From positions 186,001 through 250,000 of the forward strand of contig NZ_JABAIM010000002.1 of NCBI RefSeq assembly GCF_012641365.1: a stretch of 64,000 nucleotides of DNA, read 5' to 3'. Of the stretch, positions 1 through 64,000 are shown one piece after another. The DNA is from Leeia aquatica. GTDB lineage: Bacteria; Pseudomonadota; Gammaproteobacteria; Burkholderiales; Leeiaceae. Under the pieces are notes generated by a model that ran no database searches, was not told where the DNA came from, and worked only from the letters and a program-made list of their open reading frames with translations. The position numbers and the translations under genes were made by a program. The stretch's first letter is position 1. Every line of letters starts with the position of its first letter.

Positions 1-271
1 CGACGCGCTCACGCAATTCCTTGCCCGCCTTGAAGTGGGGGACATATTTGGGTGGCACTTCCACCTTGCTGCCCGACTTCGGATTCCGTCCCGTACGGGG
101 CGGCCGGTAGTTCAGGTCAAAACTGCCAAAACCACGAATCTCGATGCGCTGGCCCTCGGCCAAGCCCTGAGCCATGGTGTCGAGGATCGCTTTGACCGCC
201 AACTCGGCATCCTTGGCGACCAGTTGCGGATAACGCATCGCGAGCTTGGCTATCAACTCGGATTTCGTCAT
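1..271 (-). CDS. ihfB: Integration host factor subunit beta (3' end beyond window)
   Basis: Beta subunit of the heterodimeric DNA-bending protein IHF, a nucleoid protein used in promoter architecture, replication and recombination. The reverse strand begins [16 protein letters not shown] and continues through the family motif GFGSF and the beta-ribbon segment with [11 protein letters not shown] that inserts into the minor groove. About 90 codons are visible; the family is about 94-105 residues, so only the last few are missing off the left edge. I take ATG at 271 because family members start MTKSELI and AGGACAGG lies just upstream; an in-frame ATG 27 nt earlier would overlap that ribosome-binding site. 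It follows rpsA with an 81-nt gap holding a strong hairpin, as in the rpsA-ihfB order of many proteobacteria. Confidence 0.95.
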
Positions 272-302
272 GTGGCCCCTGTCCTGGAAGTACTGCATCA
301 AG

Positions 303-332
303 CGCCCCAGCCTGCCTGAGCAGGCCGGGGCG
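303..332 (-). other. Strong intercistronic hairpin between rpsA and ihfB
   Basis: Read on the minus strand, a 13-bp stem (12 Watson-Crick pairs plus one G-T) closes a four-base TCAG loop (303-315 pairs with 320-332). It begins 20 nt after the rpsA stop and ends 31 nt before the ihfB start. No U-run follows, so it is not a standard intrinsic terminator; a processing or mRNA-stabilising element, or a partial terminator, fits better (inference). Confidence 0.6.
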
Positions 333-352
333 TCCGGCGTGATTGCGCTGGA

Positions 353-2062
353 TTACTCGGCGTTGCGACCGTCGAGTTTGGCCTTCAGCAGTGCGCCCAG
401 GTTGGTGGTGCCAGCGGTGCCGGAAGATTCCAGCGCCTTCATGGCTTCGGACTCATCCGACATGTCCTTGGCCTTGACCGACAGGTTGATCGAGCGGTTC
501 TTACGATCAACGTTGATGATCATGGCTTCGACTTCGTCACCTTCCTTCAGCACCGAGCGGATGTCTTCCACGCGTTCGCGGGAGACTTCGGTAGCACGCA
601 GGTAGCCTTCCACATCACCTTCCAGGACCACAACAGCACCCTTGGCGTCCAGGGACTTCACAGTACCCTTCACCACGGAGCCCTTGTCGTTGATGGCGAT
701 GTAGTTGTTGAACGGATCCCCGTCCAGCTGCTTGATGCCCATGGAGATGCGCTCGCGCTCCACGTCGATCGACAGCACCACGGCTTCCACTTCGTCGCCC
801 TTCTTGAAGGAACGAACGGCTTCTTCGCCCGGCAGGCTCCAGGACAGGTCGGACAGGTGTACCAGACCGTCGATGCCACCCGGCAGACCAATGAAGATAC
901 CGAAGTCGGTGATCGACTTGATGGTACCCTTGATCTTGTCGCCCTTCTTGTACGTGGCGGCGAAATCGTCCCACGGGTTGGACATGCATTGCTTCATGCC
1001 CAGGCTGATACGACGGCGGTCTTCGTCGATCTCGAGGATCATGACTTCGACTTCGTCGCCCAGCGACACCACCTTGGACGGGTGAACGTTCTTGTTGGTC
1101 CAGTCCATTTCGGACACGTGCACCAGACCTTCGATACCCTGTTCGATCTCAACAAATGCACCGTAGTCGGTCAGGTTGGTCACCTTGCCGAACAGGCGGG
1201 TGCTTTGCGGGTAGCGACGGGACAGACCGATCCACGGATCGTCGCCCAGCTGCTTCAGACCCAGCGAAACGCGGTTCTTCTCTTGATCGAACTTCAGCAC
1301 CTTGGCTTCGACTTCGTCGCCCACCGTCAGCACTTCGGACGGGTGCTTGACGCGGCGCCATGCCAAGTCGGTGATGTGCAGCAGACCATCGATGCCACCC
1401 AGGTCGACGAACGCACCGTAGTCGGTGATGTTCTTGACGATACCCTTGACCACTGCGCCTTCCTTCAGGTTGGCCAGCAGTGCTTGACGTTCTGCGCCTT
1501 GGCTTTCTTCCAGCACAGCGCGGCGGGAAACCACCACGTTGTTGCGCTTGCGATCCAGCTTGATGACCTTGAAGTCGATCGGCTTGCCTTCGAACGGCGT
1601 GGTGTCCTTGATCGGGCGAATGTCGACCAGCGAACCCGGCAGGAAGGCACGGATGCCGTTGATCATCACGGTCAGGCCACCCTTGACCTTGCCGCTGATC
1701 ACGCCATTCATCACCTTGTTTTCAGCCAGAGCCACTTCCAGATCCAGCCATGCTGCCAGGCGCTTGGCCTTGTCGCGGGACAGCTTGGTTTCACCGTAGC
1801 CGTTTTCCAGCGAATCAATGGCAACCTGTACGAAGTCGCCCGGCTTGACGGTCAGCTCGCCCTTGTCGTCCTTGAATTCGTCGACCGGAATCAGCGATTC
1901 GGACTTCAGACCGGCGTTCACCACCACGAAGTTGTGGTCCACGCTCACCACTTCAGCGGTGATCACTTCACCTGCGCGCATTTCCTGACGTTGCAGGCTT
2001 TCTTCGAACAGGGCGGCGAAGCTTTCCATGGAGCCCATGGCAGCAGTAGATACGTTAGACAT
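353..2062 (-). CDS. rpsA: 30S ribosomal protein S1
   Basis: Largest small-subunit ribosomal protein; it binds mRNA and helps 30S subunits start on structured or poorly Shine-Dalgarno-matched messages. The product has six consecutive S1/OB-fold repeats, at roughly residues 30-95, 115-180, 200-270, 285-355, 375-445 and 460-530, each with the typical G-x-V-x-x-I/L-x-D-F/Y-G-A-F-V pattern (for example [14 protein letters not shown]). Its 569 residues fit the family (about 557-575). I prefer ATG 2062 ([15 protein letters not shown]) because AGGT lies about 10 nt upstream; an in-frame ATG at 2086 adds eight residues but lacks a recognisable site. Neighbours are cmk upstream and ihfB downstream, the usual cmk-rpsA-ihfB order. 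The leader carries a hairpin (2114-2134), of interest because S1 is known to repress its own translation in Escherichia coli. Confidence 0.97.
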
Positions 2063-2113
2063 AGAGATTGTTACCTGAGTAGCCATCTTGCGACAGCTCG
2101 TTCGTTACTCACC

Positions 2114-2134
2114 GGCTGCACCCCATGTGCAGCC
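2114..2134 (-). promoter_or_regulatory. Hairpin in the rpsA leader
   Basis: A perfect 7-bp inverted repeat (GGCTGCA at 2114-2120, TGCAGCC at 2128-2134) with a 7-nt loop lies about 50 nt upstream of the preferred rpsA start. It could be part of a structured initiation region or a weak cmk terminator; no U-run follows. Confidence 0.4.
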
Positions 2135-2191
2135 ACCTGAAAAACCGCCCCCAAGCCCGGTCAGGCGACCGTGCGCAGGTGCGGCGAAACC

Positions 2192-2866
2192 CTAGCCATG
2201 TCGAGGTTCTGATGAGCGGTATGCCCGGACCACAAAGGCGACAGCGTCGTCGATGGTCAGATGGGATGTATCGAGCAGCATCGAATCCGAATGGTGCTTC
2301 AACGGGGCTACCGCTCGGCTGCTATCGCGCGCGTCGCGGTCCATGATGTCCCGTAGAACATCCGTCAGATTAGCACCATTCCCCTTATTGATCAACTGCT
2401 TATGCCGCCGTTCCGCCCGAATCTCGGCGCTGGCGGTCAGAAAAATCTTCAGCCCGGCGTCCGGAAACACCACCGAGCCCATGTCGCGGCCATCCGCTAC
2501 CAGCCCGGGCAGCTGGCAAAAATCGCGCTGTCGCTGCAACAGCGCCTGGCGCACCCCCCCCAGCACCGAGAGCTTGCTGGCGGCCATCCCTACCCGCTCG
2601 TGGCGTATCGCGTGCGCCACATCGCTCCCGCTCAGCAGGATATGCTCGCCCTCAAAGCGCACATCCAGCGTCGCCGCCACCGCGGTCAGCCTGGGTTCAT
2701 CGTCCAGCAGGATTTCCTGGTTCAGCGCCACCAGCGCGACCAGCCGGTACAGCGAACCGGAATCCAGATAATGAAAACCGAGGGCTTGTGCGGCGCGTTG
2801 CGCTACCGTGCCCTTGCCCGAGGCCGTTGGGCCATCAATGGCAATCACCGGAATCGTCGACGTCAT
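2192..2866 (-). CDS. cmk: Cytidylate kinase
   Basis: Phosphorylates CMP and dCMP with ATP in pyrimidine salvage and turnover, in the cytoplasm. The N-terminus [20 protein letters not shown] contains the P-loop GPTASGKGT, followed by the CMP-kinase signature YLDSGSLYR and the substrate-binding [13 protein letters not shown] motif near residue 130; the lid contains RDxxDSSR. Length is 224 residues, normal for the family. I start at ATG 2866, with AAGGA 10 nt upstream; longer readings have no homology value. The start overlaps the stop of the upstream helix-hairpin-helix gene as ATGA, so translation is probably coupled. It sits upstream of rpsA, as in many proteobacteria. Confidence 0.95.
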
Positions 2867-3156
2867 GTCGGGGTGTCCTTCCAATACCACCATTTCAGCT
2901 TGGCCGGCTCCGGATGTTCGGTTTCGGCATAGTAAATGGCACAACGAAATACATACAACATGCAGCGGTCCACACGGCAGCCCTGCAGCGCACACAAGGC
3001 CTCATACAGCTGCCCGGCATCCCGCCCGCGCAGGTCAGCTACCGTATGGATGCCCAATTGCCACAAGTCCAGCGCACAGGCCGGCCCGACCCCGGGGATG
3101 ACCTGCAGGACTTTCAACGCTGCAGGGTTGACCGGGGGCGAGCGGCGTGTGGGCAT
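2863..3156 (-). CDS. Small helix-hairpin-helix protein (pathogenicity-locus/Cdd1-like)
   Basis: A 97-residue protein with a classic helix-hairpin-helix: residues about 11-45 read [19 protein letters not shown], with IPGVG as the hairpin, suggesting non-specific DNA or RNA backbone binding. The C-terminal half ([19 protein letters not shown]) is the conserved part of a small family often labelled pathogenicity locus or Cdd1; its role is unknown to me. Its ATG overlaps the argS stop by one base (TAATG) and its stop overlaps the cmk start (ATGA), so it is translationally locked between argS and cmk. No signal peptide is present, so it should be cytoplasmic. Confidence 0.75.
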
Positions 3157-4874
3157 TACATGGTCTCCAGCACCTCAATGCCAAGCAGGCCCAGACCAGT
3201 GCGCAGGGTATCCGCCGTCAAGCGGCACAGCTGCAAGCGGCTCTGCTGCACCGCGCCTTCGCTCTTCAGCACCGGGCAGGATTCGTAGAAGCGCATATAC
3301 TGCGCTGCCAGCTGGTACAGGTAGGCACACAGGTAATGCGGGCAACTGTCACGCGCGGTCTGGTGCAGGGTATCGGCAAACTGGGCCAGCACCAGCGCCA
3401 GCCCGCGCTCAGCAGCCTCTTGCAACTGCACCGGTGCCGCAGCATCAAATGCATCCACCTTGCGGAAGATGCTGCACACCCGCGCATAGGCGTATTGCAG
3501 ATAAGGTGCAGTATTGCCTTCAAACGCCAGCATGCTGTCCCAGTCGAATACATAGTCGCTGGTACGGTGCTTGGAGAGGTCAGCGTATTTCACCGCGCCG
3601 ATCCCTACCACCGGCGCAATGCGCCTGCGCTCGACTTCCGGCAGATCCGGGTTTTTCTCGCTGACCACCGCAAACGCCCGCTCTTCGGCTTCATCCAGCA
3701 GTTCGATCAGCTTCACCGTATCGCCAGAGCGGGTCTTGAACGGCTTGTTGTCCTTGCCCATCATGGTGCCGAAAGCCACATGCTCCAGCTGCAGGGCGGC
3801 AGGCTTCCAGCCTGCCTGCTCAGCTACGGTATACAGCTGCTGGAAATGCAGCGCCTGGCGGGCATCCACCACATAGAGACAGCGGTCCAGCTGCAGCTGC
3901 TGTACCCGGTAGCGGATCGCGGCCAGATCGGTGGTGGAATACAGATAGCCGCCATCCTTTTTCTGGATGATGTAGGCTTGGGCTTCGCCGTCGCGGCCCT
4001 TGAAGGCATCCAGATACACCACCTGCGCGCCATCGCTCTCGGTCAACAGACCTTTTGCCTTCAGCTCGGCCACCAGTACCGGCAGGTCATCGTTGTAAGC
4101 GGATTCACCACGGACATCAGCCCGCGTCAGCTGCACGCCCAGCTTCTGGTATACCGCATCACAATGGCTCATCGACACGTCTAGGAACTGTTGCCACAAA
4201 GCCAGCACCTGCGGCTCACCGGCCTGCAGCTGTACCACATACTGCCGGGCGCGGTCGGCAAACACCGGGTCCGCATCAAAGCGGACCTTGGCTTCGCGGT
4301 AGAACACTTCCAGATCACCCAGCGCCAGCTCGCTGTCACCCGCCTCGATATGCTCCAGCAGGTGGGCAATCAGCATGCCGAACTGGGTTCCCCAGTCGCC
4401 GACGTGATTTTGCCGGATCACCTGCTGCCCGAGGAAATCCAGCACCCGTGCCATGGCATCACCAATGATGGTGGAGCGCAGATGGCCAACATGCATTTCC
4501 TTGGCCAGGTTGGTGGAAGAGTACTCCACCATCACCTTTTGCGGCGGCAGCGGCTCCACCCCCAGCTTGGCATCGGCGCGAGCGCTCATCACTTGCTGGG
4601 CAAGGAAAGCAGGGGACAGGTGGATATTGATGAAGCCGGGGCCGGCAATCTCCACCTTGTCGGCAATCCCCGTCAGGTCCAGCGCATCGACCACCTGCTG
4701 CGCCAGCTGGCGCGGGTTCATTTTCAATTGCTTGGCGGCAGACATCACACCATTGGCCTGATAGTCACCAAACTCCGAGCGCGCCGCCGGTTGCAGCATG
4801 GCCTGCGCCTCCGGCGCGCCTGCGGCGGTCAGCGCAGCCTGAACCCGCTGTGAAAGCATGTGTTGCAAAGTCAT
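3156..4874 (-). CDS. argS: Arginyl-tRNA synthetase
   Basis: Class I aminoacyl-tRNA synthetase charging tRNA-Arg. Visible are the HIGH-type motif in NLAKEMHVGHLRSTIIGD near residue 120 and the loop GTMMGKDNKPFKTRSG near 370, which stands for KMSKS in this family. The N-terminal arginyl-tRNA-specific domain (residues 1-85) and the helical anticodon-binding DALR domain (last about 120 residues, with NTAPYLQYAYAR before it) are complete. At 572 residues it has normal length. I start at ATG 4874 (MTLQHMLSQRV) because AGGA lies 7 nt upstream; the upstream TTG at 4880 is less likely. It is followed by the HhH gene and cmk through overlapping codons. Its insertion between aroA and cmk departs from the simple aroA-cmk-rpsA order. 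Confidence 0.97.
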   Translation of the reverse strand: MTLQHMLSQRVQAALTAAGAPEAQAMLQPAARSEFGDYQANGVMSAAKQLKMNPRQLAQQVVDALDLTGIADKVEIAGPGFINIHLSPAFLAQQVMSARADAKLGVEPLPPQKVMVEYSSTNLAKEMHVGHLRSTIIGDAMARVLDFLGQQVIRQNHVGDWGTQFGMLIAHLLEHIEAGDSELALGDLEVFYREAKVRFDADPVFADRARQYVVQLQAGEPQVLALWQQFLDVSMSHCDAVYQKLGVQLTRADVRGESAYNDDLPVLVAELKAKGLLTESDGAQVVYLDAFKGRDGEAQAYIIQKKDGGYLYSTTDLAAIRYRVQQLQLDRCLYVVDARQALHFQQLYTVAEQAGWKPAALQLEHVAFGTMMGKDNKPFKTRSGDTVKLIELLDEAEERAFAVVSEKNPDLPEVERRRIAPVVGIGAVKYADLSKHRTSDYVFDWDSMLAFEGNTAPYLQYAYARVCSIFRKVDAFDAAAPVQLQEAAERGLALVLAQFADTLHQTARDSCPHYLCAYLYQLAAQYMRFYESCPVLKSEGAVQQSRLQLCRLTADTLRTGLGLLGIEVLETM

Positions 4875-4972
4875 GTTCAAATCCTGTCTGCAGCCGGGAT
4901 ACGGCTGCTCAATACACTGCCTGAGCCTGACGGGATAGCGCCAGACTCACCTGTCCTTGTCGTGGGATCAGG

Positions 4973-6265
4973 TCATCGTCGGATGCTGTCCAGCACCTCG
5001 AAATAGGTCGGGAAAGTCTTGGCGGTGCACTTGGGATCATTGATGCGCACCGGCACCCCACCCAGTGCCACCAGCGAGAAGCACATGGCCATGCGATGGT
5101 CATCATAGGTGTCGATCACGGCATTGGGCGTCAACGATGCGGGCGGCGTCACCCGGATATAATCCGCACCCTCCTCCACGGTGGCCCCCACTTTGCGCAG
5201 CTCGGTGGCCATGGCGGTCAGGCGGTCGGTTTCCTTGACGCGCCAGCTGGCCACATTGCGGATGGTGGTGGTGCCGTCGGCAAACAAGGCAGCCACTGCA
5301 ATGGTCATGGCCGCATCCGGAATATGATTGAGGTCGGCGTCGATTGCCTGCAAGCGACCTGATACCGGGGCCGAGGCTTCAATCCAGTTGTCACCCCAAA
5401 CGATGCGGGCCCCCATCTGTTTCAACGCTTCAGCAAAGCGCTTGTCGCCCTGAATGCTGTCGCGACCCACGCCTTCGACCCGCACCGGGCCCTTGCCGAT
5501 GGCCCCGGCAGCGAGGAAGTAGGACGCGCTCGACGCATCGCCTTCCACATGAATCACCCCCGGGCTACGGTACTGCTGCCCGGCGGGCAGGTGGAAGGCT
5601 TGCCAGCCGTCACGCTCGACCGTCACGCCGAATTTCTGCATCAGGTTGAGGGTGATTTCGATGTAGGGTTTGGAGATCAGCTCGCCTTCAACCTCAACCG
5701 TGATTGCCCGCCCGGTCAGCGGCAAGGCCATCAACAGCGCAGTCAGGAACTGGCTGGAGACATTGCCGCGTACCGAGACCTTGTCCTGCTCAACATTGAC
5801 ACCGGAGCGCAGTTGCAGCGGCGGGTAGCCCGGCGTGCCCAGATAGGTCACCTGCGCGCCCAGCGGCAGCAAGGCATCGACCAGATCACCGATCGGGCGC
5901 TCGTGCATGCGGGGTACGCCGGACAGCTGGTACTCGCCCCCCATCAGCGCCAGTGCAGCGGTCAGTGGCCGGAAAGCGGTACCGGCATTGCCCAGGAACA
6001 ATGCTGCCTGTTTGACTGGGAATGCACCTCCCGCCCCATCCACCACGAAGTCACGGCTCTTGCCCTGCTGTGCCCAATGCACGCCCAGCGCGCGCAGGGC
6101 GGTCAGCATGTGTTGCACATCGTCCGAATCCAGCAGACCACGGACTTCGGTCTGTCCTTGTGCCAGCGCAGCCAGCAGCAAGGTACGGTTTGAGATGCTT
6201 TTCGAGCCGGGCAGCTGCACGCTACCTGCTACCGCCGCAATGGGCGCGAGATCAAGACTTTCCAT
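4973..6265 (-). CDS. aroA: 3-phosphoshikimate 1-carboxyvinyltransferase (EPSP synthase)
   Basis: Sixth step of the shikimate pathway: transfers enolpyruvyl from phosphoenolpyruvate to shikimate-3-phosphate. Motifs: [18 protein letters not shown] near the N-terminus (phosphate-binding KSxSNR), [15 protein letters not shown] near residue 95 (the LxNAGTAxRxL box of the class I, glyphosate-sensitive type), and [11 protein letters not shown] near the C-terminus. 430 residues from ATG 6265; ATG 6277 is also in frame (MKFPMESL) but directly abuts its own AGGAA. The start lies inside the last codons of tyrA, so the two are translationally coupled, as expected for the common tyrA-aroA unit. Confidence 0.96.
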
Positions 6266-7223
6266 CGGGAACTTCATTTCCTGCAATGCGGTTAGAGGAG
6301 GCGGCATCCGGTAGCGGTTGCAGCGCCTGCTTTTTCTTGTCCAGCCAGGCATTGCGCGCCTGGCGTGAGGTGGCAAATACCGCCTCCAGTCCTGCAGCAT
6401 CGTGTTCCAGCAGCATCTGGCGCAAACGGAGCAATTGAGCCTGATAGGCCTCCAGCTCTTGTAACAGGGCCTCACGGTTGGCGAGGCTGATGTCGCGCCA
6501 CATCTCAGGGTGACTACTGGCGATGCGGGTAAAATCTCGAAAACCACTGGCAGCATACTGAAAAAACACCTCGCCATCCGGGCGACGGGCCAGCTCTTCC
6601 ACCAAGGCAAACGACAACAAATGCGGCAAGTGACTCACTGCCGCAAAAATCCGGTCATGCTGTGCCGGGCTCATCTCCGGCACCAGGGCACCGCACGCCT
6701 GCCACAGCTGGCGTACCCGTGCCACGGCTACTGGGCTGGACTCCGGCAAAGGCGTCAACACCACCTGTTTATGCCGGTACAAATCCGCACGGGCCGCACT
6801 GGCACCACTGAACTCGGCGCCAGCTATCGGGTGCCCCGGCACGAAATCGGCCAGCCGTTCACCCAGGTGCGCGCGGGCCAGCGCTGCCACATCGGATTTG
6901 GTGCTGCCCCCATCGGTCAGTACCGCGCCGGGCGGCAGCAAATCGCGCAGCTGGCGGAACAAGTCGCCCATCTGCCCCACGGGAGTAGACAGCAGCACCA
7001 GCTCGCTACCTTCTACCCCCTGTGCCAGCGAAGTCGTGGCCTGATCCAGTATGCCCAGTTCCAGCGCAGTATCCAGATTGGCCTGAGAGCGACCTACCCC
7101 CACCACTTCCCGCACCAGCCCGGCGGCCTTGAGGCTCAGCGCAAACGAGCCCCCAATCAGCCCCACCCCGACAATAGTCAGGCGGCGCAACGGGGCAACC
7201 GAAAGGGGCAAGGTGGCAGGCAT
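6252..7223 (-). CDS. tyrA: Prephenate dehydrogenase
   Basis: Oxidises and decarboxylates prephenate to 4-hydroxyphenylpyruvate for tyrosine synthesis. Near the N-terminus [18 protein letters not shown] is the Rossmann GxGxxGGS NAD(P)-binding motif; [22 protein letters not shown] and the [11 protein letters not shown] segment are substrate-pocket signatures. There is no chorismate mutase or ACT domain, so it is the monofunctional type. Starting at ATG 7223 gives 323 residues with GGAG 12 nt upstream; a GTG at 7262 would add 13 unconserved residues. Its 3' end overlaps aroA by 14 nt. The leader holds two mutually exclusive hairpins. Confidence 0.95.
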
Positions 7224-7267
7224 GGCAGTGTTCAACTCCGGCGTCAGCAGTTCAGGCAACACAAGCA

Positions 7268-7297
7268 GAAAGAGCGCAGCCTGCGCTACGCTCTTTC
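7268..7297 (-). promoter_or_regulatory. Leader with two mutually exclusive hairpins upstream of tyrA
   Basis: On the minus strand a 9-bp stem (7268-7276 with 7289-7297, GAAAGAGCG/CGCTCTTTC) competes with a 6-bp inner stem (7273-7278 with 7282-7287, AGCGCA/TGCGCT) using the same bases. It lies between the candidate -10 and the tyrA start and is followed by a weak T-rich stretch. It could be the terminator of the preceding EAL gene or an attenuator-like switch. Confidence 0.4.
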
Positions 7298-7324
7298 GTC
7301 GATACGTTAGGACACACAGCAGCG

Positions 7325-7330
7325 ATTATA
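7325..7330 (-). promoter_or_regulatory. Candidate -10 box for tyrA-aroA
   Basis: A perfect TATAAT on the minus strand lies about 100 nt upstream of the tyrA ATG, just after the stop of the EAL gene. I find no good -35 hexamer 16-18 nt upstream, so this is only a partial promoter match. Confidence 0.35.
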
Positions 7331-7339
7331 ACCGGCCCG

Positions 7340-8602
7340 TCAGCCGACTGCATCCTCCCAGTCAAGGTCGCCACACAGCACCACACACTGTCCGCCGGAT
7401 TCAAACGCGATCGACAGGGTCACGCAGGCCCGGCCGGTGCTGGCCGAGAGATACGGGCGGGATACTTGCAACTCGCCGAGCGCATGCATGGCATCCCTGA
7501 AGTATGGACGGCGAATCCAGCTGGCTCCGGCGGTTTCCTGCAAGCGGTGCAACCGCGTGGTGCCAACCCGTCGGCTGTGCCCCGGCAGCCCCTCACCGAT
7601 CTGGCGGCCCTCACTGTCCAGCACAAAGCACAGCGCCGCTGCGGGCAGATCCAAGAAGCTGCCTGCGGCCACCGCCAGGGTTTGTCCATCCATCATCATC
7701 CGTGTCGGGATATGCCGGAAGGCTTCGATATAAGGTGCGAGCTTCTCGCGCTGCGCCACGCTGGTATCATGATCCAGCTGGCGGTAATCATTCCACAAGC
7801 GATCGAATACTTCGCTGCGCTCGCCAATCACCCGGATGTCAGCCTGTGGCATGCCGAAATAAAAACCCTGCACGAAATCACAGTCGGCCTGCATTGCCAC
7901 CATGGCCTGGGCATGGCTCTCGATCCCCTCAATCACCACCAGCGACCCGGCATCGTGCAGCAGGGAAACCAGACCGCGCAGCATGTTGAGTGCACGGCCA
8001 TCCTGAGCGGCACGCGCCACCAAGGATTGATCCAGCTTGACGATGTCCGGTCGCAGACGCCAGATACTGTCCAGATTGGCATTGGTCCGGCCAAACTGGC
8101 TGACCGCCAGCAAGCAGCCCAGATCACGCCACGCCATGGCAGCTTCATGCGCGGCATCCAACATATCGAGCTCCAGCCGCTCGACTTCCAGCACCAGATT
8201 GTCGGCCATCAGCCCATAACGGCTGAGCATGTCCGGCAACAGATGATGGACCAGCGCCCGGTCCACAAAACTTTCTGGCAGTACATTCAGAAACAGCCAG
8301 CTGCCACTGCCACCACCTTGACCAAAATGGGCCAGATGCAGGTCCAGGCAGGCGCAGTCCACCGCACTACTGTCATTCTCCAGCTGGGCATGCTCCAGAA
8401 ACTGGCGGGTACTTCCCCAGTGTGCCGACTGCTGTTCGACCCGCAGCAGGGCCTCAAAGCCGACGGTATGGCGGTGCGCCAGACCAAAGATGGGCTGAAA
8501 GTGGCTCTCCACCACCATGGGGAAACCCATCAGTGCCGCAAAAGGGTTCGGGCGGGTATGTTCTACAGGGTGTGTCATGGCTCTCGCGTTCATGGGCAGC
8601 AT
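7340..8602 (-). CDS. EAL-domain protein with degenerate active site
   Basis: The EAL domain (residues about 30-250) normally hydrolyses cyclic di-GMP. The signature is present (FEALLR, residues 49-54), as are an asparagine in FLNVLPES, the KLD lysine near 189 and IEGIES near 224. However, the metal-binding loop normally reading DDFGTG is SQFGRT (residues 168-173), losing both aspartates. This predicts an inactive enzyme that may still bind the nucleotide. The C-terminal 170 residues form a sensory-like domain (VLDSEGRQIGEG, WIRRPYFRDA) resembling the YkuI C-terminal or CACHE fold. No membrane segment is seen. I start at ATG 8602 because AGGA lies 5 nt upstream; ATG 8593 and 8578 are possible. 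It lies downstream of a histidine kinase on the same strand. Confidence 0.85.
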   Translation of the reverse strand: MLPMNARAMTHPVEHTRPNPFAALMGFPMVVESHFQPIFGLAHRHTVGFEALLRVEQQSAHWGSTRQFLEHAQLENDSSAVDCACLDLHLAHFGQGGGSGSWLFLNVLPESFVDRALVHHLLPDMLSRYGLMADNLVLEVERLELDMLDAAHEAAMAWRDLGCLLAVSQFGRTNANLDSIWRLRPDIVKLDQSLVARAAQDGRALNMLRGLVSLLHDAGSLVVIEGIESHAQAMVAMQADCDFVQGFYFGMPQADIRVIGERSEVFDRLWNDYRQLDHDTSVAQREKLAPYIEAFRHIPTRMMMDGQTLAVAAGSFLDLPAAALCFVLDSEGRQIGEGLPGHSRRVGTTRLHRLQETAGASWIRRPYFRDAMHALGELQVSRPYLSASTGRACVTLSIAFESGGQCVVLCGDLDWEDAVG

Positions 8603-8739
8603 CTGGATCCTGATCGTAGTATGCCCGTTGTCGGTTGCAATTCTTGTGCCCGGGATCAACCGGGCCGCAAGTCATGAAAATATCGGCAGACGCACCAGTC
8701 TGGCCCATGCACCATCGACGCTCGCACCATGCCGGCGCA

Positions 8740-10620
8740 TTACAATACGGATGGCGCGTTCATGGTCTGGCTTAAGGTGTCTTGCTCCAGCGGCAGCCAG
8801 ACCTTGAAAATCGCTCCGCCTTCCGGGTGGTTCTCTGCCCAGACATGTCCCGCATGGTCCTGAATGATTTCCCGGCAGATGGCCAGCCCCAGCCCGGTAC
8901 CGCCGGAACCATCCTTGGTCTTGCTGCTCTGGATGAACTTGTCGAAGATGGTAAGCAATTCGGCCTCGGGTATGCCCGGCCCATGGTCACGCACCGTGAA
9001 CAGCAAGCCATCCAGCACCTCTTCGCCATCGGTATGGCTGGCCTCCTTGACCGTCAACAGCACCTGACTGCCTTGCACGGTGAATTTGAGGGCATTGGCC
9101 AGCAGGTTCCGCACCACCTGACCAATGCGCATGGCATCCATGGAGGCCCGCACCGGGTCCTGCTCCTGGATCACCAGCTCGACGCCTCGCTCCTGTGCCA
9201 GCGACATGAACTCTTGTACCACTTCCTCCAGCACCAGGCCCAGCCGGGTGGGTTGCATGGTGTACACCATCTTGTCCGCTTCCAGCTTGGACAGATCCAG
9301 CAGATCGTTCAGCAAGGCCAGCAAGCGGTTACCGCTCTGATGGATGCGGGAGAAGTATTGCCCCAGCTTTTCATTGCTGACCGTTCCCAGCTTGCGCTCG
9401 CCCATCTCCGAGAAAGAAATGATGGCATGCATCGGGGTACGCAGCTCGTGCGACATATTGGACAGAAACTCGGTCTTGGCCCGGCTGGCCGATTCCGCAG
9501 CCTCTTTGGCTTCGCGTAGGAGCACCTCTGCGCGCTTGCGCTCGGTCACATCCATCAAGGTACCCACATAACCGGACAGGGCCCCATAGTCGTCCACCAG
9601 CGGCGCCAGCTTGCAATCCACCCAGAACGGCGCACCAAAGCTGCTCGGCACCCGGAACTCACCCACGTAAGCACCGTCCTGCTCGCAATCCCGCTGCCAG
9701 CGCGACTGCACCAGCCCCCGGTCGTCGGCCAGCACCAGCATGGTCCAGTCGGTGCCGATCACGGTTTCCACCCCCAGCCCCGTGCGCCGGTTCCAGTATG
9801 CACTCATGAAAATGCAGCGCCCATCCGCCGAAGTGCGAAAAATACCCACCGGAGCGGCATTGGCGAGGGTCCGGAAACGCTGCTCAGACGCCCGCAATGC
9901 CTCCTCGACCCGCTTGCGCACCTGCAAGTCCTCTTCCAGGCGGCGGTTTTTCTCTTCCAGTTCGTGAATCAGCTTGTTGAGCGCCTGCCGGGTATATTCC
10001 AGGCTATTACCCAGCTTGCCCAACTCATCATTACGGGTCCAGGTAAAGGGATGCTCCAGCATGCCAGCGGCCAGCCGGGTGGAATCCCGCATCAGCCCCA
10101 TCAGAGGGCGTACCAGCCGTAACTGCAGCAGCAGTACGATCAGCATCAGGGAAAACGCCAGTTGTCCCAGCAAGGTCCACAGCATGGCGTTACGGTTGTT
10201 GCCGATCTGGTTACGCAAATAACCATCGTCCATCACGACCGTGACGAAGCCGATCACTTGGTTCTCGAAGTACACCGGCTTGCTCTGGGTACGTAACTGC
10301 CCCAGTTGCCGCTCTGGTTTGTGCATTTCAAGAAAAGTCCCCAGATGGGCATCAGTTACGCTGATGCGGACGATGCGAGGGTCTTCCATCACCGAGGATA
10401 CAATCTGCTGGCCGGAATCCGGGCTCAGATTCCACAATGGCAGCTGGATCGCCAGCACCAGATTACTGAGTACCTGACCGTGCTGCAGCTCCAGATTGCT
10501 GCGCAGTTGCTGTTCGGAGCGTTGCAGGGAAAAATAGCCATTGAGCAAGGACGGGATCAGCAAACCAATGATGATCGCACCGATGATGGACTGCTTGATT
10601 GACAACGCCCGCTTCAACAA
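8740..10620 (-). CDS. Membrane sensor histidine kinase (HAMP-PAS-HisKA-HATPase)
   Basis: Two-component sensor of 626 residues. Membrane segments at about 11-28 and 147-168 flank a roughly 115-residue periplasmic sensor. Then come HAMP (about 168-220), a coiled coil, a PAS domain (about 240-360), the HisKA box FLSNMSHELRTPMHAI with phospho-acceptor His391, the N box near 504 (NLLANALKF), G1 (DHGPGIPE), F (FDKFIQ) and G2 (GTGLGLAI). There is no receiver domain and no response regulator next to it, so it is an orphan; the neighbouring EAL protein has no receiver either. I accept a TTG start at 10620 with GGAG 5 nt upstream; no early ATG is in frame. The stimulus cannot be read from the sequence. 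Confidence 0.9.
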   Translation of the reverse strand: MLKRALSIKQSIIGAIIIGLLIPSLLNGYFSLQRSEQQLRSNLELQHGQVLSNLVLAIQLPLWNLSPDSGQQIVSSVMEDPRIVRISVTDAHLGTFLEMHKPERQLGQLRTQSKPVYFENQVIGFVTVVMDDGYLRNQIGNNRNAMLWTLLGQLAFSLMLIVLLLQLRLVRPLMGLMRDSTRLAAGMLEHPFTWTRNDELGKLGNSLEYTRQALNKLIHELEEKNRRLEEDLQVRKRVEEALRASEQRFRTLANAAPVGIFRTSADGRCIFMSAYWNRRTGLGVETVIGTDWTMLVLADDRGLVQSRWQRDCEQDGAYVGEFRVPSSFGAPFWVDCKLAPLVDDYGALSGYVGTLMDVTERKRAEVLLREAKEAAESASRAKTEFLSNMSHELRTPMHAIISFSEMGERKLGTVSNEKLGQYFSRIHQSGNRLLALLNDLLDLSKLEADKMVYTMQPTRLGLVLEEVVQEFMSLAQERGVELVIQEQDPVRASMDAMRIGQVVRNLLANALKFTVQGSQVLLTVKEASHTDGEEVLDGLLFTVRDHGPGIPEAELLTIFDKFIQSSKTKDGSGGTGLGLAICREIIQDHAGHVWAENHPEGGAIFKVWLPLEQDTLSQTMNAPSVL

Positions 10621-10716
10621 CTTGGCTCCACTCCCGTCGCAATGGGTTGAAACGATGATGCGCGCCCAGATAGTGTCATGCTAGCTGAAAAACATGAAAA
10701 TTGAAGCAGGGAGTAT

Positions 10717-11220
10717 ATGGACGATCAAGTAAAGCGCGCTTTGCAGCGGTGGCCTGGCGTCCCCGCCGTCTATGGCTGGCTGCGCCTGGATGCACGTGGT
10801 GACTGGTGGCTGGACAACACCCGTGTCCGCCACCCGGGCTTGCGTGACTTCATTGGCCGCAACTATGCAGCGGCAGCCGATGGATGCCACTACTTCCAGA
10901 ATGGCCCCCAGCGCGTCTATATCGAGCTGGATGCTGCCCCCTATGTGCTGCACCTGACGACGGCCGGCGAACTCCATGACCATACTGGACTGCGCTGGGG
11001 ACAACATCCGCTGCAAGGCTGGCGGGATGAAGCCGGCCAAGTCTGGCTCTTGGAGCAGGGGCGTCTGGCCATCCTGGACGACCGCAGCCTCGCCCAGCTG
11101 GACATTCTGGATACAGAACCGCCACAGCTTACCCTGGCAGGGCAGCACGTTTTGCTACCTTTGGTCGCATCCCGTGAACTCTTGCAACAATTCAACGTCA
11201 ATCCGCTGCCGACCCCATAG
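10717..11220 (+). CDS. Conserved protein of unknown function
   Basis: A 167-residue soluble protein without signal peptide or membrane helix. It reads as a compact beta-rich domain: [18 protein letters not shown], then a [13 protein letters not shown] segment, [19 protein letters not shown], and a tail. From memory, similar proteins occur in other betaproteobacteria, but I cannot name a function. ATG 10717 has AGGGAG close upstream. It is divergent from the histidine kinase and first in a plus-strand run with an AIM24 protein, M48 protease, L,D-transpeptidase and patatin; the gap to the next gene is 58 nt. Confidence 0.7.
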
Positions 11221-11278
11221 AGAGGGCGGCCATATTGAATTATCATTGCAGTTAACACCAACAGGGAGTAAACCGACC

Positions 11279-12079
11279 ATGGCCATGGACGTCATTGATT
11301 ACCGTATCCTCGGCAACGACATGCAGTATGTCGAGGTAGAACTGGACCCGCAGGAAGCCGCGGTGGGCGAAGCCGGTGCCATGATGTATATGGAAGATGG
11401 CGTCGAAATGGACACCATCTTCGGCGATGGCTCCGCCCAGCAAAAGGGCTTCATGAACAAACTGTTCGGCGCAGGCAAGCGCTTGCTGACCGGCGAGTCG
11501 CTGTTCACCACCATCTTCGTCAATAATGGCACGGGCAAGCGCAAAGTTGCATTTGCCGCCCCCTATCCGGGCCACATTGTTCCCGTTCATCTGCCCGATG
11601 TCGGCGGTACGCTGATTTGCCAAAAAGATTCCTTCCTGTGTGCCGCCAAAGGCGTATCCATGGGCATTGCCTTCCAGCAAAAGCTGGGCGCAGGCTTCTT
11701 TGGCGGTGAGGGCTTCATCATGCAGAAGCTGGAAGGGGATGGCCTGGCCTTTGTCCACGCAGGCGGCACCGTTTGCGAAAAAGTACTGGCACCGGGTGAA
11801 GTGCTGCGTCTGGATACCGGCTGCCTGGTGGCCATGCAAAGCTCGGTCGACTACGACATCCAGTATGTTGGCAAGATCAAGAGCGCCCTATTCTCCGGCG
11901 AAGGCCTGTTCTTTGCGACCTTGCGCGGCCCCGGCAAAATCTGGCTGCAATCCCTGCCGCTGTCACGCATGGCCAACCGTATTGTTGCAGCCTCCAGCTA
12001 CGCCAAGGGCGGTGGCGGCCGTGAAGAAGGCTCGCTGCTCGGCGGCTTGGGCGGCCTGCTGGACGGTGACAACGACTGA
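11279..12079 (+). CDS. AIM24/TIGR00266 family protein
   Basis: A 266-residue protein of the family related to mitochondrial AIM24 and the TRAP-like beta-sandwich, whose bacterial role is undefined. Support: the opening [20 protein letters not shown], the EAGAMMYM segment, [13 protein letters not shown], and the glycine-rich C-terminus ([20 protein letters not shown]). There is no signal peptide. The start is ATG 11279 with AGGGAG about 10 nt upstream; a second ATG at 11285 is possible. It lies 27 nt before an M48 protease and probably shares its transcript. Confidence 0.85.
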
Positions 12080-12105
12080 CCTCCCCTGACAGGATACCTT
12101 TTGCC

Positions 12106-13230
12106 ATGCGCAGCACCGCCAGCCTGACGGCACACAGTTTTGTCGGTCAATGTTTCAGCCCCGGCCAGGCCACGGGCCAGGATGTCCTGGTCGAGCTGGT
12201 TCCCGGTTCGCTGGTGGTGTGCCTGCCGGATGGGCAGCGCCTGACGGCCCCGCTGAGTGAGGTCCAGCTCAGCCGGGGCGGCTTCAATGCGCAGCAGTGG
12301 CAGTTCAGCTGGCGTCATGATGGGGGGCAGTGGATGATTGCCCTGTCCGACCCCAATGCCCAGCAACGTCTGCGGAGCAAACCGCCCGTCGGGCTGGAAA
12401 AACAGCTGGCATCCCTGAGCAAGGCCCAGCACAAAGCCAACTGGGTGGCCCGTATTGGCTGGAGCGTACTGGTTCTGGTGATTCTGACGCCGCTGATCCT
12501 GTTGGGCCTGCTCTGGTGGCAAGCGGACCGGATTGCCAGCTGGGCCACCGATCGCATCACGGTAGAACAGGAAGCCGCCCTGGGCCAGGCGGTGTTCGAA
12601 GCGCAGAAGTCCCATCTGCGGCTGATTGAACAAAGCCCGCTGCAGGCCCCCTTGGAGGAAATGGGTCAGCGTCTGACCAAGGGATCAGCTTACCGCTACC
12701 AGTGGTATCTGACCGATGATCCCGCGATCAATGCCTTTGCCATTCCGGGTGGCATTGTGGTGGTCAACAGCGGCCTGGTGAAAGCCAGCAGCAGCCCGGA
12801 GGAGCTGGCCGGGGTGCTGGCACATGAAGTGCAGCACGTTGAACAACGCCACAGTCTGAAGGGCATGGTGCAGAACCTCGGACTCGCCGCCATTGCACAC
12901 TTTGCCCTGGGCGACTATAGCGGCAGCCTGCCTGCGCAAATGGCTACCGAACTGGCTGACCTGAAATTCTCGCGGGACCATGAACGGGATGCCGATAACA
13001 AGGGGTTTGATACCCTGTTGAAAGCAGACATCAACCCGCAAGGCATGGTCAGCATGTTCGAGAAGCTCGATCAGGCAAGCGGTAGCGCACCGCCAGCATT
13101 GCTGTCTTCACACCCGGATACACAGGAGCGTATTGCTCACCTACGTAGCCGCCTGGCCGGATTACAAGCTCGCAAGTTTACGCCCCTGCCCTACCCGTGG
13201 CCCAAGCTGAAGCAAAGCCTTGCAAAATAA
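12106..13230 (+). CDS. M48-family membrane metalloprotease
   Basis: Zinc-dependent peptidase of the HtpX/YcaL/Oma1 superfamily, likely in envelope protein quality control. The zinc motif HEVQH is at residues 240-244 (LAHEVQHVEQRHS) and the third ligand lies in SRDHERDAD near residue 288. One membrane helix at about 113-138 separates an N-terminal domain of about 105 residues with small beta strands from the catalytic domain. Length 374. AGGATA lies about 11 nt upstream of ATG 12106. The 3' end overlaps the next gene by 11 nt if that gene starts at TTG 13220. Confidence 0.9.
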   Translation: MRSTASLTAHSFVGQCFSPGQATGQDVLVELVPGSLVVCLPDGQRLTAPLSEVQLSRGGFNAQQWQFSWRHDGGQWMIALSDPNAQQRLRSKPPVGLEKQLASLSKAQHKANWVARIGWSVLVLVILTPLILLGLLWWQADRIASWATDRITVEQEAALGQAVFEAQKSHLRLIEQSPLQAPLEEMGQRLTKGSAYRYQWYLTDDPAINAFAIPGGIVVVNSGLVKASSSPEELAGVLAHEVQHVEQRHSLKGMVQNLGLAAIAHFALGDYSGSLPAQMATELADLKFSRDHERDADNKGFDTLLKADINPQGMVSMFEKLDQASGSAPPALLSSHPDTQERIAHLRSRLAGLQARKFTPLPYPWPKLKQSLAK

Positions 13231-14080
13231 GCTGACCACCCTGCTGATTGACCTCTCTCAGCAGCGTCTGCAATTGCTGGATGAGACCGGGACCCTGCTG
13301 GGGACATACCCGGTTTCGACCGGAGCGCGAGGTGCAGGAGAGTTAACGGGCAGTCAGCAAACCCCTCGTGGCTGGCATCGCATTCATGCCCTGATCGGCA
13401 AAGATGAGCCTCCGGGTGCAGTCTTTGTGGCCCGTCAGCCCACCGGAGAAATCTACAGCCCGGCGCTGGCGGCCCAACACCCCAGCCGGGACTGGATTCT
13501 GAGTCGCATTGTGTGGCTGGACGGGCTGGAGCCTGGCTTTAACCTCGGTGGGTCGGTGGGTACCTTGCAGCGCTACATCTACCTGCACGGCACACCGGAT
13601 TCGGAGCCCATGGGGCAGCCTGCGTCACATGGTTGTATTCGCATGCGCAATGAAGACCTGATCGCCCTCTTCCCACATTTGACCGAAAGCGTGCGAGTTC
13701 ATATTGTGGCGCAGCGAGAACGCGCACAGGTGGTAAATGTTGATACGCAGATGGCCGCCGCCTACTTCGCCAATCAGGGTCTACCCCACGACCCGCAAGC
13801 GCAAACCATCCTGCTGCAATATGGCTTGCATTTCGACGGCTGGTTGGGTGGCCTGCAACTGAATGCCTCAGGCGAAATCACCCGGCTCTGTGCCACAGAT
13901 GTGCATCCTGACCTGTTTCGCCGCCTGCTGCTCCGGGCGGGACTGACACGACGCTATGCGGGGCTGGTCGGTCCCGCCTGGCTCGCCCCCCAGACCGACT
14001 GGCCCGCCTCGCGATTGCAGGAACTTGGCTTGCAACCGCTTTCACCGCATACTGACCGCTTTTTTCTGCCCCTAGACTGA
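13220..14080 (+). CDS. L,D-transpeptidase family protein with an extra C-terminal domain
   Basis: YkuD-fold enzyme; the family forms 3-3 peptidoglycan cross-links or attaches lipoproteins. The catalytic signature HGTPDSEPMG...SHGCIRM spans residues 123-142 with nucleophile Cys139. Oddities: there is no recognisable signal peptide or membrane helix although the usual substrate is periplasmic, and residues about 165-286 form a second domain not found in simple members. That tail (ending LQELGLQPLSPHTDRFFLPL) vaguely recalls the end of a GNAT acetyltransferase, a weak impression. The start is TTG 13220, in frame and overlapping the previous stop; no ATG is available before the conserved part. 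It is followed 9 nt later by a patatin-like lipoprotein. Confidence 0.85.
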   Translation: MQNKLTTLLIDLSQQRLQLLDETGTLLGTYPVSTGARGAGELTGSQQTPRGWHRIHALIGKDEPPGAVFVARQPTGEIYSPALAAQHPSRDWILSRIVWLDGLEPGFNLGGSVGTLQRYIYLHGTPDSEPMGQPASHGCIRMRNEDLIALFPHLTESVRVHIVAQRERAQVVNVDTQMAAAYFANQGLPHDPQAQTILLQYGLHFDGWLGGLQLNASGEITRLCATDVHPDLFRRLLLRAGLTRRYAGLVGPAWLAPQTDWPASRLQELGLQPLSPHTDRFFLPLD

Positions 14081-14089
14081 TTGATAAAC

Positions 14090-14998
14090 ATGAACACCGT
14101 TTTCCGGATGCTGCTGCTGACCGTACTCAGCAGCCTGCTGCTGGCCTGCCCGGCCACCACCCCACCCGCCAATACGCCAGCCGTCAATGCAGGCAAGCCC
14201 ACACCCAAGCCGCAAACGAAACCAGTCAAGATTGCACTGGTGCTGGGTGGCGGCGCTGCGCGCGGTTTTGCCCACGTGGGGGTGATCAAGGTGCTGGAAG
14301 CCAACGGCATCGAACCGAAGATCGTGGTGGGTACCAGTGCGGGCAGCGTGGTGGGCTCGCTGTATGCCGCAGGCTACTCCGGCTTTGACCTGCAAAAGCT
14401 GGCACTGAGTCTGGATCAGGATGAGGTGGGTGACTGGACCTTGCCGGACCGGGGCTTCATCAAGGGCCAGGCGCTGCAGGATTTCATCAACAAGAACGTC
14501 AAGAACCAGCCGATCGAGAAGCTCAAACGTGAGTTTGGCGCGGTCGCCACCAACCTGAAAACCGGTCAGGGCGTGTTGTTCCAGCGCGGCAATGTCGGTA
14601 TGGCCGTGCGCGCTTCCAGCAGTGTGCCGGGTGTATTCCAGCCGGTGAATATCGCTGGGGTGGATTATGTGGATGGCGGCGTGGTCAGCCCGGTACCCGT
14701 CAAGTATGCCCGCCAGATGGGGGCAGACTTCATCATTGCGGTAGACATTTCCGGTAGTCCGAACAGTGGCCCGATCACCAGCAGCAAGGACGTGCTGTTG
14801 CAATCGGCAACCATCATGGGCAAGACCATCAAGGAAGAAGAACTGAAACAAGCCAGTGTGGTGATCACGCCCAAAGTCGGCCAATTCGCAGCAGACGATT
14901 TTGACAGCAAACACCTGGCCATTCTGGAAGGTGAAAAGGCAGCCCAGGCGCTGATGCCGCAGATCAAGCAAAAACTGGCCGCGCTGCAAAAGCAATGA
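14090..14998 (+). CDS. Patatin-like phospholipase, predicted lipoprotein
   Basis: Serine acyl-hydrolase of the RssA/patatin type. The catalytic dyad is visible: GTSAG around Ser83 and the aspartate in VDGG near residue 198; the oxyanion glycine loop is GGGAARG near 53. The N-terminus carries a lipoprotein signal (hydrophobic stretch then LLAC with Cys20), so the protein should be lipid-anchored, followed by a proline-rich linker. 302 residues from ATG 14090; a TTG at 14081 is in frame but less likely. It is last in the plus-strand run and ends before a strong terminator. Confidence 0.92.
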   Translation: MNTVFRMLLLTVLSSLLLACPATTPPANTPAVNAGKPTPKPQTKPVKIALVLGGGAARGFAHVGVIKVLEANGIEPKIVVGTSAGSVVGSLYAAGYSGFDLQKLALSLDQDEVGDWTLPDRGFIKGQALQDFINKNVKNQPIEKLKREFGAVATNLKTGQGVLFQRGNVGMAVRASSSVPGVFQPVNIAGVDYVDGGVVSPVPVKYARQMGADFIIAVDISGSPNSGPITSSKDVLLQSATIMGKTIKEEELKQASVVITPKVGQFAADDFDSKHLAILEGEKAAQALMPQIKQKLAALQKQ

Positions 14999-15020
14999 GC
15001 GTTAGTCACTGCGCAAAATA

Positions 15021-15047
15021 AAAAAGGAGGGTTTCCCCTCCTTTTTT
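15021..15047. terminator. Bidirectional intrinsic terminator between patatin gene and glyA
   Basis: A perfect 11-bp stem (15021-15031 with 15036-15046) with a TTTC loop has an A-run on one side and a T-run on the other, so it can end the plus-strand patatin transcript and the minus-strand glyA transcript. Confidence 0.9.
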
Positions 15048-15064
15048 ATGGCCTGCAGTAACGC

Positions 15065-16312
15065 TTACTTGCCGTACACCGGGAAGCGAGCGGTCAGCGC
15101 CTTCACCTTTTCCCGCACGGTGGCCAGATTGGCTTCATCATTCGGGTTGTCCAGCACATCCGCCACCAGATGTGCCACCTGACGGGCTTCGTCTTCCTTG
15201 AAACCACGCGAAGTAATGGCGGGCGAACCAATGCGAATGCCAGAGGTGACGAACGGGCTTTCCGGATCGTTCGGAATGGCGTTCTTGTTGACCGTGATAT
15301 GCGCCAGGCCCAGTGCGGCATCTGCTGCCTTGCCGGTCAGGCTCTTCTGGCGCAGGTCCACCAGGAACATATGCGATTCGGTGCGGCCAGACACGATGCG
15401 TACCCCGCGCGAAGCCAGCGTTTCCGCCATGGCAGCGGCGTTCTTCAGCACCTGCTCCTGATAGGCCTTGAATTCCGGCTTCAGTGCTTCACCAAAGGCA
15501 ACAGCCTTGCCTGCGATCACGTGCATCAGCGGGCCACCCTGCAGCGACGGGAACACGTTGGAGTTCAGCATCTTCTCGTGCTCGGCCTTGGCCAGAATCA
15601 GGCCGCCACGCGGACCACGCAGGGTCTTGTGGGTGGTCGAAGTCACAAAGTCGGCATGCGGTACCGGGTTCGGGTACAGACCCGCAGCCACCAGACCGGC
15701 ATAGTGCGCCATGTCGACCATGAAGTATGCGCCCACCTTCTTGGCGATTTCGGCCATGCGCGCAAAGTCAAAGCGCAGCGCGTAAGCCGAGGCACCACCG
15801 ATGATCAGCTTGGGCCGGGTTTCCAGTGCCACCCGCTCCATGTCGTCGTAGTCAATCTCTTCATTGGCGTTCAGGCCGTAGGCTACGATGTTGAACATCT
15901 TGCCGGACAGGTTGGCCGGGGAGCCGTGGGTCAAGTGACCGCCATGGGCCAGATTCATGCCCATCACCGTATCGCCCGGCTTCAGGATGGAGAAGTACAC
16001 GGCCTGGTTGGCCTGTGAGCCGGAATGCGGCTGCACGTTGGCGTATTCGGCACCAAACAGCTGCTTGACGCGGTCAATCGCCAGTTGCTCCACCTGATCG
16101 ACGTATTCGCAGCCACCGTAGAAACGCTTGCCCGGATAGCCTTCGGCGTATTTATTGGTCAGTTGCGAACCTTGTGCTTCCATCACCGACGGGCTGGTGA
16201 AGTTTTCGGAGGCGATCAGCTCGATATGGTCTTCCTGGCGCTGAACTTCCTGCTGGATGATGGCCCACACAGCGGGATCATGCTGGGCCAGCGTGACGGA
16301 CTTGCTATACAT
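15065..16312 (-). CDS. glyA: Serine hydroxymethyltransferase
   Basis: PLP enzyme interconverting serine and glycine with transfer of a one-carbon unit to tetrahydrofolate. Signatures: [20 protein letters not shown] near the N-terminus, the [16 protein letters not shown] substrate loop, AHGGHLTHG, and the PLP-lysine motif [13 protein letters not shown]. 415 residues, normal for bacterial GlyA. ATG 16312 has AGGAG 9 nt upstream. It lies 51 nt downstream of uup on the same strand; I see no glycine riboswitch in that short gap. Confidence 0.97.
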
Positions 16313-16363
16313 GGTGCAACGCTCCTGAACAGTGAAGAGGTATGACGGAACCGGGCGATTTTA

Positions 16364-18280
16364 TCACGCCTGCGAACCTGCCTGTTTGGCTTCCAGTTCT
16401 TCCCAGCGTCCCAGTTTTTCCAGCAGCAGGGTTTCAATCTCCTCCACCCGTGCCTGCCTGGCAACCGCGCCCTTGGGATCATCACGATAAAGCGTGCCAT
16501 CCAGCAGCGCTGACTGCAAAGCGGCCTGTTCTTGTTCCAGGGCGGCAATCTGCTCCGGCAACTGCTCCAGTTCCCGCTTCTCGTTGAAGCTTAGCTTCGC
16601 GCTGCTGCTCTTCTTGCGCTCAACAGGCGCAGCATCTCGGGCGGGTTCAGCCTTGCGGACAGCGAAAGACGCCGCCGCCCGGCTGCGCTGCCAGCTCAGC
16701 CAGTCGGAGTAACCGCCCACATACTCTTCCAGCACGCCATTGCCTTCAAAGGCAATCACGCTGGTGACCACATTGTCGAGGAAGACCCGGTCGTGGCTGA
16801 CCAGAAAAACGGTACCCGGATAGTTGAGCAGCAAGGCCTCCAGCAGCTCCAGCGTATCAATATCAAGGTCGTTGGTCGGCTCGTCCAGCACCAGCACATT
16901 GGCCGGGCGGGCAAACAATCGTGCCAGCAGCAGGCGGTTACGCTCCCCGCCAGAGAGTGAGCGCACGGGAGAGCGGCTGCGGGCGGGCGGGAACAGAAAC
17001 TCTTCCAGATAACTGATCACATGCTTGCGCACACCACCAATCTCGACAAACTCACTGCCGGGGCTGATGGTATCGGTCAGCGTGGCATCCTCATCCAGCT
17101 GCGCGCGGAACTGGTCAAAATAGGCAATGCTGAGGTTGGTGCCTTGCTTGACCTTGCCGCTGACCGGGGCCAACTCGCCCAGGATCAGCTTCAGCAGCGT
17201 GGTCTTGCCCACCCCGTTCGGCCCGATCAAACCAATACGGTCGCCCCGCTGAATGCGGGTGGAAAACTGGCGGATCAGCGGGGCTTGCTCTGGATAGCCG
17301 AAATGTACGTCTTCCAACTCAGCCACCAGCTTGCCTGAGCGTTCACCCACGTCCAGCTGCAGATTGACCTGCCCCTGTTGGGTACGGCGGTCAGCGCGGA
17401 TGCGGCGCAACTCTTCCAGCCGTCGCACGCGGCCTTCATTACGGGTACGCCGCGCCTCGATCCCCTTGCGGATCCAGACTTCTTCCTCTTTCCAGAATTT
17501 ATCGAACTTGGCGTTATGCACCGCCTCGATCTGCAACTGCTCGGCCTTCTTCACCTGATACTGGCTAAAGTTGCCGCTGTAGCTGGTGAGGAAGCCCCGG
17601 TCCAGCTCGATGATGTGGGTTGCGACATTGTCGAGGAACTGGCGATCGTGCGTAATGAACAGAATGGCGCCGCCAAAGCCCAGCAGCAAACTCTCCAGCC
17701 ACTGGATGGCGCTGACGTCCAGATGGTTGGTCGGCTCATCCAGCAGCAGCACATCGGGCTCGGACACCAGCGCACGCGCCAGCGCCACCCGCTTCTTCCA
17801 GCCACCGGAGAGGTCCGCCACCAGCGTATCCGCCGGCAAGGCCAGGTGCGACAACACGGTATCCACCAGGGTATTGAAACGCCAGCCGTCACGGGCTTCG
17901 AGCTCACCCTGCACGTGCAGCAGCTCCGCCAGCTCAGCCTCATCGCTGTGCTGGGCGAGATGACTGGTCAGCACATGGTAACGCTGCAGCAATTGCTGCA
18001 GCTCCCCCAGCCCGGACGATACCGCCGCAAACACGGTCTCGCCCTCAGCAAAGACCGGCTCTTGTGGCACCCAGCCCACCCTGGCATCCGGCGCACGCCA
18101 GAACACCCCGTCGTCCAGCACCTGCTCACCCGCCAGTACCTTGATCAATGAGGACTTGCCGGCGCCATTGCGGCCAATCAGGCCCAAGCGCTGCCCGCGA
18201 TCAAGCAAGAGGTTGGCACCATCCAGCAATGGCCAGTGACCAAAGGCAAGGGAGGCATTTTCAAGGCTAAGAAGGGGCAT
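16364..18280 (-). CDS. uup: ABC-F ATPase Uup
   Basis: Soluble ABC-F protein with two ATP-binding domains and no membrane helices; Uup-type members act on ribosomes and influence transposon precise excision. First domain: Walker A GRNGAGKSS, signature LSGGWKKR, Walker B VLLLDEPTNHLD. Second: GPNGVGKTT, LSGGERNR, LVLDEPTNDLD. Between them is the family's positively charged linker (KKAEQLQIEA..., RKGIEARRTRNEGRVRRLE). The C-terminal 80 residues form a coiled coil (EKRELEQLPEQIAALEQEQ) typical of Uup. Length 638; ATG 18280 follows AGGT. Confidence 0.93.
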   Translation of the reverse strand: MPLLSLENASLAFGHWPLLDGANLLLDRGQRLGLIGRNGAGKSSLIKVLAGEQVLDDGVFWRAPDARVGWVPQEPVFAEGETVFAAVSSGLGELQQLLQRYHVLTSHLAQHSDEAELAELLHVQGELEARDGWRFNTLVDTVLSHLALPADTLVADLSGGWKKRVALARALVSEPDVLLLDEPTNHLDVSAIQWLESLLLGFGGAILFITHDRQFLDNVATHIIELDRGFLTSYSGNFSQYQVKKAEQLQIEAVHNAKFDKFWKEEEVWIRKGIEARRTRNEGRVRRLEELRRIRADRRTQQGQVNLQLDVGERSGKLVAELEDVHFGYPEQAPLIRQFSTRIQRGDRIGLIGPNGVGKTTLLKLILGELAPVSGKVKQGTNLSIAYFDQFRAQLDEDATLTDTISPGSEFVEIGGVRKHVISYLEEFLFPPARSRSPVRSLSGGERNRLLLARLFARPANVLVLDEPTNDLDIDTLELLEALLLNYPGTVFLVSHDRVFLDNVVTSVIAFEGNGVLEEYVGGYSDWLSWQRSRAAASFAVRKAEPARDAAPVERKKSSSAKLSFNEKRELEQLPEQIAALEQEQAALQSALLDGTLYRDDPKGAVARQARVEEIETLLLEKLGRWEELEAKQAGSQA

Positions 18281-18353
18281 GGCAACCTGACATCAGAAAA
18301 CGGGCAAAGTCGGGATTATAATTCAGGCACCCGATCCCTGCTGACGAGTTGCG

Positions 18354-19094
18354 ATGCGACAGCTGACCATCCTGCTGTGTCTCTGGTACATCCCCCTGAC
18401 AGCCTGGTGCGAACCGCACCTGACGGCCCGTTTTGCCGCCAGCGAGTGGGCCCCCTATATGGGTGCACATCTGCCACAGCAAGGCCGCGCCGTGGCGACG
18501 GTGCGCGCAGCATTTGCCCGCAATGGCATCCAGTTGCAAGTCGATTTCTACCCTTGGGCGCGCACCATCGCCCTGGCGCGTGCGGCACCATATGATGGCT
18601 ATCTGGTGGAGTACGACGATGCAATGCTGCGCAAGGAATGGCTCTACTCTTTGCCCGTGGCCTACAGCCCGCTGGGGTTGGCAGAACGGGTGGCCAATCC
18701 GGTGGTCTGGACACGGCTGGAAGACCTGGCGGCCCAGCGTAAAACGATTGGGGTGGTACAAGGCTATGTCAATACGCCGGAGCTGGACCGCCTGATTGCA
18801 CAAGGTACGCTCAATAGTGACCGCAGCGCAGATGACCTGACCCTGCTGCACAAGCTCGCCGCTGGACGGGTGGATGTCGCGGTCATGGATGCCCAAGTGT
18901 TCGAGTATCTGCTCCTCACCCAAAGTACACTACGCGCCCATGCCCACCAGCTGCGCCTGCAGCCCCGTTTGCTGGAACAAAAAGCCCTCTATGTGGTGTT
19001 CCGTAAAACACCGCGCGGCCAATGGCTACTCAACCAGTTCAATCAAGGGCTGCGTGCAGTGGGGAATATTGCAGCCCCCAAGCCCCCTGCCTGA
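18354..19094 (+). CDS. Periplasmic solute-binding protein (family 3), orphan
   Basis: A 246-residue exported protein with a signal peptide (MRQLTILLCLWYIPLTAWC) and a type II periplasmic-binding fold: SEWAPYMGAH, PWARTIALARAAPYDGYLV, and RSADDLTLLHKLAAGRVDVAVMD in the second lobe are the pattern of HisJ/GlnH-like proteins and of a proteobacterial group without a transporter. No permease or ATPase gene adjoins it, so it may feed a distant transporter or signal. ATG 18354 has only a weak GAG upstream. Its stop is 4 nt from the stop of the convergent GDYXXLXY gene. Confidence 0.8.
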   Translation: MRQLTILLCLWYIPLTAWCEPHLTARFAASEWAPYMGAHLPQQGRAVATVRAAFARNGIQLQVDFYPWARTIALARAAPYDGYLVEYDDAMLRKEWLYSLPVAYSPLGLAERVANPVVWTRLEDLAAQRKTIGVVQGYVNTPELDRLIAQGTLNSDRSADDLTLLHKLAAGRVDVAVMDAQVFEYLLLTQSTLRAHAHQLRLQPRLLEQKALYVVFRKTPRGQWLLNQFNQGLRAVGNIAAPKPPA

Positions 19095-19098
19095 ACCT

Positions 19099-19683
19099 TC
19101 ACGGCAGAATGGGCTTGTGCTGCTCATCCTGCAAGCCTGTCAGCAAACTGCGGCCATCCTCACCCACCCGCAGTACCGCAAAACGAGCCTTGGCGAAGCG
19201 CTCGCCTTCACCCTCCTGAAAGAACCAGGCTTCGCTTGGCAAGGCGGGCCGGTCCCACGACCAGCGGGTACGCCATTTGAAACTCAAATAGAACTCACCG
19301 GCCCGCAAGGGCTTGCCATCTTCCAGCCGCTGCAGGCGCGCTACCCCGCCAGGGTCGGCTTTGAGCACCATACGACTCTGCTCGGGGTGCTCTATTTCGG
19401 GCAGCACGGCATCCGGGTTCTTTTGCCGTGCTGCTTCACGCACAGCATCCTCTTTCTGCCGTAGCTGATCCCCCAGCTGCTGCGCCACCTCGTAATCCAG
19501 CGCCATGTAGTCGCCCTGCATCAGGGAGCGTGGATCCACCGGCGCCAGCGCCAGCACCACCACCCGTCCTTGGTGCAACAAGCCCTCATTGCGCCCGATC
19601 AGCCCGGCAAAGGCCAGCAGTGGCAGCAGCAACCCCGCCAGAAACAAGCTGCGCTGCCGTGGCAATCGTTCAGACCATTTCAT
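19099..19683 (-). CDS. GDYXXLXY-domain protein
   Basis: A 194-residue protein with one N-terminal membrane segment (about residues 14-32, LFLAGLLLPLLAFAGLIG) and the name-giving motif GDYMALDY near residue 57, preceded by DPRSLMQ. The family is found next to DUF4401 and DUF2157 membrane proteins, as here; function unknown. ATG 19683 has AAGGAG 6 nt upstream and overlaps the DUF4401 gene by 14 nt. An alternative start nine codons upstream lacks this site. Gene order DUF2157, DUF4401, GDYXXLXY implies a membrane complex (inference). Confidence 0.85.
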   Translation of the reverse strand: MKWSERLPRQRSLFLAGLLLPLLAFAGLIGRNEGLLHQGRVVVLALAPVDPRSLMQGDYMALDYEVAQQLGDQLRQKEDAVREAARQKNPDAVLPEIEHPEQSRMVLKADPGGVARLQRLEDGKPLRAGEFYLSFKWRTRWSWDRPALPSEAWFFQEGEGERFAKARFAVLRVGEDGRSLLTGLQDEQHKPILP

Positions 19684-20800
19684 GGCTGTCTCCTTGTTTG
19701 TGCTGTACACGGCGACGCCAGCCGTACCAAACCAGCATCAGGCTGCCGCTGACCATCAGCAGGATGGACTTGTGCAGCAAGGTCCAGCCCAGGTTGAAGT
19801 AGAAATAGCCAAAGCCAGCGACCACACACAGCACACCGATGCCCAGCAGACGACGGTCACCATGCTCCATCCCCATCAGCAATACCAGCAGCCCCACACC
19901 CAGCATGGGCGACAATACGGCGGTTGGCAGGAAGAGCAGCAAGGGTGCCAGTGCAGCCAGGGGCACCTCTTCCTGTTTCAAGAGGCGCCGCCCCAGCCAC
20001 AGCAGCAATGGCAGAGCAAACACCAGACTCTGCGCATTCCACCAGGTGCGCAGCTCATCCCCCTGCCCTGACCACTGATGAGCAGTAGACTGCACCATGG
20101 CCTGCAGGATGACGGCACCGAGCAGGGCCCAGAAGAACGGACGCAGCCAGTGCCGCCAGCCCCGTACCAGTGCAGCGTCGTTGAAGCGGAAGCATAGCCA
20201 GAGAGCGAGACACTCCAGCAGGTTTCGCAGGGTTTGCGGGATGGAGAGCACATCCCACACTTGCCGACTGCCATCCTCCGGATCCCAACCGTAGCGTAGC
20301 GAGGTCCACACCAGCACCTCAATGGCCGCCAGCATGGCCACCGCCGCCAGAAAGCGGGCAAACGCATTGGCCCCGATCACGTAATACGCAGCCGCAATCA
20401 CCAGTCCATACAGGGCGGCAACCTTTTCCTTATCCTCCCAACCGATATTCAGTCTGGAAAACAGGCCAAACCACAAGCAGCTTCCGCCCGCTACAAACAG
20501 TGGTACAGCAATGTGCTCAAGAAACACGGCTCGCTGCTTGACTCGCATCAGCGCCCAGCCGGCTACCGTGTACATCACGCCAAAGGCGATAAAGCTGCCC
20601 GGTGAACCCTCGCCACCATTGGCAAACAGCAGGAGACTGGTGAAGATGATCACCAGAATGGCCGAAACCCAGGCCGCAACCAGCAGTAGGGCATCCAGAT
20701 ACCAAGGCAGCTCACGCTGGGTTTCGGGTGGCAATTCTGCCGGCAGCCGCCCTTCCCTTTGCAGCACCTGCAGGACTTCAGACACACTGAGCGTGCTCAT
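19670..20800 (-). CDS. DUF4401 multi-pass membrane protein
   Basis: 376 residues with a short soluble N-terminus (LSVSEVLQVLQREGRLPAEL) followed by about nine or ten hydrophobic segments (for example LLLVAAWVSAILVIIFTSLL and LLLFLPTAVLSPMLGVGLLV). Recognised as DUF4401 by its layout and partners; no enzymatic motif is seen. Start and stop overlap both neighbours (4 nt with DUF2157, 14 nt with GDYXXLXY), so the three are co-translated. Confidence 0.82.
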   Translation of the reverse strand: MSTLSVSEVLQVLQREGRLPAELPPETQRELPWYLDALLLVAAWVSAILVIIFTSLLLFANGGEGSPGSFIAFGVMYTVAGWALMRVKQRAVFLEHIAVPLFVAGGSCLWFGLFSRLNIGWEDKEKVAALYGLVIAAAYYVIGANAFARFLAAVAMLAAIEVLVWTSLRYGWDPEDGSRQVWDVLSIPQTLRNLLECLALWLCFRFNDAALVRGWRHWLRPFFWALLGAVILQAMVQSTAHQWSGQGDELRTWWNAQSLVFALPLLLWLGRRLLKQEEVPLAALAPLLLFLPTAVLSPMLGVGLLVLLMGMEHGDRRLLGIGVLCVVAGFGYFYFNLGWTLLHKSILLMVSGSLMLVWYGWRRRVQHKQGDSHEMV

Positions 20801-21807
20801 GCTGCCCCCTCCTGTTCAGACCATTGCCCATGCCACTGCCGCAGCAGCTTCACCACACCGATACTCATGGCAATACTGAGCAGTGCAAGGATCAGCCAGG
20901 TACCGGTATCGCTCATGCGCATGCGCGAACCCACACCGATCAGGATGGCCCCTCCCGCCGCAAACACCGGTAGAGTCACCATGAACAGCTCTTTGCGGCG
21001 GTAATAGAGCGCGAAGCCGCCTCCCAGCCACAGCAGGCTGGGCAGCAAGGTGATGGTTCCCTGCAGCACGCCGACACCATCATGCCAGCCACCGTGCTCC
21101 ATCCAGAAGTAATTGCGCCAGTCCCCGACCACCGACCAGAGCGCAAGGGTACATTGCCAAGCAATACCCGCGCCAAGCAGGCGCGGCACCACCCGATGCT
21201 GCCAGTGCGGCAGATGGCCACGCCAGCGCTCCCAGCTCAGTAGCGCTAGCGTGTGCAGCAACAGCATGGGCATATTGATGGCATGCATGGAAAAGGCACT
21301 GTTGCTGTACAGGCTTTGCCATAGCCACAGAGACAATGAGAGGATGCACAGCCACAGTAGCCACAAGGGCTGAAAGCGTGCCAGCAGTGTCCAGGGCAAA
21401 CCCAATACAGCCCATAGGGCAAACAGTTGCCAGGGGTCGGCACCGGTCTGATACACCTGCCCCACCACCGCAGCCACCACCCCAATCATCACCACCGCGG
21501 CAAACAGTGACCACTGCCCACGCGCTTGCTCCCATGGGCTGATCAAGCTGACCCCGGCCGCCAGTACCAGCCCGGTCAACACCAGGGCCAGTTTGGCCCA
21601 GCCCGGCAGGGCATTCCAGTTCCAGGCAAAGAAACTGACAATGCCGGACAGCAGCATCAGTACTCCGCCGACCAGCAACAACAGATCCGATTGCTTGCGC
21701 CAGACCGGCGGCGTGGGTCGTAACCCGGCCATCCGCAAGGCTCGCTGAAAGCCAGACGCATCCAGCAGTCCCTGCGCTGCCAGCTGTCTGAGTCGATGAT
21801 CACTCAT
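20797..21807 (-). CDS. DUF2157 multi-pass membrane protein
   Basis: First gene of the three-gene membrane operon. 336 residues: a cytoplasmic N-terminus (SDHRLRQLAAQGLLDASGF, the DUF2157 segment), then around ten membrane helices with few charged residues. The start is ATG 21807 with GGAG 6 nt upstream; further upstream codons are unconserved. The stop overlaps the DUF4401 start as ATGA. A terminator for the preceding binding-protein gene lies just upstream. Function unknown. Confidence 0.82.
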   Translation of the reverse strand: MSDHRLRQLAAQGLLDASGFQRALRMAGLRPTPPVWRKQSDLLLLVGGVLMLLSGIVSFFAWNWNALPGWAKLALVLTGLVLAAGVSLISPWEQARGQWSLFAAVVMIGVVAAVVGQVYQTGADPWQLFALWAVLGLPWTLLARFQPLWLLWLCILSLSLWLWQSLYSNSAFSMHAINMPMLLLHTLALLSWERWRGHLPHWQHRVVPRLLGAGIAWQCTLALWSVVGDWRNYFWMEHGGWHDGVGVLQGTITLLPSLLWLGGGFALYYRRKELFMVTLPVFAAGGAILIGVGSRMRMSDTGTWLILALLSIAMSIGVVKLLRQWHGQWSEQEGAA

Positions 21808-21878
21808 GGGAGTCTCCATGCCGGACAATGCGGGCATCATAACCCGCTTGCCCAGCCACGGAAACGTCAAGCGTACAA

Positions 21879-21909
21879 GTATTGAAAAATGAACCCGGCA
21901 GTCACCGGG
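21879..21909 (-). terminator. Intrinsic terminator of the HAAT-family binding-protein gene
   Basis: On the minus strand CCCGG and CCGGG (21894-21898 and 21905-21909) form a 5-bp stem with a 6-nt loop, followed by TTCATTTTTC. It lies 34 nt after the stop at 21943. Confidence 0.7.
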
Positions 21910-21942
21910 GACAACACTGCCCCCTTTGGACAGGGCCTGCGG

Positions 21943-23166
21943 CTAGCTGGACTGTTTCAGCAGCGCGCAGCCGCTCTTCTCCACCGGGCGGAAGGCCCTG
22001 TCTCCCTTGATGGTCCGCATCACCTTCAGCAAGTCCCAGTCGCTCTTGGACTCGGAAGGCCGCTTCACCTGTACATAGTACATGTCATGAATCATGCGGC
22101 CATCCTCGCGGATGCGCCCAGCCTTGGCAAAGAAGTCATTGATTGGCGTGGATTTCATTTTGGCCATCACGGTATCGGCCTCATCGGTCCCCGTATCACG
22201 TACCGCGTTCAGATAATGGGTAACGGCTGAGTACACCCCAGCCTGGTTCTGATTGGGCATGCTGCCAAATTTTTTGTAGAACCGCTGCGCCCAGGCCCGG
22301 GTTTCCGGGTTCATGTCCCAATAGAAGGCGGTGGTATAGCGCATGCCTTGTGCCGCATCCAGACCGAGTGCGCGAATATCGGACTCATATACCACCACGC
22401 CGATGAACTCTTGCCCTTTCTCAGCCAGACCAAAATCCTTGGCCTGGCGCATGGCATTGACAAAGTCACCACCTGCATTGGCCAACACCAGCTCTTTGGC
22501 ACCCTTGGCTTGCACCTCCAGCAGTGGCCCGGTCATGTCGGCCTGCCCAGGCTCGTGCTTGACACTGCCAAGGAATTTGCCGCCGGACTGCTTGATCAGC
22601 GCCAGGCCATCCAGCATGTCGCCGGTCAGCGGGCTGGCCTTGCCGTAATCCACCATCAGGATGGCCCAGCTATCAGCTCCGTCCACCGAGGCCTCTCGGA
22701 TCGACGTGGTGATCAGCGCATAGGCATCCATCGCGTAGTGAATGCCATATCGAGTGCAAGCTCGGTTGGTCAGCTGGCTGGTGGTAGCCCCCGTGGTCAT
22801 GGTGATCTTGCGCTGGGTGGCGGCGTAGCGTTGTACTTCCAGCGCTACTTCGGAATTCATCAGGTCGGTGACCATGTCAACTTCGCCGCCTTCCATCCAG
22901 CCTTTGGCGATGCGTACCGCTTCTTCCGGCTCGTTACGATGGTCCGCAGAGACCAGCTGGATGGGCTTGCCCAGCACCTTGCCACCAAAGTCGGCAATCG
23001 CCATCTGTGCCGCGGCAACGGTACCTTTACCCCCAACCTGGGCGTAGATGCCGTTCATGTCGGTCAGTACGCCTATCTTGACCACGTTGTCGGAAATACC
23101 AGTCGCTGCCTGGGCGAAAGACGCAGTCAGGCAAGCCACCGCCAGCAGGCGGGGGGTGAAAGTCAT
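21943..23166 (-). CDS. ABC transporter substrate-binding protein (branched-chain/amide family), orphan
   Basis: A 407-residue periplasmic type I binding protein of the HAAT family. A signal peptide (MTFTPRLLAVACLTASFAQA, cleaved near AQA) is followed by VVKIGVLTDMNGIYAQVGG, the usual first strand and ligand loop, and later SADHRNEPEEAVRIAK and MTTGATTSQLTNRAC. No permease or ATPase lies nearby, so the ligand cannot be assigned (amino acid, amide or aromatic compound). ATG 23166 has AGGAG about 7 nt upstream. The 300-nt upstream region holds a palindrome. Confidence 0.88.
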   Translation of the reverse strand: MTFTPRLLAVACLTASFAQAATGISDNVVKIGVLTDMNGIYAQVGGKGTVAAAQMAIADFGGKVLGKPIQLVSADHRNEPEEAVRIAKGWMEGGEVDMVTDLMNSEVALEVQRYAATQRKITMTTGATTSQLTNRACTRYGIHYAMDAYALITTSIREASVDGADSWAILMVDYGKASPLTGDMLDGLALIKQSGGKFLGSVKHEPGQADMTGPLLEVQAKGAKELVLANAGGDFVNAMRQAKDFGLAEKGQEFIGVVVYESDIRALGLDAAQGMRYTTAFYWDMNPETRAWAQRFYKKFGSMPNQNQAGVYSAVTHYLNAVRDTGTDEADTVMAKMKSTPINDFFAKAGRIREDGRMIHDMYYVQVKRPSESKSDWDLLKVMRTIKGDRAFRPVEKSGCALLKQSS

Positions 23167-23466
23167 GGTGTTCTCCTGTCTCTCTTCGGAAAGCACCCGT
23201 CAGTTCATGCTGTCGGGTCTGTAGTTTTTGGTGCAGTTGTTATTGAACTTCAGTTCACTGCTTTGTGTATTTTGAATTAATATTCACGCAGTTACAACCG
23301 GTCTGCAGTATGCAAAAGGACAGGTGTCTTAAAACCGGCTTACCGTCTCGTGAACAAAGAGGGCGTAATGCGAAAACTGCAGAGAAAGTGGCGTTATCTC
23401 GGGGTCACAGCGCGTGCCAAGATCGGCGCTTTACCACAGTGCAGTCACACCACAAGCTAATCTGCA
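23167..23466. other. Intergenic region with operator-like palindrome
   Basis: This 300-nt gap separates dinG-like and binding-protein genes, both on the minus strand. TGAAC-TTCA-GTTCA (23244-23257) is a clean inverted repeat about 80 nt before the binding-protein start. A possible minus-strand TTGTAA (-35) with CAAAAT 17 nt on lies just upstream of it. I see no gene and no terminator for the helicase mRNA here. Confidence 0.45.
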
Positions 23467-25407
23467 TTAAAGCTGGGGCAAGCGCTCGACCAGGAAGGAC
23501 ACCGCGGCTTCCCGCTGACGACTGCGCCGCATGGGCGGCAAGCTGCGCCAGATACGCTTGCCGTAGGGTTTGTCGATCAATCGGGGGTCACAGATCATCA
23601 ACACCCCATGATCGGTTTCGGTACGGATCAAGCGCCCGGCACCTTGTTTGAGGGTGATCACAGCATTCGGCAACTGATGGTGGATGAAGGGGTTGAGTCC
23701 CTGCTTCTGCAGATGTTCAATCCGTGCCGCCAGCACCGGGTCATCCGGTGCGGCAAACGGCAAGCGGTCGATCACTACCAGCGTGAGGGCATCACCAGCT
23801 ACGTCCACCCCTTCCCAGAAACTCTGGCTGGCCACCAGAATGGCGTGCGGCTCCTGCCGGAAGCGCTCCAGCAACTCAGTGCGCGATGCCTCCCCTTGCA
23901 ACAGCAAGGGATAGCTCAAATCGGCACCCGCCAGCCGGATACTCAATAACTCGTGGGCTTCACGCATGGCGCGCAAGCTGGTAAACAGCAGAAAAGCACG
24001 CCCCTGGCTGGCCGCCACCAAGGGAAAGGCCGCCTCCACCACTGCGCGGGTATAGCCCGGCGCGTTCGGCTCCGGCATGCCTTCCGGCACATACAGCAAG
24101 GCTTGCTCGCCATAGGCAAACGGGCTGTCCCAGCTCTGGCTGGTAGCTTCATACAGCCCCATTTCATTGCAGTAATGGTTGAAGTCACCACCGACCGACA
24201 AGGTCGCCGAAGTAAAAACCCAGCTGCGCACCCCTTGCTTGAGCTGACGGTTGAACAGGCTGGCAATCGACAACGGTGTGCTGTGCATCTGGAAGCCGTG
24301 CTGGGTGAGCTCCAGCCAGCGGATCAAGGTACCTTCCGTCAGGTTCTGCCAGGCATCAAACAACTGCAGCAGCATATCGGCACGCTCGGCGCAGCGCTTC
24401 AGCTCTTCTGCGCGGGCGGCCTGGCTATCGAGCAGTTCCTTCAGTTCCTGCAAGGCACGCCCCACCTCCTCCAGCTGCTGCACGAACGCGTCGTTTGCCA
24501 ATACCTCTTGCTGCGACAGGCGCGCCACCTCCATGCGGAAAGTCAAACGCAGGTCACGCACAGCTTTGTCCAGCACCTGAGCCGCTTCCGGCAGTACCGC
24601 AAAATCACGTGCGTGCAACAGCGCCTCGATACGGCTGTCACGCGACAGTTCAATCAGCTGGCTGGATGACAAGGTATCGCCAAAAAACTGGGTGGCCACT
24701 TCCGGCAGCTGATGCGCCTCATCAAACACCACGGTATTACAGTTCGGCAACAACTCGGCCACACCGCCATCGCGCAGGGCCAGATCGGCAAAGAACAGGT
24801 GGTGGTTCACCACCACCACGTCCGACTGCATCGCCTCACGGCGTGCTTTCATCACGAAACAGGCTTCGTAGTCTTCGCACTCCTGGCCGAGGCAATTGTC
24901 GCGGGTCGAGGTCACCGCGGACCACACCGGGGCAGACTCTGGCACGCTGCCCAGCTCACTGCGGTCACCGCTCTGGCTGACTTCAGCAAAACGGATGATC
25001 TTCGGCAGCATGGCCGCATCTTCGCGTGACGCAAAGCGCCCCTGTTCCTGCGCGCGCTTCAGGTGATAGAGACAGACATAGTTGGCGCGCCCTTTGAGCA
25101 GTGCAATGCGGGCCGGACTTTTCAGCGCAGCACGCACCGTAGGCAGGTCGCGCAGGAACAGCTGGTCCTGCAGGGTCTTGGTGCCGGTGGAGATTACCAC
25201 CTTGCCACCGGAGAGCAAGGCAGGTACCAGGTAGGCCAGTGTCTTGCCAGTGCCGGTGCCAGCCTCTGCCACCAAAACCCGGTTTTCGCGGATGGTCGCT
25301 TCAATGGCAGCAGCCATCTCCTGCTGTGCCTCGCGCGCCCGGAAACCGGGTATCGCCTTGGCCAGCGGGCCATCCTCTGCAAAGGCATCAATCAGGGTCA
25401 ACGGCAC
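23467..25407 (-). CDS. ATP-dependent DNA helicase, DinG/YoaA family
   Basis: XPD-like iron-sulfur superfamily 2 helicase acting in DNA repair and R-loop or fork processing. Walker A is AEAGTGTGKT (residues 47-56), the DEAH box is at 229-232 (FDEAHQLPE), and the 4Fe-4S cysteines are Cys112, 172, 177 and 183. Later motifs include SQSFWEGVDV and QGAGRLIRTETD (motif VI). With 646 residues and this start it resembles YoaA more than DinG, but I cannot separate them surely. The start is GTG 25407; no upstream ATG fits. It is divergent from the methyltransferase gene, 65 nt away. Confidence 0.92.
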   Translation of the reverse strand: MPLTLIDAFAEDGPLAKAIPGFRAREAQQEMAAAIEATIRENRVLVAEAGTGTGKTLAYLVPALLSGGKVVISTGTKTLQDQLFLRDLPTVRAALKSPARIALLKGRANYVCLYHLKRAQEQGRFASREDAAMLPKIIRFAEVSQSGDRSELGSVPESAPVWSAVTSTRDNCLGQECEDYEACFVMKARREAMQSDVVVVNHHLFFADLALRDGGVAELLPNCNTVVFDEAHQLPEVATQFFGDTLSSSQLIELSRDSRIEALLHARDFAVLPEAAQVLDKAVRDLRLTFRMEVARLSQQEVLANDAFVQQLEEVGRALQELKELLDSQAARAEELKRCAERADMLLQLFDAWQNLTEGTLIRWLELTQHGFQMHSTPLSIASLFNRQLKQGVRSWVFTSATLSVGGDFNHYCNEMGLYEATSQSWDSPFAYGEQALLYVPEGMPEPNAPGYTRAVVEAAFPLVAASQGRAFLLFTSLRAMREAHELLSIRLAGADLSYPLLLQGEASRTELLERFRQEPHAILVASQSFWEGVDVAGDALTLVVIDRLPFAAPDDPVLAARIEHLQKQGLNPFIHHQLPNAVITLKQGAGRLIRTETDHGVLMICDPRLIDKPYGKRIWRSLPPMRRSRQREAAVSFLVERLPQL

Positions 25408-25472
25408 GGGGGTGACATTTCAAAGCTGGGGGGTGCATCATACCGCATCTTGCCACCCGACCGGACCCCCTT

Positions 25473-26057
25473 ATGCCGCAGGACAGCAGCCAGGCCGACT
25501 TTTGGAACAGCCGCTATCAAAATGGCGTCACCCCATGGAATGCGGGCGGCATTCCACATGAAATTGCCGAGTTCGCTCATCAGCACGAGCGGGGGCGAGT
25601 GCTGATTCCCGGCTGCGGGCATGGCCACGAGGTGCAGGCATTGGCTCAGGGCGGCCATCAGGTTACCGCCATTGATTTCAGCCCGGATGCCGTCGCTGCA
25701 GCACAAGCGGTGCTCGGCCCCTTGGCAGACTGTGTCCATCAGGCGGATTTCTTTGCATTGAATGACCCGCAGGGTTATGACTGGATTTACGAACGGGCTT
25801 TCCTGTGCGCACTGCCGCGCAGTCGCTGGTCTGACTGGGGACGTGGCATGCAAACCTTGCTGAAGCCGGGTGGCTATCTGGCAGGCTATTTTTTCCTGGC
25901 CGACAAACCCCATGGCCCGCCCTTTGGTACAGATGAGGCCACAGTACAGCAGCTACTCGGCCCCGGCTTTGAGCGACTGGCATGTGCGCAAGCCCGCTAC
26001 AGCCTGCCGGTTTTCTCTGGCCAGGAGTACTGGATGATCTGGCGACGCTGTGCGTAA
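25473..26057 (+). CDS. TPMT-family SAM-dependent methyltransferase
   Basis: 194 residues. The opening DFWNSRYQNGVTPWNAGGIP is the thiopurine S-methyltransferase signature, followed by the SAM-binding loop VLIPGCGHGHEVQAL and VTAIDFSPDA. The substrate is not evident; bacterial members methylate thiols, selenium or tellurium compounds, or thiocyanate. No signal peptide. A DHH phosphoesterase follows 71 nt downstream. Start ATG 25473; the upstream site is weak. Confidence 0.9.
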   Translation: MPQDSSQADFWNSRYQNGVTPWNAGGIPHEIAEFAHQHERGRVLIPGCGHGHEVQALAQGGHQVTAIDFSPDAVAAAQAVLGPLADCVHQADFFALNDPQGYDWIYERAFLCALPRSRWSDWGRGMQTLLKPGGYLAGYFFLADKPHGPPFGTDEATVQQLLGPGFERLACAQARYSLPVFSGQEYWMIWRRCA

Positions 26058-26128
26058 AGTCACTGGCGGAGCCGGGGTTCAGGGTTTACGCTGTAAGAAG
26101 CCCTTGCTTTTCCTGTATGGAGTTACCC

Positions 26129-27061
26129 ATGTCTGCACAGAAGTTTCGCCTGGTTACCCGTAGCGACTTTGACGGGCTGGTTTGCGCGGTCCTGATGAAC
26201 GAACTGGAGCTGATTGATGACATCCTGTTCGTCCACCCCAAGGACATGCAGGATGGCAAGGTGGCCATTACCGGCCATGACATCACCACCAACCTGCCCT
26301 ACGTGGCAGCAGCACACTTGGCGTTTGACCACCACCATTCGGAGACCATCCGCAATGAAGGTGAGCGCAAGAACCACATCATTCACCCAGATGCTCCTTC
26401 CGCTGCGCGGGTGGTGTATGACTATTACGGCGGCAAGCAGCGCTTCCCGCACGTCAGCGATGAGATGATGGAAGCCGTCGACAAAGCTGACTCGGCGCGT
26501 TTCAGCAAGGAAGAGGTGCTCAATCCGGAAGGATGGGTACTGCTTAACTATCTGATGGACGCTCGCACCGGGCTGGGCCGCTTCCGTCAGTTCCGCATTT
26601 CCAACTATGCGCTGATGATGGATTTGATCCGCTACTGCCGCGACCACGGCATTGAGGACATCCTCAAACTGCCGGACGTGGTAGAGCGCATCGAGCTATA
26701 CCGTGAGCACGAAGCCAAAGCCAAGGCGCAGATTCTCAATTGCAGCAAGGTGTATCAGAATCTGGTGGTGCTGGACCTGCGTGATGAAGACACCATTTAT
26801 GCGGCAAACCGCTTCCTGATCTATGCCCTCTTCCCGCAGTGCAATATTTCCATCCACGTGATGTGGGGACGGGACAAGCAGAACACCGTGCTGGCCACCG
26901 GCAAGTCCATCCTCAACCGCAGCTCGCAAACCAATATTGGCGAGCTGATGCTGCGCTATGGCGGCGGTGGGCATGAGAATGCCGGTACTTGCCAGGTCGA
27001 GAATCACGAGGCCAATGCCGTGCTCAGTGCATTGACCAGCAAGATCAATCAGGACGGCTGA
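26129..27061 (+). CDS. DHH/DHHA1-family phosphoesterase
   Basis: 310 residues of the DHH superfamily (exopolyphosphatase/NrnA-like). Motifs: TRSDFDGLVCA (DxD metal site) near residue 10, FDHHHSE near 65 (DHH), and GGGGHENAGT near 280 (GGGHxxA of DHHA1). Likely substrates are short nucleic-acid or phosphate chains; this is family knowledge, not visible specificity. ATG 26129 has GGAG 8 nt upstream. Its TGA is immediately followed by the reversed stop codon of fliI, with no base between. Confidence 0.88.
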   Translation: MSAQKFRLVTRSDFDGLVCAVLMNELELIDDILFVHPKDMQDGKVAITGHDITTNLPYVAAAHLAFDHHHSETIRNEGERKNHIIHPDAPSAARVVYDYYGGKQRFPHVSDEMMEAVDKADSARFSKEEVLNPEGWVLLNYLMDARTGLGRFRQFRISNYALMMDLIRYCRDHGIEDILKLPDVVERIELYREHEAKAKAQILNCSKVYQNLVVLDLRDEDTIYAANRFLIYALFPQCNISIHVMWGRDKQNTVLATGKSILNRSSQTNIGELMLRYGGGGHENAGTCQVENHEANAVLSALTSKINQDG

Positions 27062-28462
27062 TTACAGCATCTGCGGGTAGAGCAGCTCCAGTCGCTGCCG
27101 CGCGCCAGGGTAGTCCTCCCGTTCGTGGATATCTTGCTGCAGGAAGGCTTCCATTTGCGGGATCAGCGCGATGGCCCGGTCCAGAATCGGGTCCGCCCCC
27201 CGGCTGTACGCCCCGACATTGATCAGATCACGATTGCGCTGGTAGCGTGAATACAGGTACTTGAACTGGCGAACCTGCTGCAGCTCCTGTGGGTCGATCA
27301 GGTCGGTCATCACCCGGCTGATGGACTGCTCAATGTCGATGGCCGGGTAATGACCCTGATCCGCCAGCTGCCGCGACAACACGATGTGGCCATCGAGAAT
27401 GGCACGAGCGCTGTCCGCAATCGGGTCTTGCTGGTCATCCCCCTCCGACAGCACCGTGTAGAAAGCCGTAATGGAACCCGACCCCGCTCGGCCATTGCCT
27501 GCGCGCTCCACCAGCCGTGGCAGCATGGCAAATACGGAAGGTGGATAACCTTTGGTGGCGGGGGGCTCCCCAATCGCCAGAGCAATCTCGCGCTGCGCCA
27601 TGGCGTAGCGGGTAAGTGAATCCATGATCAGCAGCACATTCTCGCCCCGGTCACGGAAATACTCTGCCAGTCGGGTGGCGTAGGAGGCGCCGTGCAGCCG
27701 GATCAGTGGTGGTGCATCGGCAGGCGCAGCCACCACCACCGAGCGTGCCAGTCCGGTCTCACCCAGGATATTCTCGATGAAATCCTTGACCTCACGCCCC
27801 CGCTCGCCGATCAGGCCCACCACCACCCGATCCGCCTCGGTATAGCGCGCCATCATGCCCAACAGCACACTCTTGCCGACGCCGGAACCGGCAAACAGAC
27901 CCAGACGCTGCCCACGCCCAACCGTGAGCATGGCATTGATGGTGCGCACCCCGACGTCCAGCGTCTGTTTTACCGGCATCCGTTCCATCGGGTTGTAAGG
28001 GCGGCTACCCAAGGGCACCAACCGCTCAAAGCGCAAAGGGCCTTTGCCGTCCAGCGGGCGGCCAATGCCATCCAGCACCCGGCCCAGCAGCCCTTCACCC
28101 ACCGGCACTTGCCGGCCCTTGTCTTCACCCGCTGCCGGGCGGTAATAGGTTTCGCCAAAAGTTGGGGTGTGCTGGCCCAGCGCTTCCACCGGCACCACCC
28201 GTGCCCCTGCCTCCAGCCCGTAGGCATCCGACAGCGGCATCAGGAACAGTTTGTCACCGGCAAAACCGACTACTTCGGCTTCAATCTGGAATTCACCCGC
28301 GTCAATCCGGCAACTGCTGCCCACCGGCAAGCGCAGCCCGATAGCCTCCAGCACCAGACCGGCGGCACGCACCAGACGCCCAGCGCTTTGCCACGGCTGC
28401 ACATCGCCTACCGCAATGGCGGCATCCTGCAGGTAACGCTGATAATCAGTCAGGCTGTGCAT
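27062..28462 (-). CDS. fliI: Flagellum-specific ATPase FliI
   Basis: ATPase of the flagellar type III export apparatus, related to F1-beta. Walker A in [17 protein letters not shown], Walker B in [21 protein letters not shown], the [16 protein letters not shown] segment and the [14 protein letters not shown] signature are present. 466 residues from ATG 28462 ([11 protein letters not shown]); longer readings run antisense into fliH. It overlaps fliH by 17 nt. Unlike most fliEFGHI clusters no fliJ follows: the stop abuts the convergent phosphoesterase gene. Confidence 0.96.
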
Positions 28463-29129
28463 GGCCTTGCCCCAGTGCGGCCAGCACGCGCTGCCACCGG
28501 GTTTCCAGTGTAGCATCCACACTGCCGCCCGCCGTTTCCAGGCGGCAACCGCCACGGGTCAGCGCGGGGTCCGGTTGAAGTAACCAGCCATCAGGGGCAA
28601 GCTCGACCTGCAAGCTGTGCCGCAGCAAGTCCAGGTCTTCCGGATGCAGATACAGGCGCGGCTGCTCGCCCAGGTAAGGTACATCTGCAATCACTTCCTG
28701 TACCAGTGCCAGCAGCCGCTGTGGCTGCTCACGCAGGGTATCACTCAGCACCTGCTCGGCCATGCGGACTGCCAGGTGCACCAGATCAGCTGCCAGTTGC
28801 TGCTCGGTCTGGCTCACCAGTTGCGACAGGTGCCCCGTCAACTCGGTGAGTACCGCCAGCCGGTGGGTCAGCTCATCCTGCCCCGCCTGCAAGCCCGCTG
28901 CATAGCCCTCGTCATGGGCTTGCTGCTGCAGGGCAGCCAGCTCTTCGGCGGTCGGCATCATCAATACTTCGGGTTCGACCTCAGGCAGCAGTGCTTCCGC
29001 CTGCTGATGGTTCTCGCTTGCCGGGTCGGCTACGGACTCAGGCGGTGCAAGGGGTACACCAAAATTGGTGGTGGGCTCCCAGCGCTGATACTGGGTCAGA
29101 GCCTCTGCCGGGATTACCCTATTCGACAA
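28446..29129 (-). CDS. fliH: Flagellar assembly protein FliH
   Basis: Regulator and stator of the FliI ATPase, analogous to the b/delta subunits of ATP synthase. The N-terminus [24 protein letters not shown] carries the tryptophan segment of FliH, followed by acidic and glutamine-rich helices ([16 protein letters not shown], the GxxxG-like repeat zone) and the C-terminal domain with [10 protein letters not shown]. 227 residues from a TTG at 29129, which overlaps the end of fliG by 11 nt; GGGGA lies 8 nt upstream. No ATG gives a conserved N-terminus. Confidence 0.9.
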
Positions 29130-30117
29130 GGCCTTCGTCCCCACCCTTGCCGCCGAGGACAATCTGACCTTCGTCAGCCAGCTTGCGCACAATCTTCAGG
29201 ATTTCCTTCTGCTCGGCTTCCACTTCCGACAAGCGGACCGGGCCCTTGGCCTCAAAGTCATCCCGCAGCATTTCGGCGGCACGTTGCGACATGTTCTTGA
29301 AGATTTTGTCCCGCAGTGCCTGGCTGGTCCCTTTCAGCGCCAGCACCAGCGAATCGGACTGCACTTCACGTAGCAGCAGCTGAATGCCACGGTCGTCGAT
29401 GTCGATCACGTTCTCGAACACAAACATCTTGTCCTGAATCTTCTGTGCCAGCTCGGGGTCGTATTCGCGGATGGCCTGAATGGCCGACGTTTCCACCACC
29501 GCGCCCATGAAGTTGAGGATTTCGGCGGCCATCTTCACGCCGCCCAGTGCGCTCTTCTTGATCTTGTCCGAGCCGGACAGCAGCTGGGTGAGCACCTCGT
29601 TCAGATCACGCAGCGCCGAGGGCTGGATACCATCAAGCGTGGCAATCCGCAGAATCACATCATTGCGCAGGCGCTCGACGAAGCAGCCTAAAATCTCACT
29701 GGCCTGGTCTTCTTCCAGGTGCACCAGAATGGTGGCAATGATCTGCGGGTGCTCGTTCTTGATCAGCTCCGCCACCGAGCTGGAATCCATCCACTTCAGG
29801 CTTTCAATGCCGGTGTTGTCACCGCCCTGCAAGATACGGTCGAGCAGGTTGGCGGCCTTGTCGGTCCCCAGCGCCATGGTCAGCACCGAGCGGATATACT
29901 CATCGGCAGCACCGAGGTTAGCCCGGTTCATCGAGGCGGCGCGGAAATCACGCAGGACATCGTCCACTTCTTCGCGCGTCACCCCCTCCATCGCCGCCAT
30001 GGCAAAACCGAGCTTCTGCACATCTTTAGGGCCCAGGTATTTGAACACCTCGGCGGCCTCGGTTTCCCCCAGCGACATCAGCAGGATGGCACCGCGTCGA
30101 ACCCCAGCGTCGCTCAT
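29119..30117 (-). CDS. fliG: Flagellar motor switch protein FliG
   Basis: Rotor protein that interacts with stator MotA and with FliF, FliM and FliN. The N-terminal domain RRGAILLMSLGETEAAEVF binds FliF; the EHPQ motif (IKNEHPQIIATIL) is near residue 120; the C-terminal torque domain has charged residues in DDRGIQLLLREVQ and SQRAAEMLRDD. 332 residues. ATG 30117 overlaps the fliF stop as ATGA. Confidence 0.97.
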   Translation of the reverse strand: MSDAGVRRGAILLMSLGETEAAEVFKYLGPKDVQKLGFAMAAMEGVTREEVDDVLRDFRAASMNRANLGAADEYIRSVLTMALGTDKAANLLDRILQGGDNTGIESLKWMDSSSVAELIKNEHPQIIATILVHLEEDQASEILGCFVERLRNDVILRIATLDGIQPSALRDLNEVLTQLLSGSDKIKKSALGGVKMAAEILNFMGAVVETSAIQAIREYDPELAQKIQDKMFVFENVIDIDDRGIQLLLREVQSDSLVLALKGTSQALRDKIFKNMSQRAAEMLRDDFEAKGPVRLSEVEAEQKEILKIVRKLADEGQIVLGGKGGDEGLVE

Positions 30118-31856
30118 GCGTCATCCTCCTTCACGATCCACTCACGGATGATGGTCGCCACCATGCGCGGGTCTTCCTTGGCCAGATTCTTGGCTGTGCT
30201 CAGATTGTCAGCATAGCTGGCGACACGAGCAGCCTCTTCGGCATCTTCACGCTGTCTAGCCTGCTGCTGCTCTTCCGGTGACAGGCTCACCGTATCCATC
30301 ACCTCACCATCCGGCCCAAGGCTTGGCACGCCCGCCGCGCCCCCCTGCCCGGCACCGGCGCCTGCACCGGCCAGTTGCGGCTCCATACGGTAGCTGCTGC
30401 CGGTGAGGTCACGCATCAAGGGGCGCAGCACGCCAAAGAACAGGTAGGCCGCAATGCCGCCAATGACCGCGTACTTCAGCCAGTCCATCCAGCTGAGCGT
30501 AGCCTGCGCCATCACCTTGTCCACCAGCGAAGTCGGTGCCGCGGCAGCCAGCTGGCTATCCGCAAACTGCGCATTCACCACGTTCAGGCTGTCGCCACGC
30601 TGCTGATTGAAGCCCATTGCTTCGCGCGCCAGATTCTCCACCTGCCCCAACTCCTGTCGGGTCAGCGGGACAAAGCTGTCCTTACCGGATACGGTTTTCT
30701 TCTTGTAGTTCACCACCACCGCCACGGACAAGCGCTTGACACTGCCCGTCGGCAGCAAGGTGTGGCTGACGGTCTTGTCCACTTCGTAATTGGTGGTGTT
30801 TTCACGATGGCGCGTGGTGCCACTGCCGGTCGTCGCATTGGCGGTGGTACTGCCGGGCGGATTGGTCGCGGTCAACGGTGCGGTGGCCGCACCCGGCGGC
30901 TGATTGGACAAGGCGCCCGGCACACCGCCCGCCCCGGTGCTGCCATCACCAATGGTTTCCACCGTCTGCTGACTGCGTACCGTCGCTTCGGATGCCGCGC
31001 CATTGGGCTTGAAGGTCTCCGAGGTCTGCTCGGTCTGGGCAAAGTCCAGCTGTGCCGTCACCTGGGCCTTGATGTTGTCCTTGCCCCAGACCGGCGACAG
31101 GATCTCTTCGATCCGTCGTGCAAAGCTGCTTTCCACCTGATGGACGTAATCCAGCTGCTTGGCATCCAGCCCGCCGGGACGGGCGCCTGCCGTGTTGTCC
31201 GACAGCAGGTTGCCGCGTTGATCGACGATGGACACATTCTTCATCGGCAGATCCGGCACGCTGTTGGCGACCAGGTGCATGATGCCGGCAATCTGCGCTT
31301 CATCCAGGGTACGGCCGCCGCGCAGGTTCAGCAGGATGGAGGCGGTGGGTTTTTGTTGCTCGCGGACAAATACGGTGCTCTTGGGAAAGGCCAGATGCAC
31401 TCGGGCCGACTCAATGGCATCAATGGACTCAATGGAGCGCGAGAGTTCGCCTTCTACCGCACGCTGGTAGGATACCTGCTCGGCAAACTGGGAAATCCCC
31501 AGCCGCTGGTTGTCCATCAGCTCAAAGCCCGCAGCGCCGGACTTGGGCAAGCCCTGGGTGGCCAGCTTGATCCGGGTATCGTACACCACGTTTTCCGGCA
31601 CCATGATCACATTGCCGGGTTCGACGGTGTAGGGAATATTCATCTGCTGCAGCGACGCCACCACTGCACCACTGTCCTTGTCCGACAGGTTGGCAAACAG
31701 GGTTTTCTGCGCGGGCTTCTGCGCCCACAGCAGGACCGCCACCACCATCGCCACCAAAGCAGCAACCGCCACCATGATGGCGACCTTGCGGGAGTTGGGC
31801 AGCTCGCTGAAGCGTGTTGTCAGTGCGGAGAAGGGTTGCGTTGCCGCTTGTGCCAT
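30114..31856 (-). CDS. fliF: Flagellar MS-ring protein FliF
   Basis: Builds the inner-membrane MS ring on which the basal body assembles. The N-terminal membrane helix is at about 25-45 (VAIMVAVAALVAMVVAVLLW), then the ring-building domains (LFANLSDKDSGAVVASLQQM; ARVHLAFPKSTVFVREQQ), a low-complexity Gly/Thr/Ala-rich periplasmic loop near residues 290-345, and a second helix near 450-470. The C-terminal cytoplasmic tail binds FliG. 580 residues; the region before ATG 31856 has no clear ribosome-binding site. It lies 18 nt downstream of fliE. Confidence 0.96.
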   Translation of the reverse strand: MAQAATQPFSALTTRFSELPNSRKVAIMVAVAALVAMVVAVLLWAQKPAQKTLFANLSDKDSGAVVASLQQMNIPYTVEPGNVIMVPENVVYDTRIKLATQGLPKSGAAGFELMDNQRLGISQFAEQVSYQRAVEGELSRSIESIDAIESARVHLAFPKSTVFVREQQKPTASILLNLRGGRTLDEAQIAGIMHLVANSVPDLPMKNVSIVDQRGNLLSDNTAGARPGGLDAKQLDYVHQVESSFARRIEEILSPVWGKDNIKAQVTAQLDFAQTEQTSETFKPNGAASEATVRSQQTVETIGDGSTGAGGVPGALSNQPPGAATAPLTATNPPGSTTANATTGSGTTRHRENTTNYEVDKTVSHTLLPTGSVKRLSVAVVVNYKKKTVSGKDSFVPLTRQELGQVENLAREAMGFNQQRGDSLNVVNAQFADSQLAAAAPTSLVDKVMAQATLSWMDWLKYAVIGGIAAYLFFGVLRPLMRDLTGSSYRMEPQLAGAGAGAGQGGAAGVPSLGPDGEVMDTVSLSPEEQQQARQREDAEEAARVASYADNLSTAKNLAKEDPRMVATIIREWIVKEDDA

Positions 31857-31874
31857 AGCCAGGAGACGCTACCC

Positions 31875-32192
31875 TCAAACCTGCATGTTGGAGATTTCCT
31901 GATAGGCGGTGGTGAGCTTGTTACGCACCTGTACCAGGGTCTGGAAAGAAAGGCTGGCCTTCTGCATGGCCATCATCACATCCTGCAGATCCATGCCCGG
32001 CTCTCCGACGGCGAAAGACTGCTGAGCCGACTCTGCCTGCTTTTGCAGATCGTTGACGCGGTTGACCGCCGATTGCAGCATCCCGGCAAAGTCACCCCCA
32101 CTCGTTGGGGCCTCCGTCGCAGTACCACCGGCAGCCTGATCGGCCATCGAGCGCATGTTGGACAGAAGTTGCTGCACGCCGTTTACGTTCAT
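31875..32192 (-). CDS. fliE: Flagellar hook-basal body protein FliE
   Basis: Adaptor joining the MS ring to the rod. 105 residues; the C-terminal half has the FliE signature (DLQDVMMAMQKASLSFQTLV, QVRNKLTTAYQEISNM). ATG 32192 has GGAGGT 7 nt upstream, the strongest ribosome-binding site of the cluster. It is the first gene of fliEFGHI. I find no convincing sigma-54 or sigma-28 box upstream. Confidence 0.96.
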   Translation of the reverse strand: MNVNGVQQLLSNMRSMADQAAGGTATEAPTSGGDFAGMLQSAVNRVNDLQKQAESAQQSFAVGEPGMDLQDVMMAMQKASLSFQTLVQVRNKLTTAYQEISNMQV

Positions 32193-32322
32193 TGCGCGAC
32201 CTCCGTTCTGTGGATGGGTTCAAAGCAGGCCATGCGGCGCTTGCACTACGCCCATCATGACCCTGACGTCATGTTTCATATTATGACACGAGATGCCGCC
32301 TGTGGTGCGGCTTTCTGCCGAA

Positions 32323-32916
32323 TCAGCCCGCCCCGTCGCGCTGGTTGCGGCGATATTGCCACGGTGGCTCTGCCGACCGGTCTGCCCACAAGCCGGAGCC
32401 CTGCCCCTGCGCCTCAGACTGTGCTGACTCATACCGTGAAAACTCCTCGCCCGACTGGCCCTTGCGGGCATACTGCTGGTAGTGCCAGGCCATCCCCTGC
32501 TGCACCTGCCGGAAGTTGACATCCTGCTCGCCCAGCCAGACCTGCCCGACGTTACGGCCATAGCGATCCTGCTCCACCACCTTCACCCGCACTTGCTGCT
32601 GATAGACCAGATCAGACAGCGCCTGCTTGGCACGCATGCCATAGGGCTGAGATTTCTCCGGCGCATCAATAAAGGCCAGCCGCACCTTATAGCGCTGATG
32701 ATCCGCATCCAGCACCGTCAAGGTATCACCATCCGACACCCCGACCACCGTGCCGACGATCTCTCCCGCAGCCGCACGCTGCTGGCCGCCGCGCCCCTGC
32801 CATTGCCAGCCCGCCCACAATGCCAGCAGCAAGGCTACCATGGCCATCAGCCGCGCGATGCCACTACGGGCGTTCAGCAATCGCATGACTGCAGAAAGAA
32901 TCGACTGCCTGCGCAT
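32323..32916 (-). CDS. Thermonuclease-family (SNase-like) protein, membrane-anchored
   Basis: 197 residues. A basic start then a hydrophobic segment (about 22-40, LMAMVALLLALWAGWQW) suggests a signal anchor. Residues 52-175 are an SNase fold: GVSDGDTLTVLDAD, RLAFIDAPE, AKQALSDLV, DRYGRNVGQVWL. The motifs carrying the calcium ligand and active-site Arg/Glu are retained, so it may be an active extracytoplasmic nuclease. ATG 32916 has GGAGG 8 nt upstream. It lies 15 nt downstream of crcB and probably shares its mRNA. Confidence 0.88.
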   Translation of the reverse strand: MRRQSILSAVMRLLNARSGIARLMAMVALLLALWAGWQWQGRGGQQRAAAGEIVGTVVGVSDGDTLTVLDADHQRYKVRLAFIDAPEKSQPYGMRAKQALSDLVYQQQVRVKVVEQDRYGRNVGQVWLGEQDVNFRQVQQGMAWHYQQYARKGQSGEEFSRYESAQSEAQGQGSGLWADRSAEPPWQYRRNQRDGAG

Positions 32917-32931
32917 TTTCCTGCCTCCGAC

Positions 32932-33312
32932 TCAGGCCCGCCCCCACCATTGCTGCGCCTGCCAGAAACCCAGCAGGGTCAACATCACCGAGCCACAGAC
33001 ATGCAACAGGATCATCCCGGTTGCGGCCACCCAGTTACCCTTGAGCAAATGGGTCAGCACTTCTGAGGAAAAGGTGGAAAACGTGGTCAGGCCGCCCAAA
33101 AAGCCGGTCATGATAAACAGCCGCGTCTCCGCTGACCAGTGCGGGTGCGCCAAAACCGCCCCCATCGCCAGTCCCATCAGGTAACCGCCGCCCAGATTGG
33201 CCAGCCAGGTACCGAGCGGCAACCAGCTGGATACCGGGTTCAGCCACACACTCAAGCCCCAGCGCAGCCAGGCCCCCAGCGCAGCCCCCGCCCCTACCGC
33301 CAACCACATCAT
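32932..33312 (-). CDS. crcB: Fluoride ion channel CrcB/Fluc
   Basis: Small dual-topology fluoride exporter. 126 residues with four membrane segments and the family motif GFLGGLTTFSTFS at about residues 70-82, plus GTWLANLGGGYLMG (the conserved Asn) near 34. GGAGAGGG lies directly upstream of ATG 33312. I looked for a fluoride (crcB) riboswitch in the leader and did not recognise one. Confidence 0.95.
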   Translation of the reverse strand: MMWLAVGAGAALGAWLRWGLSVWLNPVSSWLPLGTWLANLGGGYLMGLAMGAVLAHPHWSAETRLFIMTGFLGGLTTFSTFSSEVLTHLLKGNWVAATGMILLHVCGSVMLTLLGFWQAQQWWGRA

Positions 33313-33387
33313 GTCCCTCTCCTGTTGCTGTATCTGGCAGCAGATTGTGCCAGAGCGCTACCCTTGCGGCAGCAAGCCATATGAAAT

Positions 33388-33416
33388 TTGATTTGATTCA
33401 TGCGCTTACGTACAAT
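33388..33416 (+). promoter_or_regulatory. Sigma-70-like promoter for prfC
   Basis: TTGATT (33388-33393), a 17-nt spacer and TACAAT (33411-33416) make a good housekeeping promoter. Transcription would begin near 33424, leaving a leader of about 174 nt before prfC. The leader (to 33597) holds no other gene I can support. The 285-nt gap is shared with divergent crcB. Confidence 0.6.
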
Positions 33417-33597
33417 CGCAAGCCTCTTTCCGGCAAGTGCGCTGCACACTGCCGACCCCGAACCAGGCCCGAGCCATGTAAAACCCCTGTTTTGATCAGC
33501 GGAATACCCGAACATATCATCGACACCGCCCATGCTGCCGGTGTCGCTCTGTATTGCTGTGGCGGCTGCGGTGCCGCCCTTGCCCAAGGCTAACATC

Positions 33598-35193
33598 ATG
33601 AGTCAGATCGCTAACGAAGTCGGCCGTCGCCGGACCTTCGCCATCATTTCCCACCCCGATGCGGGTAAAACCACCCTGACCGAGAAGCTACTGCTGTTCT
33701 CGGGCGCCATTCAGCTCGCCGGCACCGTCAAGGCGCGCAAATCGGGCCGCCATGCCACCTCTGACTGGATGGAGATTGAAAAGCAGCGCGGCATTTCCGT
33801 CGCCTCCAGCGTGATGCAGTTCGACTACCGCGAGCACGTCATCAACCTGCTGGACACGCCCGGCCACCAGGACTTCTCTGAAGACACCTACCGGGTGTTG
33901 ACCGCTGTGGATTCGGCACTGATGGTGATCGACGCCGCCAAGGGCGTGGAAGAGCAAACCATCAAGCTGCTGAATGTCTGCCGCCTGCGCGACACCCCCA
34001 TCGTCACCTTCATGAACAAGTACGACCGTGAAGTGCGCGACTCGCTGGAGTTGCTGGACGAGGTGGAGAACGTGCTGCAGATCCAGTGCGCGCCCATTAC
34101 CTGGCCCATTGGCATGGGCAAGACCTTTCGTGGGGTGTACAACATCCTGCAAGACAAGGTGGTGCTGTTCGACGCCGGTCAGGAGTCGGCCAACCAGCTG
34201 GTCAACGAGGTGATCGACGGCCTGAACAACCCGCGTCTGGATGAACTGTTCCCACTGGAAATCCAGCAGCTGCGCAACGAAATCGAACTGGTGCAGGGGG
34301 CCTCACACCCGTTTGACCTGCAGGCCTTCCTGGCCGGCAAGCAAACGCCGGTGTTCTTCGGTTCTGCCATCAATAACTTCGGCGTGCGCGAGATTCTGAA
34401 TGCACTGGTGGACTGGTCCCCCGCACCGGGTAATCGCCACACCATGCAGCGCGATGTAGCACCGACCGAAGCCAAGTTCTCCGGCTTCGTGTTCAAGATT
34501 CAGGCCAATATGGACCCGAAGCACCGTGACCGCATTGCCTTTGTGCGGGTGTGTTCCGGTCAGTTCGAGCGCGGCATGAAGATGAAACACGTGCGCCTGA
34601 ACCGTGATGTTTCAGCCAACAGCGTGGTGACCTTCATGGCACACGAGCGTGAGCAGGTGGAAGAAGCTTGGGCGGGTGACATCATCGGCATCCCTAACCA
34701 CGGCAACATGCAGATTGGCGACAGCTTCACCGAAGGTGAAGTACTGCAGTTCACCGGCATCCCCTTCTTTGCACCAGAACTGTTCAAGGCCGCCCGCATC
34801 CGCAACCCGCTGAAGATCAAGCAACTGCACAAAGGGCTGCAGCAGCTGGGTGAAGAAGGTGCAGTGCAGGTGTTCAAGCCGCTAAACGGTGCCGACATCA
34901 TTCTGGGTGCCGTGGGTGTGCTGCAGTTTGAAGTGGTAGCCAGCCGCCTGGCCAACGAATACGGCGTGGACGCCGTGTTTGAATCGACCAGCACCGCCAC
35001 CGCCCGTTGGGTCAGCTTCAAGGACAGCAAGCAGCGCGCTGAATTTGAAAAGGCGCTGGTACACCAACTGGCGATCGACGCGGGCGGCAATCTGGCCTTC
35101 CTGGCCACCAGCCGCGTGAACCTGCAGCTGACGCAGGAACGCTGGCCGGATGTGGTGTTTCACGCCACCCGGGAACACGCCGCTCAGCTGTAA
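33598..35193 (+). CDS. prfC: Peptide chain release factor 3
   Basis: GTPase that recycles release factors RF1/RF2 after termination. G1 in [17 protein letters not shown]2 region [13 protein letters not shown]3 DTPGHQDF, G4 NKYD. The effector loop [13 protein letters not shown] distinguishes RF3 from EF-G. 531 residues, typical. I start at ATG 33598 ([14 protein letters not shown]) with AAGG about 9 nt upstream; an extension to 33532 is unconserved. Confidence 0.97.
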
Positions 35194-35210
35194 TTCCACG
35201 CCTTCATGGC

Positions 35211-35237
35211 AGGCGCGCCAGGCTGGCGCGCCTTTTT
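35211..35237 (+). terminator. Intrinsic terminator of prfC
   Basis: A perfect 10-bp stem AGGCGCGCCA/TGGCGCGCCT (35211-35220, 35224-35233) with a 3-nt loop and five Ts. Confidence 0.9.
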
Positions 35238-35770
35238 CTTGTCCGCAAGCAAAATAAAATCAGCGTTCACGCATAATTACCTCACTAATATTTCGCAGGC
35301 TTTGTAGTTTCAATACGCGAAAATCATGCATATCGCCATCTACCTCTCAAGGCAGGATGCGCCTTATACGGCATGATGCGCCGCACAAATGGCAATTCAC
35401 TGTCAAAATCTCACTTGTTTGCGCGCTAACAATGTACCTTTACTACACTTTACTCACCTGTACACAGTAGGCATAATACGGCGCAACTGTAGTGTGCCAG
35501 TCGGCTGGCGCTGCGCATGTGCGCCAGCGCACTGACCCCATCCACAAGGCAAGGGCATGATCCGGTACCGATACGCTGTACAGCATCCCCATCCTCCGAC
35601 CCGCTTGACCCAGCGCAAGCCCGTAGCCTTGGCGTTCCCGGATACTGGCGCTACAAGCTGTTTCTGCCTGATCCAAAACCACCGGCAAACTGACACCTGA
35701 AAGCAGGCCATCCGCCCGCCAACAGGCTATGCTGCCTTTGCGAGACAACATCAAGAGCAAGAGGTCCACG
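35238..35770 (+). other. Long regulatory region upstream of aceE
   Basis: About 530 nt without a supportable gene. Contents: an AT-rich stretch at 35238-35330; GATGCGCC twice at 35356-35363 and 35375-35382, 19 bp apart (about two helical turns); a sigma-70-like promoter at 35449-35477; and a hairpin with 8-bp arms at 35504-35511 and 35521-35528. The aceE leader would be about 285 nt from that promoter. I recognise no PdhR-type site. Confidence 0.5.
35449..35477 (+). promoter_or_regulatory. Sigma-70-like promoter for the pyruvate dehydrogenase operon
   Basis: TTTACT (35449-35454), 17-nt spacer, CATAAT (35472-35477) on the plus strand. The first downstream gene on this strand is aceE at 35771. 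Confidence 0.5.
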
Positions 35771-38434
35771 ATGACTGCACTACCACCGAATGACATCGAC
35801 CCGCAAGAAACCCGGGAGTGGCTGGAAGCGCTGGAAAGCGTTCTGGAACACGAAGGTAGCGAACGCGCCCAGTTCCTGCTGGAAACGCTGACCGACAAGG
35901 CGCGCCGTACCGGTGCCCACCTGCCCTTCTCGGCGACCACCGCTTACCTGAACACCATTCCGCCGCACAAGGAAGCACGCAGCCCAGGTGATCATGCGCT
36001 GGAAGAACGCATCCGGTCGTACATTCGCTGGAACGCACTGGCGATGGTGATTCGCGCCAACAAGAATTCTTCCGAGCTGGGCGGCCACATTGCCTCCTTC
36101 GCCTCGGCTGCCACCCTGTACGATGTGGGTTTCAACCACTTCTGGCATGCACCCACCGCCGAACACGGCGGCGATCTGGTCTATATGCAGGGCCACTCAG
36201 CGCCCGGCATCTATGCGCGCGCCTATCTGGAAGGCCGTATCAGCGAAGACCAGCTCAACAGCTTCCGTCAGGAAGTGGATGGCGGTGGTCTGTCGTCCTA
36301 TCCGCACCCGTGGCTGATGCCGGACTTCTGGCAGTTCCCGACCGTGTCCATGGGTCTAGGCCCGATCATGGCCATCTACCAGGCCCGCTTCATGAAGTAT
36401 CTGGAAAGCCGCGGCCTGTCGAAAGATACCAACCGCAAGGTCTGGTGCTTCTGCGGTGACGGTGAAATGGATGAGCCGGAATCGCTGGGCGCCATTTCGC
36501 TGGCTGGCCGCGAAAAGCTGGATAACCTGGTGTTTGTCATCAACTGTAACCTGCAGCGTCTGGACGGCCCGGTGCGCGGCAACGGCAAGATCATCCAGGA
36601 ACTGGAAGGTGACTTCCGTGGCGCGGGCTGGAATGTGATCAAGGTGGTGTGGGGCAGCTTCTGGGACCCTCTGCTGGCGCGCGACACCAAGGGCCTGCTG
36701 AAGCAGCGCATGGAAGAATGCGTGGACGGCGATTACCAGACCATGAAGTCCAAGGATGGCCGCTATGTGCGCGTCCACTTCTTTGGCAAGTACAAGGAAC
36801 TGGAAGAAATGGTCGCCAACATGTCCGACGAGGACATCTGGCGTCTGAACCGTGGCGGTCACGACCCGCACAAGGTGTACGCCGCTTACCATCAGGCGGT
36901 GAACAATCCTGGCGGCCGCCCGACCGTGATTCTGGCCAAGACCATCAAGGGCTACGGCATGGGCCGTGCCGGTGAAGCACAGAACATCACCCACCAGCAA
37001 AAGAAGATGGATATCGACTCGCTGCGCGAGTTCCGTGACCGCTTCCGCATCCCGGTCAGCGACGAGCAACTGCCGGAAGTACCGTTCTACAAGCCTGCCG
37101 ACGACAGCCCGGAAATGCAGTACATGCTGGGTCGCCGCGCGGCACTGGGCGGCTACCTGCCCTCGCGCAAGCCGGTAGAAACCGCGCTGGACATTCCGGC
37201 ACTGAACACCTTTGAGCGCCTGCTAAAATCATCTGGTGAGCGCGAACTTTCCACCACCATGGCCTTTGTGCAGATGCTGGGCATGCTGGTGAAGGACAAG
37301 AATATTGGCCGCCACGTGGTACCGATCGTGCCGGATGAATCCCGCACCTTCGGCATGGAAGGCATGTTCCGCCAGCTGGGCATCTGGAGCTCGGTCGGTC
37401 AGCTGTACGTGCCGCAGGACAGCGAACAGCTGATGTTCTACAAGGAAGACAAGAGCGGCCAGGTCCTGCAGGAAGGCATCAACGAAGCAGGCGGCATGTC
37501 GGACTGGATTGCTGCGGCGACGGCTTACGCCAACCATGGCGTGCCGATGATTCCGTTCTACATCTACTACTCGATGTTCGGCTTCCAGCGGATTGGTGAC
37601 CTGGCCTGGGCAGCGGGCGACATGCGGGCGCGCGGCTTCCTGCTGGGTGGTACCGCCGGCCGCACCACGCTCAACGGTGAAGGCTTGCAGCACCAGGATG
37701 GCCATAGCCACGTCTTCGCGGGCTTCATCCCGAACTGCCTGTCTTACGATCCGACCTTCTCCTATGAGGTGGCGGTCATCGTGCAGGACGGCCTGCGCCG
37801 GATGTACGCCGAAAACGAAAACATCTACTACTACATCACCTTGATGAACGAAAACTACACCCACCCGGAGATGCCGGAAGGGGTGGAGGAAGGCATTCTC
37901 AAGGGCCTGTACCTGTTCAAGCAAGGTGCGGACAGCGACAAGAAGGTACAGCTGCTGGGCTCCGGTACCATCTTGCGCGAATCCATTGCCGCCGCAGACC
38001 TGCTGCGCGACGACTGGGGTGTGGAGTCGGACATCTGGAGCGTGCCGAGCTTCAATGAGCTGAAGCGCGATGCGGTTGCTGCGGAACGCTGGAACCTGCT
38101 GAACCCGACCGCCGAGCCGAAGCTGAGCTATGTGGAGGAGCAGTTGTCCGGTCGCCAAGGACCGTTCATTGCCACCACCGATTACATCCGCAACTACGCA
38201 GACCAGATCCGTAACTGGGTGCCTGGGCAATACGTGGTGCTGGGTACGGATGGTTTTGGTCGTTCGGACACCCGCCGCAAGCTGCGCCACTTCTTCGAGG
38301 TGGACCGCTACTTCATCACCGTCTCGGCGCTGTCGGCGCTGGCCAAGGAAGGCAAGATCGGTCGCGATGTGGTGGCGCAAGCCATCACCAAGTATGGTCT
38401 GGACCCGGAGAAGGCCAACCCGGCCACCGTATAA
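35771..38434 (+). CDS. aceE: Pyruvate dehydrogenase E1 component
   Basis: Thiamine-diphosphate decarboxylase of the pyruvate dehydrogenase complex, homodimeric type. The TPP-binding motif GDGEMDEPESLGA runs to NCNLQRLDGPV near residues 230-265; KTIKGYGMG and the catalytic histidine region SHVFAGFIPNC are also seen. 887 residues, the same size as the Escherichia coli enzyme. I start at ATG 35771 (MTALPPNDIDPQET) with AAGAGGT upstream. It is followed 68 nt later by aceF and then lpdA; a hairpin lies in the aceE-aceF gap. Confidence 0.98.
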   Translation: MTALPPNDIDPQETREWLEALESVLEHEGSERAQFLLETLTDKARRTGAHLPFSATTAYLNTIPPHKEARSPGDHALEERIRSYIRWNALAMVIRANKNSSELGGHIASFASAATLYDVGFNHFWHAPTAEHGGDLVYMQGHSAPGIYARAYLEGRISEDQLNSFRQEVDGGGLSSYPHPWLMPDFWQFPTVSMGLGPIMAIYQARFMKYLESRGLSKDTNRKVWCFCGDGEMDEPESLGAISLAGREKLDNLVFVINCNLQRLDGPVRGNGKIIQELEGDFRGAGWNVIKVVWGSFWDPLLARDTKGLLKQRMEECVDGDYQTMKSKDGRYVRVHFFGKYKELEEMVANMSDEDIWRLNRGGHDPHKVYAAYHQAVNNPGGRPTVILAKTIKGYGMGRAGEAQNITHQQKKMDIDSLREFRDRFRIPVSDEQLPEVPFYKPADDSPEMQYMLGRRAALGGYLPSRKPVETALDIPALNTFERLLKSSGERELSTTMAFVQMLGMLVKDKNIGRHVVPIVPDESRTFGMEGMFRQLGIWSSVGQLYVPQDSEQLMFYKEDKSGQVLQEGINEAGGMSDWIAAATAYANHGVPMIPFYIYYSMFGFQRIGDLAWAAGDMRARGFLLGGTAGRTTLNGEGLQHQDGHSHVFAGFIPNCLSYDPTFSYEVAVIVQDGLRRMYAENENIYYYITLMNENYTHPEMPEGVEEGILKGLYLFKQGADSDKKVQLLGSGTILRESIAAADLLRDDWGVESDIWSVPSFNELKRDAVAAERWNLLNPTAEPKLSYVEEQLSGRQGPFIATTDYIRNYADQIRNWVPGQYVVLGTDGFGRSDTRRKLRHFFEVDRYFITVSALSALAKEGKIGRDVVAQAITKYGLDPEKANPATV

Positions 38435-38457
38435 GGGCTTCCACGCTGGAATCGACC

Positions 38458-38480
38458 GGGCTGCCTCACCACGGCAGCCC
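38458..38480 (+). other. Intercistronic hairpin between aceE and aceF
   Basis: A perfect 8-bp stem GGGCTGCC/GGCAGCCC with a 7-nt loop, no U-run. It may stabilise or process the mRNA and set relative E1/E2 levels (inference). Confidence 0.5.
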
Positions 38481-38502
38481 GCTACACTAGACAGGAACAG
38501 AC

Positions 38503-40164
38503 ATGAGCACGCTCATTGAACTGAAAGTACCCGACATTGGCGATTACAAGGATGTCGAGGTGATTGAAGTATTGGTCAAGGTTGGCGACACGGTACAGGT
38601 GGATGACTCGCTGGTGACGCTGGAAACCGACAAGGCCACCATGGAAGTCCCCGCCGCCGCCGCCGGGGTGGTGAAAGAGGTGTTGATCAAGCTGGGCGAC
38701 AAGGTGTCCGAAGGCAGCGTGTTGGTCCGGGTGGAGGCTGCCGCAGCAGGCGTCAGCGCACCCGCACCCGCACCCGCACCCGCACCCGCACCCAGCCAGT
38801 CTGCCGCAGGCGGTGTAGTCGAAGTCAAGGTGCCGGATATCGGTGACTACAAGAGCGTTGATGTCATCGAAGTGCTGGTCAAGGTTGGTGACACGGTGCA
38901 GGTGGATGACTCGCTGGTGACGCTGGAAACCGACAAGGCCACCATGGAAGTACCGAGCAGCGCCGCAGGCGTGGTGCAAAGTGTCCACCTGAAGGTGGGC
39001 GACAAGGCATCGGAAGGCAGCCTGATCATCACGGTCGCCAGCAGTGGTGCGACAGCAGCGCCAGCCCCTGCTGCAGCCCCTGCCCTGGTCGCAGCACCGG
39101 TTGCTGCACAGGCCGCCCCCGCCGCTGCACCTGTCGCCGCCGTCAGCAACCCGCCGGTGTCCGCCGGCATGGATGGCAACCTGATGCCCACCCATGCCGC
39201 ACCAGCGTTTACGCCGATTGACGAAGTCGGCTTTGCACAAGCGCACGCTAGCCCGTCGGTGCGCCGGTTTGCCCGCGAGCTGGGTGTCGACCTGTCCAAG
39301 GTCAAAGGCAGTGGCCCCAAGAGCCGCATCGTGCAAAGCGATGTGCAGCAGTTTGTCAAAGGCGCACTGCAGCAGCTGACCAACGGTGCGCCCGTCGCAG
39401 CCGCCGCGCCCGCAGCCGGTGGTGGCAGTGGCCTGGACGTGTTGCCATGGCCCAAGGTCGACTTCAGCAAGTTCGGCCCAGTGGAAAAGCAGCCGCTGTC
39501 GCGCATCAAGAAGATTTCCGGTGCCAACCTGCATCGCAACTGGGTGATGATTCCGCATGTCACCAACCACGAAGATGCTGACATCACCGAGCTGGAAGCC
39601 TTCCGCGTTCAGCTGAACAAGGAAAACGAGAAGAGCGGCGTCAAGGTCACCATGCTGGCCTTCATGCTCAAGGCAGCGGCGGCAGCACTGAAGAAGTTCC
39701 CGACCTTCAATGCCTCGCTCGATGGCGACCAGCTGGTCCTCAAGCAGTTCTTCCATATCGGCTTTGCCGCAGACACCCCGAACGGGCTGGTGGTGCCGGT
39801 GATTCGCGATGTCGACCAGAAGGGCGTGTTCCAGATTGCCCAGGAAATGGGCGAGCTGGCCAAGCTGGCACGCGATGGCAAGCTGAAGCCCGAGCAGATG
39901 CAAGGCGGCTGCTTCTCCATCTCCAGCCTGGGCGGCATTGGCGGTACCTACTTCACCCCGATCATCAATGCGCCGGAAGTGGCCATCATGGGGGTGTGTA
40001 AGTCGAGCATGAAGCCGGTATGGGATGGCAAGCAGTTTGTGCCACGCCTGATGCTGCCGCTCAGCCTGTCGTGGGATCACCGCGTGATCGACGGCGCGGA
40101 AGCCGCCCGTTTCAACACCTACTTCGCACAGATCCTGGCGGATTTCCGCCGTGTGATGCTGTAA
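38503..40164 (+). CDS. aceF: Dihydrolipoyllysine-residue acetyltransferase (E2)
   Basis: Core acetyltransferase of pyruvate dehydrogenase. Two lipoyl domains (residues about 2-76 and 108-183), each with the lipoyl-lysine motif ETDKATMEVP; Ala-Pro linkers follow (a (AP)n run near 85-100 is encoded by a GCACCC repeat). The peripheral subunit-binding domain is at about 247-285 (SPSVRRFARELGVDL), and the catalytic domain ends with SWDHRVIDGAEAARF, where His and Asp act. 553 residues. lpdA begins 9 nt after the stop. Confidence 0.97.
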   Translation: MSTLIELKVPDIGDYKDVEVIEVLVKVGDTVQVDDSLVTLETDKATMEVPAAAAGVVKEVLIKLGDKVSEGSVLVRVEAAAAGVSAPAPAPAPAPAPSQSAAGGVVEVKVPDIGDYKSVDVIEVLVKVGDTVQVDDSLVTLETDKATMEVPSSAAGVVQSVHLKVGDKASEGSLIITVASSGATAAPAPAAAPALVAAPVAAQAAPAAAPVAAVSNPPVSAGMDGNLMPTHAAPAFTPIDEVGFAQAHASPSVRRFARELGVDLSKVKGSGPKSRIVQSDVQQFVKGALQQLTNGAPVAAAAPAAGGGSGLDVLPWPKVDFSKFGPVEKQPLSRIKKISGANLHRNWVMIPHVTNHEDADITELEAFRVQLNKENEKSGVKVTMLAFMLKAAAAALKKFPTFNASLDGDQLVLKQFFHIGFAADTPNGLVVPVIRDVDQKGVFQIAQEMGELAKLARDGKLKPEQMQGGCFSISSLGGIGGTYFTPIINAPEVAIMGVCKSSMKPVWDGKQFVPRLMLPLSLSWDHRVIDGAEAARFNTYFAQILADFRRVML

Positions 40165-40173
40165 GGGGCCAAC

Positions 40174-41934
40174 ATGACGACCCGTATTGAACTGAAGGTG
40201 CCGGATATTGGCGACTACAAGAACGTCGATGTCATCGAATTGCTGGTGAAGGTGGGCGACAGCGTGAAGGTGGATGATTCACTGGTCACGCTGGAAACCG
40301 ACAAGGCCACCATGGAAGTGCCCGCCTCTGCGGCAGGCATCATCGTGGAACTGAAGGTGGCGCTGGGTGACAAGGTGTCTGAGGGCAGCGTGCTGGCGGT
40401 GATCGAAGCCGCAGCCGCAGCGGAGGCCCCCGTAGCAGCGCCCGCCCCGGCCGCCGTTGCCTCGACACCGGCCCCCGCTCCCGCCGCAGCCCCGGCAGCG
40501 GCCAGCTTTGCTGGCAGTGCTGACGGAGAGTACGACATGCTGGTACTGGGTGCCGGGCCGGGCGGCTATTCCGCCGCCTTCCGCGCTGCCGACCTCGGCA
40601 TGAAGACGGTGCTGGTGGAGCGCTACGCCACGCTGGGTGGCGTGTGCCTGAATGTAGGCTGCATCCCCTCCAAGGCGCTGCTGCACACCACGGCCGTGCT
40701 GGATGAAACCCGCCAGATGGCCGCACATGGCATCCAGTTTGGCGAGCCGCAGATCAATCTGGACCAGCTGCGTGGCTACAAGGAAAAGGTGATCGGCAAG
40801 CTGACCACCGGCCTCGCCGGCATGGCCAAGGCTCGCAAGGTGGAGGTGGTGCAAGGCGTTGGCCGCTTTGTGGATCCGCACCATCTGGAAGTGGAGCTGG
40901 CGGCTGGTGGCAAGAAGGTCATCAAGTTCAAGCAGGCCATCATCGCCGCCGGTTCGCGCGTGGTGAAGCTGCCCTTCATCCCGGAAGACCCGCGCATTGT
41001 GGACTCCACCGGTGCACTGGAGCTGCGGCAGATTCCGAAGAAGATGCTGATTATCGGTGGTGGCATCATCGGGCTGGAAATGGGCTCGGTGTACTCCTCA
41101 CTTGGTGCCCGCCTGGACGTGGTAGAGATGCTCGATGGCCTGATGCAGGGCGCAGACCGCGATCTGGTCAAGGTGTGGCAGAAGATGAACCAGCACCGGT
41201 TTGACCGCGTGATGCTCAAGACCAAGACGGTGAAGGTGGAAGCCTTGCCGGAAGGCATCAAGGTCTGGTTTGAAGGCGAAGGCGCGCCGAGCGAGCCGCA
41301 GCTGTACGACATGGTGCTGGTGGCAGCCGGCCGTGCACCGAATGGCAAGCTGATCAACGCCGAAGCCGCGGGTGTGGTGGTCAACGAGCGTGGTTTCATC
41401 CCGGTCGACAAGCAGATGCGTACCAATGTGCCACACATCTTTGCGATTGGCGATCTGGTCGGCCAGCCCATGCTGGCACACAAGGCGGTGCACGAGGGCC
41501 ATGTGGCGGCGGAAGCCGCCCATGGTGAGAAGGCCTACTTCGACGCCAAGGTGATCCCGTCGGTAGCGTATACCGACCCGGAAGTGGCCTGGGTTGGCCT
41601 GACCGAAGACCAGTGCAAAGCGCAAGGCATTCGCTACGAGAAGGGTGTGTTCCCGTGGGCCGCCAGTGGTCGTGCCATCGCCAATGGTCGCGACGAAGGG
41701 TTCACCAAGCTGATTTTTGATGCTGAAACGCATCGCATCATTGGTGGTGCCATTGTTGGCACCCATGCGGGCGACCTGCTGGGTGAAATCTGCCTGGCGG
41801 TGGAAATGGGCGCAGACGCCGTAGATATCGGAAAAACCATCCACGCCCACCCGACGCTGGGTGAGTCGGTTGGTCTGGCTGCAGAAGTATTTGAAGGCAG
41901 CTGCACCGACCTGCCGCCGCAACGCAAGCGTTAA
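40174..41934 (+). CDS. lpdA: Dihydrolipoyl dehydrogenase with N-terminal lipoyl domain (E3)
   Basis: FAD enzyme reoxidising lipoamide in the pyruvate dehydrogenase complex. An unusual N-terminal lipoyl domain (residues about 3-78, ETDKATMEVP) and an Ala/Pro linker precede the E3 body, an arrangement known from Neisseria and relatives. FAD motif VLGAGPGGYSAAF, redox disulfide GGVCLNVGCIPSK, NAD motif IIGGGIIGLEMG, and catalytic HAHPTLGES near the C-terminus. 586 residues. Last gene of the aceE-aceF-lpdA operon; a GCAA-loop hairpin follows. Confidence 0.97.
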   Translation: MTTRIELKVPDIGDYKNVDVIELLVKVGDSVKVDDSLVTLETDKATMEVPASAAGIIVELKVALGDKVSEGSVLAVIEAAAAAEAPVAAPAPAAVASTPAPAPAAAPAAASFAGSADGEYDMLVLGAGPGGYSAAFRAADLGMKTVLVERYATLGGVCLNVGCIPSKALLHTTAVLDETRQMAAHGIQFGEPQINLDQLRGYKEKVIGKLTTGLAGMAKARKVEVVQGVGRFVDPHHLEVELAAGGKKVIKFKQAIIAAGSRVVKLPFIPEDPRIVDSTGALELRQIPKKMLIIGGGIIGLEMGSVYSSLGARLDVVEMLDGLMQGADRDLVKVWQKMNQHRFDRVMLKTKTVKVEALPEGIKVWFEGEGAPSEPQLYDMVLVAAGRAPNGKLINAEAAGVVVNERGFIPVDKQMRTNVPHIFAIGDLVGQPMLAHKAVHEGHVAAEAAHGEKAYFDAKVIPSVAYTDPEVAWVGLTEDQCKAQGIRYEKGVFPWAASGRAIANGRDEGFTKLIFDAETHRIIGGAIVGTHAGDLLGEICLAVEMGADAVDIGKTIHAHPTLGESVGLAAEVFEGSCTDLPPQRKR

Positions 41935-41941
41935 GACGGTT

Positions 41942-41965
41942 CCCGGCACCCGCAAGGGTGCCGGG
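41942..41965. terminator. GCAA-tetraloop hairpin between convergent lpdA and AAC(3)-like gene
   Basis: A perfect 10-bp stem CCCGGCACCC/GGGTGCCGGG closed by a GCAA tetraloop. It lies 7 nt after the lpdA stop and 4 nt past the end of the convergent gene. There is no good U-run on either side, so termination may be partial. Confidence 0.6.
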
Positions 41966-41969
41966 TGCA

Positions 41970-42791
41970 TCAAGCCTGCTGGTTGCTCCAATTCTCCAGC
42001 CAATCCACTGCGTAGGACACCAGCCGGTCTGCCGGCAGCAGTACACTGGCCGCATGGCCTACCTCGCCCAGACAACCATCCTGCAACAGGAAAGACTGCA
42101 CAATGTCAGCAAAGTAGTCGTCTGCCAGTCCCTCCACCACGGGATCGCAGGTATCAAACTCCTCCTGCCAGACCCAGAACGTCTCCCCTTCTATCCGCAA
42201 TGGTACTTCCATACGCACCACCCGCTTGCGCGGGATGTCGGCCAGGTGCTCGGCATGGTGCAGCAAGCTGACAGTATCCAGCGGCGCGCCCACCAACAGC
42301 ACCCTACCCTTGCGCGCCACCAGCCTTGCAAATGGGGAGTTCTCGCCATAACCATACTGCATGGGGTGCGCTTCGGTATACCACGCGGCCTGTGCGCCAA
42401 TCGCGGCTACTGATGCACCAGGATTGCCGCTGCGCAGCGCCCCCGGCCAGCTGCGTACATGTTCCGCCATCACGCCATGGTCGCGGCTGGCCCGAGCGCA
42501 CTGCGGGTCAAACGGCGGGATATGCGGCTTCAGCATGGAGGGCAAGGCACCGGAGGCATCCAGCGCATCCTCATACTGCTGATCCCAGTTGGTGTAGCAC
42601 AGCAAGGTACCCTCCGGGCCAATCACGGCGAGGATGGCAGCAATCAGGGCATCAGGGCCATTGAGCAAGGGGCCGACCTGCCGCATGGCGGCGTGCAGCA
42701 TTACCTCATCGCCGGCTTTCAGCCCCAATTGCCGCAGGTGGGCCTGCAGTTCAGGCTGGCTCCAGTACAGCTGCTCTCCAATGGTCAGCAT
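41970..42791 (-). CDS. AAC(3)-family aminoglycoside N-acetyltransferase-like protein
   Basis: 273 residues of the antibiotic N-acetyltransferase fold, which moves acetyl from acetyl-CoA to the 3-amino group of aminoglycosides in characterised members. Seen: LKAGDEVMLHAAMRQVGPLL (CoA loop), GTLLCYTNWDQQYED, the NPGASVAAIGAQAAW segment and HPMQYGYGENSPFARL, the family active-site signature. Whether it gives resistance or has another acceptor cannot be told; many chromosomal members are unassigned. ATG 42791 has GGAGG close upstream. No mobile-element traces, so it looks native. Confidence 0.88.
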   Translation of the reverse strand: MLTIGEQLYWSQPELQAHLRQLGLKAGDEVMLHAAMRQVGPLLNGPDALIAAILAVIGPEGTLLCYTNWDQQYEDALDASGALPSMLKPHIPPFDPQCARASRDHGVMAEHVRSWPGALRSGNPGASVAAIGAQAAWYTEAHPMQYGYGENSPFARLVARKGRVLLVGAPLDTVSLLHHAEHLADIPRKRVVRMEVPLRIEGETFWVWQEEFDTCDPVVEGLADDYFADIVQSFLLQDGCLGEVGHAASVLLPADRLVSYAVDWLENWSNQQA

Positions 42792-42834
42792 AGCCCCTCC
42801 GGTTTTGACAGGGATGACATGGGTCCGCCCGTCC

Positions 42835-42866
42835 AAAAAACAACACCCCGTCTTAGCGGGGTGTTG
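42835..42866 (-). terminator. Intrinsic terminator of the tandem-repeat protein gene
   Basis: A perfect 10-bp stem CAACACCCCG/CGGGGTGTTG (42841-42850, 42857-42866) with a 6-nt loop; on the minus strand it is followed by six Ts (42835-42840). It also lies directly upstream of the AAC(3)-like gene, separating the two. Confidence 0.9.
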
Positions 42867-42890
42867 TTCAATGTTTGAGGCTGGCGGTGT

Positions 42891-43661
42891 TCAGCTGCGA
42901 CCTGCCTTGATCACGCCAACATAGCCTTTGTATTCAAACTTGCCCTGGATCGACTTTTTGTCATCCTTGGTCACCACCTTGAACTCGATGGTCACCTCAC
43001 CATTTTTCAGCCGGGCCTTGACCACATCCCCCTCGATCTTGCCTTCCTCAAAGGCATAGGCTACATCACCATCCGGGGTACCGTAGAACAGCGCCTGGCC
43101 CATGACCTTACTGCCATCGACCTGGTCCACTTTCACCACCAGCTTGTCCTCAAACTGGAACTGATCCAGCAGCCATTTGCCCTTCCACTCACCCAGCAAA
43201 TCCGCATTGCCAGCTACTGGCGGGGTGGTCGTTGCGGTAGCGGTGCCGGGGGCAAAGTCGGAGAGTTTCACCACTCCAACATAACCCTTGTATTCAAACT
43301 TGCCCTGGATCGACAGCTTGCCGTCACGCTCCACCGGCTTGAGGTCAATGGTGACTTCGCCATTCACCGCACCAAAGTGCATCTTGCTGTCGGGGGCATA
43401 TTGCGCATCCATCATGGGCCCGGTCACATCACCATTTGGCGTGCCGAAGAAGGAGACCACACCCTTCAGGGTGGAGCCTTCGATGGCGTCAATCCGCAAC
43501 ACCATCTTGTCCTCAAACTGGAATTGCTCCAGATACCACTTGCCCTTCCATTCACCGACCAGACGCGCCGGTGCTACCGCACTGTCTTCTGCCTGGGCCG
43601 TACCGGCCAACATCAGCAATACTGCAAACAGGCTTGCGCCGAGTTGTTTCATCCATTGCAT
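42891..43661 (-). CDS. Exported protein of unknown function with two tandem domains
   Basis: 256 residues. A signal peptide (1-24, cleavage after TAQA) is followed by two copies of one domain of about 100 residues: residues 33-132 and 154-252, joined by a Thr/Pro/Ala linker. Each copy opens with GEWKGKW, continues QFQFEDK and ends SIQGKFEYKGYVGV; the middles diverge (VSFFGTPNGDVTG versus ALFYGTPDGDVAY). The pattern suggests a small beta-barrel or sandwich, perhaps lipocalin-like, in the periplasm. I recognise no family. Near-identical DNA at the two copy ends points to a fairly recent or conversion-maintained duplication. It stands alone, with its own terminator. Confidence 0.8.
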   Translation of the reverse strand: MQWMKQLGASLFAVLLMLAGTAQAEDSAVAPARLVGEWKGKWYLEQFQFEDKMVLRIDAIEGSTLKGVVSFFGTPNGDVTGPMMDAQYAPDSKMHFGAVNGEVTIDLKPVERDGKLSIQGKFEYKGYVGVVKLSDFAPGTATATTTPPVAGNADLLGEWKGKWLLDQFQFEDKLVVKVDQVDGSKVMGQALFYGTPDGDVAYAFEEGKIEGDVVKARLKNGEVTIEFKVVTKDDKKSIQGKFEYKGYVGVIKAGRS

Positions 43662-43955
43662 TTTAGTGTCTCCACAGTCTTTGGGGTCATAGCTGTAGTT
43701 ATAGGCCTACCCGATGATCTCGGGGTGCTGTCGCCCACTGTAGCAGAGATCAAGCGAATTTACATTCATTATTGGATCACCCGTTTCCCGGCACAGATTG
43801 GGCCTGCCCCCTTGTAATCACGACAACCGCCCCCAGCTATGCGTAAAGCACTGCTCCAGCTTCACAGCAGGCCGGGCATGGGCTAGGATGGAACGGTATC
43901 CAGCCTCTCACGCCTCTGCTTTTCATTGCACCGCACCCCGACTAAAGGACATACC
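43662..43955. other. Divergent intergenic region between tandem-repeat protein gene and trxA
   Basis: 294 nt. The trxA promoter lies at 43861-43889; I see no further gene or clear operator. The stretch at 43740-43790 is AT-richer and may hold the promoter of the minus-strand gene. Confidence 0.4.
43861..43889 (+). promoter_or_regulatory. Sigma-70-like promoter for trxA
   Basis: TTCACA (43861-43866), 17-nt spacer, TAGGAT (43884-43889). A transcript from near 43896 would have a leader of about 60 nt. Confidence 0.5.
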
Positions 43956-44282
43956 ATGAGCGAACATATCAAACATGTAACGGACGACTCCTTTGAAAAG
44001 GACGTTCTGCAATCGGATAAGCCAGTACTGCTGGATTTCTGGGCAGAATGGTGTGGCCCGTGCCGCATGCTGGCACCGGTGCTGGATGAGCTGGCCCCGC
44101 AATATGCTGGCAAGCTGCAGATCGCCAAGCTGGATACCGAAAAGAACCCCGGCACCATGCAGAAGTATGGCGTGCGCGGCATTCCCGCCCTGATGCTGTT
44201 CAAGGATGGCAATGTGGTGGCAACCAAGGTGGGCTTGCAGTCCAAATCCCAGTTGACCACATTCCTTGACAGCAACCTGTAA
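43956..44282 (+). CDS. trxA: Thioredoxin
   Basis: Cytoplasmic disulfide reductant. Active site [10 protein letters not shown] at about residues 28-37, cis-proline segment RGIPALMLF, and the buried aspartate in LLDFW. 108 residues from ATG 43956 with AAGGA about 7 nt upstream. It sits upstream of rho, the trxA-rho order found in many proteobacteria. Confidence 0.97.
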
Positions 44283-44312
44283 ACCCGCTAGTATCCGCGC
44301 AAATTTGTTTCG

Positions 44313-44348
44313 CCCGGGTTTCCGCTCTTGAATCCAGAGCCGCCCGGG
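44313..44348 (+). promoter_or_regulatory. Bipartite hairpin in the trxA-rho intergenic leader
   Basis: An outer stem of two CCCGGG blocks (44313-44318, 44343-44348) encloses an inner stem GCTCT/AGAGC (44324-44328, 44336-44340) with a 7-nt loop. A T-rich run follows 25 nt later, then the rho start 70 nt downstream of the hairpin. It may be a trxA terminator or part of rho autoregulation. Confidence 0.5.
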
Positions 44349-44418
44349 TGATGTTCCAGCAGCATCCTGTTTTCTTCTTATATTTTCAGTCCTTTACACC
44401 CGATTAGCGGATCAGCCC

Positions 44419-45678
44419 ATGCATTTATCTGACCTCAAGCGCCTGCACGTCTCCGAACTGGTTGACATGGCGATTGCCAATGAAATCGACGGGGCCAGTC
44501 GCCTGCGCAAGCAGGATTTGATCTTTGCCTTGCTGAAGAATCAGGCCAAAAAGGGCGAAAGCATATACGGTGAAGGCACGCTGGAAGTGCTGCCGGACGG
44601 TTTTGGCTTTCTGCGCAGCCCGGATACCTCTTACCTGGCCGGGCCAGACGACATTTACGTCAGCCCCAGCCAGATTCGCCGCTTCAACCTGCATACCGGT
44701 GATTCGATCGAAGGCGAGATTCGCACACCGAAGGAAGGCGAGCGTTACTTTGCCCTGGTCAAGGTAGACCGCGTCAACGGTGACACACCGGAATCGGCCA
44801 AGCACAAGATCCTGTTTGAAAACCTGACGCCGCTGTTCCCGACCGAACCGCTGAAGCTGGAACGGGACATCTCCTCGGAAGAGAACGCCACCGGTCGCTT
44901 GATTGATATCATCTCGCCGATCGGCAAGGGACAGCGTGGCTTGCTGGTCGCCCCGCCCAAGTCCGGCAAGACCGTGATGCTGCAACACATTGCCCACGCC
45001 ATCACCGCCAATCACCCGGACGTGGAACTGATCGTACTGCTGATCGACGAGCGCCCGGAAGAAGTGACCGAAATGTCCCGCACGGTGAAGGGTGAAGTGG
45101 TTGCTTCCACCTTTGATGAACCGGCGACCCGTCACGTCCAGGTCGCAGAAATGGTGATTGAAAAGGCCAAGCGCCTGGTGGAGCACAAAAAGGATGTGGT
45201 CATCCTGCTCGACTCCATCACCCGTCTGGCCCGTGCTTACAACACCGTGATTCCTGCTTCCGGCAAGGTGTTGACCGGCGGTGTGGACGCCAATGCCCTG
45301 CAGCGCCCGAAGCGTTTCTTCGGTGCTGCGCGTAATATCGAAGAAGGCGGCTCGCTGACCATTATTGCCACTGCGCTGATCGACACTGGCAGCCGCATGG
45401 ATGATGTGATCTACGAAGAATTCAAGGGCACCGGCAATATGGAAATCCATCTCGACCGCCGCATGGCCGAGAAACGCCTGTACCCTGCCATCAACGTCAA
45501 CCGCTCCGGCACCCGCCGTGAAGAGCTGCTGATCGACAAAGATGTGCTGCAGAAGATCTGGGTGCTGCGCAAGCTGCTCTACCCGATGGACGATCTGGAA
45601 GCGACCGAATTCCTGCTGGACAAGCTGAAAGCCACCAAGAGCAACTCGGGTTTCTTTGACTCGATGCGCCGGGGCTAG
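44419..45678 (+). CDS. rho: Transcription termination factor Rho
   Basis: Hexameric RNA-dependent ATPase that terminates transcription. The N-terminal RNA-binding cold-shock-like domain contains [13 protein letters not shown] and [15 protein letters not shown]; Walker A is APPKSGKT near residue 180; Walker [17 protein letters not shown]; the Q-loop/R-loop [20 protein letters not shown] is intact. 419 residues, standard. It follows trxA by 136 nt. Confidence 0.98.
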
Positions 45679-45688
45679 GGCCTGACAG

Positions 45689-45717
45689 TTGCAGACGAGA
45701 TAAAACTCGTCCATAAT
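45689..45717 (+). promoter_or_regulatory. rpmE promoter whose spacer is an inverted repeat
   Basis: TTGCAG (45689-45694), 17-nt spacer, CATAAT (45712-45717). The spacer plus one base is GACGAG-ATAAAA-CTCGTC (45694-45711), a perfect 6-bp-armed inverted repeat. A regulator bound there would block polymerase; as RNA it could also form a weak hairpin after rho. Confidence 0.55.
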
Positions 45718-45775
45718 TCCGCTTTTACAAAGTACCGGCACAATCCCGGTACGCTCATGCAAAAAGGAAAGTCTG

Positions 45776-45982
45776 ATGAAAGACGTGCACCCGAACTACA
45801 CCGAAATCAAGGTGACCTGCAGCTGCGGCAACGCCTTTACCACCCGCTCGACCATGGCCAAGGACCTGCACATTGAAGTGTGCGCCCAGTGCCACCCGTT
45901 CTACACCGGCAAGCAAAAGGTGGTGGATACTGCTGGTCGTATCGAGAAGTTCAAGAACAAGTACGGCAGCATGGTGCGCTAA
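45776..45982 (+). CDS. rpmE: 50S ribosomal protein L31 (zinc-binding type)
   Basis: 68 residues. Starts [19 protein letters not shown] and keeps the four cysteines of the C-plus type (CSC near 15-17 and CAQC near 37-40), so it binds zinc. AGGAAAG precedes ATG 45776. It has its own promoter after rho and a strong terminator. Confidence 0.97.
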
Positions 45983-45996
45983 GCATCACGCCGCAG

Positions 45997-46025
45997 AAAA
46001 AAGGCAGCCTGGGCTGCCTTTTTTT
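45997..46025 (+). terminator. Intrinsic terminator of rpmE
   Basis: Stem AAAAAAGGCAGC/GCTGCCTTTTTT (45997-46008, 46013-46024) with a 4-nt loop and a run of seven Ts. Confidence 0.92.
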
Positions 46026-46053
46026 GTCTCTGTGATCTGCCATTGATGCTGCC

Positions 46054-47673
46054 ATGCTGACTTACACGCCCGCGTCCGCCCTGCCGCCTACACCGCCACG
46101 CGACCACTCCTGGCTCTTGCTGCTGCTATGCCTGGCCTGGCTGCTGCCCGGCACCTTTGGCCATGCGCCGTGGCGGGGGGAAGAGGTCGAAGTCATTGGC
46201 GTGGTACAAAGCATGCTGCATGGCCAGTGGCTGATTCCACAACTCAATGGCCAACCCTTCCTTGACAACCCACCACTGACATACTGGCTGGCGGCGGCCT
46301 TCGCCAAAATACTGCCCTCGCACTGGATCGCCTTGCACGAAACGGCCCGACTCGCTGCGGTGCTGATGATGGGCCTGACCTTCTTGCTGGTCGGCCTGGC
46401 GGGCAAGCATATGTGGGGGGCGCGACAAGGGCGGCTGGCCGTACTGATGCTGATGGGCTGTTTTGGCCTGCTGTCGCGCGCGCATCTGGTCATGCCGGAA
46501 CAGGCGGCATTGCTGGGTGCCGCATTGCAACTGTACGGCCTGAGCCTGCTGGCCGCGCGTCCCATGCGGGCGGGCCTGTGTCTGGGCCTGGCGCTCCCCG
46601 TTGCCCTGCTCGGTGGCGGGCCACTGGCATTGGCCGTCAGCATCCTGACCCTGCTGTTGTTTGCCTGGCCTCGCCCCGGCGTCGCCACCGCACAGTGGCT
46701 ACGCGCCTTGTTACCTGCCAGCGTCATCGCCCTGCCCTTGCTCCTGCTGTGGCCGCTGGCCCTGAAGCAGCATGCCCCGCTGATTTTTGATCAATGGTGG
46801 CAGCAGCAGGTGCTGGCAGCTCACTTTGATGCTCACCGTCTGCGCTACTATCTGGGCATGGTGCCGTGGTTTGCCTGGCCGGCCTGGCCGCTGGCCTTGC
46901 TGGCGCTGCGGCGTAATCCGCTGGGCACTGCGCCATCACGGGTACTGCACCTGCAATTGTTGCTGGCGAGCCTGCTGTGGATATTGGGGAATGCCTGGCA
47001 ACCGGATGAGCATGACGTCAACACCATGCTGTGCCTGCCTGCGCTGTGCCTGCTGGCCGTGCCGGGCCTGGACCGGCTGCGCCGCGGCGGTATCGCCGCC
47101 TTCAACTGGTTTGGCCGTTGTACCTTTGGCTTGATCGCCCTGCTGGTCTGGCTGGGCTGGCTGGCCTTGAGCACCGGATGGCCTGGCCGTATCGCCATGC
47201 GCATGCACCGGGCCAGCCCCACCTACCAGCATGAGCTGCACCCGGTACTGCTGGCGTTTGCCCTGCTGCTGACCGGGCTGTGGCTGTGGATCATGTGGCA
47301 GCAGCGCCATGATGTACGTAAAGCCCTCAGTGGCTGGGTGGCCGGTGCCACCATGGCCTGGGGGCTGATCATGACCTTGTGGTTACCCTGGATTGTCGCG
47401 GCCAAGGACTACCAGCCCATGCTGCAGCAGCTGGCCCGGCAGTTGCCCGCAGACCGCAGCTGCATTCACACGGCCGACATGCCACGCACCGTGCTCACCC
47501 TGCTGGCCTATCGCCAGGGCATCGACTTGCCTGTGCGGGATCAGGCATGCCGCTGGAAACTGGCCAAGACCACCCAGCGCAGCGTTGCCCCCGCCGGCTG
47601 GCGAATTGTCTGGCAAGGGCATCGTGGCGGTGATCGCAAGGAAGGCTACTGGCTGCTGAAGCGTCAGCTTTGA
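46054..47673 (+). CDS. ArnT-like GT39-fold membrane glycosyltransferase
   Basis: 539 residues with about a dozen membrane helices and one C-terminal soluble domain (about 460-539). The first periplasmic loop has PWRGEEVEVIGVVQSML, the place where ArnT/PMT enzymes keep their catalytic acidic residue, followed by GQPFLDNPPLTYW, the metal and lipid-donor loop motif. The donor is likely a polyprenyl-phosphate sugar; the acceptor (lipid A, protein or polysaccharide) is not evident. No arn genes adjoin. Only 3 nt separate its stop from the convergent RND gene. Confidence 0.82.
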   Translation: MLTYTPASALPPTPPRDHSWLLLLLCLAWLLPGTFGHAPWRGEEVEVIGVVQSMLHGQWLIPQLNGQPFLDNPPLTYWLAAAFAKILPSHWIALHETARLAAVLMMGLTFLLVGLAGKHMWGARQGRLAVLMLMGCFGLLSRAHLVMPEQAALLGAALQLYGLSLLAARPMRAGLCLGLALPVALLGGGPLALAVSILTLLLFAWPRPGVATAQWLRALLPASVIALPLLLLWPLALKQHAPLIFDQWWQQQVLAAHFDAHRLRYYLGMVPWFAWPAWPLALLALRRNPLGTAPSRVLHLQLLLASLLWILGNAWQPDEHDVNTMLCLPALCLLAVPGLDRLRRGGIAAFNWFGRCTFGLIALLVWLGWLALSTGWPGRIAMRMHRASPTYQHELHPVLLAFALLLTGLWLWIMWQQRHDVRKALSGWVAGATMAWGLIMTLWLPWIVAAKDYQPMLQQLARQLPADRSCIHTADMPRTVLTLLAYRQGIDLPVRDQACRWKLAKTTQRSVAPAGWRIVWQGHRGGDRKEGYWLLKRQL

Positions 47674-47676
47674 ACC

Positions 47677-50600
47677 TTAACTGAACCAGCTCCTGATCAA
47701 GGCTCGTGCCAGGCGCTTTGCAATCCAAACGATACCCCGTGACAGACTGGGTTTAAGATCATCTAGCAAGCTATACGCCACCGGCACCACTACCAGCGTC
47801 AGGAGGGTTGAAGTAATCACCCCGCCGATCACCGCGTGGGCCATCGGTGCGCGCTGCTCGACCCCTTCGCCCAGCCCCAGACCCAGTGGCAGCATGCCCA
47901 GCACCATGGCAAAGGTGGTCATCAGGATGGGGCGTAGCCGCACCCGCCCGGCTTCCTGAATGGCGGTCATGCGGTCTACCCCGTTGCGCACCGCCTGCTC
48001 GACAAAGTCCACCAGCAGGATGGCATTCTTGGTCACCAGCCCCATCAGCATGATGATGCCGATCACCGAGAAGATGTTCATGGTTGAGCCACCCACCATC
48101 AGGCCCAGCACCACCCCGATCAAGGACAGCGGCAGCGCCGTCATGATGGCCAGCGGGTGCAGGAAGCTGTTGAACTGCGAAGCCAGCACCATATAGATGA
48201 AGATCACACCCAGCCCCAGCGCAGCAGCGGCATAACCAGCGGACTCCTGCATGTCCTTGTTGGCCCCGCCGGTGACGATGCGGTAACCCGGTGGCAGCGC
48301 CATGCTCTGCACCACCGGTTGCAAGTCCTTGCCAACTTCACCCGCCGGACGACCATCCACGTTGGCACTCAGCCGAATCTCGCGCAGCAGCGAACGGCGA
48401 TTGATCTGGTTTGGGCTTTTACTGTCTACAAAGCTGACCACGGCAGACAACGGCACCAGCAGGGGCTGACCGGTCTGTGGATCGGTCTTGCTGCTTTGCA
48501 GCCGCAGCTGTGCCAGATCGGCCGGGTTCTTGCGGTTGGCTTCATCCAGGCGTACCACCACATCGTGGTTCTCGCCGTCTTCACTTTCCCAAGTGGTGAC
48601 CGTGTCGCCGACTACCAGCGGCTGCAATGCCTGATTGATCTGCTGCAGGGAAATGCCCAGATCCGAGGCCACATCGCGCTTGATGCGAAGGGCCAGCATC
48701 GGCTTGGCATCGCTCAGGCTGGATTCGACATCCACCAGCCCCGGTATCTGCTTCATGCGGCTGCGCAGCTGATCTGCGAGGCGCTGCAGTTCGCGAATAT
48801 CCCCCCCCTGAATGCTGAGCGATACCGGCTTGCCGCCCCCGCCCGCAGAGTTGGTACCGCCGATACCGCGCAGCTCAATCCCGGCCACCTGCAACACCCG
48901 GGCGCGGAAACGCTGCGCCAGCTCCTTCTGCCCCAGCTTGCGCTGCTTGCGGGGTATCAGCTTGATGCGAATGGAAAACTGGTTTCGCCCTTGCACAAAG
49001 CCGGTATTGACCGTGGAATAGGTGCGTTCAACCTCCTTGAAGGAGCGGAGGATGCGCTCCACCTGCTCCACCTTGCTGCGCGAGTATTCGAGACTGGAGC
49101 CCACCGGTGTCTTGGCAGAAAGCACCATGTCGGACTGGTCCGCTTCCGGCACAAACTCGCTGCCCAGCCGGCCCATCAAGACAAAACTCAGCACCAGTAC
49201 ACCGATGGACATGCCGACCACGGCCAAGCGATGACGCAAGGCCCAGCGGATCAAGCCGGTGTAGCCATTCGAGAGGCGCTCAAGCTGGCGCTCAATCCAG
49301 CCCAGCAGCGGCCCCAGTAGCGGCATCGGCTTGTGATCCTGCACCTGGGGATCGCGCCAGACGGAGGACAACATCGGGTCCAGCGTAAAGCTGACGAACA
49401 TGGAAAACAGTACGGCAGCGGTCACGGTAATGCCAAACTGATGGAACCAGCGCCCAATGATGCCGCCCATATACCCTACGGGTAGGAACACCGCGACAAT
49501 AGTTAGTGTGGTGGCCAGCACCGCCAGCGTGATTTCCTGGGTGCCTTCCAGCGCAGCCAGTCTGGAAGGCTTACCCATGGCCATGTGCCGGGTAATGTTC
49601 TCCCGCACCACGATGGAGTCGTCAATCAGCAAGCCAATGCACAGCGACAGGGCCATCAGCGTCATCATGTTCAGGCTGAAGCCGAACAGGTCGAGCAAGA
49701 AGATGGTACCCAGCAGCGAAATCGGCAAGGTCAGGCCAGTAATCACCGTACTGCGCCAGGAACCGAGGAACAGGAACACCACCATGATGGTCAGCAGCGC
49801 CCCTTCCAGCAAGGTGGTGGTCACGTCGTTGAGTGAGTTACGGATCGGCACCGAGCCATCAGCAATCACGTCCAGCTTCATCGCTGTCGGCAGTTGCTCC
49901 TGCAGGCGATCCTTCATGCGTTTGACGGCATCAGCTACTTCGACGGTGTTGCTCTTGTTCACCTTGTAGATGTCGATGGCCACCGCCGGTTTGCCGTTGA
50001 TCAGGGCCAGCGAGTTCTTCTCCTGCTGACCGTCAACCACTCGTGCGACATCACGTACCCGGATCACGCTGTCGCCACGACGGGCCACAATCAGCTCACC
50101 AAACTGCTGCGGATCACGAATCTTGCCTTCGAGCTGCACCACCAGATCACGGCCACCGCCACTCAACACCCCGACCGGTAATTGCCCATTTTCCCGCTTG
50201 AGCACGGCGGATAACTGGTCCACCCCGACATTAGCAGCCTGCAGCCGCAAGGGGTCAGGCTGGATGATGATCTGGCGCTTCACGCCACCCACCACAGAAG
50301 CCTGGCCGACCCCCGGCACCGTCAGCAGTTGCTTGACCAGGGTATTTTCGGCCATTTCTGTGAGCTGTCGGGCCGAATGGCTGCCGGAGGTCAAGGAGAG
50401 GGAGATGATCGGCCGATCATCCGGATTGGTACGTCGAATCACCGGTGCATCCACCCCATCACGCAGCCGGGGGGTGAGCACAGAAATCTTGTCGCGCACG
50501 TCCATCATCGCGTCGTCCATATTGGTCGACAGGGTGAAGTTCACAGTCACGACACTGCTACCCTCATACGAGGTCGACGAAATCTCATCGACCCCATTGA

Positions 50601-50820
50601 TGGTGTTCATCGACTCTTCCACCCGGCGGGTGACGTCCGTCTCTACCACTTCCGGGGTGGCGCCCGGATAGTTGGTGACAATGATCACCACCTGCGAGCC
50701 CACATCGGGGAATTGCTCCACCGTCAGCTTCTTGTAGGACGACACCCCCAGCACCAGAATTGCCAGCATCATCATGCAGGCAAACACCGGGTTGTGAATG
50801 CTGATACGGGTCAGATTCAT
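47677..50820 (-). CDS. RND efflux transporter permease (HAE-1/AcrB-like)
   Basis: 1047-residue inner-membrane proton/drug antiporter. Twelve membrane helices and two large periplasmic loops. The N-terminal FPDVGSQVVIIVTNYPGATPEVVE is the standard start of the porter domain; the proton-relay DD is in LLIDDSIVVRENI (TM4), and GLVTKNAILLVDFVEQA marks TM10 with its lysine. It is the second gene after the adaptor, overlapping by 4 nt (ATGA). No outer-membrane factor gene is nearby, so a distant TolC/OprM-type partner is expected. Confidence 0.95.
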   Translation of the reverse strand: MNLTRISIHNPVFACMMMLAILVLGVSSYKKLTVEQFPDVGSQVVIIVTNYPGATPEVVETDVTRRVEESMNTINGVDEISSTSYEGSSVVTVNFTLSTNMDDAMMDVRDKISVLTPRLRDGVDAPVIRRTNPDDRPIISLSLTSGSHSARQLTEMAENTLVKQLLTVPGVGQASVVGGVKRQIIIQPDPLRLQAANVGVDQLSAVLKRENGQLPVGVLSGGGRDLVVQLEGKIRDPQQFGELIVARRGDSVIRVRDVARVVDGQQEKNSLALINGKPAVAIDIYKVNKSNTVEVADAVKRMKDRLQEQLPTAMKLDVIADGSVPIRNSLNDVTTTLLEGALLTIMVVFLFLGSWRSTVITGLTLPISLLGTIFLLDLFGFSLNMMTLMALSLCIGLLIDDSIVVRENITRHMAMGKPSRLAALEGTQEITLAVLATTLTIVAVFLPVGYMGGIIGRWFHQFGITVTAAVLFSMFVSFTLDPMLSSVWRDPQVQDHKPMPLLGPLLGWIERQLERLSNGYTGLIRWALRHRLAVVGMSIGVLVLSFVLMGRLGSEFVPEADQSDMVLSAKTPVGSSLEYSRSKVEQVERILRSFKEVERTYSTVNTGFVQGRNQFSIRIKLIPRKQRKLGQKELAQRFRARVLQVAGIELRGIGGTNSAGGGGKPVSLSIQGGDIRELQRLADQLRSRMKQIPGLVDVESSLSDAKPMLALRIKRDVASDLGISLQQINQALQPLVVGDTVTTWESEDGENHDVVVRLDEANRKNPADLAQLRLQSSKTDPQTGQPLLVPLSAVVSFVDSKSPNQINRRSLLREIRLSANVDGRPAGEVGKDLQPVVQSMALPPGYRIVTGGANKDMQESAGYAAAALGLGVIFIYMVLASQFNSFLHPLAIMTALPLSLIGVVLGLMVGGSTMNIFSVIGIIMLMGLVTKNAILLVDFVEQAVRNGVDRMTAIQEAGRVRLRPILMTTFAMVLGMLPLGLGLGEGVEQRAPMAHAVIGGVITSTLLTLVVVPVAYSLLDDLKPSLSRGIVWIAKRLARALIRSWFS

Positions 50821-51956
50821 GCCGGTGCTCCAGCTTTCGGCACACGTACGGCCTGCCCCGGCTTGGCCGAAGCCAGCCTCACCCGCACCAGCAGGTCACC
50901 TGGCTGCAGACCGCTGCGCACATCCTGAAAATTGCCACTGTCGTCCAGCTCTCCCAGCACCAGCTGGCGCTGCTGCAGCTTGCCCTTTTGCACCACCCAC
51001 GCCGTTGCTTTGCCGTCCTCAATGCTGATGGCAGACTTGGGCGCCAAGAGCACTGGCTGACTCCCGCCTTGCAGCTGCCCACTGACAAACAGTCCGCCCC
51101 GCAGCGCCGGTGAAGACGCTGTCAAACTGAGCCAGACCGGAATCTGCCGAGCCCCCCCTTGCGTCTGTGGTGCAATCCGGCTCAATTGTGCAGACCAGGA
51201 CTGTTCCCCCAGTCCCTCCACGCTAAAACGGGCAGGCATGCCGATCTGTACCTTGGGCAACTGTTCAGGCTGCAGGCTGGCCTCGATTTCCAGGCTGCTG
51301 GGATCCACCAGCAGAAACAAGCGCGCCCGCGCTGCGACATTCTGGCCAGCCTGCACATCCTGGGTCGCAATAATGCCGTCAAACGGGGCGCGGATCACCG
51401 CATCCTGCGCGGCACGCTGCACCAGCTTGAGCTGGCTTTGCTGGGACGCCAGCGCGGCCCCCCGCTCGGTCACCGCCGCCTGACTTTCCTGCAAGGCATT
51501 GGGCGAAATAAACCCTTGCTCCTTGAGCGCCAGACGACTCTGGTGATTTCGCTCCGCCAGCTTCAGCTGCGACGCGGCACTGCTGACGGCTGCCTTGCGC
51601 TCCTGCAGGCGTGCTTGCAAATCGCGCTCGTCGAATATAGCCAGCACCTCGCCCTGTTTTACCACCTGACCGGGGCGCACCTTGACCTCGGCCAGCAGCC
51701 CTTCCATTGGCGCAGCCAGCATGGTCTGCCGCCGTGCCACCAGCGAGCCAGTGAACGGTGTGGATTGTACGCGGACTCCGGCCTGCATCCGGTAGACATC
51801 CCCTTCAGCCAATACCAGCAACTGGCTGCCTTTGTCACGGTTACGTTGCCCGCGCTCCGACTGCCCGCCCTTGCCGGGACGCAGCACGATGAGTGCGGCA
51901 AGCGCTGCCAATACCAGTAGCAATAACCAGAACCAGGGGCGACGCAAAACAGACAT
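50817..51956 (-). CDS. RND efflux periplasmic adaptor subunit
   Basis: Membrane-fusion protein linking the RND pump to an outer-membrane channel. An N-terminal membrane anchor (LLLLVLAALAALIVL, residues about 10-25), lipoyl-like halves (GLLAEVKVRPGQVVKQGEVLA and APFDGIIATQDVQAGQNV), an alpha-hairpin (LQARLQERKAAVSSAASQLK) and a beta-barrel. 379 residues. It overlaps the permease gene by 4 nt. Confidence 0.93.
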   Translation of the reverse strand: MSVLRRPWFWLLLLVLAALAALIVLRPGKGGQSERGQRNRDKGSQLLVLAEGDVYRMQAGVRVQSTPFTGSLVARRQTMLAAPMEGLLAEVKVRPGQVVKQGEVLAIFDERDLQARLQERKAAVSSAASQLKLAERNHQSRLALKEQGFISPNALQESQAAVTERGAALASQQSQLKLVQRAAQDAVIRAPFDGIIATQDVQAGQNVAARARLFLLVDPSSLEIEASLQPEQLPKVQIGMPARFSVEGLGEQSWSAQLSRIAPQTQGGARQIPVWLSLTASSPALRGGLFVSGQLQGGSQPVLLAPKSAISIEDGKATAWVVQKGKLQQRQLVLGELDDSGNFQDVRSGLQPGDLLVRVRLASAKPGQAVRVPKAGAPA

Positions 51957-51994
51957 GGGGCGTTCCTGAAAAGTAAGGGGACAGGTGGGCTTTG

Positions 51995-52022
51995 ATTATA
52001 TCGGCTCATTACCCTACAGCAA
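51995..52022 (-). promoter_or_regulatory. Promoter for the RND efflux operon
   Basis: On the minus strand TTGCTG (52017-52022), a 16-nt spacer and TATAAT (51995-52000) lie about 40 nt upstream of the adaptor start. No adjacent TetR- or LysR-type regulator gene is present; the divergent neighbour is a diguanylate cyclase. Confidence 0.55.
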
Positions 52023-52099
52023 TGGGCTTTACAAAGCGTTTACACGGTGACAGGACAAGACATCCGCTATACTGCACATACCTTGGCGACCCTTTGATC

Positions 52100-53356
52100 A
52101 TGACGCATTCACACGCTGATTTGCCTGTCGACGCCCATGATGGGCTACTGATTCATTTACCCACACCGGTGCTGCTGGTGCGTTTGCCGGAAGGGCTGCT
52201 GCTGCAAGCCAATCCCGCAGCCCATGAGCAGCTGCAGCTGCCCGCCGGTGGCCAGCCGCTGGACAGCCTGTTTTTACACAGCACGGACTGGCGGGAGCTG
52301 CAGTTGCGGCTGAAGCAGGGTCCTGTACGCCAGTTTGAAGCCCGGCTGCAGGGCGCACATGGCCGCCCGGTGTGGATGCTGCTGTCCGCACGTGAGCAAT
52401 GGCAGGGGGATCAGCGCTACCTTTGGCTTTCCTTGCACGACGTGTCCGAGCGGCGCAAGCGTGAATTCCAGCTGCAGGCCAACGAAGCCCTGCACCAGCA
52501 GATTCTCACCACCTGTGGTGAAGGCTACCTGCAGTTTGATGCGGCGACCAACCGCATCGTTGACGCCAACCCGGCCTTCTGCCAATTGCTGGGCTGCTCG
52601 ACCGAGCAAGTGCTGGGCGCCACCCTGGCCGACTTTCTGGCACCCGATTGTCCGCCTACGCCGCTGACCGACCGGCACTGGCCTGAACAGCAGGAAACCG
52701 TGCGCGGTGAACTCTCCATGCTGCGCGCAGACCGTATTCCCCTGACAGTGCAGGTACAGGCGAACGTACTGCGCGATGAGCGCGGGCAGGAAGTCACCCG
52801 CTTTGCGCTGCTGACCGATATGACCGAGCGCAAGAAAAACGAAGAGCGCATGATCTATCTGGCGTTCTATGACCCGCTCACCGCCCTGCCCAACCGCCTG
52901 CTGTTCCATGAGCGGCTGCAACAGGCCCTGTTTTTGCTGAATCGGCAAGGGCAACCCTTCGCCTTGCTGTTCCTTGACCTGGACAATTTCAAGCAGGTCA
53001 ACGACACGCTGGGTCACGATGTCGGCGATGAGTTGCTGCGGGAAATCGGGCGGCGACTGTTTCAGGCCGTACGCGAAAGCGATACGGTGGCCCGTTTGGG
53101 CGGCGACGAATTTGTGGTGCTGTTGCAAGGGGTGCGCAGTGAGCTGGCAGCGGCGACCGGTGCAGAGAAGCTGCTGTCAGCCCTGGCAGATCCAATCCAG
53201 ATCGGTGAGCACAGCCTGCAGGCGTCGGTCAGTATCGGCATTGCCCGTGCACCGGAAGATGGCAATGATGCCAGCACCATCCGCAAGAAGGCAGACCTCG
53301 CCATGTACGCCGCCAAAGCCGCCGGCAAGCATACCTACCGTTTTGCATCAGAGTAA
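52100..53356 (+). CDS. PAS-GGDEF diguanylate cyclase
   Basis: Makes cyclic di-GMP from two GTP. 418 residues from ATG 52100: an N-terminal PAS-like module (about 15-115), a second PAS/PAC (about 125-245) and a GGDEF domain (about 252-415) with the active-site GGDEF at 334-338. The inhibitory I-site RESD (325-328) sits five residues before it, so product inhibition is predicted. No membrane segment or signal peptide. It ends 13 nt before the convergent GAF gene. Confidence 0.92.
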   Translation: MTHSHADLPVDAHDGLLIHLPTPVLLVRLPEGLLLQANPAAHEQLQLPAGGQPLDSLFLHSTDWRELQLRLKQGPVRQFEARLQGAHGRPVWMLLSAREQWQGDQRYLWLSLHDVSERRKREFQLQANEALHQQILTTCGEGYLQFDAATNRIVDANPAFCQLLGCSTEQVLGATLADFLAPDCPPTPLTDRHWPEQQETVRGELSMLRADRIPLTVQVQANVLRDERGQEVTRFALLTDMTERKKNEERMIYLAFYDPLTALPNRLLFHERLQQALFLLNRQGQPFALLFLDLDNFKQVNDTLGHDVGDELLREIGRRLFQAVRESDTVARLGGDEFVVLLQGVRSELAAATGAEKLLSALADPIQIGEHSLQASVSIGIARAPEDGNDASTIRKKADLAMYAAKAAGKHTYRFASE

Positions 53357-53369
53357 GCAGGAAGCGTGC

Positions 53370-53861
53370 TCAGCGCACGCGGGAAACGATAGAGGCCACC
53401 TGCTCGACAAAGCGGACGTCCGAGTCGGTCCAGATGCGCTCTCCGCCACATTGTTCGCAGCGGATGGCACCGATCATATTGCCTTCCCGCATGATGGCCA
53501 CATCCAGCACGGCCTCAATCTGGCAAGGATCATAATAGCTGTCCAGCAATGAGGCCAGCGACGGATCCGCCGTCACCTTGCTGGCCACCACCTTGCCCTG
53601 ACCGCTGAGTGCGGCAAAGTAATCCGGATTGTCTTCCTGATAGTGCAGCGCACCCCGGCTGTGCTGCCCGCTTTCTGCGTCATACAGGTCGACGCTGCTG
53701 AGCGCAGCACCGCCTTGCACCAGCAGCCAGATGCCCATTCGCTGGATTTCCAGATGTGCGGCCACCGCCTCATTAAGCCGGCTGAGGAAGGTAGCCAGAT
53801 CAATCTGCTTGCCACTGTACTCGACAAACAGTTGCTTCATGACCTCCACGATGTTGTCCAT
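53370..53861 (-). CDS. Single-domain GAF protein
   Basis: 163 residues forming one GAF sensor domain (about 15-160): IQRMGIWLLVQGG, YFAALSGQGKVVASKV, and VLDVAIMREGNMIGAIRCEQ are the GAF core strands. There is no output domain. The cysteines near the C-terminus (IRCEQCGGER) could bind a cofactor or be redox active. It converges on a diguanylate cyclase and lies downstream of cysB on the same strand. Confidence 0.82.
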   Translation of the reverse strand: MDNIVEVMKQLFVEYSGKQIDLATFLSRLNEAVAAHLEIQRMGIWLLVQGGAALSSVDLYDAESGQHSRGALHYQEDNPDYFAALSGQGKVVASKVTADPSLASLLDSYYDPCQIEAVLDVAIMREGNMIGAIRCEQCGGERIWTDSDVRFVEQVASIVSRVR

Positions 53862-53940
53862 CTGGCTCCCCTTGCAATCACGAATGCGGCATGCTGTTCA
53901 AGTCATAGCCCACTGCGGGTCAGAAAGCAAGTGTATCCGG

Positions 53941-54870
53941 TCAATGACCCTGATGCGTCGCCTGTTCGATGGCCTCATCGGTCAGGTGCGGTGCAAAGCG
54001 CTTCATGAAGTCAAAGGCAAAGCTGCGCAAATAGGCATCTCGGCGGAAGCCGATGCGGGTGGTGGAAGGCTCAAACAGATGGCTGGCATCAATCGCCCGA
54101 AGCTGAGTGTCGCGCTGTGGCTCAAAAGCCATCGTCGCCAGAATGCCGATCCCCAATCCCAGGCCGACATAGGTCTTGATCACATCCGAGTCAATCGCGG
54201 TTAGCACCACATTCGGCTCAATCCCGGCAGACTCAAACGCTTTTTGCATCTTGCTGCGCCCGGCAAAGGCAAAGTCATAGGTAATCAGCGGGTACTGCCC
54301 GATGTCCGCCAGAGTGATCGGACGTTGCAACTGCAGCAGCGGGTGGCCTTCCGGCACCACTGCACTGCGGTTCCACTGCTGGCAGGGCAACATCACCAGC
54401 TCGCGATAGCGGTCGATGCCTTCGGTGGCAATGGCCAGATCAGCCTCGCCACTCAGCACCATCTCGCAAATCTGGGTGGGGCTGCCTTGCTTGATGGACA
54501 GGCGAACCTTGGGATACTGGGTCATGAATTGCCGGATCACATCCGGCAGCGCGTAGCGCGCCTGGGTGTGGGTGGTGGCAATGGTCAGGCTGCCGGCATC
54601 ATGATTGGCGTACTCATCGCCCACCCGTTTCAGGTTGGCCGCTTCACGCAGGATGCGCTCGGAGATTTCCAGCACCGCCCGCCCCGGTTTGGAGACATCC
54701 ACCACTCGCTTGCCGTGCCGAATGAACACCTGGATCCCCAGCTCATCCTCCAGCAAGCGAATCTGCTTGCTGATGCCCGGTTGCGAGGTATGCAGCTTTT
54801 CTGCCGCATCCGATACATTCAAACCTTGTTTGGCGACTTCTACCAGATAGCGTAGCTGTTGCAGCTTCAT
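53941..54870 (-). CDS. cysB: LysR-type transcriptional regulator CysB
   Basis: Master activator of sulfate assimilation genes, responding to N-acetylserine in characterised members. The N-terminal helix-turn-helix (NVSDAAEKLHTSQPGISKQI, residues about 19-38) starts with MKLQQLRYLVEVAKQG, the CysB/Cbl opening. The effector domain has TTHTQARYALPDVI and KQGSPTQICEMV, where CysB binds ligand. 309 residues; ATG 54870 chosen because upstream codons are unconserved. It is divergent from a TSUP transporter gene with cysH beyond, a coherent sulfur cluster. Confidence 0.95.
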   Translation of the reverse strand: MKLQQLRYLVEVAKQGLNVSDAAEKLHTSQPGISKQIRLLEDELGIQVFIRHGKRVVDVSKPGRAVLEISERILREAANLKRVGDEYANHDAGSLTIATTHTQARYALPDVIRQFMTQYPKVRLSIKQGSPTQICEMVLSGEADLAIATEGIDRYRELVMLPCQQWNRSAVVPEGHPLLQLQRPITLADIGQYPLITYDFAFAGRSKMQKAFESAGIEPNVVLTAIDSDVIKTYVGLGLGIGILATMAFEPQRDTQLRAIDASHLFEPSTTRIGFRRDAYLRSFAFDFMKRFAPHLTDEAIEQATHQGH

Positions 54871-54889
54871 GATGATGCGGCTCCGCAGC

Positions 54890-54979
54890 AAAATAACCAG
54901 ATCGTATAAAATACTAACACAATATTCTTTCCAGTCCATATAGGCCCACTGTTAGCATGGCCCTTCTCGCACAGTGGGC
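54890..54979. promoter_or_regulatory. Divergent cysB/TSUP control region with leader hairpin
   Basis: An AT-rich core at 54893-54935 (with GTATAAAATAC) is the likely promoter and CysB-binding area for both directions. Downstream on the plus strand, GCCCACTGT (54944-54952) and ACAGTGGGC (54971-54979) form a perfect 9-bp stem ending 8 nt before the TSUP start, where a ribosome-binding site should be; I see no Shine-Dalgarno sequence there. Confidence 0.5.
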
Positions 54980-54987
54980 ACCCTCTC

Positions 54988-55764
54988 ATGAATTTCGTAC
55001 AAGTCATCTCCGGCTTTGCCGTCGGGCTGATCGTCGGTCTGACCGGGGTGGGTGGCGGCTCGTTGATGACCCCCATCCTGCTGATGCTGGGTTTCCCGCC
55101 GACCAAAGCGGTGGGTACTGACCTGCTATACGCCGCGATCACCAAGGCCGGCGGCGTGCTGGTGCATCATCGCCAGCGCAGTATCGACTGGCGCATTACC
55201 GGCTGGCTGACGCTGGGCAGCGCGCCGGCAGCCATTGCGACCGTGCTGCTTCTGCAGCACTGGCACCTGTCGAGCAAGGTCTTGAACAATCTGCTGACCC
55301 ATGCACTGGGGGTCGCCCTGCTGCTGACGGCAGTCGCCATCCTGTGCAAGCCCTGGATTCTGCGCCTGCTGCGGCACCAGCCCGACGCGCCGGTGGAACT
55401 GACGCCACGCCGCGCTGCCTCCACCGTGCTGACCGGGATCGTGATCGGGGTACTGGTGACCCTCAGCTCGATCGGCGCAGGGGCCATTGGCACCATTGCC
55501 CTGTTTGTACTGTTTCCGATGATCCCGACCGTGCGTCTGGTGGGTACCGAGATTGCGCATGCCGTGCCGCTCACCCTGATCGCAGGTCTGGGACACGCCA
55601 GCATGGGACATCTCGACTGGGGGCTGTTGTTCACTTTGCTGGTAGGCTCCCTGCCGGGCATCTATATTGGCAGCCGTTTGTCCGGCAGCCTGTCGGACAA
55701 GACCACGCGCCCGCTGCTGGCGGTGATGCTGGCGGTGATCGGCAGCAAGTTTGTCTTCCTGTAA
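54988..55764 (+). CDS. TSUP-family (TauE/SafE) membrane transporter
   Basis: 258 residues with about eight membrane helices and the two family repeats: GLIVGLTGVGGGSLMTPIL near the N-terminus and VTLSSIGAGAIGTIALF in the second half. TSUP proteins move sulfite, sulfate or sulfur-organic anions. Between divergent cysB and downstream cysH (39 nt away), it is likely part of the sulfate assimilation regulon, either importing sulfate or exporting sulfite (inference). Start ATG 54988 has no clear ribosome-binding site. Confidence 0.9.
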   Translation: MNFVQVISGFAVGLIVGLTGVGGGSLMTPILLMLGFPPTKAVGTDLLYAAITKAGGVLVHHRQRSIDWRITGWLTLGSAPAAIATVLLLQHWHLSSKVLNNLLTHALGVALLLTAVAILCKPWILRLLRHQPDAPVELTPRRAASTVLTGIVIGVLVTLSSIGAGAIGTIALFVLFPMIPTVRLVGTEIAHAVPLTLIAGLGHASMGHLDWGLLFTLLVGSLPGIYIGSRLSGSLSDKTTRPLLAVMLAVIGSKFVFL

Positions 55765-55803
55765 TGGCCATGGTGCCAGACTGAATTGATCCAAGGAGTA
55801 AGC

Positions 55804-56490
55804 ATGACGTTTGATCAGAAACTGCAAGACACGGTGGCTTTGCTGAAGACCATCGCCAACGACTATCAACCTGCGGTATTTGCCAACAGCTATGGCGCGG
55901 AAGACATGGTGCTGACCCACCTGATCAGCCAGCATGCGCTCAACATCACGGTATTCAGCCTGGATACCGGTCGCCTGCCCGCCGAAACCTATGCCCTGAT
56001 GCAACAGGTGGAAGAGCAATACGCCAGCCACCCGGTCAAGGTGTATTTCCCGGATACGGCCGCCACCGAAGGCTATGTGCGCGAACACGGCATCAACGGC
56101 TTCTACCGCAGCGTGGAGCTGCGCAAAGAGTGCTGTCGCATCCGCAAGATCGACCCGCTGCGCCGCGCCCTGCAGGGTCAAAAGGCATGGATTACCGGCC
56201 TGCGCCGCGAGCAGTCCCCGACTCGGAAGGATCTCGGCAATCAGGAATTCGACAAAGACAACGGGCTGGAAAAGTTCAACCCGCTGATCGAATGGACCGA
56301 GAAGGAAGTGTGGGGATTCATCCGTAGCCAGAACATTCCCTACAACGAACTGCACGACAAATTCTATCCTTCTATTGGCTGTGGCCCCTGTACCCGCGCC
56401 ATCACGGTAGGCGAGGACGTTCGTGCTGGCCGCTGGTGGTGGGAAAACCCGGAAACCAAAGAGTGCGGCCTGCACATCAAAAAGGGCTGA
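55804..56490 (+). CDS. cysH: Adenylyl-sulfate (APS/PAPS) reductase
   Basis: Reduces activated sulfate to sulfite with thioredoxin. 228 residues. VFANSYGAEDMVLTHL and SLDTGRLPAETY are PP-loop features; the paired cysteines KECCRIRK (about 110) and GCGPCTRA (about 197) are the 4Fe-4S ligands typical of the APS-using type; the C-terminal KECGLH holds the catalytic cysteine. ATG 55804 has AAGGAG 6 nt upstream. The iron-sulfur cysteines suggest APS rather than PAPS as substrate. Confidence 0.95.
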   Translation: MTFDQKLQDTVALLKTIANDYQPAVFANSYGAEDMVLTHLISQHALNITVFSLDTGRLPAETYALMQQVEEQYASHPVKVYFPDTAATEGYVREHGINGFYRSVELRKECCRIRKIDPLRRALQGQKAWITGLRREQSPTRKDLGNQEFDKDNGLEKFNPLIEWTEKEVWGFIRSQNIPYNELHDKFYPSIGCGPCTRAITVGEDVRAGRWWWENPETKECGLHIKKG

Positions 56491-56498
56491 TCTCCCCC

Positions 56499-56528
56499 CA
56501 TCTCCACCGGTGCGCGCCGGTGGAGATG
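56499..56528 (+). terminator. Strong hairpin after cysH
   Basis: A perfect 12-bp stem CATCTCCACCGG/CCGGTGGAGATG with a 6-nt loop begins 9 nt after the cysH stop. It has no U-run, so it may be a partial terminator or 3'-end stabiliser before the downstream histidine kinase gene. Confidence 0.6.
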
Positions 56529-56568
56529 GATTGTCCCGCGTCGGTGAGGGTGTTATTGTCGCGCCTGC

Positions 56569-58578
56569 ATGAACCGCTCACGGTCTACTGGCATGACGCT
56601 AGCCCCGCGTACCCGAATCTTCCTGCTCGCTTTGCTGACCTGGCTGCTCCTCAGCCTGCTGGCGATCGGGGCCATGCTGTTCACGCAGTACCTGCAAATC
56701 TCCTCGTCCTTTGAGCAGGATACCCGCATTCTCAACCGGCTACTGACCCAGAGGGCCGAGCAGCACGACGCCATCCTGGCGTCGATTGGCGCAACTCAGA
56801 CCCTGTCGCCCATTCCCTCACCGTTTGAATTGAGTGGCTTTGCCGAGGCGATCCGCAGCCGCTACCCGCAAGTGGCGGGTATCGCCAACTGGCAATACCT
56901 GAACCATCGCTCCGGGCCCCAGCTGCAATGGCGAACCGGCGCCGCCCCGATCGACTGGCCGGATGGTGAAAGCCTGTTTGACATCCCGGCTGACAAGGAC
57001 TGGCTGGGTGTCGAGCGGGCTCCGGGAGATCGGCACGTTCTGGTCTCGCGGCAACAAACCTATGACGGTGACGTCGAGCTCACGGTGTTACTGATCGACC
57101 CCACCGCCTTGCTACGACAGGAAGACCTTCCCTCCGAGCAGATGGGCTTTCGTCTGGTCGCCCCGGTCGGGGATATCCCCGTGCTGGACAACCCGGCGCC
57201 GCGCAGCAACTCGGTGCGGGTCAACTGGATGGAACCACCGCGTTACGACCACCCGCTGTCCATTGCCTCCCAGCCCTTCCTGCTGCATGCCTGGCGCCCG
57301 GTCTATCTGCAAGAGCTGGCGCCCGATCGCCTGGTGGCACTGGTCGCTCTGATCGCCGTCATGGTCACCCTGTTGACGCGCCTGCTGGTCCAACGCCAGT
57401 ATGCCCGCTCCATTGCACGCAGCAGTGCCAACCAGCTGGCACGGGAACGGTTGAGGGCTTCTACCACGGTGGAAGCCACCGCCGACGCGCTGATCGCCTT
57501 TGACCGCAATGGCCGCATCACCCTGGTCAACCCAGCCGCCCGCATGCTGGCCGAACTGAGTGAGCAGGTACTGACCCTGGATGTGGATCAGACGCTGCAC
57601 CTGGCACGAGCCGATATGGAGGCACGCCGCTATCCGATTCTGGACACCATCCGCAGTCGTCAGGATGTGCTGGAGTTGCCAGAGGGCCTCCTGCTGTCGT
57701 TGCCGGAAGGCGGGCAACGCATGGTGGAGGGAGCCTTGTCACCGCTGTTCGACGAAGTGGGTGACTTCCATGGCGGTGTGTTGACCTTCCGTGACATTGG
57801 TCCCTTCCGCCGGCGGGCGCTGGCCGCGCTAGAAGGTGCGGAGCGCCGCTTGCGCGAAAATGAGGCCTTGCTGACGCGCGTCACCCAGGAGAGTTCACTG
57901 GCAGAAATGGCCTCTGGCATCGCCCATGAGTTGAACCAGCCGCTGACCGCCATTCTCAGCCGTAGCCAGGCTACCTTGCGGCTGCTGCGTGAGAGCCCGG
58001 AAGAATGGGCACAGGCCTGCGACGTGCTGGAAGGCACCGTCAAGCAGGCCAAGCGGGCGGGCGATATCGTCTTGCGCTTGCGCAGCCTCGCCATGCGCCA
58101 GCGCTTTACCGAGCAGCCGCTGGAGCTGAACCAGGTGGTACGGCACGGTTTAGCGTTGCTGAGCGAGGATCTGGCCCGCTTGAAGATCAAGGTCAAGGAC
58201 GGCTTGGCCGCCGATTTGCCCGTCATGCATGGCGACCCGATCCAGCTTGAGCAAGTCATCGTCAACCTGATTCGCAACGCGATGGATGCCATCAGCCGCG
58301 CCCAACCCAAGCAAGGTCGCATCCGTCTGAGCAGTACGCTGCTGACAGGGGGGCAACTGAGCCTGAGCATTGAAGACAATGGCAGCGGCATTGCCGAAGC
58401 GGACCTGCCACGCCTGTTTGAGCCTTTTTTCACCACCCGGAATGATGGCATGGGCCTCGGGCTGGCAATCTGTCACAATATCGTCAGCGCGCACGGCGGC
58501 ACCTTGCAGGCAGAGAACCTGCCAGAGGGTGGAGCCCGCTTCGTACTGGTGCTGCCCCTTACCAAGGAACCCGACTGA
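56569..58578 (+). CDS. Membrane sensor histidine kinase, FixL-like
   Basis: 669 residues. Membrane helices at about 17-40 and 252-273 enclose a periplasmic sensor of about 210 residues. A PAS domain (about 293-410, RNGRITLVNPAARMLAELS) precedes HisKA with MASGIAHELNQPLTAIL, phospho-acceptor His453, then N box NLIRNAMDAI, G1 EDNGSGI, F FEPFFTT and G2 GMGLGLAICHNIV. The HELNQPL form groups it with FixL/DctB/TtrS-like kinases. Start ATG 56569, with ATG 56593 possible; neither has a good site. Its stop overlaps the regulator start by one base (TGATG). Confidence 0.92.
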   Translation: MNRSRSTGMTLAPRTRIFLLALLTWLLLSLLAIGAMLFTQYLQISSSFEQDTRILNRLLTQRAEQHDAILASIGATQTLSPIPSPFELSGFAEAIRSRYPQVAGIANWQYLNHRSGPQLQWRTGAAPIDWPDGESLFDIPADKDWLGVERAPGDRHVLVSRQQTYDGDVELTVLLIDPTALLRQEDLPSEQMGFRLVAPVGDIPVLDNPAPRSNSVRVNWMEPPRYDHPLSIASQPFLLHAWRPVYLQELAPDRLVALVALIAVMVTLLTRLLVQRQYARSIARSSANQLARERLRASTTVEATADALIAFDRNGRITLVNPAARMLAELSEQVLTLDVDQTLHLARADMEARRYPILDTIRSRQDVLELPEGLLLSLPEGGQRMVEGALSPLFDEVGDFHGGVLTFRDIGPFRRRALAALEGAERRLRENEALLTRVTQESSLAEMASGIAHELNQPLTAILSRSQATLRLLRESPEEWAQACDVLEGTVKQAKRAGDIVLRLRSLAMRQRFTEQPLELNQVVRHGLALLSEDLARLKIKVKDGLAADLPVMHGDPIQLEQVIVNLIRNAMDAISRAQPKQGRIRLSSTLLTGGQLSLSIEDNGSGIAEADLPRLFEPFFTTRNDGMGLGLAICHNIVSAHGGTLQAENLPEGGARFVLVLPLTKEPD

Positions 58579-59228
58579 TGGACGCCCTCTCCCCGCTGGT
58601 CTACCTGATTGACGATGATGACGATGTGCGCGAGGCCTTGGCCCTGTTGCTACGAACCATGGGTATGCGGGTAGACGCCTTTGCGGATCCGCTAAGCTTT
58701 CTGAGCGCCTTCGACCGCAACACCATTGGTTGTCTGATCGTGGATATCCGCATGCCCGGCATGACCGGTCTGCAATTGCAGCAACGCTTACTGGATGAGC
58801 AGTGTGATTTGCCAGTGGTGGTGATCACCGGCCATGGCGATCTCAACCTGTGCCGCCGCGCCTTCAAGGCTGGTGCAGTGGAGTTCCTGATCAAGCCTGT
58901 CGATGAAGAAGCACTGCTGGATTCCGTGCAGAAGGCGGTCACCCAGCACATCCGCAGTCGTCGCCAGCAAACCCTGACCCGCGAGGCACAAGCCCGGCTG
59001 TCCAAGCTGACCGACCGGGAAAATGAGATTCTGGTCCAGATCGTCGAAGGTTTGTCCAACAAGCAGATTGCCCGTGTGCTGGATTTGTCCCCCCGCACCG
59101 TAGAAACCCATCGTGCCAACATCTTTGCCAAGCTGGAAACCCAGTCACTGGCCGAACTGGTGCGCCTCTATCTGACCGGCGTCAGCGAGCACGGCTATAG
59201 CCCGCTCTCTGGCCCGGCCAGTCCGTAG
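58578..59228 (+). CDS. Response regulator, FixJ/NarL-type
   Basis: 216 residues: receiver domain (5-120) with acidic pocket LIDDDDD, phospho-acceptor Asp56 (VDIRMPG), switch Thr in VVITGHGD and Lys in LIKPV; then a LuxR-type HTH (about 140-200, LTDRENEILVQIVEGLSNKQI, KxQIARVLDLSPRTVETHRANI). Translationally coupled to the kinase. The target genes are unknown; nearest candidates are the unknown gene and the small RNA unit beyond the terminator. Confidence 0.94.
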   Translation: MDALSPLVYLIDDDDDVREALALLLRTMGMRVDAFADPLSFLSAFDRNTIGCLIVDIRMPGMTGLQLQQRLLDEQCDLPVVVITGHGDLNLCRRAFKAGAVEFLIKPVDEEALLDSVQKAVTQHIRSRRQQTLTREAQARLSKLTDRENEILVQIVEGLSNKQIARVLDLSPRTVETHRANIFAKLETQSLAELVRLYLTGVSEHGYSPLSGPASP

Positions 59229-59389
59229 TTCTACGCAGCCGCTTCGGTAGCGAACCCAATAGGCATAGCGCAAGCGCTCGCTTAATATCCGTTTCGTAGT
59301 CTTGGTTGTTGATGGTTTTGCTGTCAGCAACCTGCGCTCCCAATCGCGTAGACTGCTGAACCGGCTTACGCCGGTTTGTCCTCACTCAG
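59229..59389 (+). other. Untranslated 3' region of the two-component operon
   Basis: About 160 nt between the regulator stop and its terminator. It contains small palindromes: AGCGCAAGCGCT near 59267, TTGCT-GTC-AGCAA (59318-59330) and AACCGGC-TTAC-GCCGGTT (59359-59376). I see no gene. It may yield a 3'-derived RNA (speculative). Confidence 0.3.
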
Positions 59390-59427
59390 GCCGCACTATC
59401 TGGATACGTAGTGCGGCTATTTTTTTA
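59390..59427 (+). terminator. Intrinsic terminator of the two-component operon
   Basis: Stem GCCGCACTA/TAGTGCGGC (59390-59398, 59409-59417) with a 10-nt loop, followed by TATTTTTTTATT. Confidence 0.88.
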
Positions 59428-59428
59428 T

Positions 59429-60532
59429 TCAGTGCACAGCCTCATCCGCTGCAACCTGATCCAGATCCAGGAACAAGGGCTGCCCGTCCGCCCCCAGCGC
59501 AGGCTGCACATCACGAACACGGCGAATGTCCGTCACCTGGCACTCCTGCAGCAAGCTTTCCATCATATGCTGCACCGAGGCGACCCGATCCAGTGCCGAC
59601 AGGCGCCAGACAAAACGCTCCCGCAAGGAGGGCTGCAGTACCGAGCCCAGGCACACCCGCAACTCGCCACCTTCATGACACGCCAGCACGGCGGCCGGAT
59701 CACCCACGCCCTCCCGTACCTTGCGGATCTGGGTGCTGGCAAACAACTGAAATGCCACTTCCAGGCAGGTAAAACGCGCATCATGCCGACCCGCCATCAC
59801 CCCGCTCATGGGGCGAGGCATGACAAACAGGGTCAGCCCATTCTGTTGCCATTGGGTCTGCAGCAGTTTGCACAGTGCCAACCCCCAACCTTGCGCATCG
59901 CCACCCAACCGCACCAGCGACTCCCCCTCCTGCTCCAGCGCCAGGCCCACCAGGCAGCGTACATGCACCCCTTCATTGCCTTTGACCACTAACGGTGATG
60001 CCGGCAACGACAAGGGCAAGCCCTGTCCGCCTTGCTGCACGGACAACATGGCCTGATACCAGGTGCTGGCTGAAACGGCATCCATGGACGGTAAATCGCA
60101 CAGAGTATCAGACAGCCAGATCTGATTGCTGTCGGCCAGCACCCCGTGCTGTTGCAGCAAGGCCATGGCAGCCGCCGCATCTGGCAAGGTCGCCGGAATG
60201 GTCACCTCCTGCCGCGCACCCGCCACCAGTATCAGCGGCAACATGAACAGGCGAGCCCGCTTGCCATCCGGGCGGCTGAGCACCTCCCCATCCACCAGCT
60301 GACACAGCTGCTGCCACAGCACGTCATGCGCCTCTTGGGCAGGTGCTGCCTGCAGTGCGTGCTGCAAGGCTTCGTCCTGCCCCGACAGCAAGGCATCGCG
60401 TACCGCGTGTTGCAGGGCGATCAAGGTTTCCGGCTGATCCGCCTGGGTCAGGTGGCTCATTACACGGCGCAGCAGGGGCTGCTTGGGGTCCATCCGGGCG
60501 TACTGGCGGGGATCAGGCAAGAGCATGGTCAT
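59429..60532 (-). CDS. Conserved protein of unknown function
   Basis: 367 residues with no signal peptide or membrane helix. The N-terminal 100 residues are helical and Gln/Leu-rich (VMSHLTQADQPETLIALQHAV), followed by an alpha/beta region (RARLFMLPLILVAGARQEVTIPATL; HGVLADSNQIWLSDTLCDL) and a C-terminal part with FVMPRPMSGVMAGRHD. I recognise no family or catalytic motif. Start chosen at ATG 60532 (MTMLLPDPRQY); ATG 60526 and upstream codons are alternatives. It stands alone between a terminator and a divergent non-coding unit. Confidence 0.7.
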   Translation of the reverse strand: MTMLLPDPRQYARMDPKQPLLRRVMSHLTQADQPETLIALQHAVRDALLSGQDEALQHALQAAPAQEAHDVLWQQLCQLVDGEVLSRPDGKRARLFMLPLILVAGARQEVTIPATLPDAAAAMALLQQHGVLADSNQIWLSDTLCDLPSMDAVSASTWYQAMLSVQQGGQGLPLSLPASPLVVKGNEGVHVRCLVGLALEQEGESLVRLGGDAQGWGLALCKLLQTQWQQNGLTLFVMPRPMSGVMAGRHDARFTCLEVAFQLFASTQIRKVREGVGDPAAVLACHEGGELRVCLGSVLQPSLRERFVWRLSALDRVASVQHMMESLLQECQVTDIRRVRDVQPALGADGQPLFLDLDQVAADEAVH

Positions 60533-60721
60533 CGGTTCTTCAGAGGTTTCATCAATCAAGGCGACAGTATACCAGCACCGCCTGCACAACCATGCCCAGC
60601 CCGCTTGTGCAGCGGGTTACAAAAAAAGGAGACCGCATGGAACTTTCCCGCATGTAGCCTACTCTGAGTTGGGCTGTCAGGAAGAATGTCATTTTTTTTG
60701 CTGCTGTGCACAACATTTAGC
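60533..60721. other. Upstream half of a 463-nt gap, with a mini-ORF
   Basis: Between the unknown gene and the small RNA unit. It holds a CCCGC/GCGGG hairpin (60600-60616) and, on the plus strand, a strong AAAGGAG followed by ATG 60637 and only six codons (MELSRM, stop at 60657). A 30-codon hydrophobic reading (60686-60778) overlaps the sRNA promoter. Neither is a convincing gene. Confidence 0.4.
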
Positions 60722-60750
60722 TTGCAAACTGAATTGTCTTGTAGCATAAT
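60722..60750 (+). promoter_or_regulatory. Sigma-70-like promoter of a candidate small RNA
   Basis: TTGCAA (60722-60727), exactly 17 nt, CATAAT (60745-60750). The next plus-strand signal is a terminator 70 nt further on, before any gene. Confidence 0.6.
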
Positions 60751-60756
60751 GCAGTC

Positions 60757-60847
60757 ATCAGGAATGAGGTTCTTCTGATTTCTTGATAGTGTCTCCTCTT
60801 TTCTCCTTTGGAGTTTGCGGCCCGGTTCACACCGGGCCTCTTTTTTT
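60757..60847 (+). ncRNA. Candidate small regulatory RNA of about 90 nt
   Basis: Bounded by a good promoter and a strong intrinsic terminator, with no supportable reading frame inside. Predicted features in order: a 5' stem-loop (60757-60779, ATCAG/CTGAT with inner GAA/TTC and a TGAGG loop), a pyrimidine tract at 60792-60809 rich in CTCCT, TCTCC repeats resembling an anti-Shine-Dalgarno sequence, a small CTCC/GGAG hairpin, then the terminator. This is the usual layout of Hfq-dependent antisense sRNAs. Exact ends, expression and targets are inferred. It is oriented toward the AraC-type gene, whose start is about 150 nt beyond the terminator, so an alternative is a prematurely terminated leader. 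Confidence 0.5.
60819..60847 (+). terminator. Intrinsic terminator of the candidate small RNA
   Basis: Perfect 8-bp stem GGCCCGGT/ACCGGGCC (60819-60826, 60831-60838), TCAC loop, then TC and seven Ts. Confidence 0.9.
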
Positions 60848-60995
60848 CTCCCTCCCATGCCTCACTCTGCCGTGTAGTTTGACAACGCGCAGTACATCAT
60901 TTCACTTTGTTGCAACGCAGCATAATGGCTGTGTCCCACTCAGCCAGACAATCCCGTATCATGGATGCCTATCCTGCCATGCTGTGATACACCTC

Positions 60996-61634
60996 ATGAT
61001 CCCTGTCATTCTCGAAGCCTGGCAAGCCACGACGGCAGCCAGCGGCGCATTCTGGGTGCCGCCAGATGGTTGTCGCGATCTGATCATCCACACCCGTTCA
61101 TCAGGTCACCGTGTAGCCCTGATCGCCCCGCTGGCCGATCAGGCCTATACCGTAGAAGGCGTGGCCGGCGAGCGCTACCTCGGCTATCGCTTCCAGCCCG
61201 GAGCCCAGTTTGATGAAAGCCGTCTGCTACGCGCCTTGCAGCTGCAGCGTGACCCGAATCCGGCTGACCTGAATGCCATCATTGGTGAAGAAGTACGACT
61301 GGATGCGCGGATACATGAGGCGTTGCAGGGGCTGGCTGCCAGCTCGAGTGTAGCCGTCGCCTGTCGCCAGTTGGGGGTGGGTGAGCGCACCTTGCAACGC
61401 TTGCTGACACCCACGGGTCGCCATCCCGCATACTGGATTGCGCTGGGGCGCGCGCGCCGTGCGGCACGCGCCCTATTCTCAGCCACGCCCCTGACGGCTC
61501 TGGCCTGCGATGTGGGCTATGCTGACCAGGCGCACATGACGCGCGCCTTTCAGCGCTGGTTCCAGCATACCCCCGGCCAGTTGCGCAACCAGCCCACATG
61601 GTTGGGGCTACTGTCGGCCCCGGCCTTTGCTTGA
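60996..61634 (+). CDS. AraC-family transcriptional regulator
   Basis: 212 residues. The C-terminal double helix-turn-helix (about 115-195) shows VAVACRQLGVGERTLQRLL and LTALACDVGYADQAHMTRAF, then FQRWFQHTPGQLR, the AraC signature. The N-terminal 105 residues (ILEAWQATTAASGAFWVPPDG, RDLIIHT) form a cupin-like sensor shared with regulators such as DUF6597-type activators. Start ATG 60996; the long upstream reading runs through the terminator and is not coding. Converges on a VOC gene 14 nt away. Confidence 0.88.
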   Translation: MIPVILEAWQATTAASGAFWVPPDGCRDLIIHTRSSGHRVALIAPLADQAYTVEGVAGERYLGYRFQPGAQFDESRLLRALQLQRDPNPADLNAIIGEEVRLDARIHEALQGLAASSSVAVACRQLGVGERTLQRLLTPTGRHPAYWIALGRARRAARALFSATPLTALACDVGYADQAHMTRAFQRWFQHTPGQLRNQPTWLGLLSAPAFA

Positions 61635-61648
61635 GCGCGGCGGAACGC

Positions 61649-62032
61649 TCAGCCCACTGCAGTGCAAATTTCGACCAGGAAACCATCCGGGTCGCTGACA
61701 TATGCGGTAATCTGCCCCCAGGGCATTTCTTCCGGTGATTGTCGCAGCGTCGCCCCTGCCTGACAGGCCCGTTCAACAGCAGCAGCAACATCCTCCGTCA
61801 CCAAGGCGATCTCGCTGCATGCCGCCAACGGGTCCGGCGTTTGCGTACGTTTGCCCATCTGCTGCAACAAGGCATGTGAACAAAACGCCAGTGTGGTCGC
61901 ACCGGTTTCCAGCTCGCCCCAGTCACCCGATTCATGCAGAAAGCGACATTCGAAACCAAATGCAGCCTGGTAGAAGGCCAGGCTTTTCTTCACATCATGC
62001 ACATAGAAAATGGTGTATCCCAGCTTCATCAT
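61649..62032 (-). CDS. VOC-family (glyoxalase/dioxygenase fold) protein
   Basis: 127 residues of the vicinal oxygen chelate fold: LGYTIFYVHDVKKSLAFYQ at the start and YVSDPDGFLVEICTA at the end are the paired beta-alpha-beta-beta-beta motifs, with the second-half metal-ligand glutamate in VEI. Substrate unknown; similar proteins include glyoxalase I-like and bleomycin-resistance-like members. AAGGAG precedes two adjacent ATGs (62032 and 62029). Confidence 0.88.
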   Translation of the reverse strand: MMKLGYTIFYVHDVKKSLAFYQAAFGFECRFLHESGDWGELETGATTLAFCSHALLQQMGKRTQTPDPLAACSEIALVTEDVAAAVERACQAGATLRQSPEEMPWGQITAYVSDPDGFLVEICTAVG

Positions 62033-62107
62033 CTCACTCCTTGCTTGAAAACCGGATCAGCTTACCCGCCTGCCTGGCGTGATGTCTTGAACAAAGCCGT
62101 CAATACC

Positions 62108-62138
62108 AAAAAATCAGGCCGGGAAAGCCCGGCCTGAT
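62108..62138 (-). terminator. Intrinsic terminator of the LivK-like gene
   Basis: Minus-strand 11-bp stem ATCAGGCCGGG/CCCGGCCTGAT (62128-62138, 62113-62123) with a 4-nt loop and a run of six Ts. Confidence 0.92.
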
Positions 62139-62175
62139 CTGTGGTCACCTCACGGTGCAGGACTCACTGCAGTCC

Positions 62176-63309
62176 TTACTTCACCGTCACCACTTGCCAC
62201 TTGCCACCCTTCACTTCATAAATGGTGACCGGGGCATTCTTCGGCTCACCGTTGGCTTCGAATTCGAAGGTACCGGTCACGCCCTTGTAGCTGATGGTCT
62301 TCAGCGCTGCCAGATACTTGGCAGGTTCGGTGCTGTTGGCCTTCTTCATGGCTTCAGCAACCAGGTACACTGCATCATAGAACTGCGGCCCAAACAGCAC
62401 CACGTCCTGGTTGTACTTGGCCTTGTACTTCTTCTCGAACGCTGCTCCGCCCGGTTGCTTGTCCAGCGGTGCACCCGCCACAGCGGAAAAGTGACCTTCA
62501 GCCGGCTTGCCGCCTGCCATTTCCACAAACTTGTCGGTGTTCAGCATGTCACCGCCCATGATCTTGGCGGTCATGCCCAGGCCGGCCATTTGCTTGACCA
62601 GCGGCGCAGCTTGCGCATCCGCACCACCGTAGAACAGTACGTCCGGATTGCTGCCCTTCAGGGAGGTCAGGATGGCGCTGAAATCCACAGCCTTGTCGGT
62701 GGTGAATTCGTGGCGCAGGATCTTGCCGCCGTTGGCCTTCACCGCAGCTTCAAACTGCTCGGCCAGGCCTTGACCATAGGCGGTACGGTCATCGACCACC
62801 ACAATGTTCTTGGCCTTCAGGGTCTTGACGGCATATTCGCCCAGCACCTTGCCCAGGAACGCGTCGTTACCCACCAGACGGAAGGCGCTCTTGAAGCCTT
62901 GCTGGGAGTACTTCGGGTTGGTCGCCACGGTCAGCTGTGGGATGCCTGCATCGGCGTACACTTTGGAGGCCGGAATGGAGGTACCGGAGTTGAAGTGACC
63001 GATGATGGCGCTCACCTTGGCATCCACCAGCTTCTGAGCCACTACCGTGCCCATGCGCGGGTCGGCCTGGTCGTCTTCAACCACCAGTTCAAACTTGACC
63101 TTCTGGCCACCCACCATCACACCCTTGGCGTTCAGCTCTTCTACGGCCAGACGGGCTGCATTTTCATTGTCCTTGCCATAGTGTGCTTGTGCGCCAGACA
63201 GCGGCGAAGCAAAGCCCAGTTTCACAACGGTATCAGCCAGGGTCAGACCGGAGCTGGCGGCAAACGCCAGGGCAATGGCAGACAGGGCCAGTTTCTTCGG
63301 GTTCATCAT
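62176..63309 (-). CDS. Branched-chain amino acid ABC transporter substrate-binding protein (LivK-like)
   Basis: 377-residue periplasmic binding protein. Signal peptide (NPKKLALSAIALAFAASSGLT, cleaved near LA-D), then VVKLGFASPLSGAQAHYGKD, the LivJ/LivK ligand loop, GHFNSGTSIPASKVYADAGI and VVDDRTAYGQGLAEQFE. Leu/Ile/Val or another small amino acid is the likely ligand. No livHMGF genes are in the window; it has its own terminator and so may be a stand-alone unit. GAGGAG lies about 10 nt upstream of ATG 63309 (ATG 63306 also possible). Confidence 0.93.
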   Translation of the reverse strand: MMNPKKLALSAIALAFAASSGLTLADTVVKLGFASPLSGAQAHYGKDNENAARLAVEELNAKGVMVGGQKVKFELVVEDDQADPRMGTVVAQKLVDAKVSAIIGHFNSGTSIPASKVYADAGIPQLTVATNPKYSQQGFKSAFRLVGNDAFLGKVLGEYAVKTLKAKNIVVVDDRTAYGQGLAEQFEAAVKANGGKILRHEFTTDKAVDFSAILTSLKGSNPDVLFYGGADAQAAPLVKQMAGLGMTAKIMGGDMLNTDKFVEMAGGKPAEGHFSAVAGAPLDKQPGGAAFEKKYKAKYNQDVVLFGPQFYDAVYLVAEAMKKANSTEPAKYLAALKTISYKGVTGTFEFEANGEPKNAPVTIYEVKGGKWQVVTVK

Positions 63310-63351
63310 GATCGATTCACTCCTCGTTTGATTTTATAAGCCCCATAACGG

Positions 63352-63381
63352 AAAAACAGCATGCGCCGGGGCATCGCATGC
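63352..63381 (-). terminator. Likely terminator of the DadA-like gene
   Basis: Minus-strand GCATGCG/CGCATGC stem (63375-63381, 63359-63365) with a 9-nt loop, then TGTTTTT. It begins 10 nt after the stop at 63392. A weak TATAAA (63333-63338) just beyond could be the -10 for the LivK-like gene. Confidence 0.65.
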
Positions 63382-63391
63382 GTCCGTACTC

Positions 63392-64000
63392 TCAAAAACG
63401 ATCAATCCGGCATGCCTCCTGGGGGTAGGCAGCCTGTCGACCGGCGACCAGATCAGCAATGATCCGGCCTGTTGTCGCCCCCAGCGTCAGGCCAAGATGA
63501 CCATGACCGAAGGCAAAACTCACATTGTCGTGCCGTGGCGCCTTGCCAATCACCGGCACAGTATCCGGCAGCGCAGGACGGTTTCCCATCCAGAAGCTGG
63601 CACCGGCATCATTCAGCTGGGGCAGATACTGCCGCGCCTTGTCGATCAGCACTTCAGCCCGCCGCATGTTAGGGGGTGCATCCTTGCTCGCCAGTTCGAC
63701 CGTACCGGCCACCCGGATGCCGCCATCCGCCATCGGCAGGATCACAAAACCGCCCGAGGCCGACAAAATGAACTTGTCCAGCGCTACCCCGGCATTCGGC
63801 AGGGTCGCATGATACCCGCGTTCGCTCTCCAGTGGCACCTTGTAACCCAGTTGCTTCGCCAGCTCGCCCGACCAAACCCCCGCGGCCACCACCACATGAT
63901 CGGCTTTGAGTGTGTCGCCACCGGCAAGTTTCACCCCGATCACCCGCCCCTGCTCCAGCAGGAAGGCCGAGACTGACTGAGGTACCTGGGTGACCCCCTC
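63392..64000 (-). CDS. FAD-dependent D-amino-acid dehydrogenase, DadA-like (5' end beyond window)
   Basis: C-terminal 202 residues of a flavoprotein of the glycine/D-amino-acid oxidase family; DadA deaminates D-amino acids (for example D-alanine) to keto acids at the inner membrane. Seen: ADHVVVAAGVWSGELAKQLG, the VPLESERGYHATLP loop, SASGGFVILPMADGGIRVAG, and GNRPALPDTVPVIGKAP with the FAD-binding FGHGHLGLTLGATTGR. The reading frame stays open to 64000, so the start lies outside. It is upstream of a LivK-like amino-acid binding protein on the same strand, a plausible amino-acid catabolic pairing, though a terminator separates them. Confidence 0.9.
   Translation of the reverse strand, partial: EGVTQVPQSVSAFLLEQGRVIGVKLAGGDTLKADHVVVAAGVWSGELAKQLGYKVPLESERGYHATLPNAGVALDKFILSASGGFVILPMADGGIRVAGTVELASKDAPPNMRRAEVLIDKARQYLPQLNDAGASFWMGNRPALPDTVPVIGKAPRHDNVSFAFGHGHLGLTLGATTGRIIADLVAGRQAAYPQEACRIDRF

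Follow-up and report, generated by a model that had tools for sequence, protein, structure and literature searches.

Organization of the locus

The window analysed here is the whole stretch of 64,000 nucleotides from Leeia aquatica (contig NZ_JABAIM010000002.1, positions 186,001 to 250,000), and all positions below count from its first letter. Between a minus-strand gene and an AraC-type gene on the plus strand, the window holds a predicted sigma-70 promoter followed by a short segment that ends in a GC-rich hairpin and a T-run (Table 1). A first-pass annotation, made from the sequence alone, had taken this arrangement for a self-contained unit specifying a candidate new small RNA. We observed that the promoter, the 8-bp hairpin and the T-run are all present, and that the upstream plus-strand operon does have its own terminator, at 59389-59418. 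The terminator stem of the predicted RNA (60819-60838) comprises eight pairs, seven of them G-C, with a loop of four, and is followed by TCTTTTTTT.

Table 1. Predicted features at the sRNA locus, with positions in the window.
Feature	Position	Strand	Remarks
Divergent neighbour gene	59429..60541	-	370 aa from the start used; conserved locus marker; no Pfam or NCBIfam match
PhaR-like operator, TTGCTGCTGTGCACAAC	60698..60714		Predicted; starts 24 nt before the -35; 2 mismatches to the consensus YTKNTGCRNYGCANMAR
Sigma-70 promoter, TTGCAA-17-CATAAT	60722..60750	+	-35 TTGCAA, 60722-60727; -10 CATAAT, 60745-60750
Predicted sRNA, 91 nt	60757..60847	+	Start set by prediction, 7 nt 3' of the -10
Stem-loop 1	60757..60787	+	In 43 relatives, 98.3% of cells paired and 3 of 7 pairs changed on both sides
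CU-rich part with two anti-Shine-Dalgarno motifs, and stem-loop 2	60788..60813	+	CUCC at 60793-60796 and 60803-60806; stem-loop 2 closed by GGAG at 60810-60813
Stem-loop 3, intrinsic terminator, with T-run	60819..60847	+	6 of 7 pairs changed on both sides
Second PhaR-like site, TTGTTGCAACGCAGCAT	60907..60923		1 mismatch; lies past the sRNA terminator and before the AraC-type gene; could be chance
AraC-type gene	60996-61634	+	First in-frame ATG at 60996; ORF extendable to a TTG at 60783

The absence of a supportable gene between promoter and terminator, also claimed at first pass, was borne out. The first ATG of the AraC-type ORF lies well downstream (Table 1), its Pfam HTH match begins only at residue 135 of the translation from 60960, and a coding reading of the 60757-60847 region is without support. 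Promoter-like matches occur at chance level (2 in 5 kb, with 1.4 expected in shuffles) and terminator-like sites above it (12, with 4.1 expected in shuffles); it is conservation in relatives that lifts the promoter-terminator unit above chance.

The 91-nt segment has a stronger predicted fold than each of 200 dinucleotide shuffles (z -3.1). In the ensemble prediction, the second CUCC is about 91% unpaired whereas the first is mostly paired with the GGAG that closes stem-loop 2, so that the CU-rich tract, previously described as unpaired, would be exposed mainly at its second motif.

Conservation and covariation in related genomes

With 96 bases as query, blastn matched 26 genomes, counting that of the window, out of 399 at order level, and 24 of these matches take in the core. 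Two matches (G049 and G097) span only the end of stem-loop 2 to the terminator and were not counted as sRNA. A scan with a core pattern found 55 stretches in named genomes, including Chromobacterium, Aquitalea, Vogesella, Pseudogulbenkiania and Paludibacterium, and also Crenobacter, Laribacter (a MAG), Aquaspirillum, Neisseria and Leeia oryzae. The scan required the exact core, and conservation of the core within it is thus no evidence; since only the core was fixed, conservation outside the pattern (stem-loops 1 and 3, the promoter and the neighbourhood) is informative. The promoters of L003 and L004 have the identical hexamer pair and spacing to that of the window.

We aligned 43 transcripts out of 47 distinct ones (L030, L039, L045 and L070 were left out). 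The alignment supports three helices, with standard pairs in 95.5% of the cells, and 9 of the 19 pairs are changed on both sides, with 61 compensatory cells. None of 500 shuffles reaches any of five measures, which is strong evidence but gives no probability since the shuffles ignore relatedness. Sliding by 1-3 columns lowers pairing to 30-51%. In stem-loop 2 none of the pairs is changed on both sides among the 43 transcripts, and covariation support is absent there. The window's genus has five copies, three of them in G002 and a single one each in G001 and the window's genome; their consensus fold pairs GGAG with the first CUCC, while the other relatives have a UCUAU/GUAGA stem at this place. 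On these predicted folds, stem-loop 2 is rewired in the window's genus in comparison to other NmsR-type RNAs.

A covariance model built from the 43 transcripts, R1, scores the window at 64.4 bits and matches at least 134 of the 399 order genomes at E 0.001 or better, with a single strong match in the window's genome. A possible sibling copy in this genome, L011 (27.1 bits with RF02877), was dropped, its sequence being without the CU-rich core. Copy number varies elsewhere: G002, of the window's genus, has three dispersed sibling copies (L004, L008 and L009) versus one each in G001 and the window's genome G000, a Neisseriaceae MAG (L046) has three NmsR copies in a row (5002, 5456 and 5894), and a genome of f51 has two adjoining model matches (G234:C1:10992-11238).

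Taken by comparative evidence, the region 60757-60847 is very likely a real sRNA gene. The idea of an independent sRNA with anti-Shine-Dalgarno segments fits what we found, the covarying structure, promoter, terminator, CU tracts and locus all being conserved.

Relationship to the NmsR and RF02278 families

At the gathering scores, Rfam models gave nothing in the window. In a permissive scan, the NmsRb model (RF02877) matched the RNA over its full length with 41.2 bits (E 1.8e-5; gathering score 52). The other four copies of the genus score 36.3-45.6 bits with this model, relatives in other families 64.6 to 91.3 bits, and five copies in one Neisseria and one Neisseriaceae-MAG locus 89-103 bits. 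Two further models gave matches below their gathering scores: RF02278 with 35.5 bits (gathering score 50) and RF00519 (MmgR/suhB) with 27.5 bits (E 4.5e-4 in a 201-base scan; gathering score 41).

We fetched 20 loci from the lower-scoring R1 matches. Eighteen are of RF02278 type (15 above the cut-off and three at 39-49 bits); L183 (52.7 bits with NmsRb) and L180 (neither family at E 0.01) are not, and were kept in the 20-locus palindrome counts given below. The NmsRb model places 8 of the 18 RF02278-type loci at 35-46 bits, and since this is the range of the window, the NmsRb score alone does not settle the family. Reciprocally, the RF02278 model gives up to 48.5 bits on NmsR-type loci. R1, on the other hand, scores the fetched RF02278-type loci at 52.2 bits and less versus 64.4 in the window. 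We grouped the window with NmsR because of its core and blastn matches, this R1 score and the locus. To judge from its sequence, the window RNA is a diverged orthologue of Neisseria NmsR and NgncR_162/163 that lies below the Rfam cut-off, and we call it an NmsR-like orthologue and not a formal Rfam member. The link to Neisseria sRNAs, which the first-pass annotation had offered only as analogy, appears instead as homology, with graded scores through intermediates and a common neighbour gene. The candidate thus stands as an sRNA gene, and its novelty is reduced to that of a diverged member of an already known kind.

NmsRA/NmsRB of N. meningitidis and NgncR_162/163 of N. gonorrhoeae (RF02877) likewise have three stem-loops and a terminator, and the window RNA has in common with them the full-length model match, the CU-rich anti-Shine-Dalgarno segments between stem-loops 1 and 2 and in loop 2, and the locus of NmsR-type genes. 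It differs in its rewired stem-loop 2, in its score below the NmsRb cut-off and in that pairing to gltA, sucC and sdhC is not detectable in the window's genome. In addition, this genome has a single copy whereas Neisseria-type genomes have tandem copies, and the window has a PhaR-like site whereas control by RelA was reported for NmsR (PMC5362039). NmsRb scores of 98-107, and a second copy in tandem at four of the five f44 loci scanned, lead us to take family f44 (G374) as Neisseria-type.

The RNAs of RF02278 (Betaproteobacteria toxic or double-hairpin sRNAs, ncS27 and others in Burkholderia cenocepacia) have the same CU-rich anti-Shine-Dalgarno layout and often the same upstream palindrome. 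They differ from the window RNA in their core and in the window's score below their cut-off, and the neighbour gene 59429-60541 is one found at NmsR-type loci. PMC5688073 had already remarked on the likeness between double-hairpin RNAs and NmsR. With cross-scores in both directions, the NmsR-like and RF02278 families may form one superfamily, although CU-richness and a terminator alone could give such scores. A second CU-rich candidate in the window's genome, L012 (also L093; G000:C2:624539-624642), is RF02278-like with 35.8 bits, below the cut-off of 50; there is no clear PhaR-like site in 150 nt, its best palindrome match being no better than shuffles.

MmgR of Sinorhizobium meliloti (suhB or alpha-r8, RF00519) is also CU-rich; it is Hfq-dependent, and its promoter is bound and repressed by PhaR/AniA (PMC12542648, PMC8401924). 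It is alphaproteobacterial, and its regulatory dyad lies between the -35 and the -10 (PMC8401924), not upstream of the -35 as in the window. Its resemblance to the window RNA lies in these features and in a weak model score.

Genes neighbouring the sRNA

A homologue of the divergent gene 59429-60541 lies beside the sRNA in 47 of the 55 named loci, and is divergent in all 47. The distance from its extrapolated 5' end to the sRNA core is 195-322 nt in these 47 loci and 251 nt in the window. Among the eight loci without it, five have at most 271 nt of upstream sequence and three (L042, L048 and L063) have more; beside the Neisseria loci L042 and L063 it is absent despite enough sequence. A related neighbourhood is found in the Neisseriaceae MAGs L040, L046 and L082. 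This gene is a possible functional partner of NmsR-type sRNAs.

In G001 and at one of the three G002 loci, a binding-protein gene is found at a distance of about 2.7 kb from the sRNA and is, respectively, 82% and 79% identical to 62176-63309; we take the intervening ORFs to encode an FAD oxidoreductase and a proline-racemase-like protein. The divergent gene has no match in four stretches of G001 and G002. The window's sRNA has both neighbours, the divergent gene and the binding-protein gene.

Alternative explanations

Could the promoter and terminator have come together by chance, with no conserved transcript? Promoter-like matches are indeed as frequent as in shuffles, but sequence, structure, promoter, terminator and neighbourhood are conserved across genera, and we give this explanation next to no weight. 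The segment could also serve the AraC-type gene as a 5' leader, a possibility that the first-pass annotation had itself raised, or as an attenuator: it lies on the same strand and its terminator precedes the AraC start codon by about 150 nt. However, the RNA is conserved together with a promoter and a terminator of its own in genera in which the gene on its other flank is the neighbour that stays constant, and tblastn found no match to the AraC-type gene in the 59 related loci searched. A leader is thus very improbable.

Slightly less remote, and still unlikely, is that the RNA belongs to the sister family RF02278 and is no NmsR orthologue. Beside the score with the RF02278 model, the TGTCTCC start of the core, the PhaR-like promoter site and a CTTGC-type -35 are common to RF02278-type genes, and the NmsRb scores of such loci overlap that of the window. 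Yet the window falls below the RF02278 cut-off too, with a bit score nearer NmsRb, and R1 scores it above all the RF02278-type loci fetched. Moreover, its blastn matches are to the NmsR-type core, it has the neighbour gene of NmsR-type loci, and the same genome has a separate RF02278-type candidate, L012.

Predicted mode of action and targets

We favour, with a probability of roughly 85% that covers both the sRNA and its mode of action, the reading in which 60757-60847 specifies a stand-alone trans-acting sRNA, a diverged NmsR orthologue in a Leeia-related betaproteobacterium, that would mask ribosome binding sites via its anti-Shine-Dalgarno segments. To judge from sequence and conservation, it would be transcribed from its own sigma-70 promoter and end at its own terminator. 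Pairing of the CU-rich segments, chiefly the one exposed in the loop of stem-loop 2, with ribosome binding sites would then reduce the translation of several mRNAs, probably with the help of Hfq as suggested by NmsR. This masking is expected because of the homology to NmsR. Mutating either alpha-SD of NmsRA was reported to abolish repression of the tested target fusions, with the exception of gltA, for which only alpha-SD2 mattered (PMC5362039), and the gonococcal siblings NgncR_162/163 bind Hfq and also control amino-acid uptake (PMC9973317). The regulon of the window RNA would be unlike that of Neisseria, and the PhaR-like operator upstream of the -35 would tie its synthesis to PHB storage, a step that by itself has about even odds.

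We ranked 75 gene starts by hybrid energy (51 in the window and 24 in two fetched stretches, with approximate start choices); gltA ranks 12, prpB (named from its position beside prpC) 15, prpC 31, sucC 66 and sdhC 71. As a control, the sRNA of each genome was compared with 500 shuffled targets, counting those at least as strong. The counts in the window's genome are 256 for gltA, 344 for sucC, 488 for sdhC and 26 (5%) for prpC. They are 0 for gltA and prpC, 21 for sucC and 138 for sdhC in G374 (f44), and 8 for gltA, 51 for sucC, 72 for prpC and 78 for sdhC in G366, taken as the Aquitalea genome. As a prediction, the test picks up the known targets in part (not sdhC), and in the window's genome none of them, prpC at 5% apart. 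Neisseria-style TCA targets (gltA, sucC and sdhC) were dropped for the window's genome, being unsupported by predicted pairing against shuffled targets.

The strongest predicted site in the window is at the gene of a Peripla_BP_6 protein (21943-23166, -22.3 kcal/mol), followed by that of a 256-aa protein with no Pfam match (42891-43661, -21.7 kcal/mol), where GGAGACACTA, lying over the Shine-Dalgarno, is complementary to the sRNA. The 9-mer GGAGACACT followed by ATG, the complement of the first CU tract, has two overlapping matches at one place in G000 versus 0 for the reversed pattern; with 3 versus 3 in G001 and 3 versus 2 in G002, the search is uninformative. When phasin mRNAs were taken as targets, following the example of MmgR, shuffled targets were as strong in 2 of 300 cases for L210 (rank 6 of 76), 2 of 300 for its homologue L211 and 15 of 300 for L212. 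With shuffled sRNAs as control the same three gave 10, 58 and 158 of 500, which is weak, and the pairing geometry differs. Other phasin starts gave 112 (L219), 41 (L218) and 88 (L220) of 300 shuffled targets as strong.

A putative PhaR operator upstream of the promoter

The upstream palindrome of many of these sRNA promoters agrees with YTKNTGCRNYGCANMAR, the consensus for PhaR in Ralstonia eutropha (PMC12849132), and with the sites of S. meliloti, in which the promoter of mmgR, an sRNA gene, is bound by PhaR (PMC12542648). Across the whole window, matches with up to 2 mismatches are not enriched (14 versus 15.8 expected), and the window's own site is weak when taken alone. Among 69 class-1 promoters, 12 have the palindrome with up to 2 mismatches (1.0% in mononucleotide shuffles), and all 12 start 21-25 nt before the predicted -35. 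These are four of the five copies of the window's genus, the five f32 rows, and three of four from Pseudogulbenkiania. The palindrome is also found at 11 of the 20 lower-scoring, mostly RF02278-type loci (1.0% in shuffles), in 8 of them at 22-25 nt. The idea of PhaR arose from this first 20-locus set, and only 20 loci fetched later make an independent test, carried out with no fixed-distance requirement; 9 of them have the palindrome (2.95% in dinucleotide shuffles).

The host phasin genes L219 and L210 have the palindrome with 0 and 1 mismatch, respectively, directly upstream of TTGACA, starting 22 nt before it. The position of the window's site is thus common to related sRNA promoters and nearly the same as at the host's phasin promoters. 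Of 20 genomes tested, 16 have phaR (PF07879), among them the three of the window's genus; the four f44 genomes tested are without it. A phasin is present in 9 of 10 genomes tested and not in the f44 genome. The palindrome is missing from 57 of the 69 class-1 promoters, among which are the five of f51 and those of named Chromobacterium, Aquitalea and Vogesella; phaR is present in the three f51 and two f27 genomes tested. It is also missing from 11 of the 20 loci of the independent set, and the phaR tests covered other genomes than those 20.

On these sequence data, PhaR is about as likely as not to control the window's RNA. A broader proposal, tentative and slightly less probable than that, is that PHB-storing betaproteobacteria have a widespread superfamily of anti-Shine-Dalgarno sRNAs, NmsR-like and RF02278, with many promoters under the PHB-sensing repressor PhaR, so that filling of the carbon store would directly reprogram translation. 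The alphaproteobacterial PhaR-MmgR pair would be its counterpart, and the Neisseria type, whose checked genomes are without phaR, would have kept the RNA, placed it under other control and directed it at the TCA cycle.

In the open-licence papers searched we found no report of a Leeia sRNA, nor of PhaR control of NmsR or RF02278 RNAs. PhaR is unmentioned in the main text of PMC5688073, PMC11722255 and PMC7011215; a common upstream motif in three of four double-hairpin homologues is described in PMC5688073 in passages that name no regulator, and two reviews of PHA regulation name MmgR as a PhaR-controlled sRNA. What appears to be new here is the PhaR-operator-like site upstream of the sRNA -35, as at the host's phasin genes, in four of the five genus copies and at many sister 'toxic' sRNAs. 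The comparison places a Neisseria metabolic sRNA in a wider, largely environmental family, of which the window has a rewired form. If the link to PhaR is true, the PHB state would be an input signal for betaproteobacterial 'toxic' or double-hairpin sRNAs, and it would suggest how such an RNA loses one input and regulon and gains another.

Two further observations concern upstream sites. The NmsR-type promoters L034, L053, L026 and others of Chromobacterium, Aquitalea and Vogesella that are without a PhaR-like site have a common stretch made of GCGACA, an AT-rich part and TTCGAAA or similar, to which another regulator may bind. In the window, a PhaR-like palindrome with 1 mismatch (35373-35389) precedes the pyruvate dehydrogenase E1 gene (35771-38434), at about 380 nt from the start adopted for that gene.
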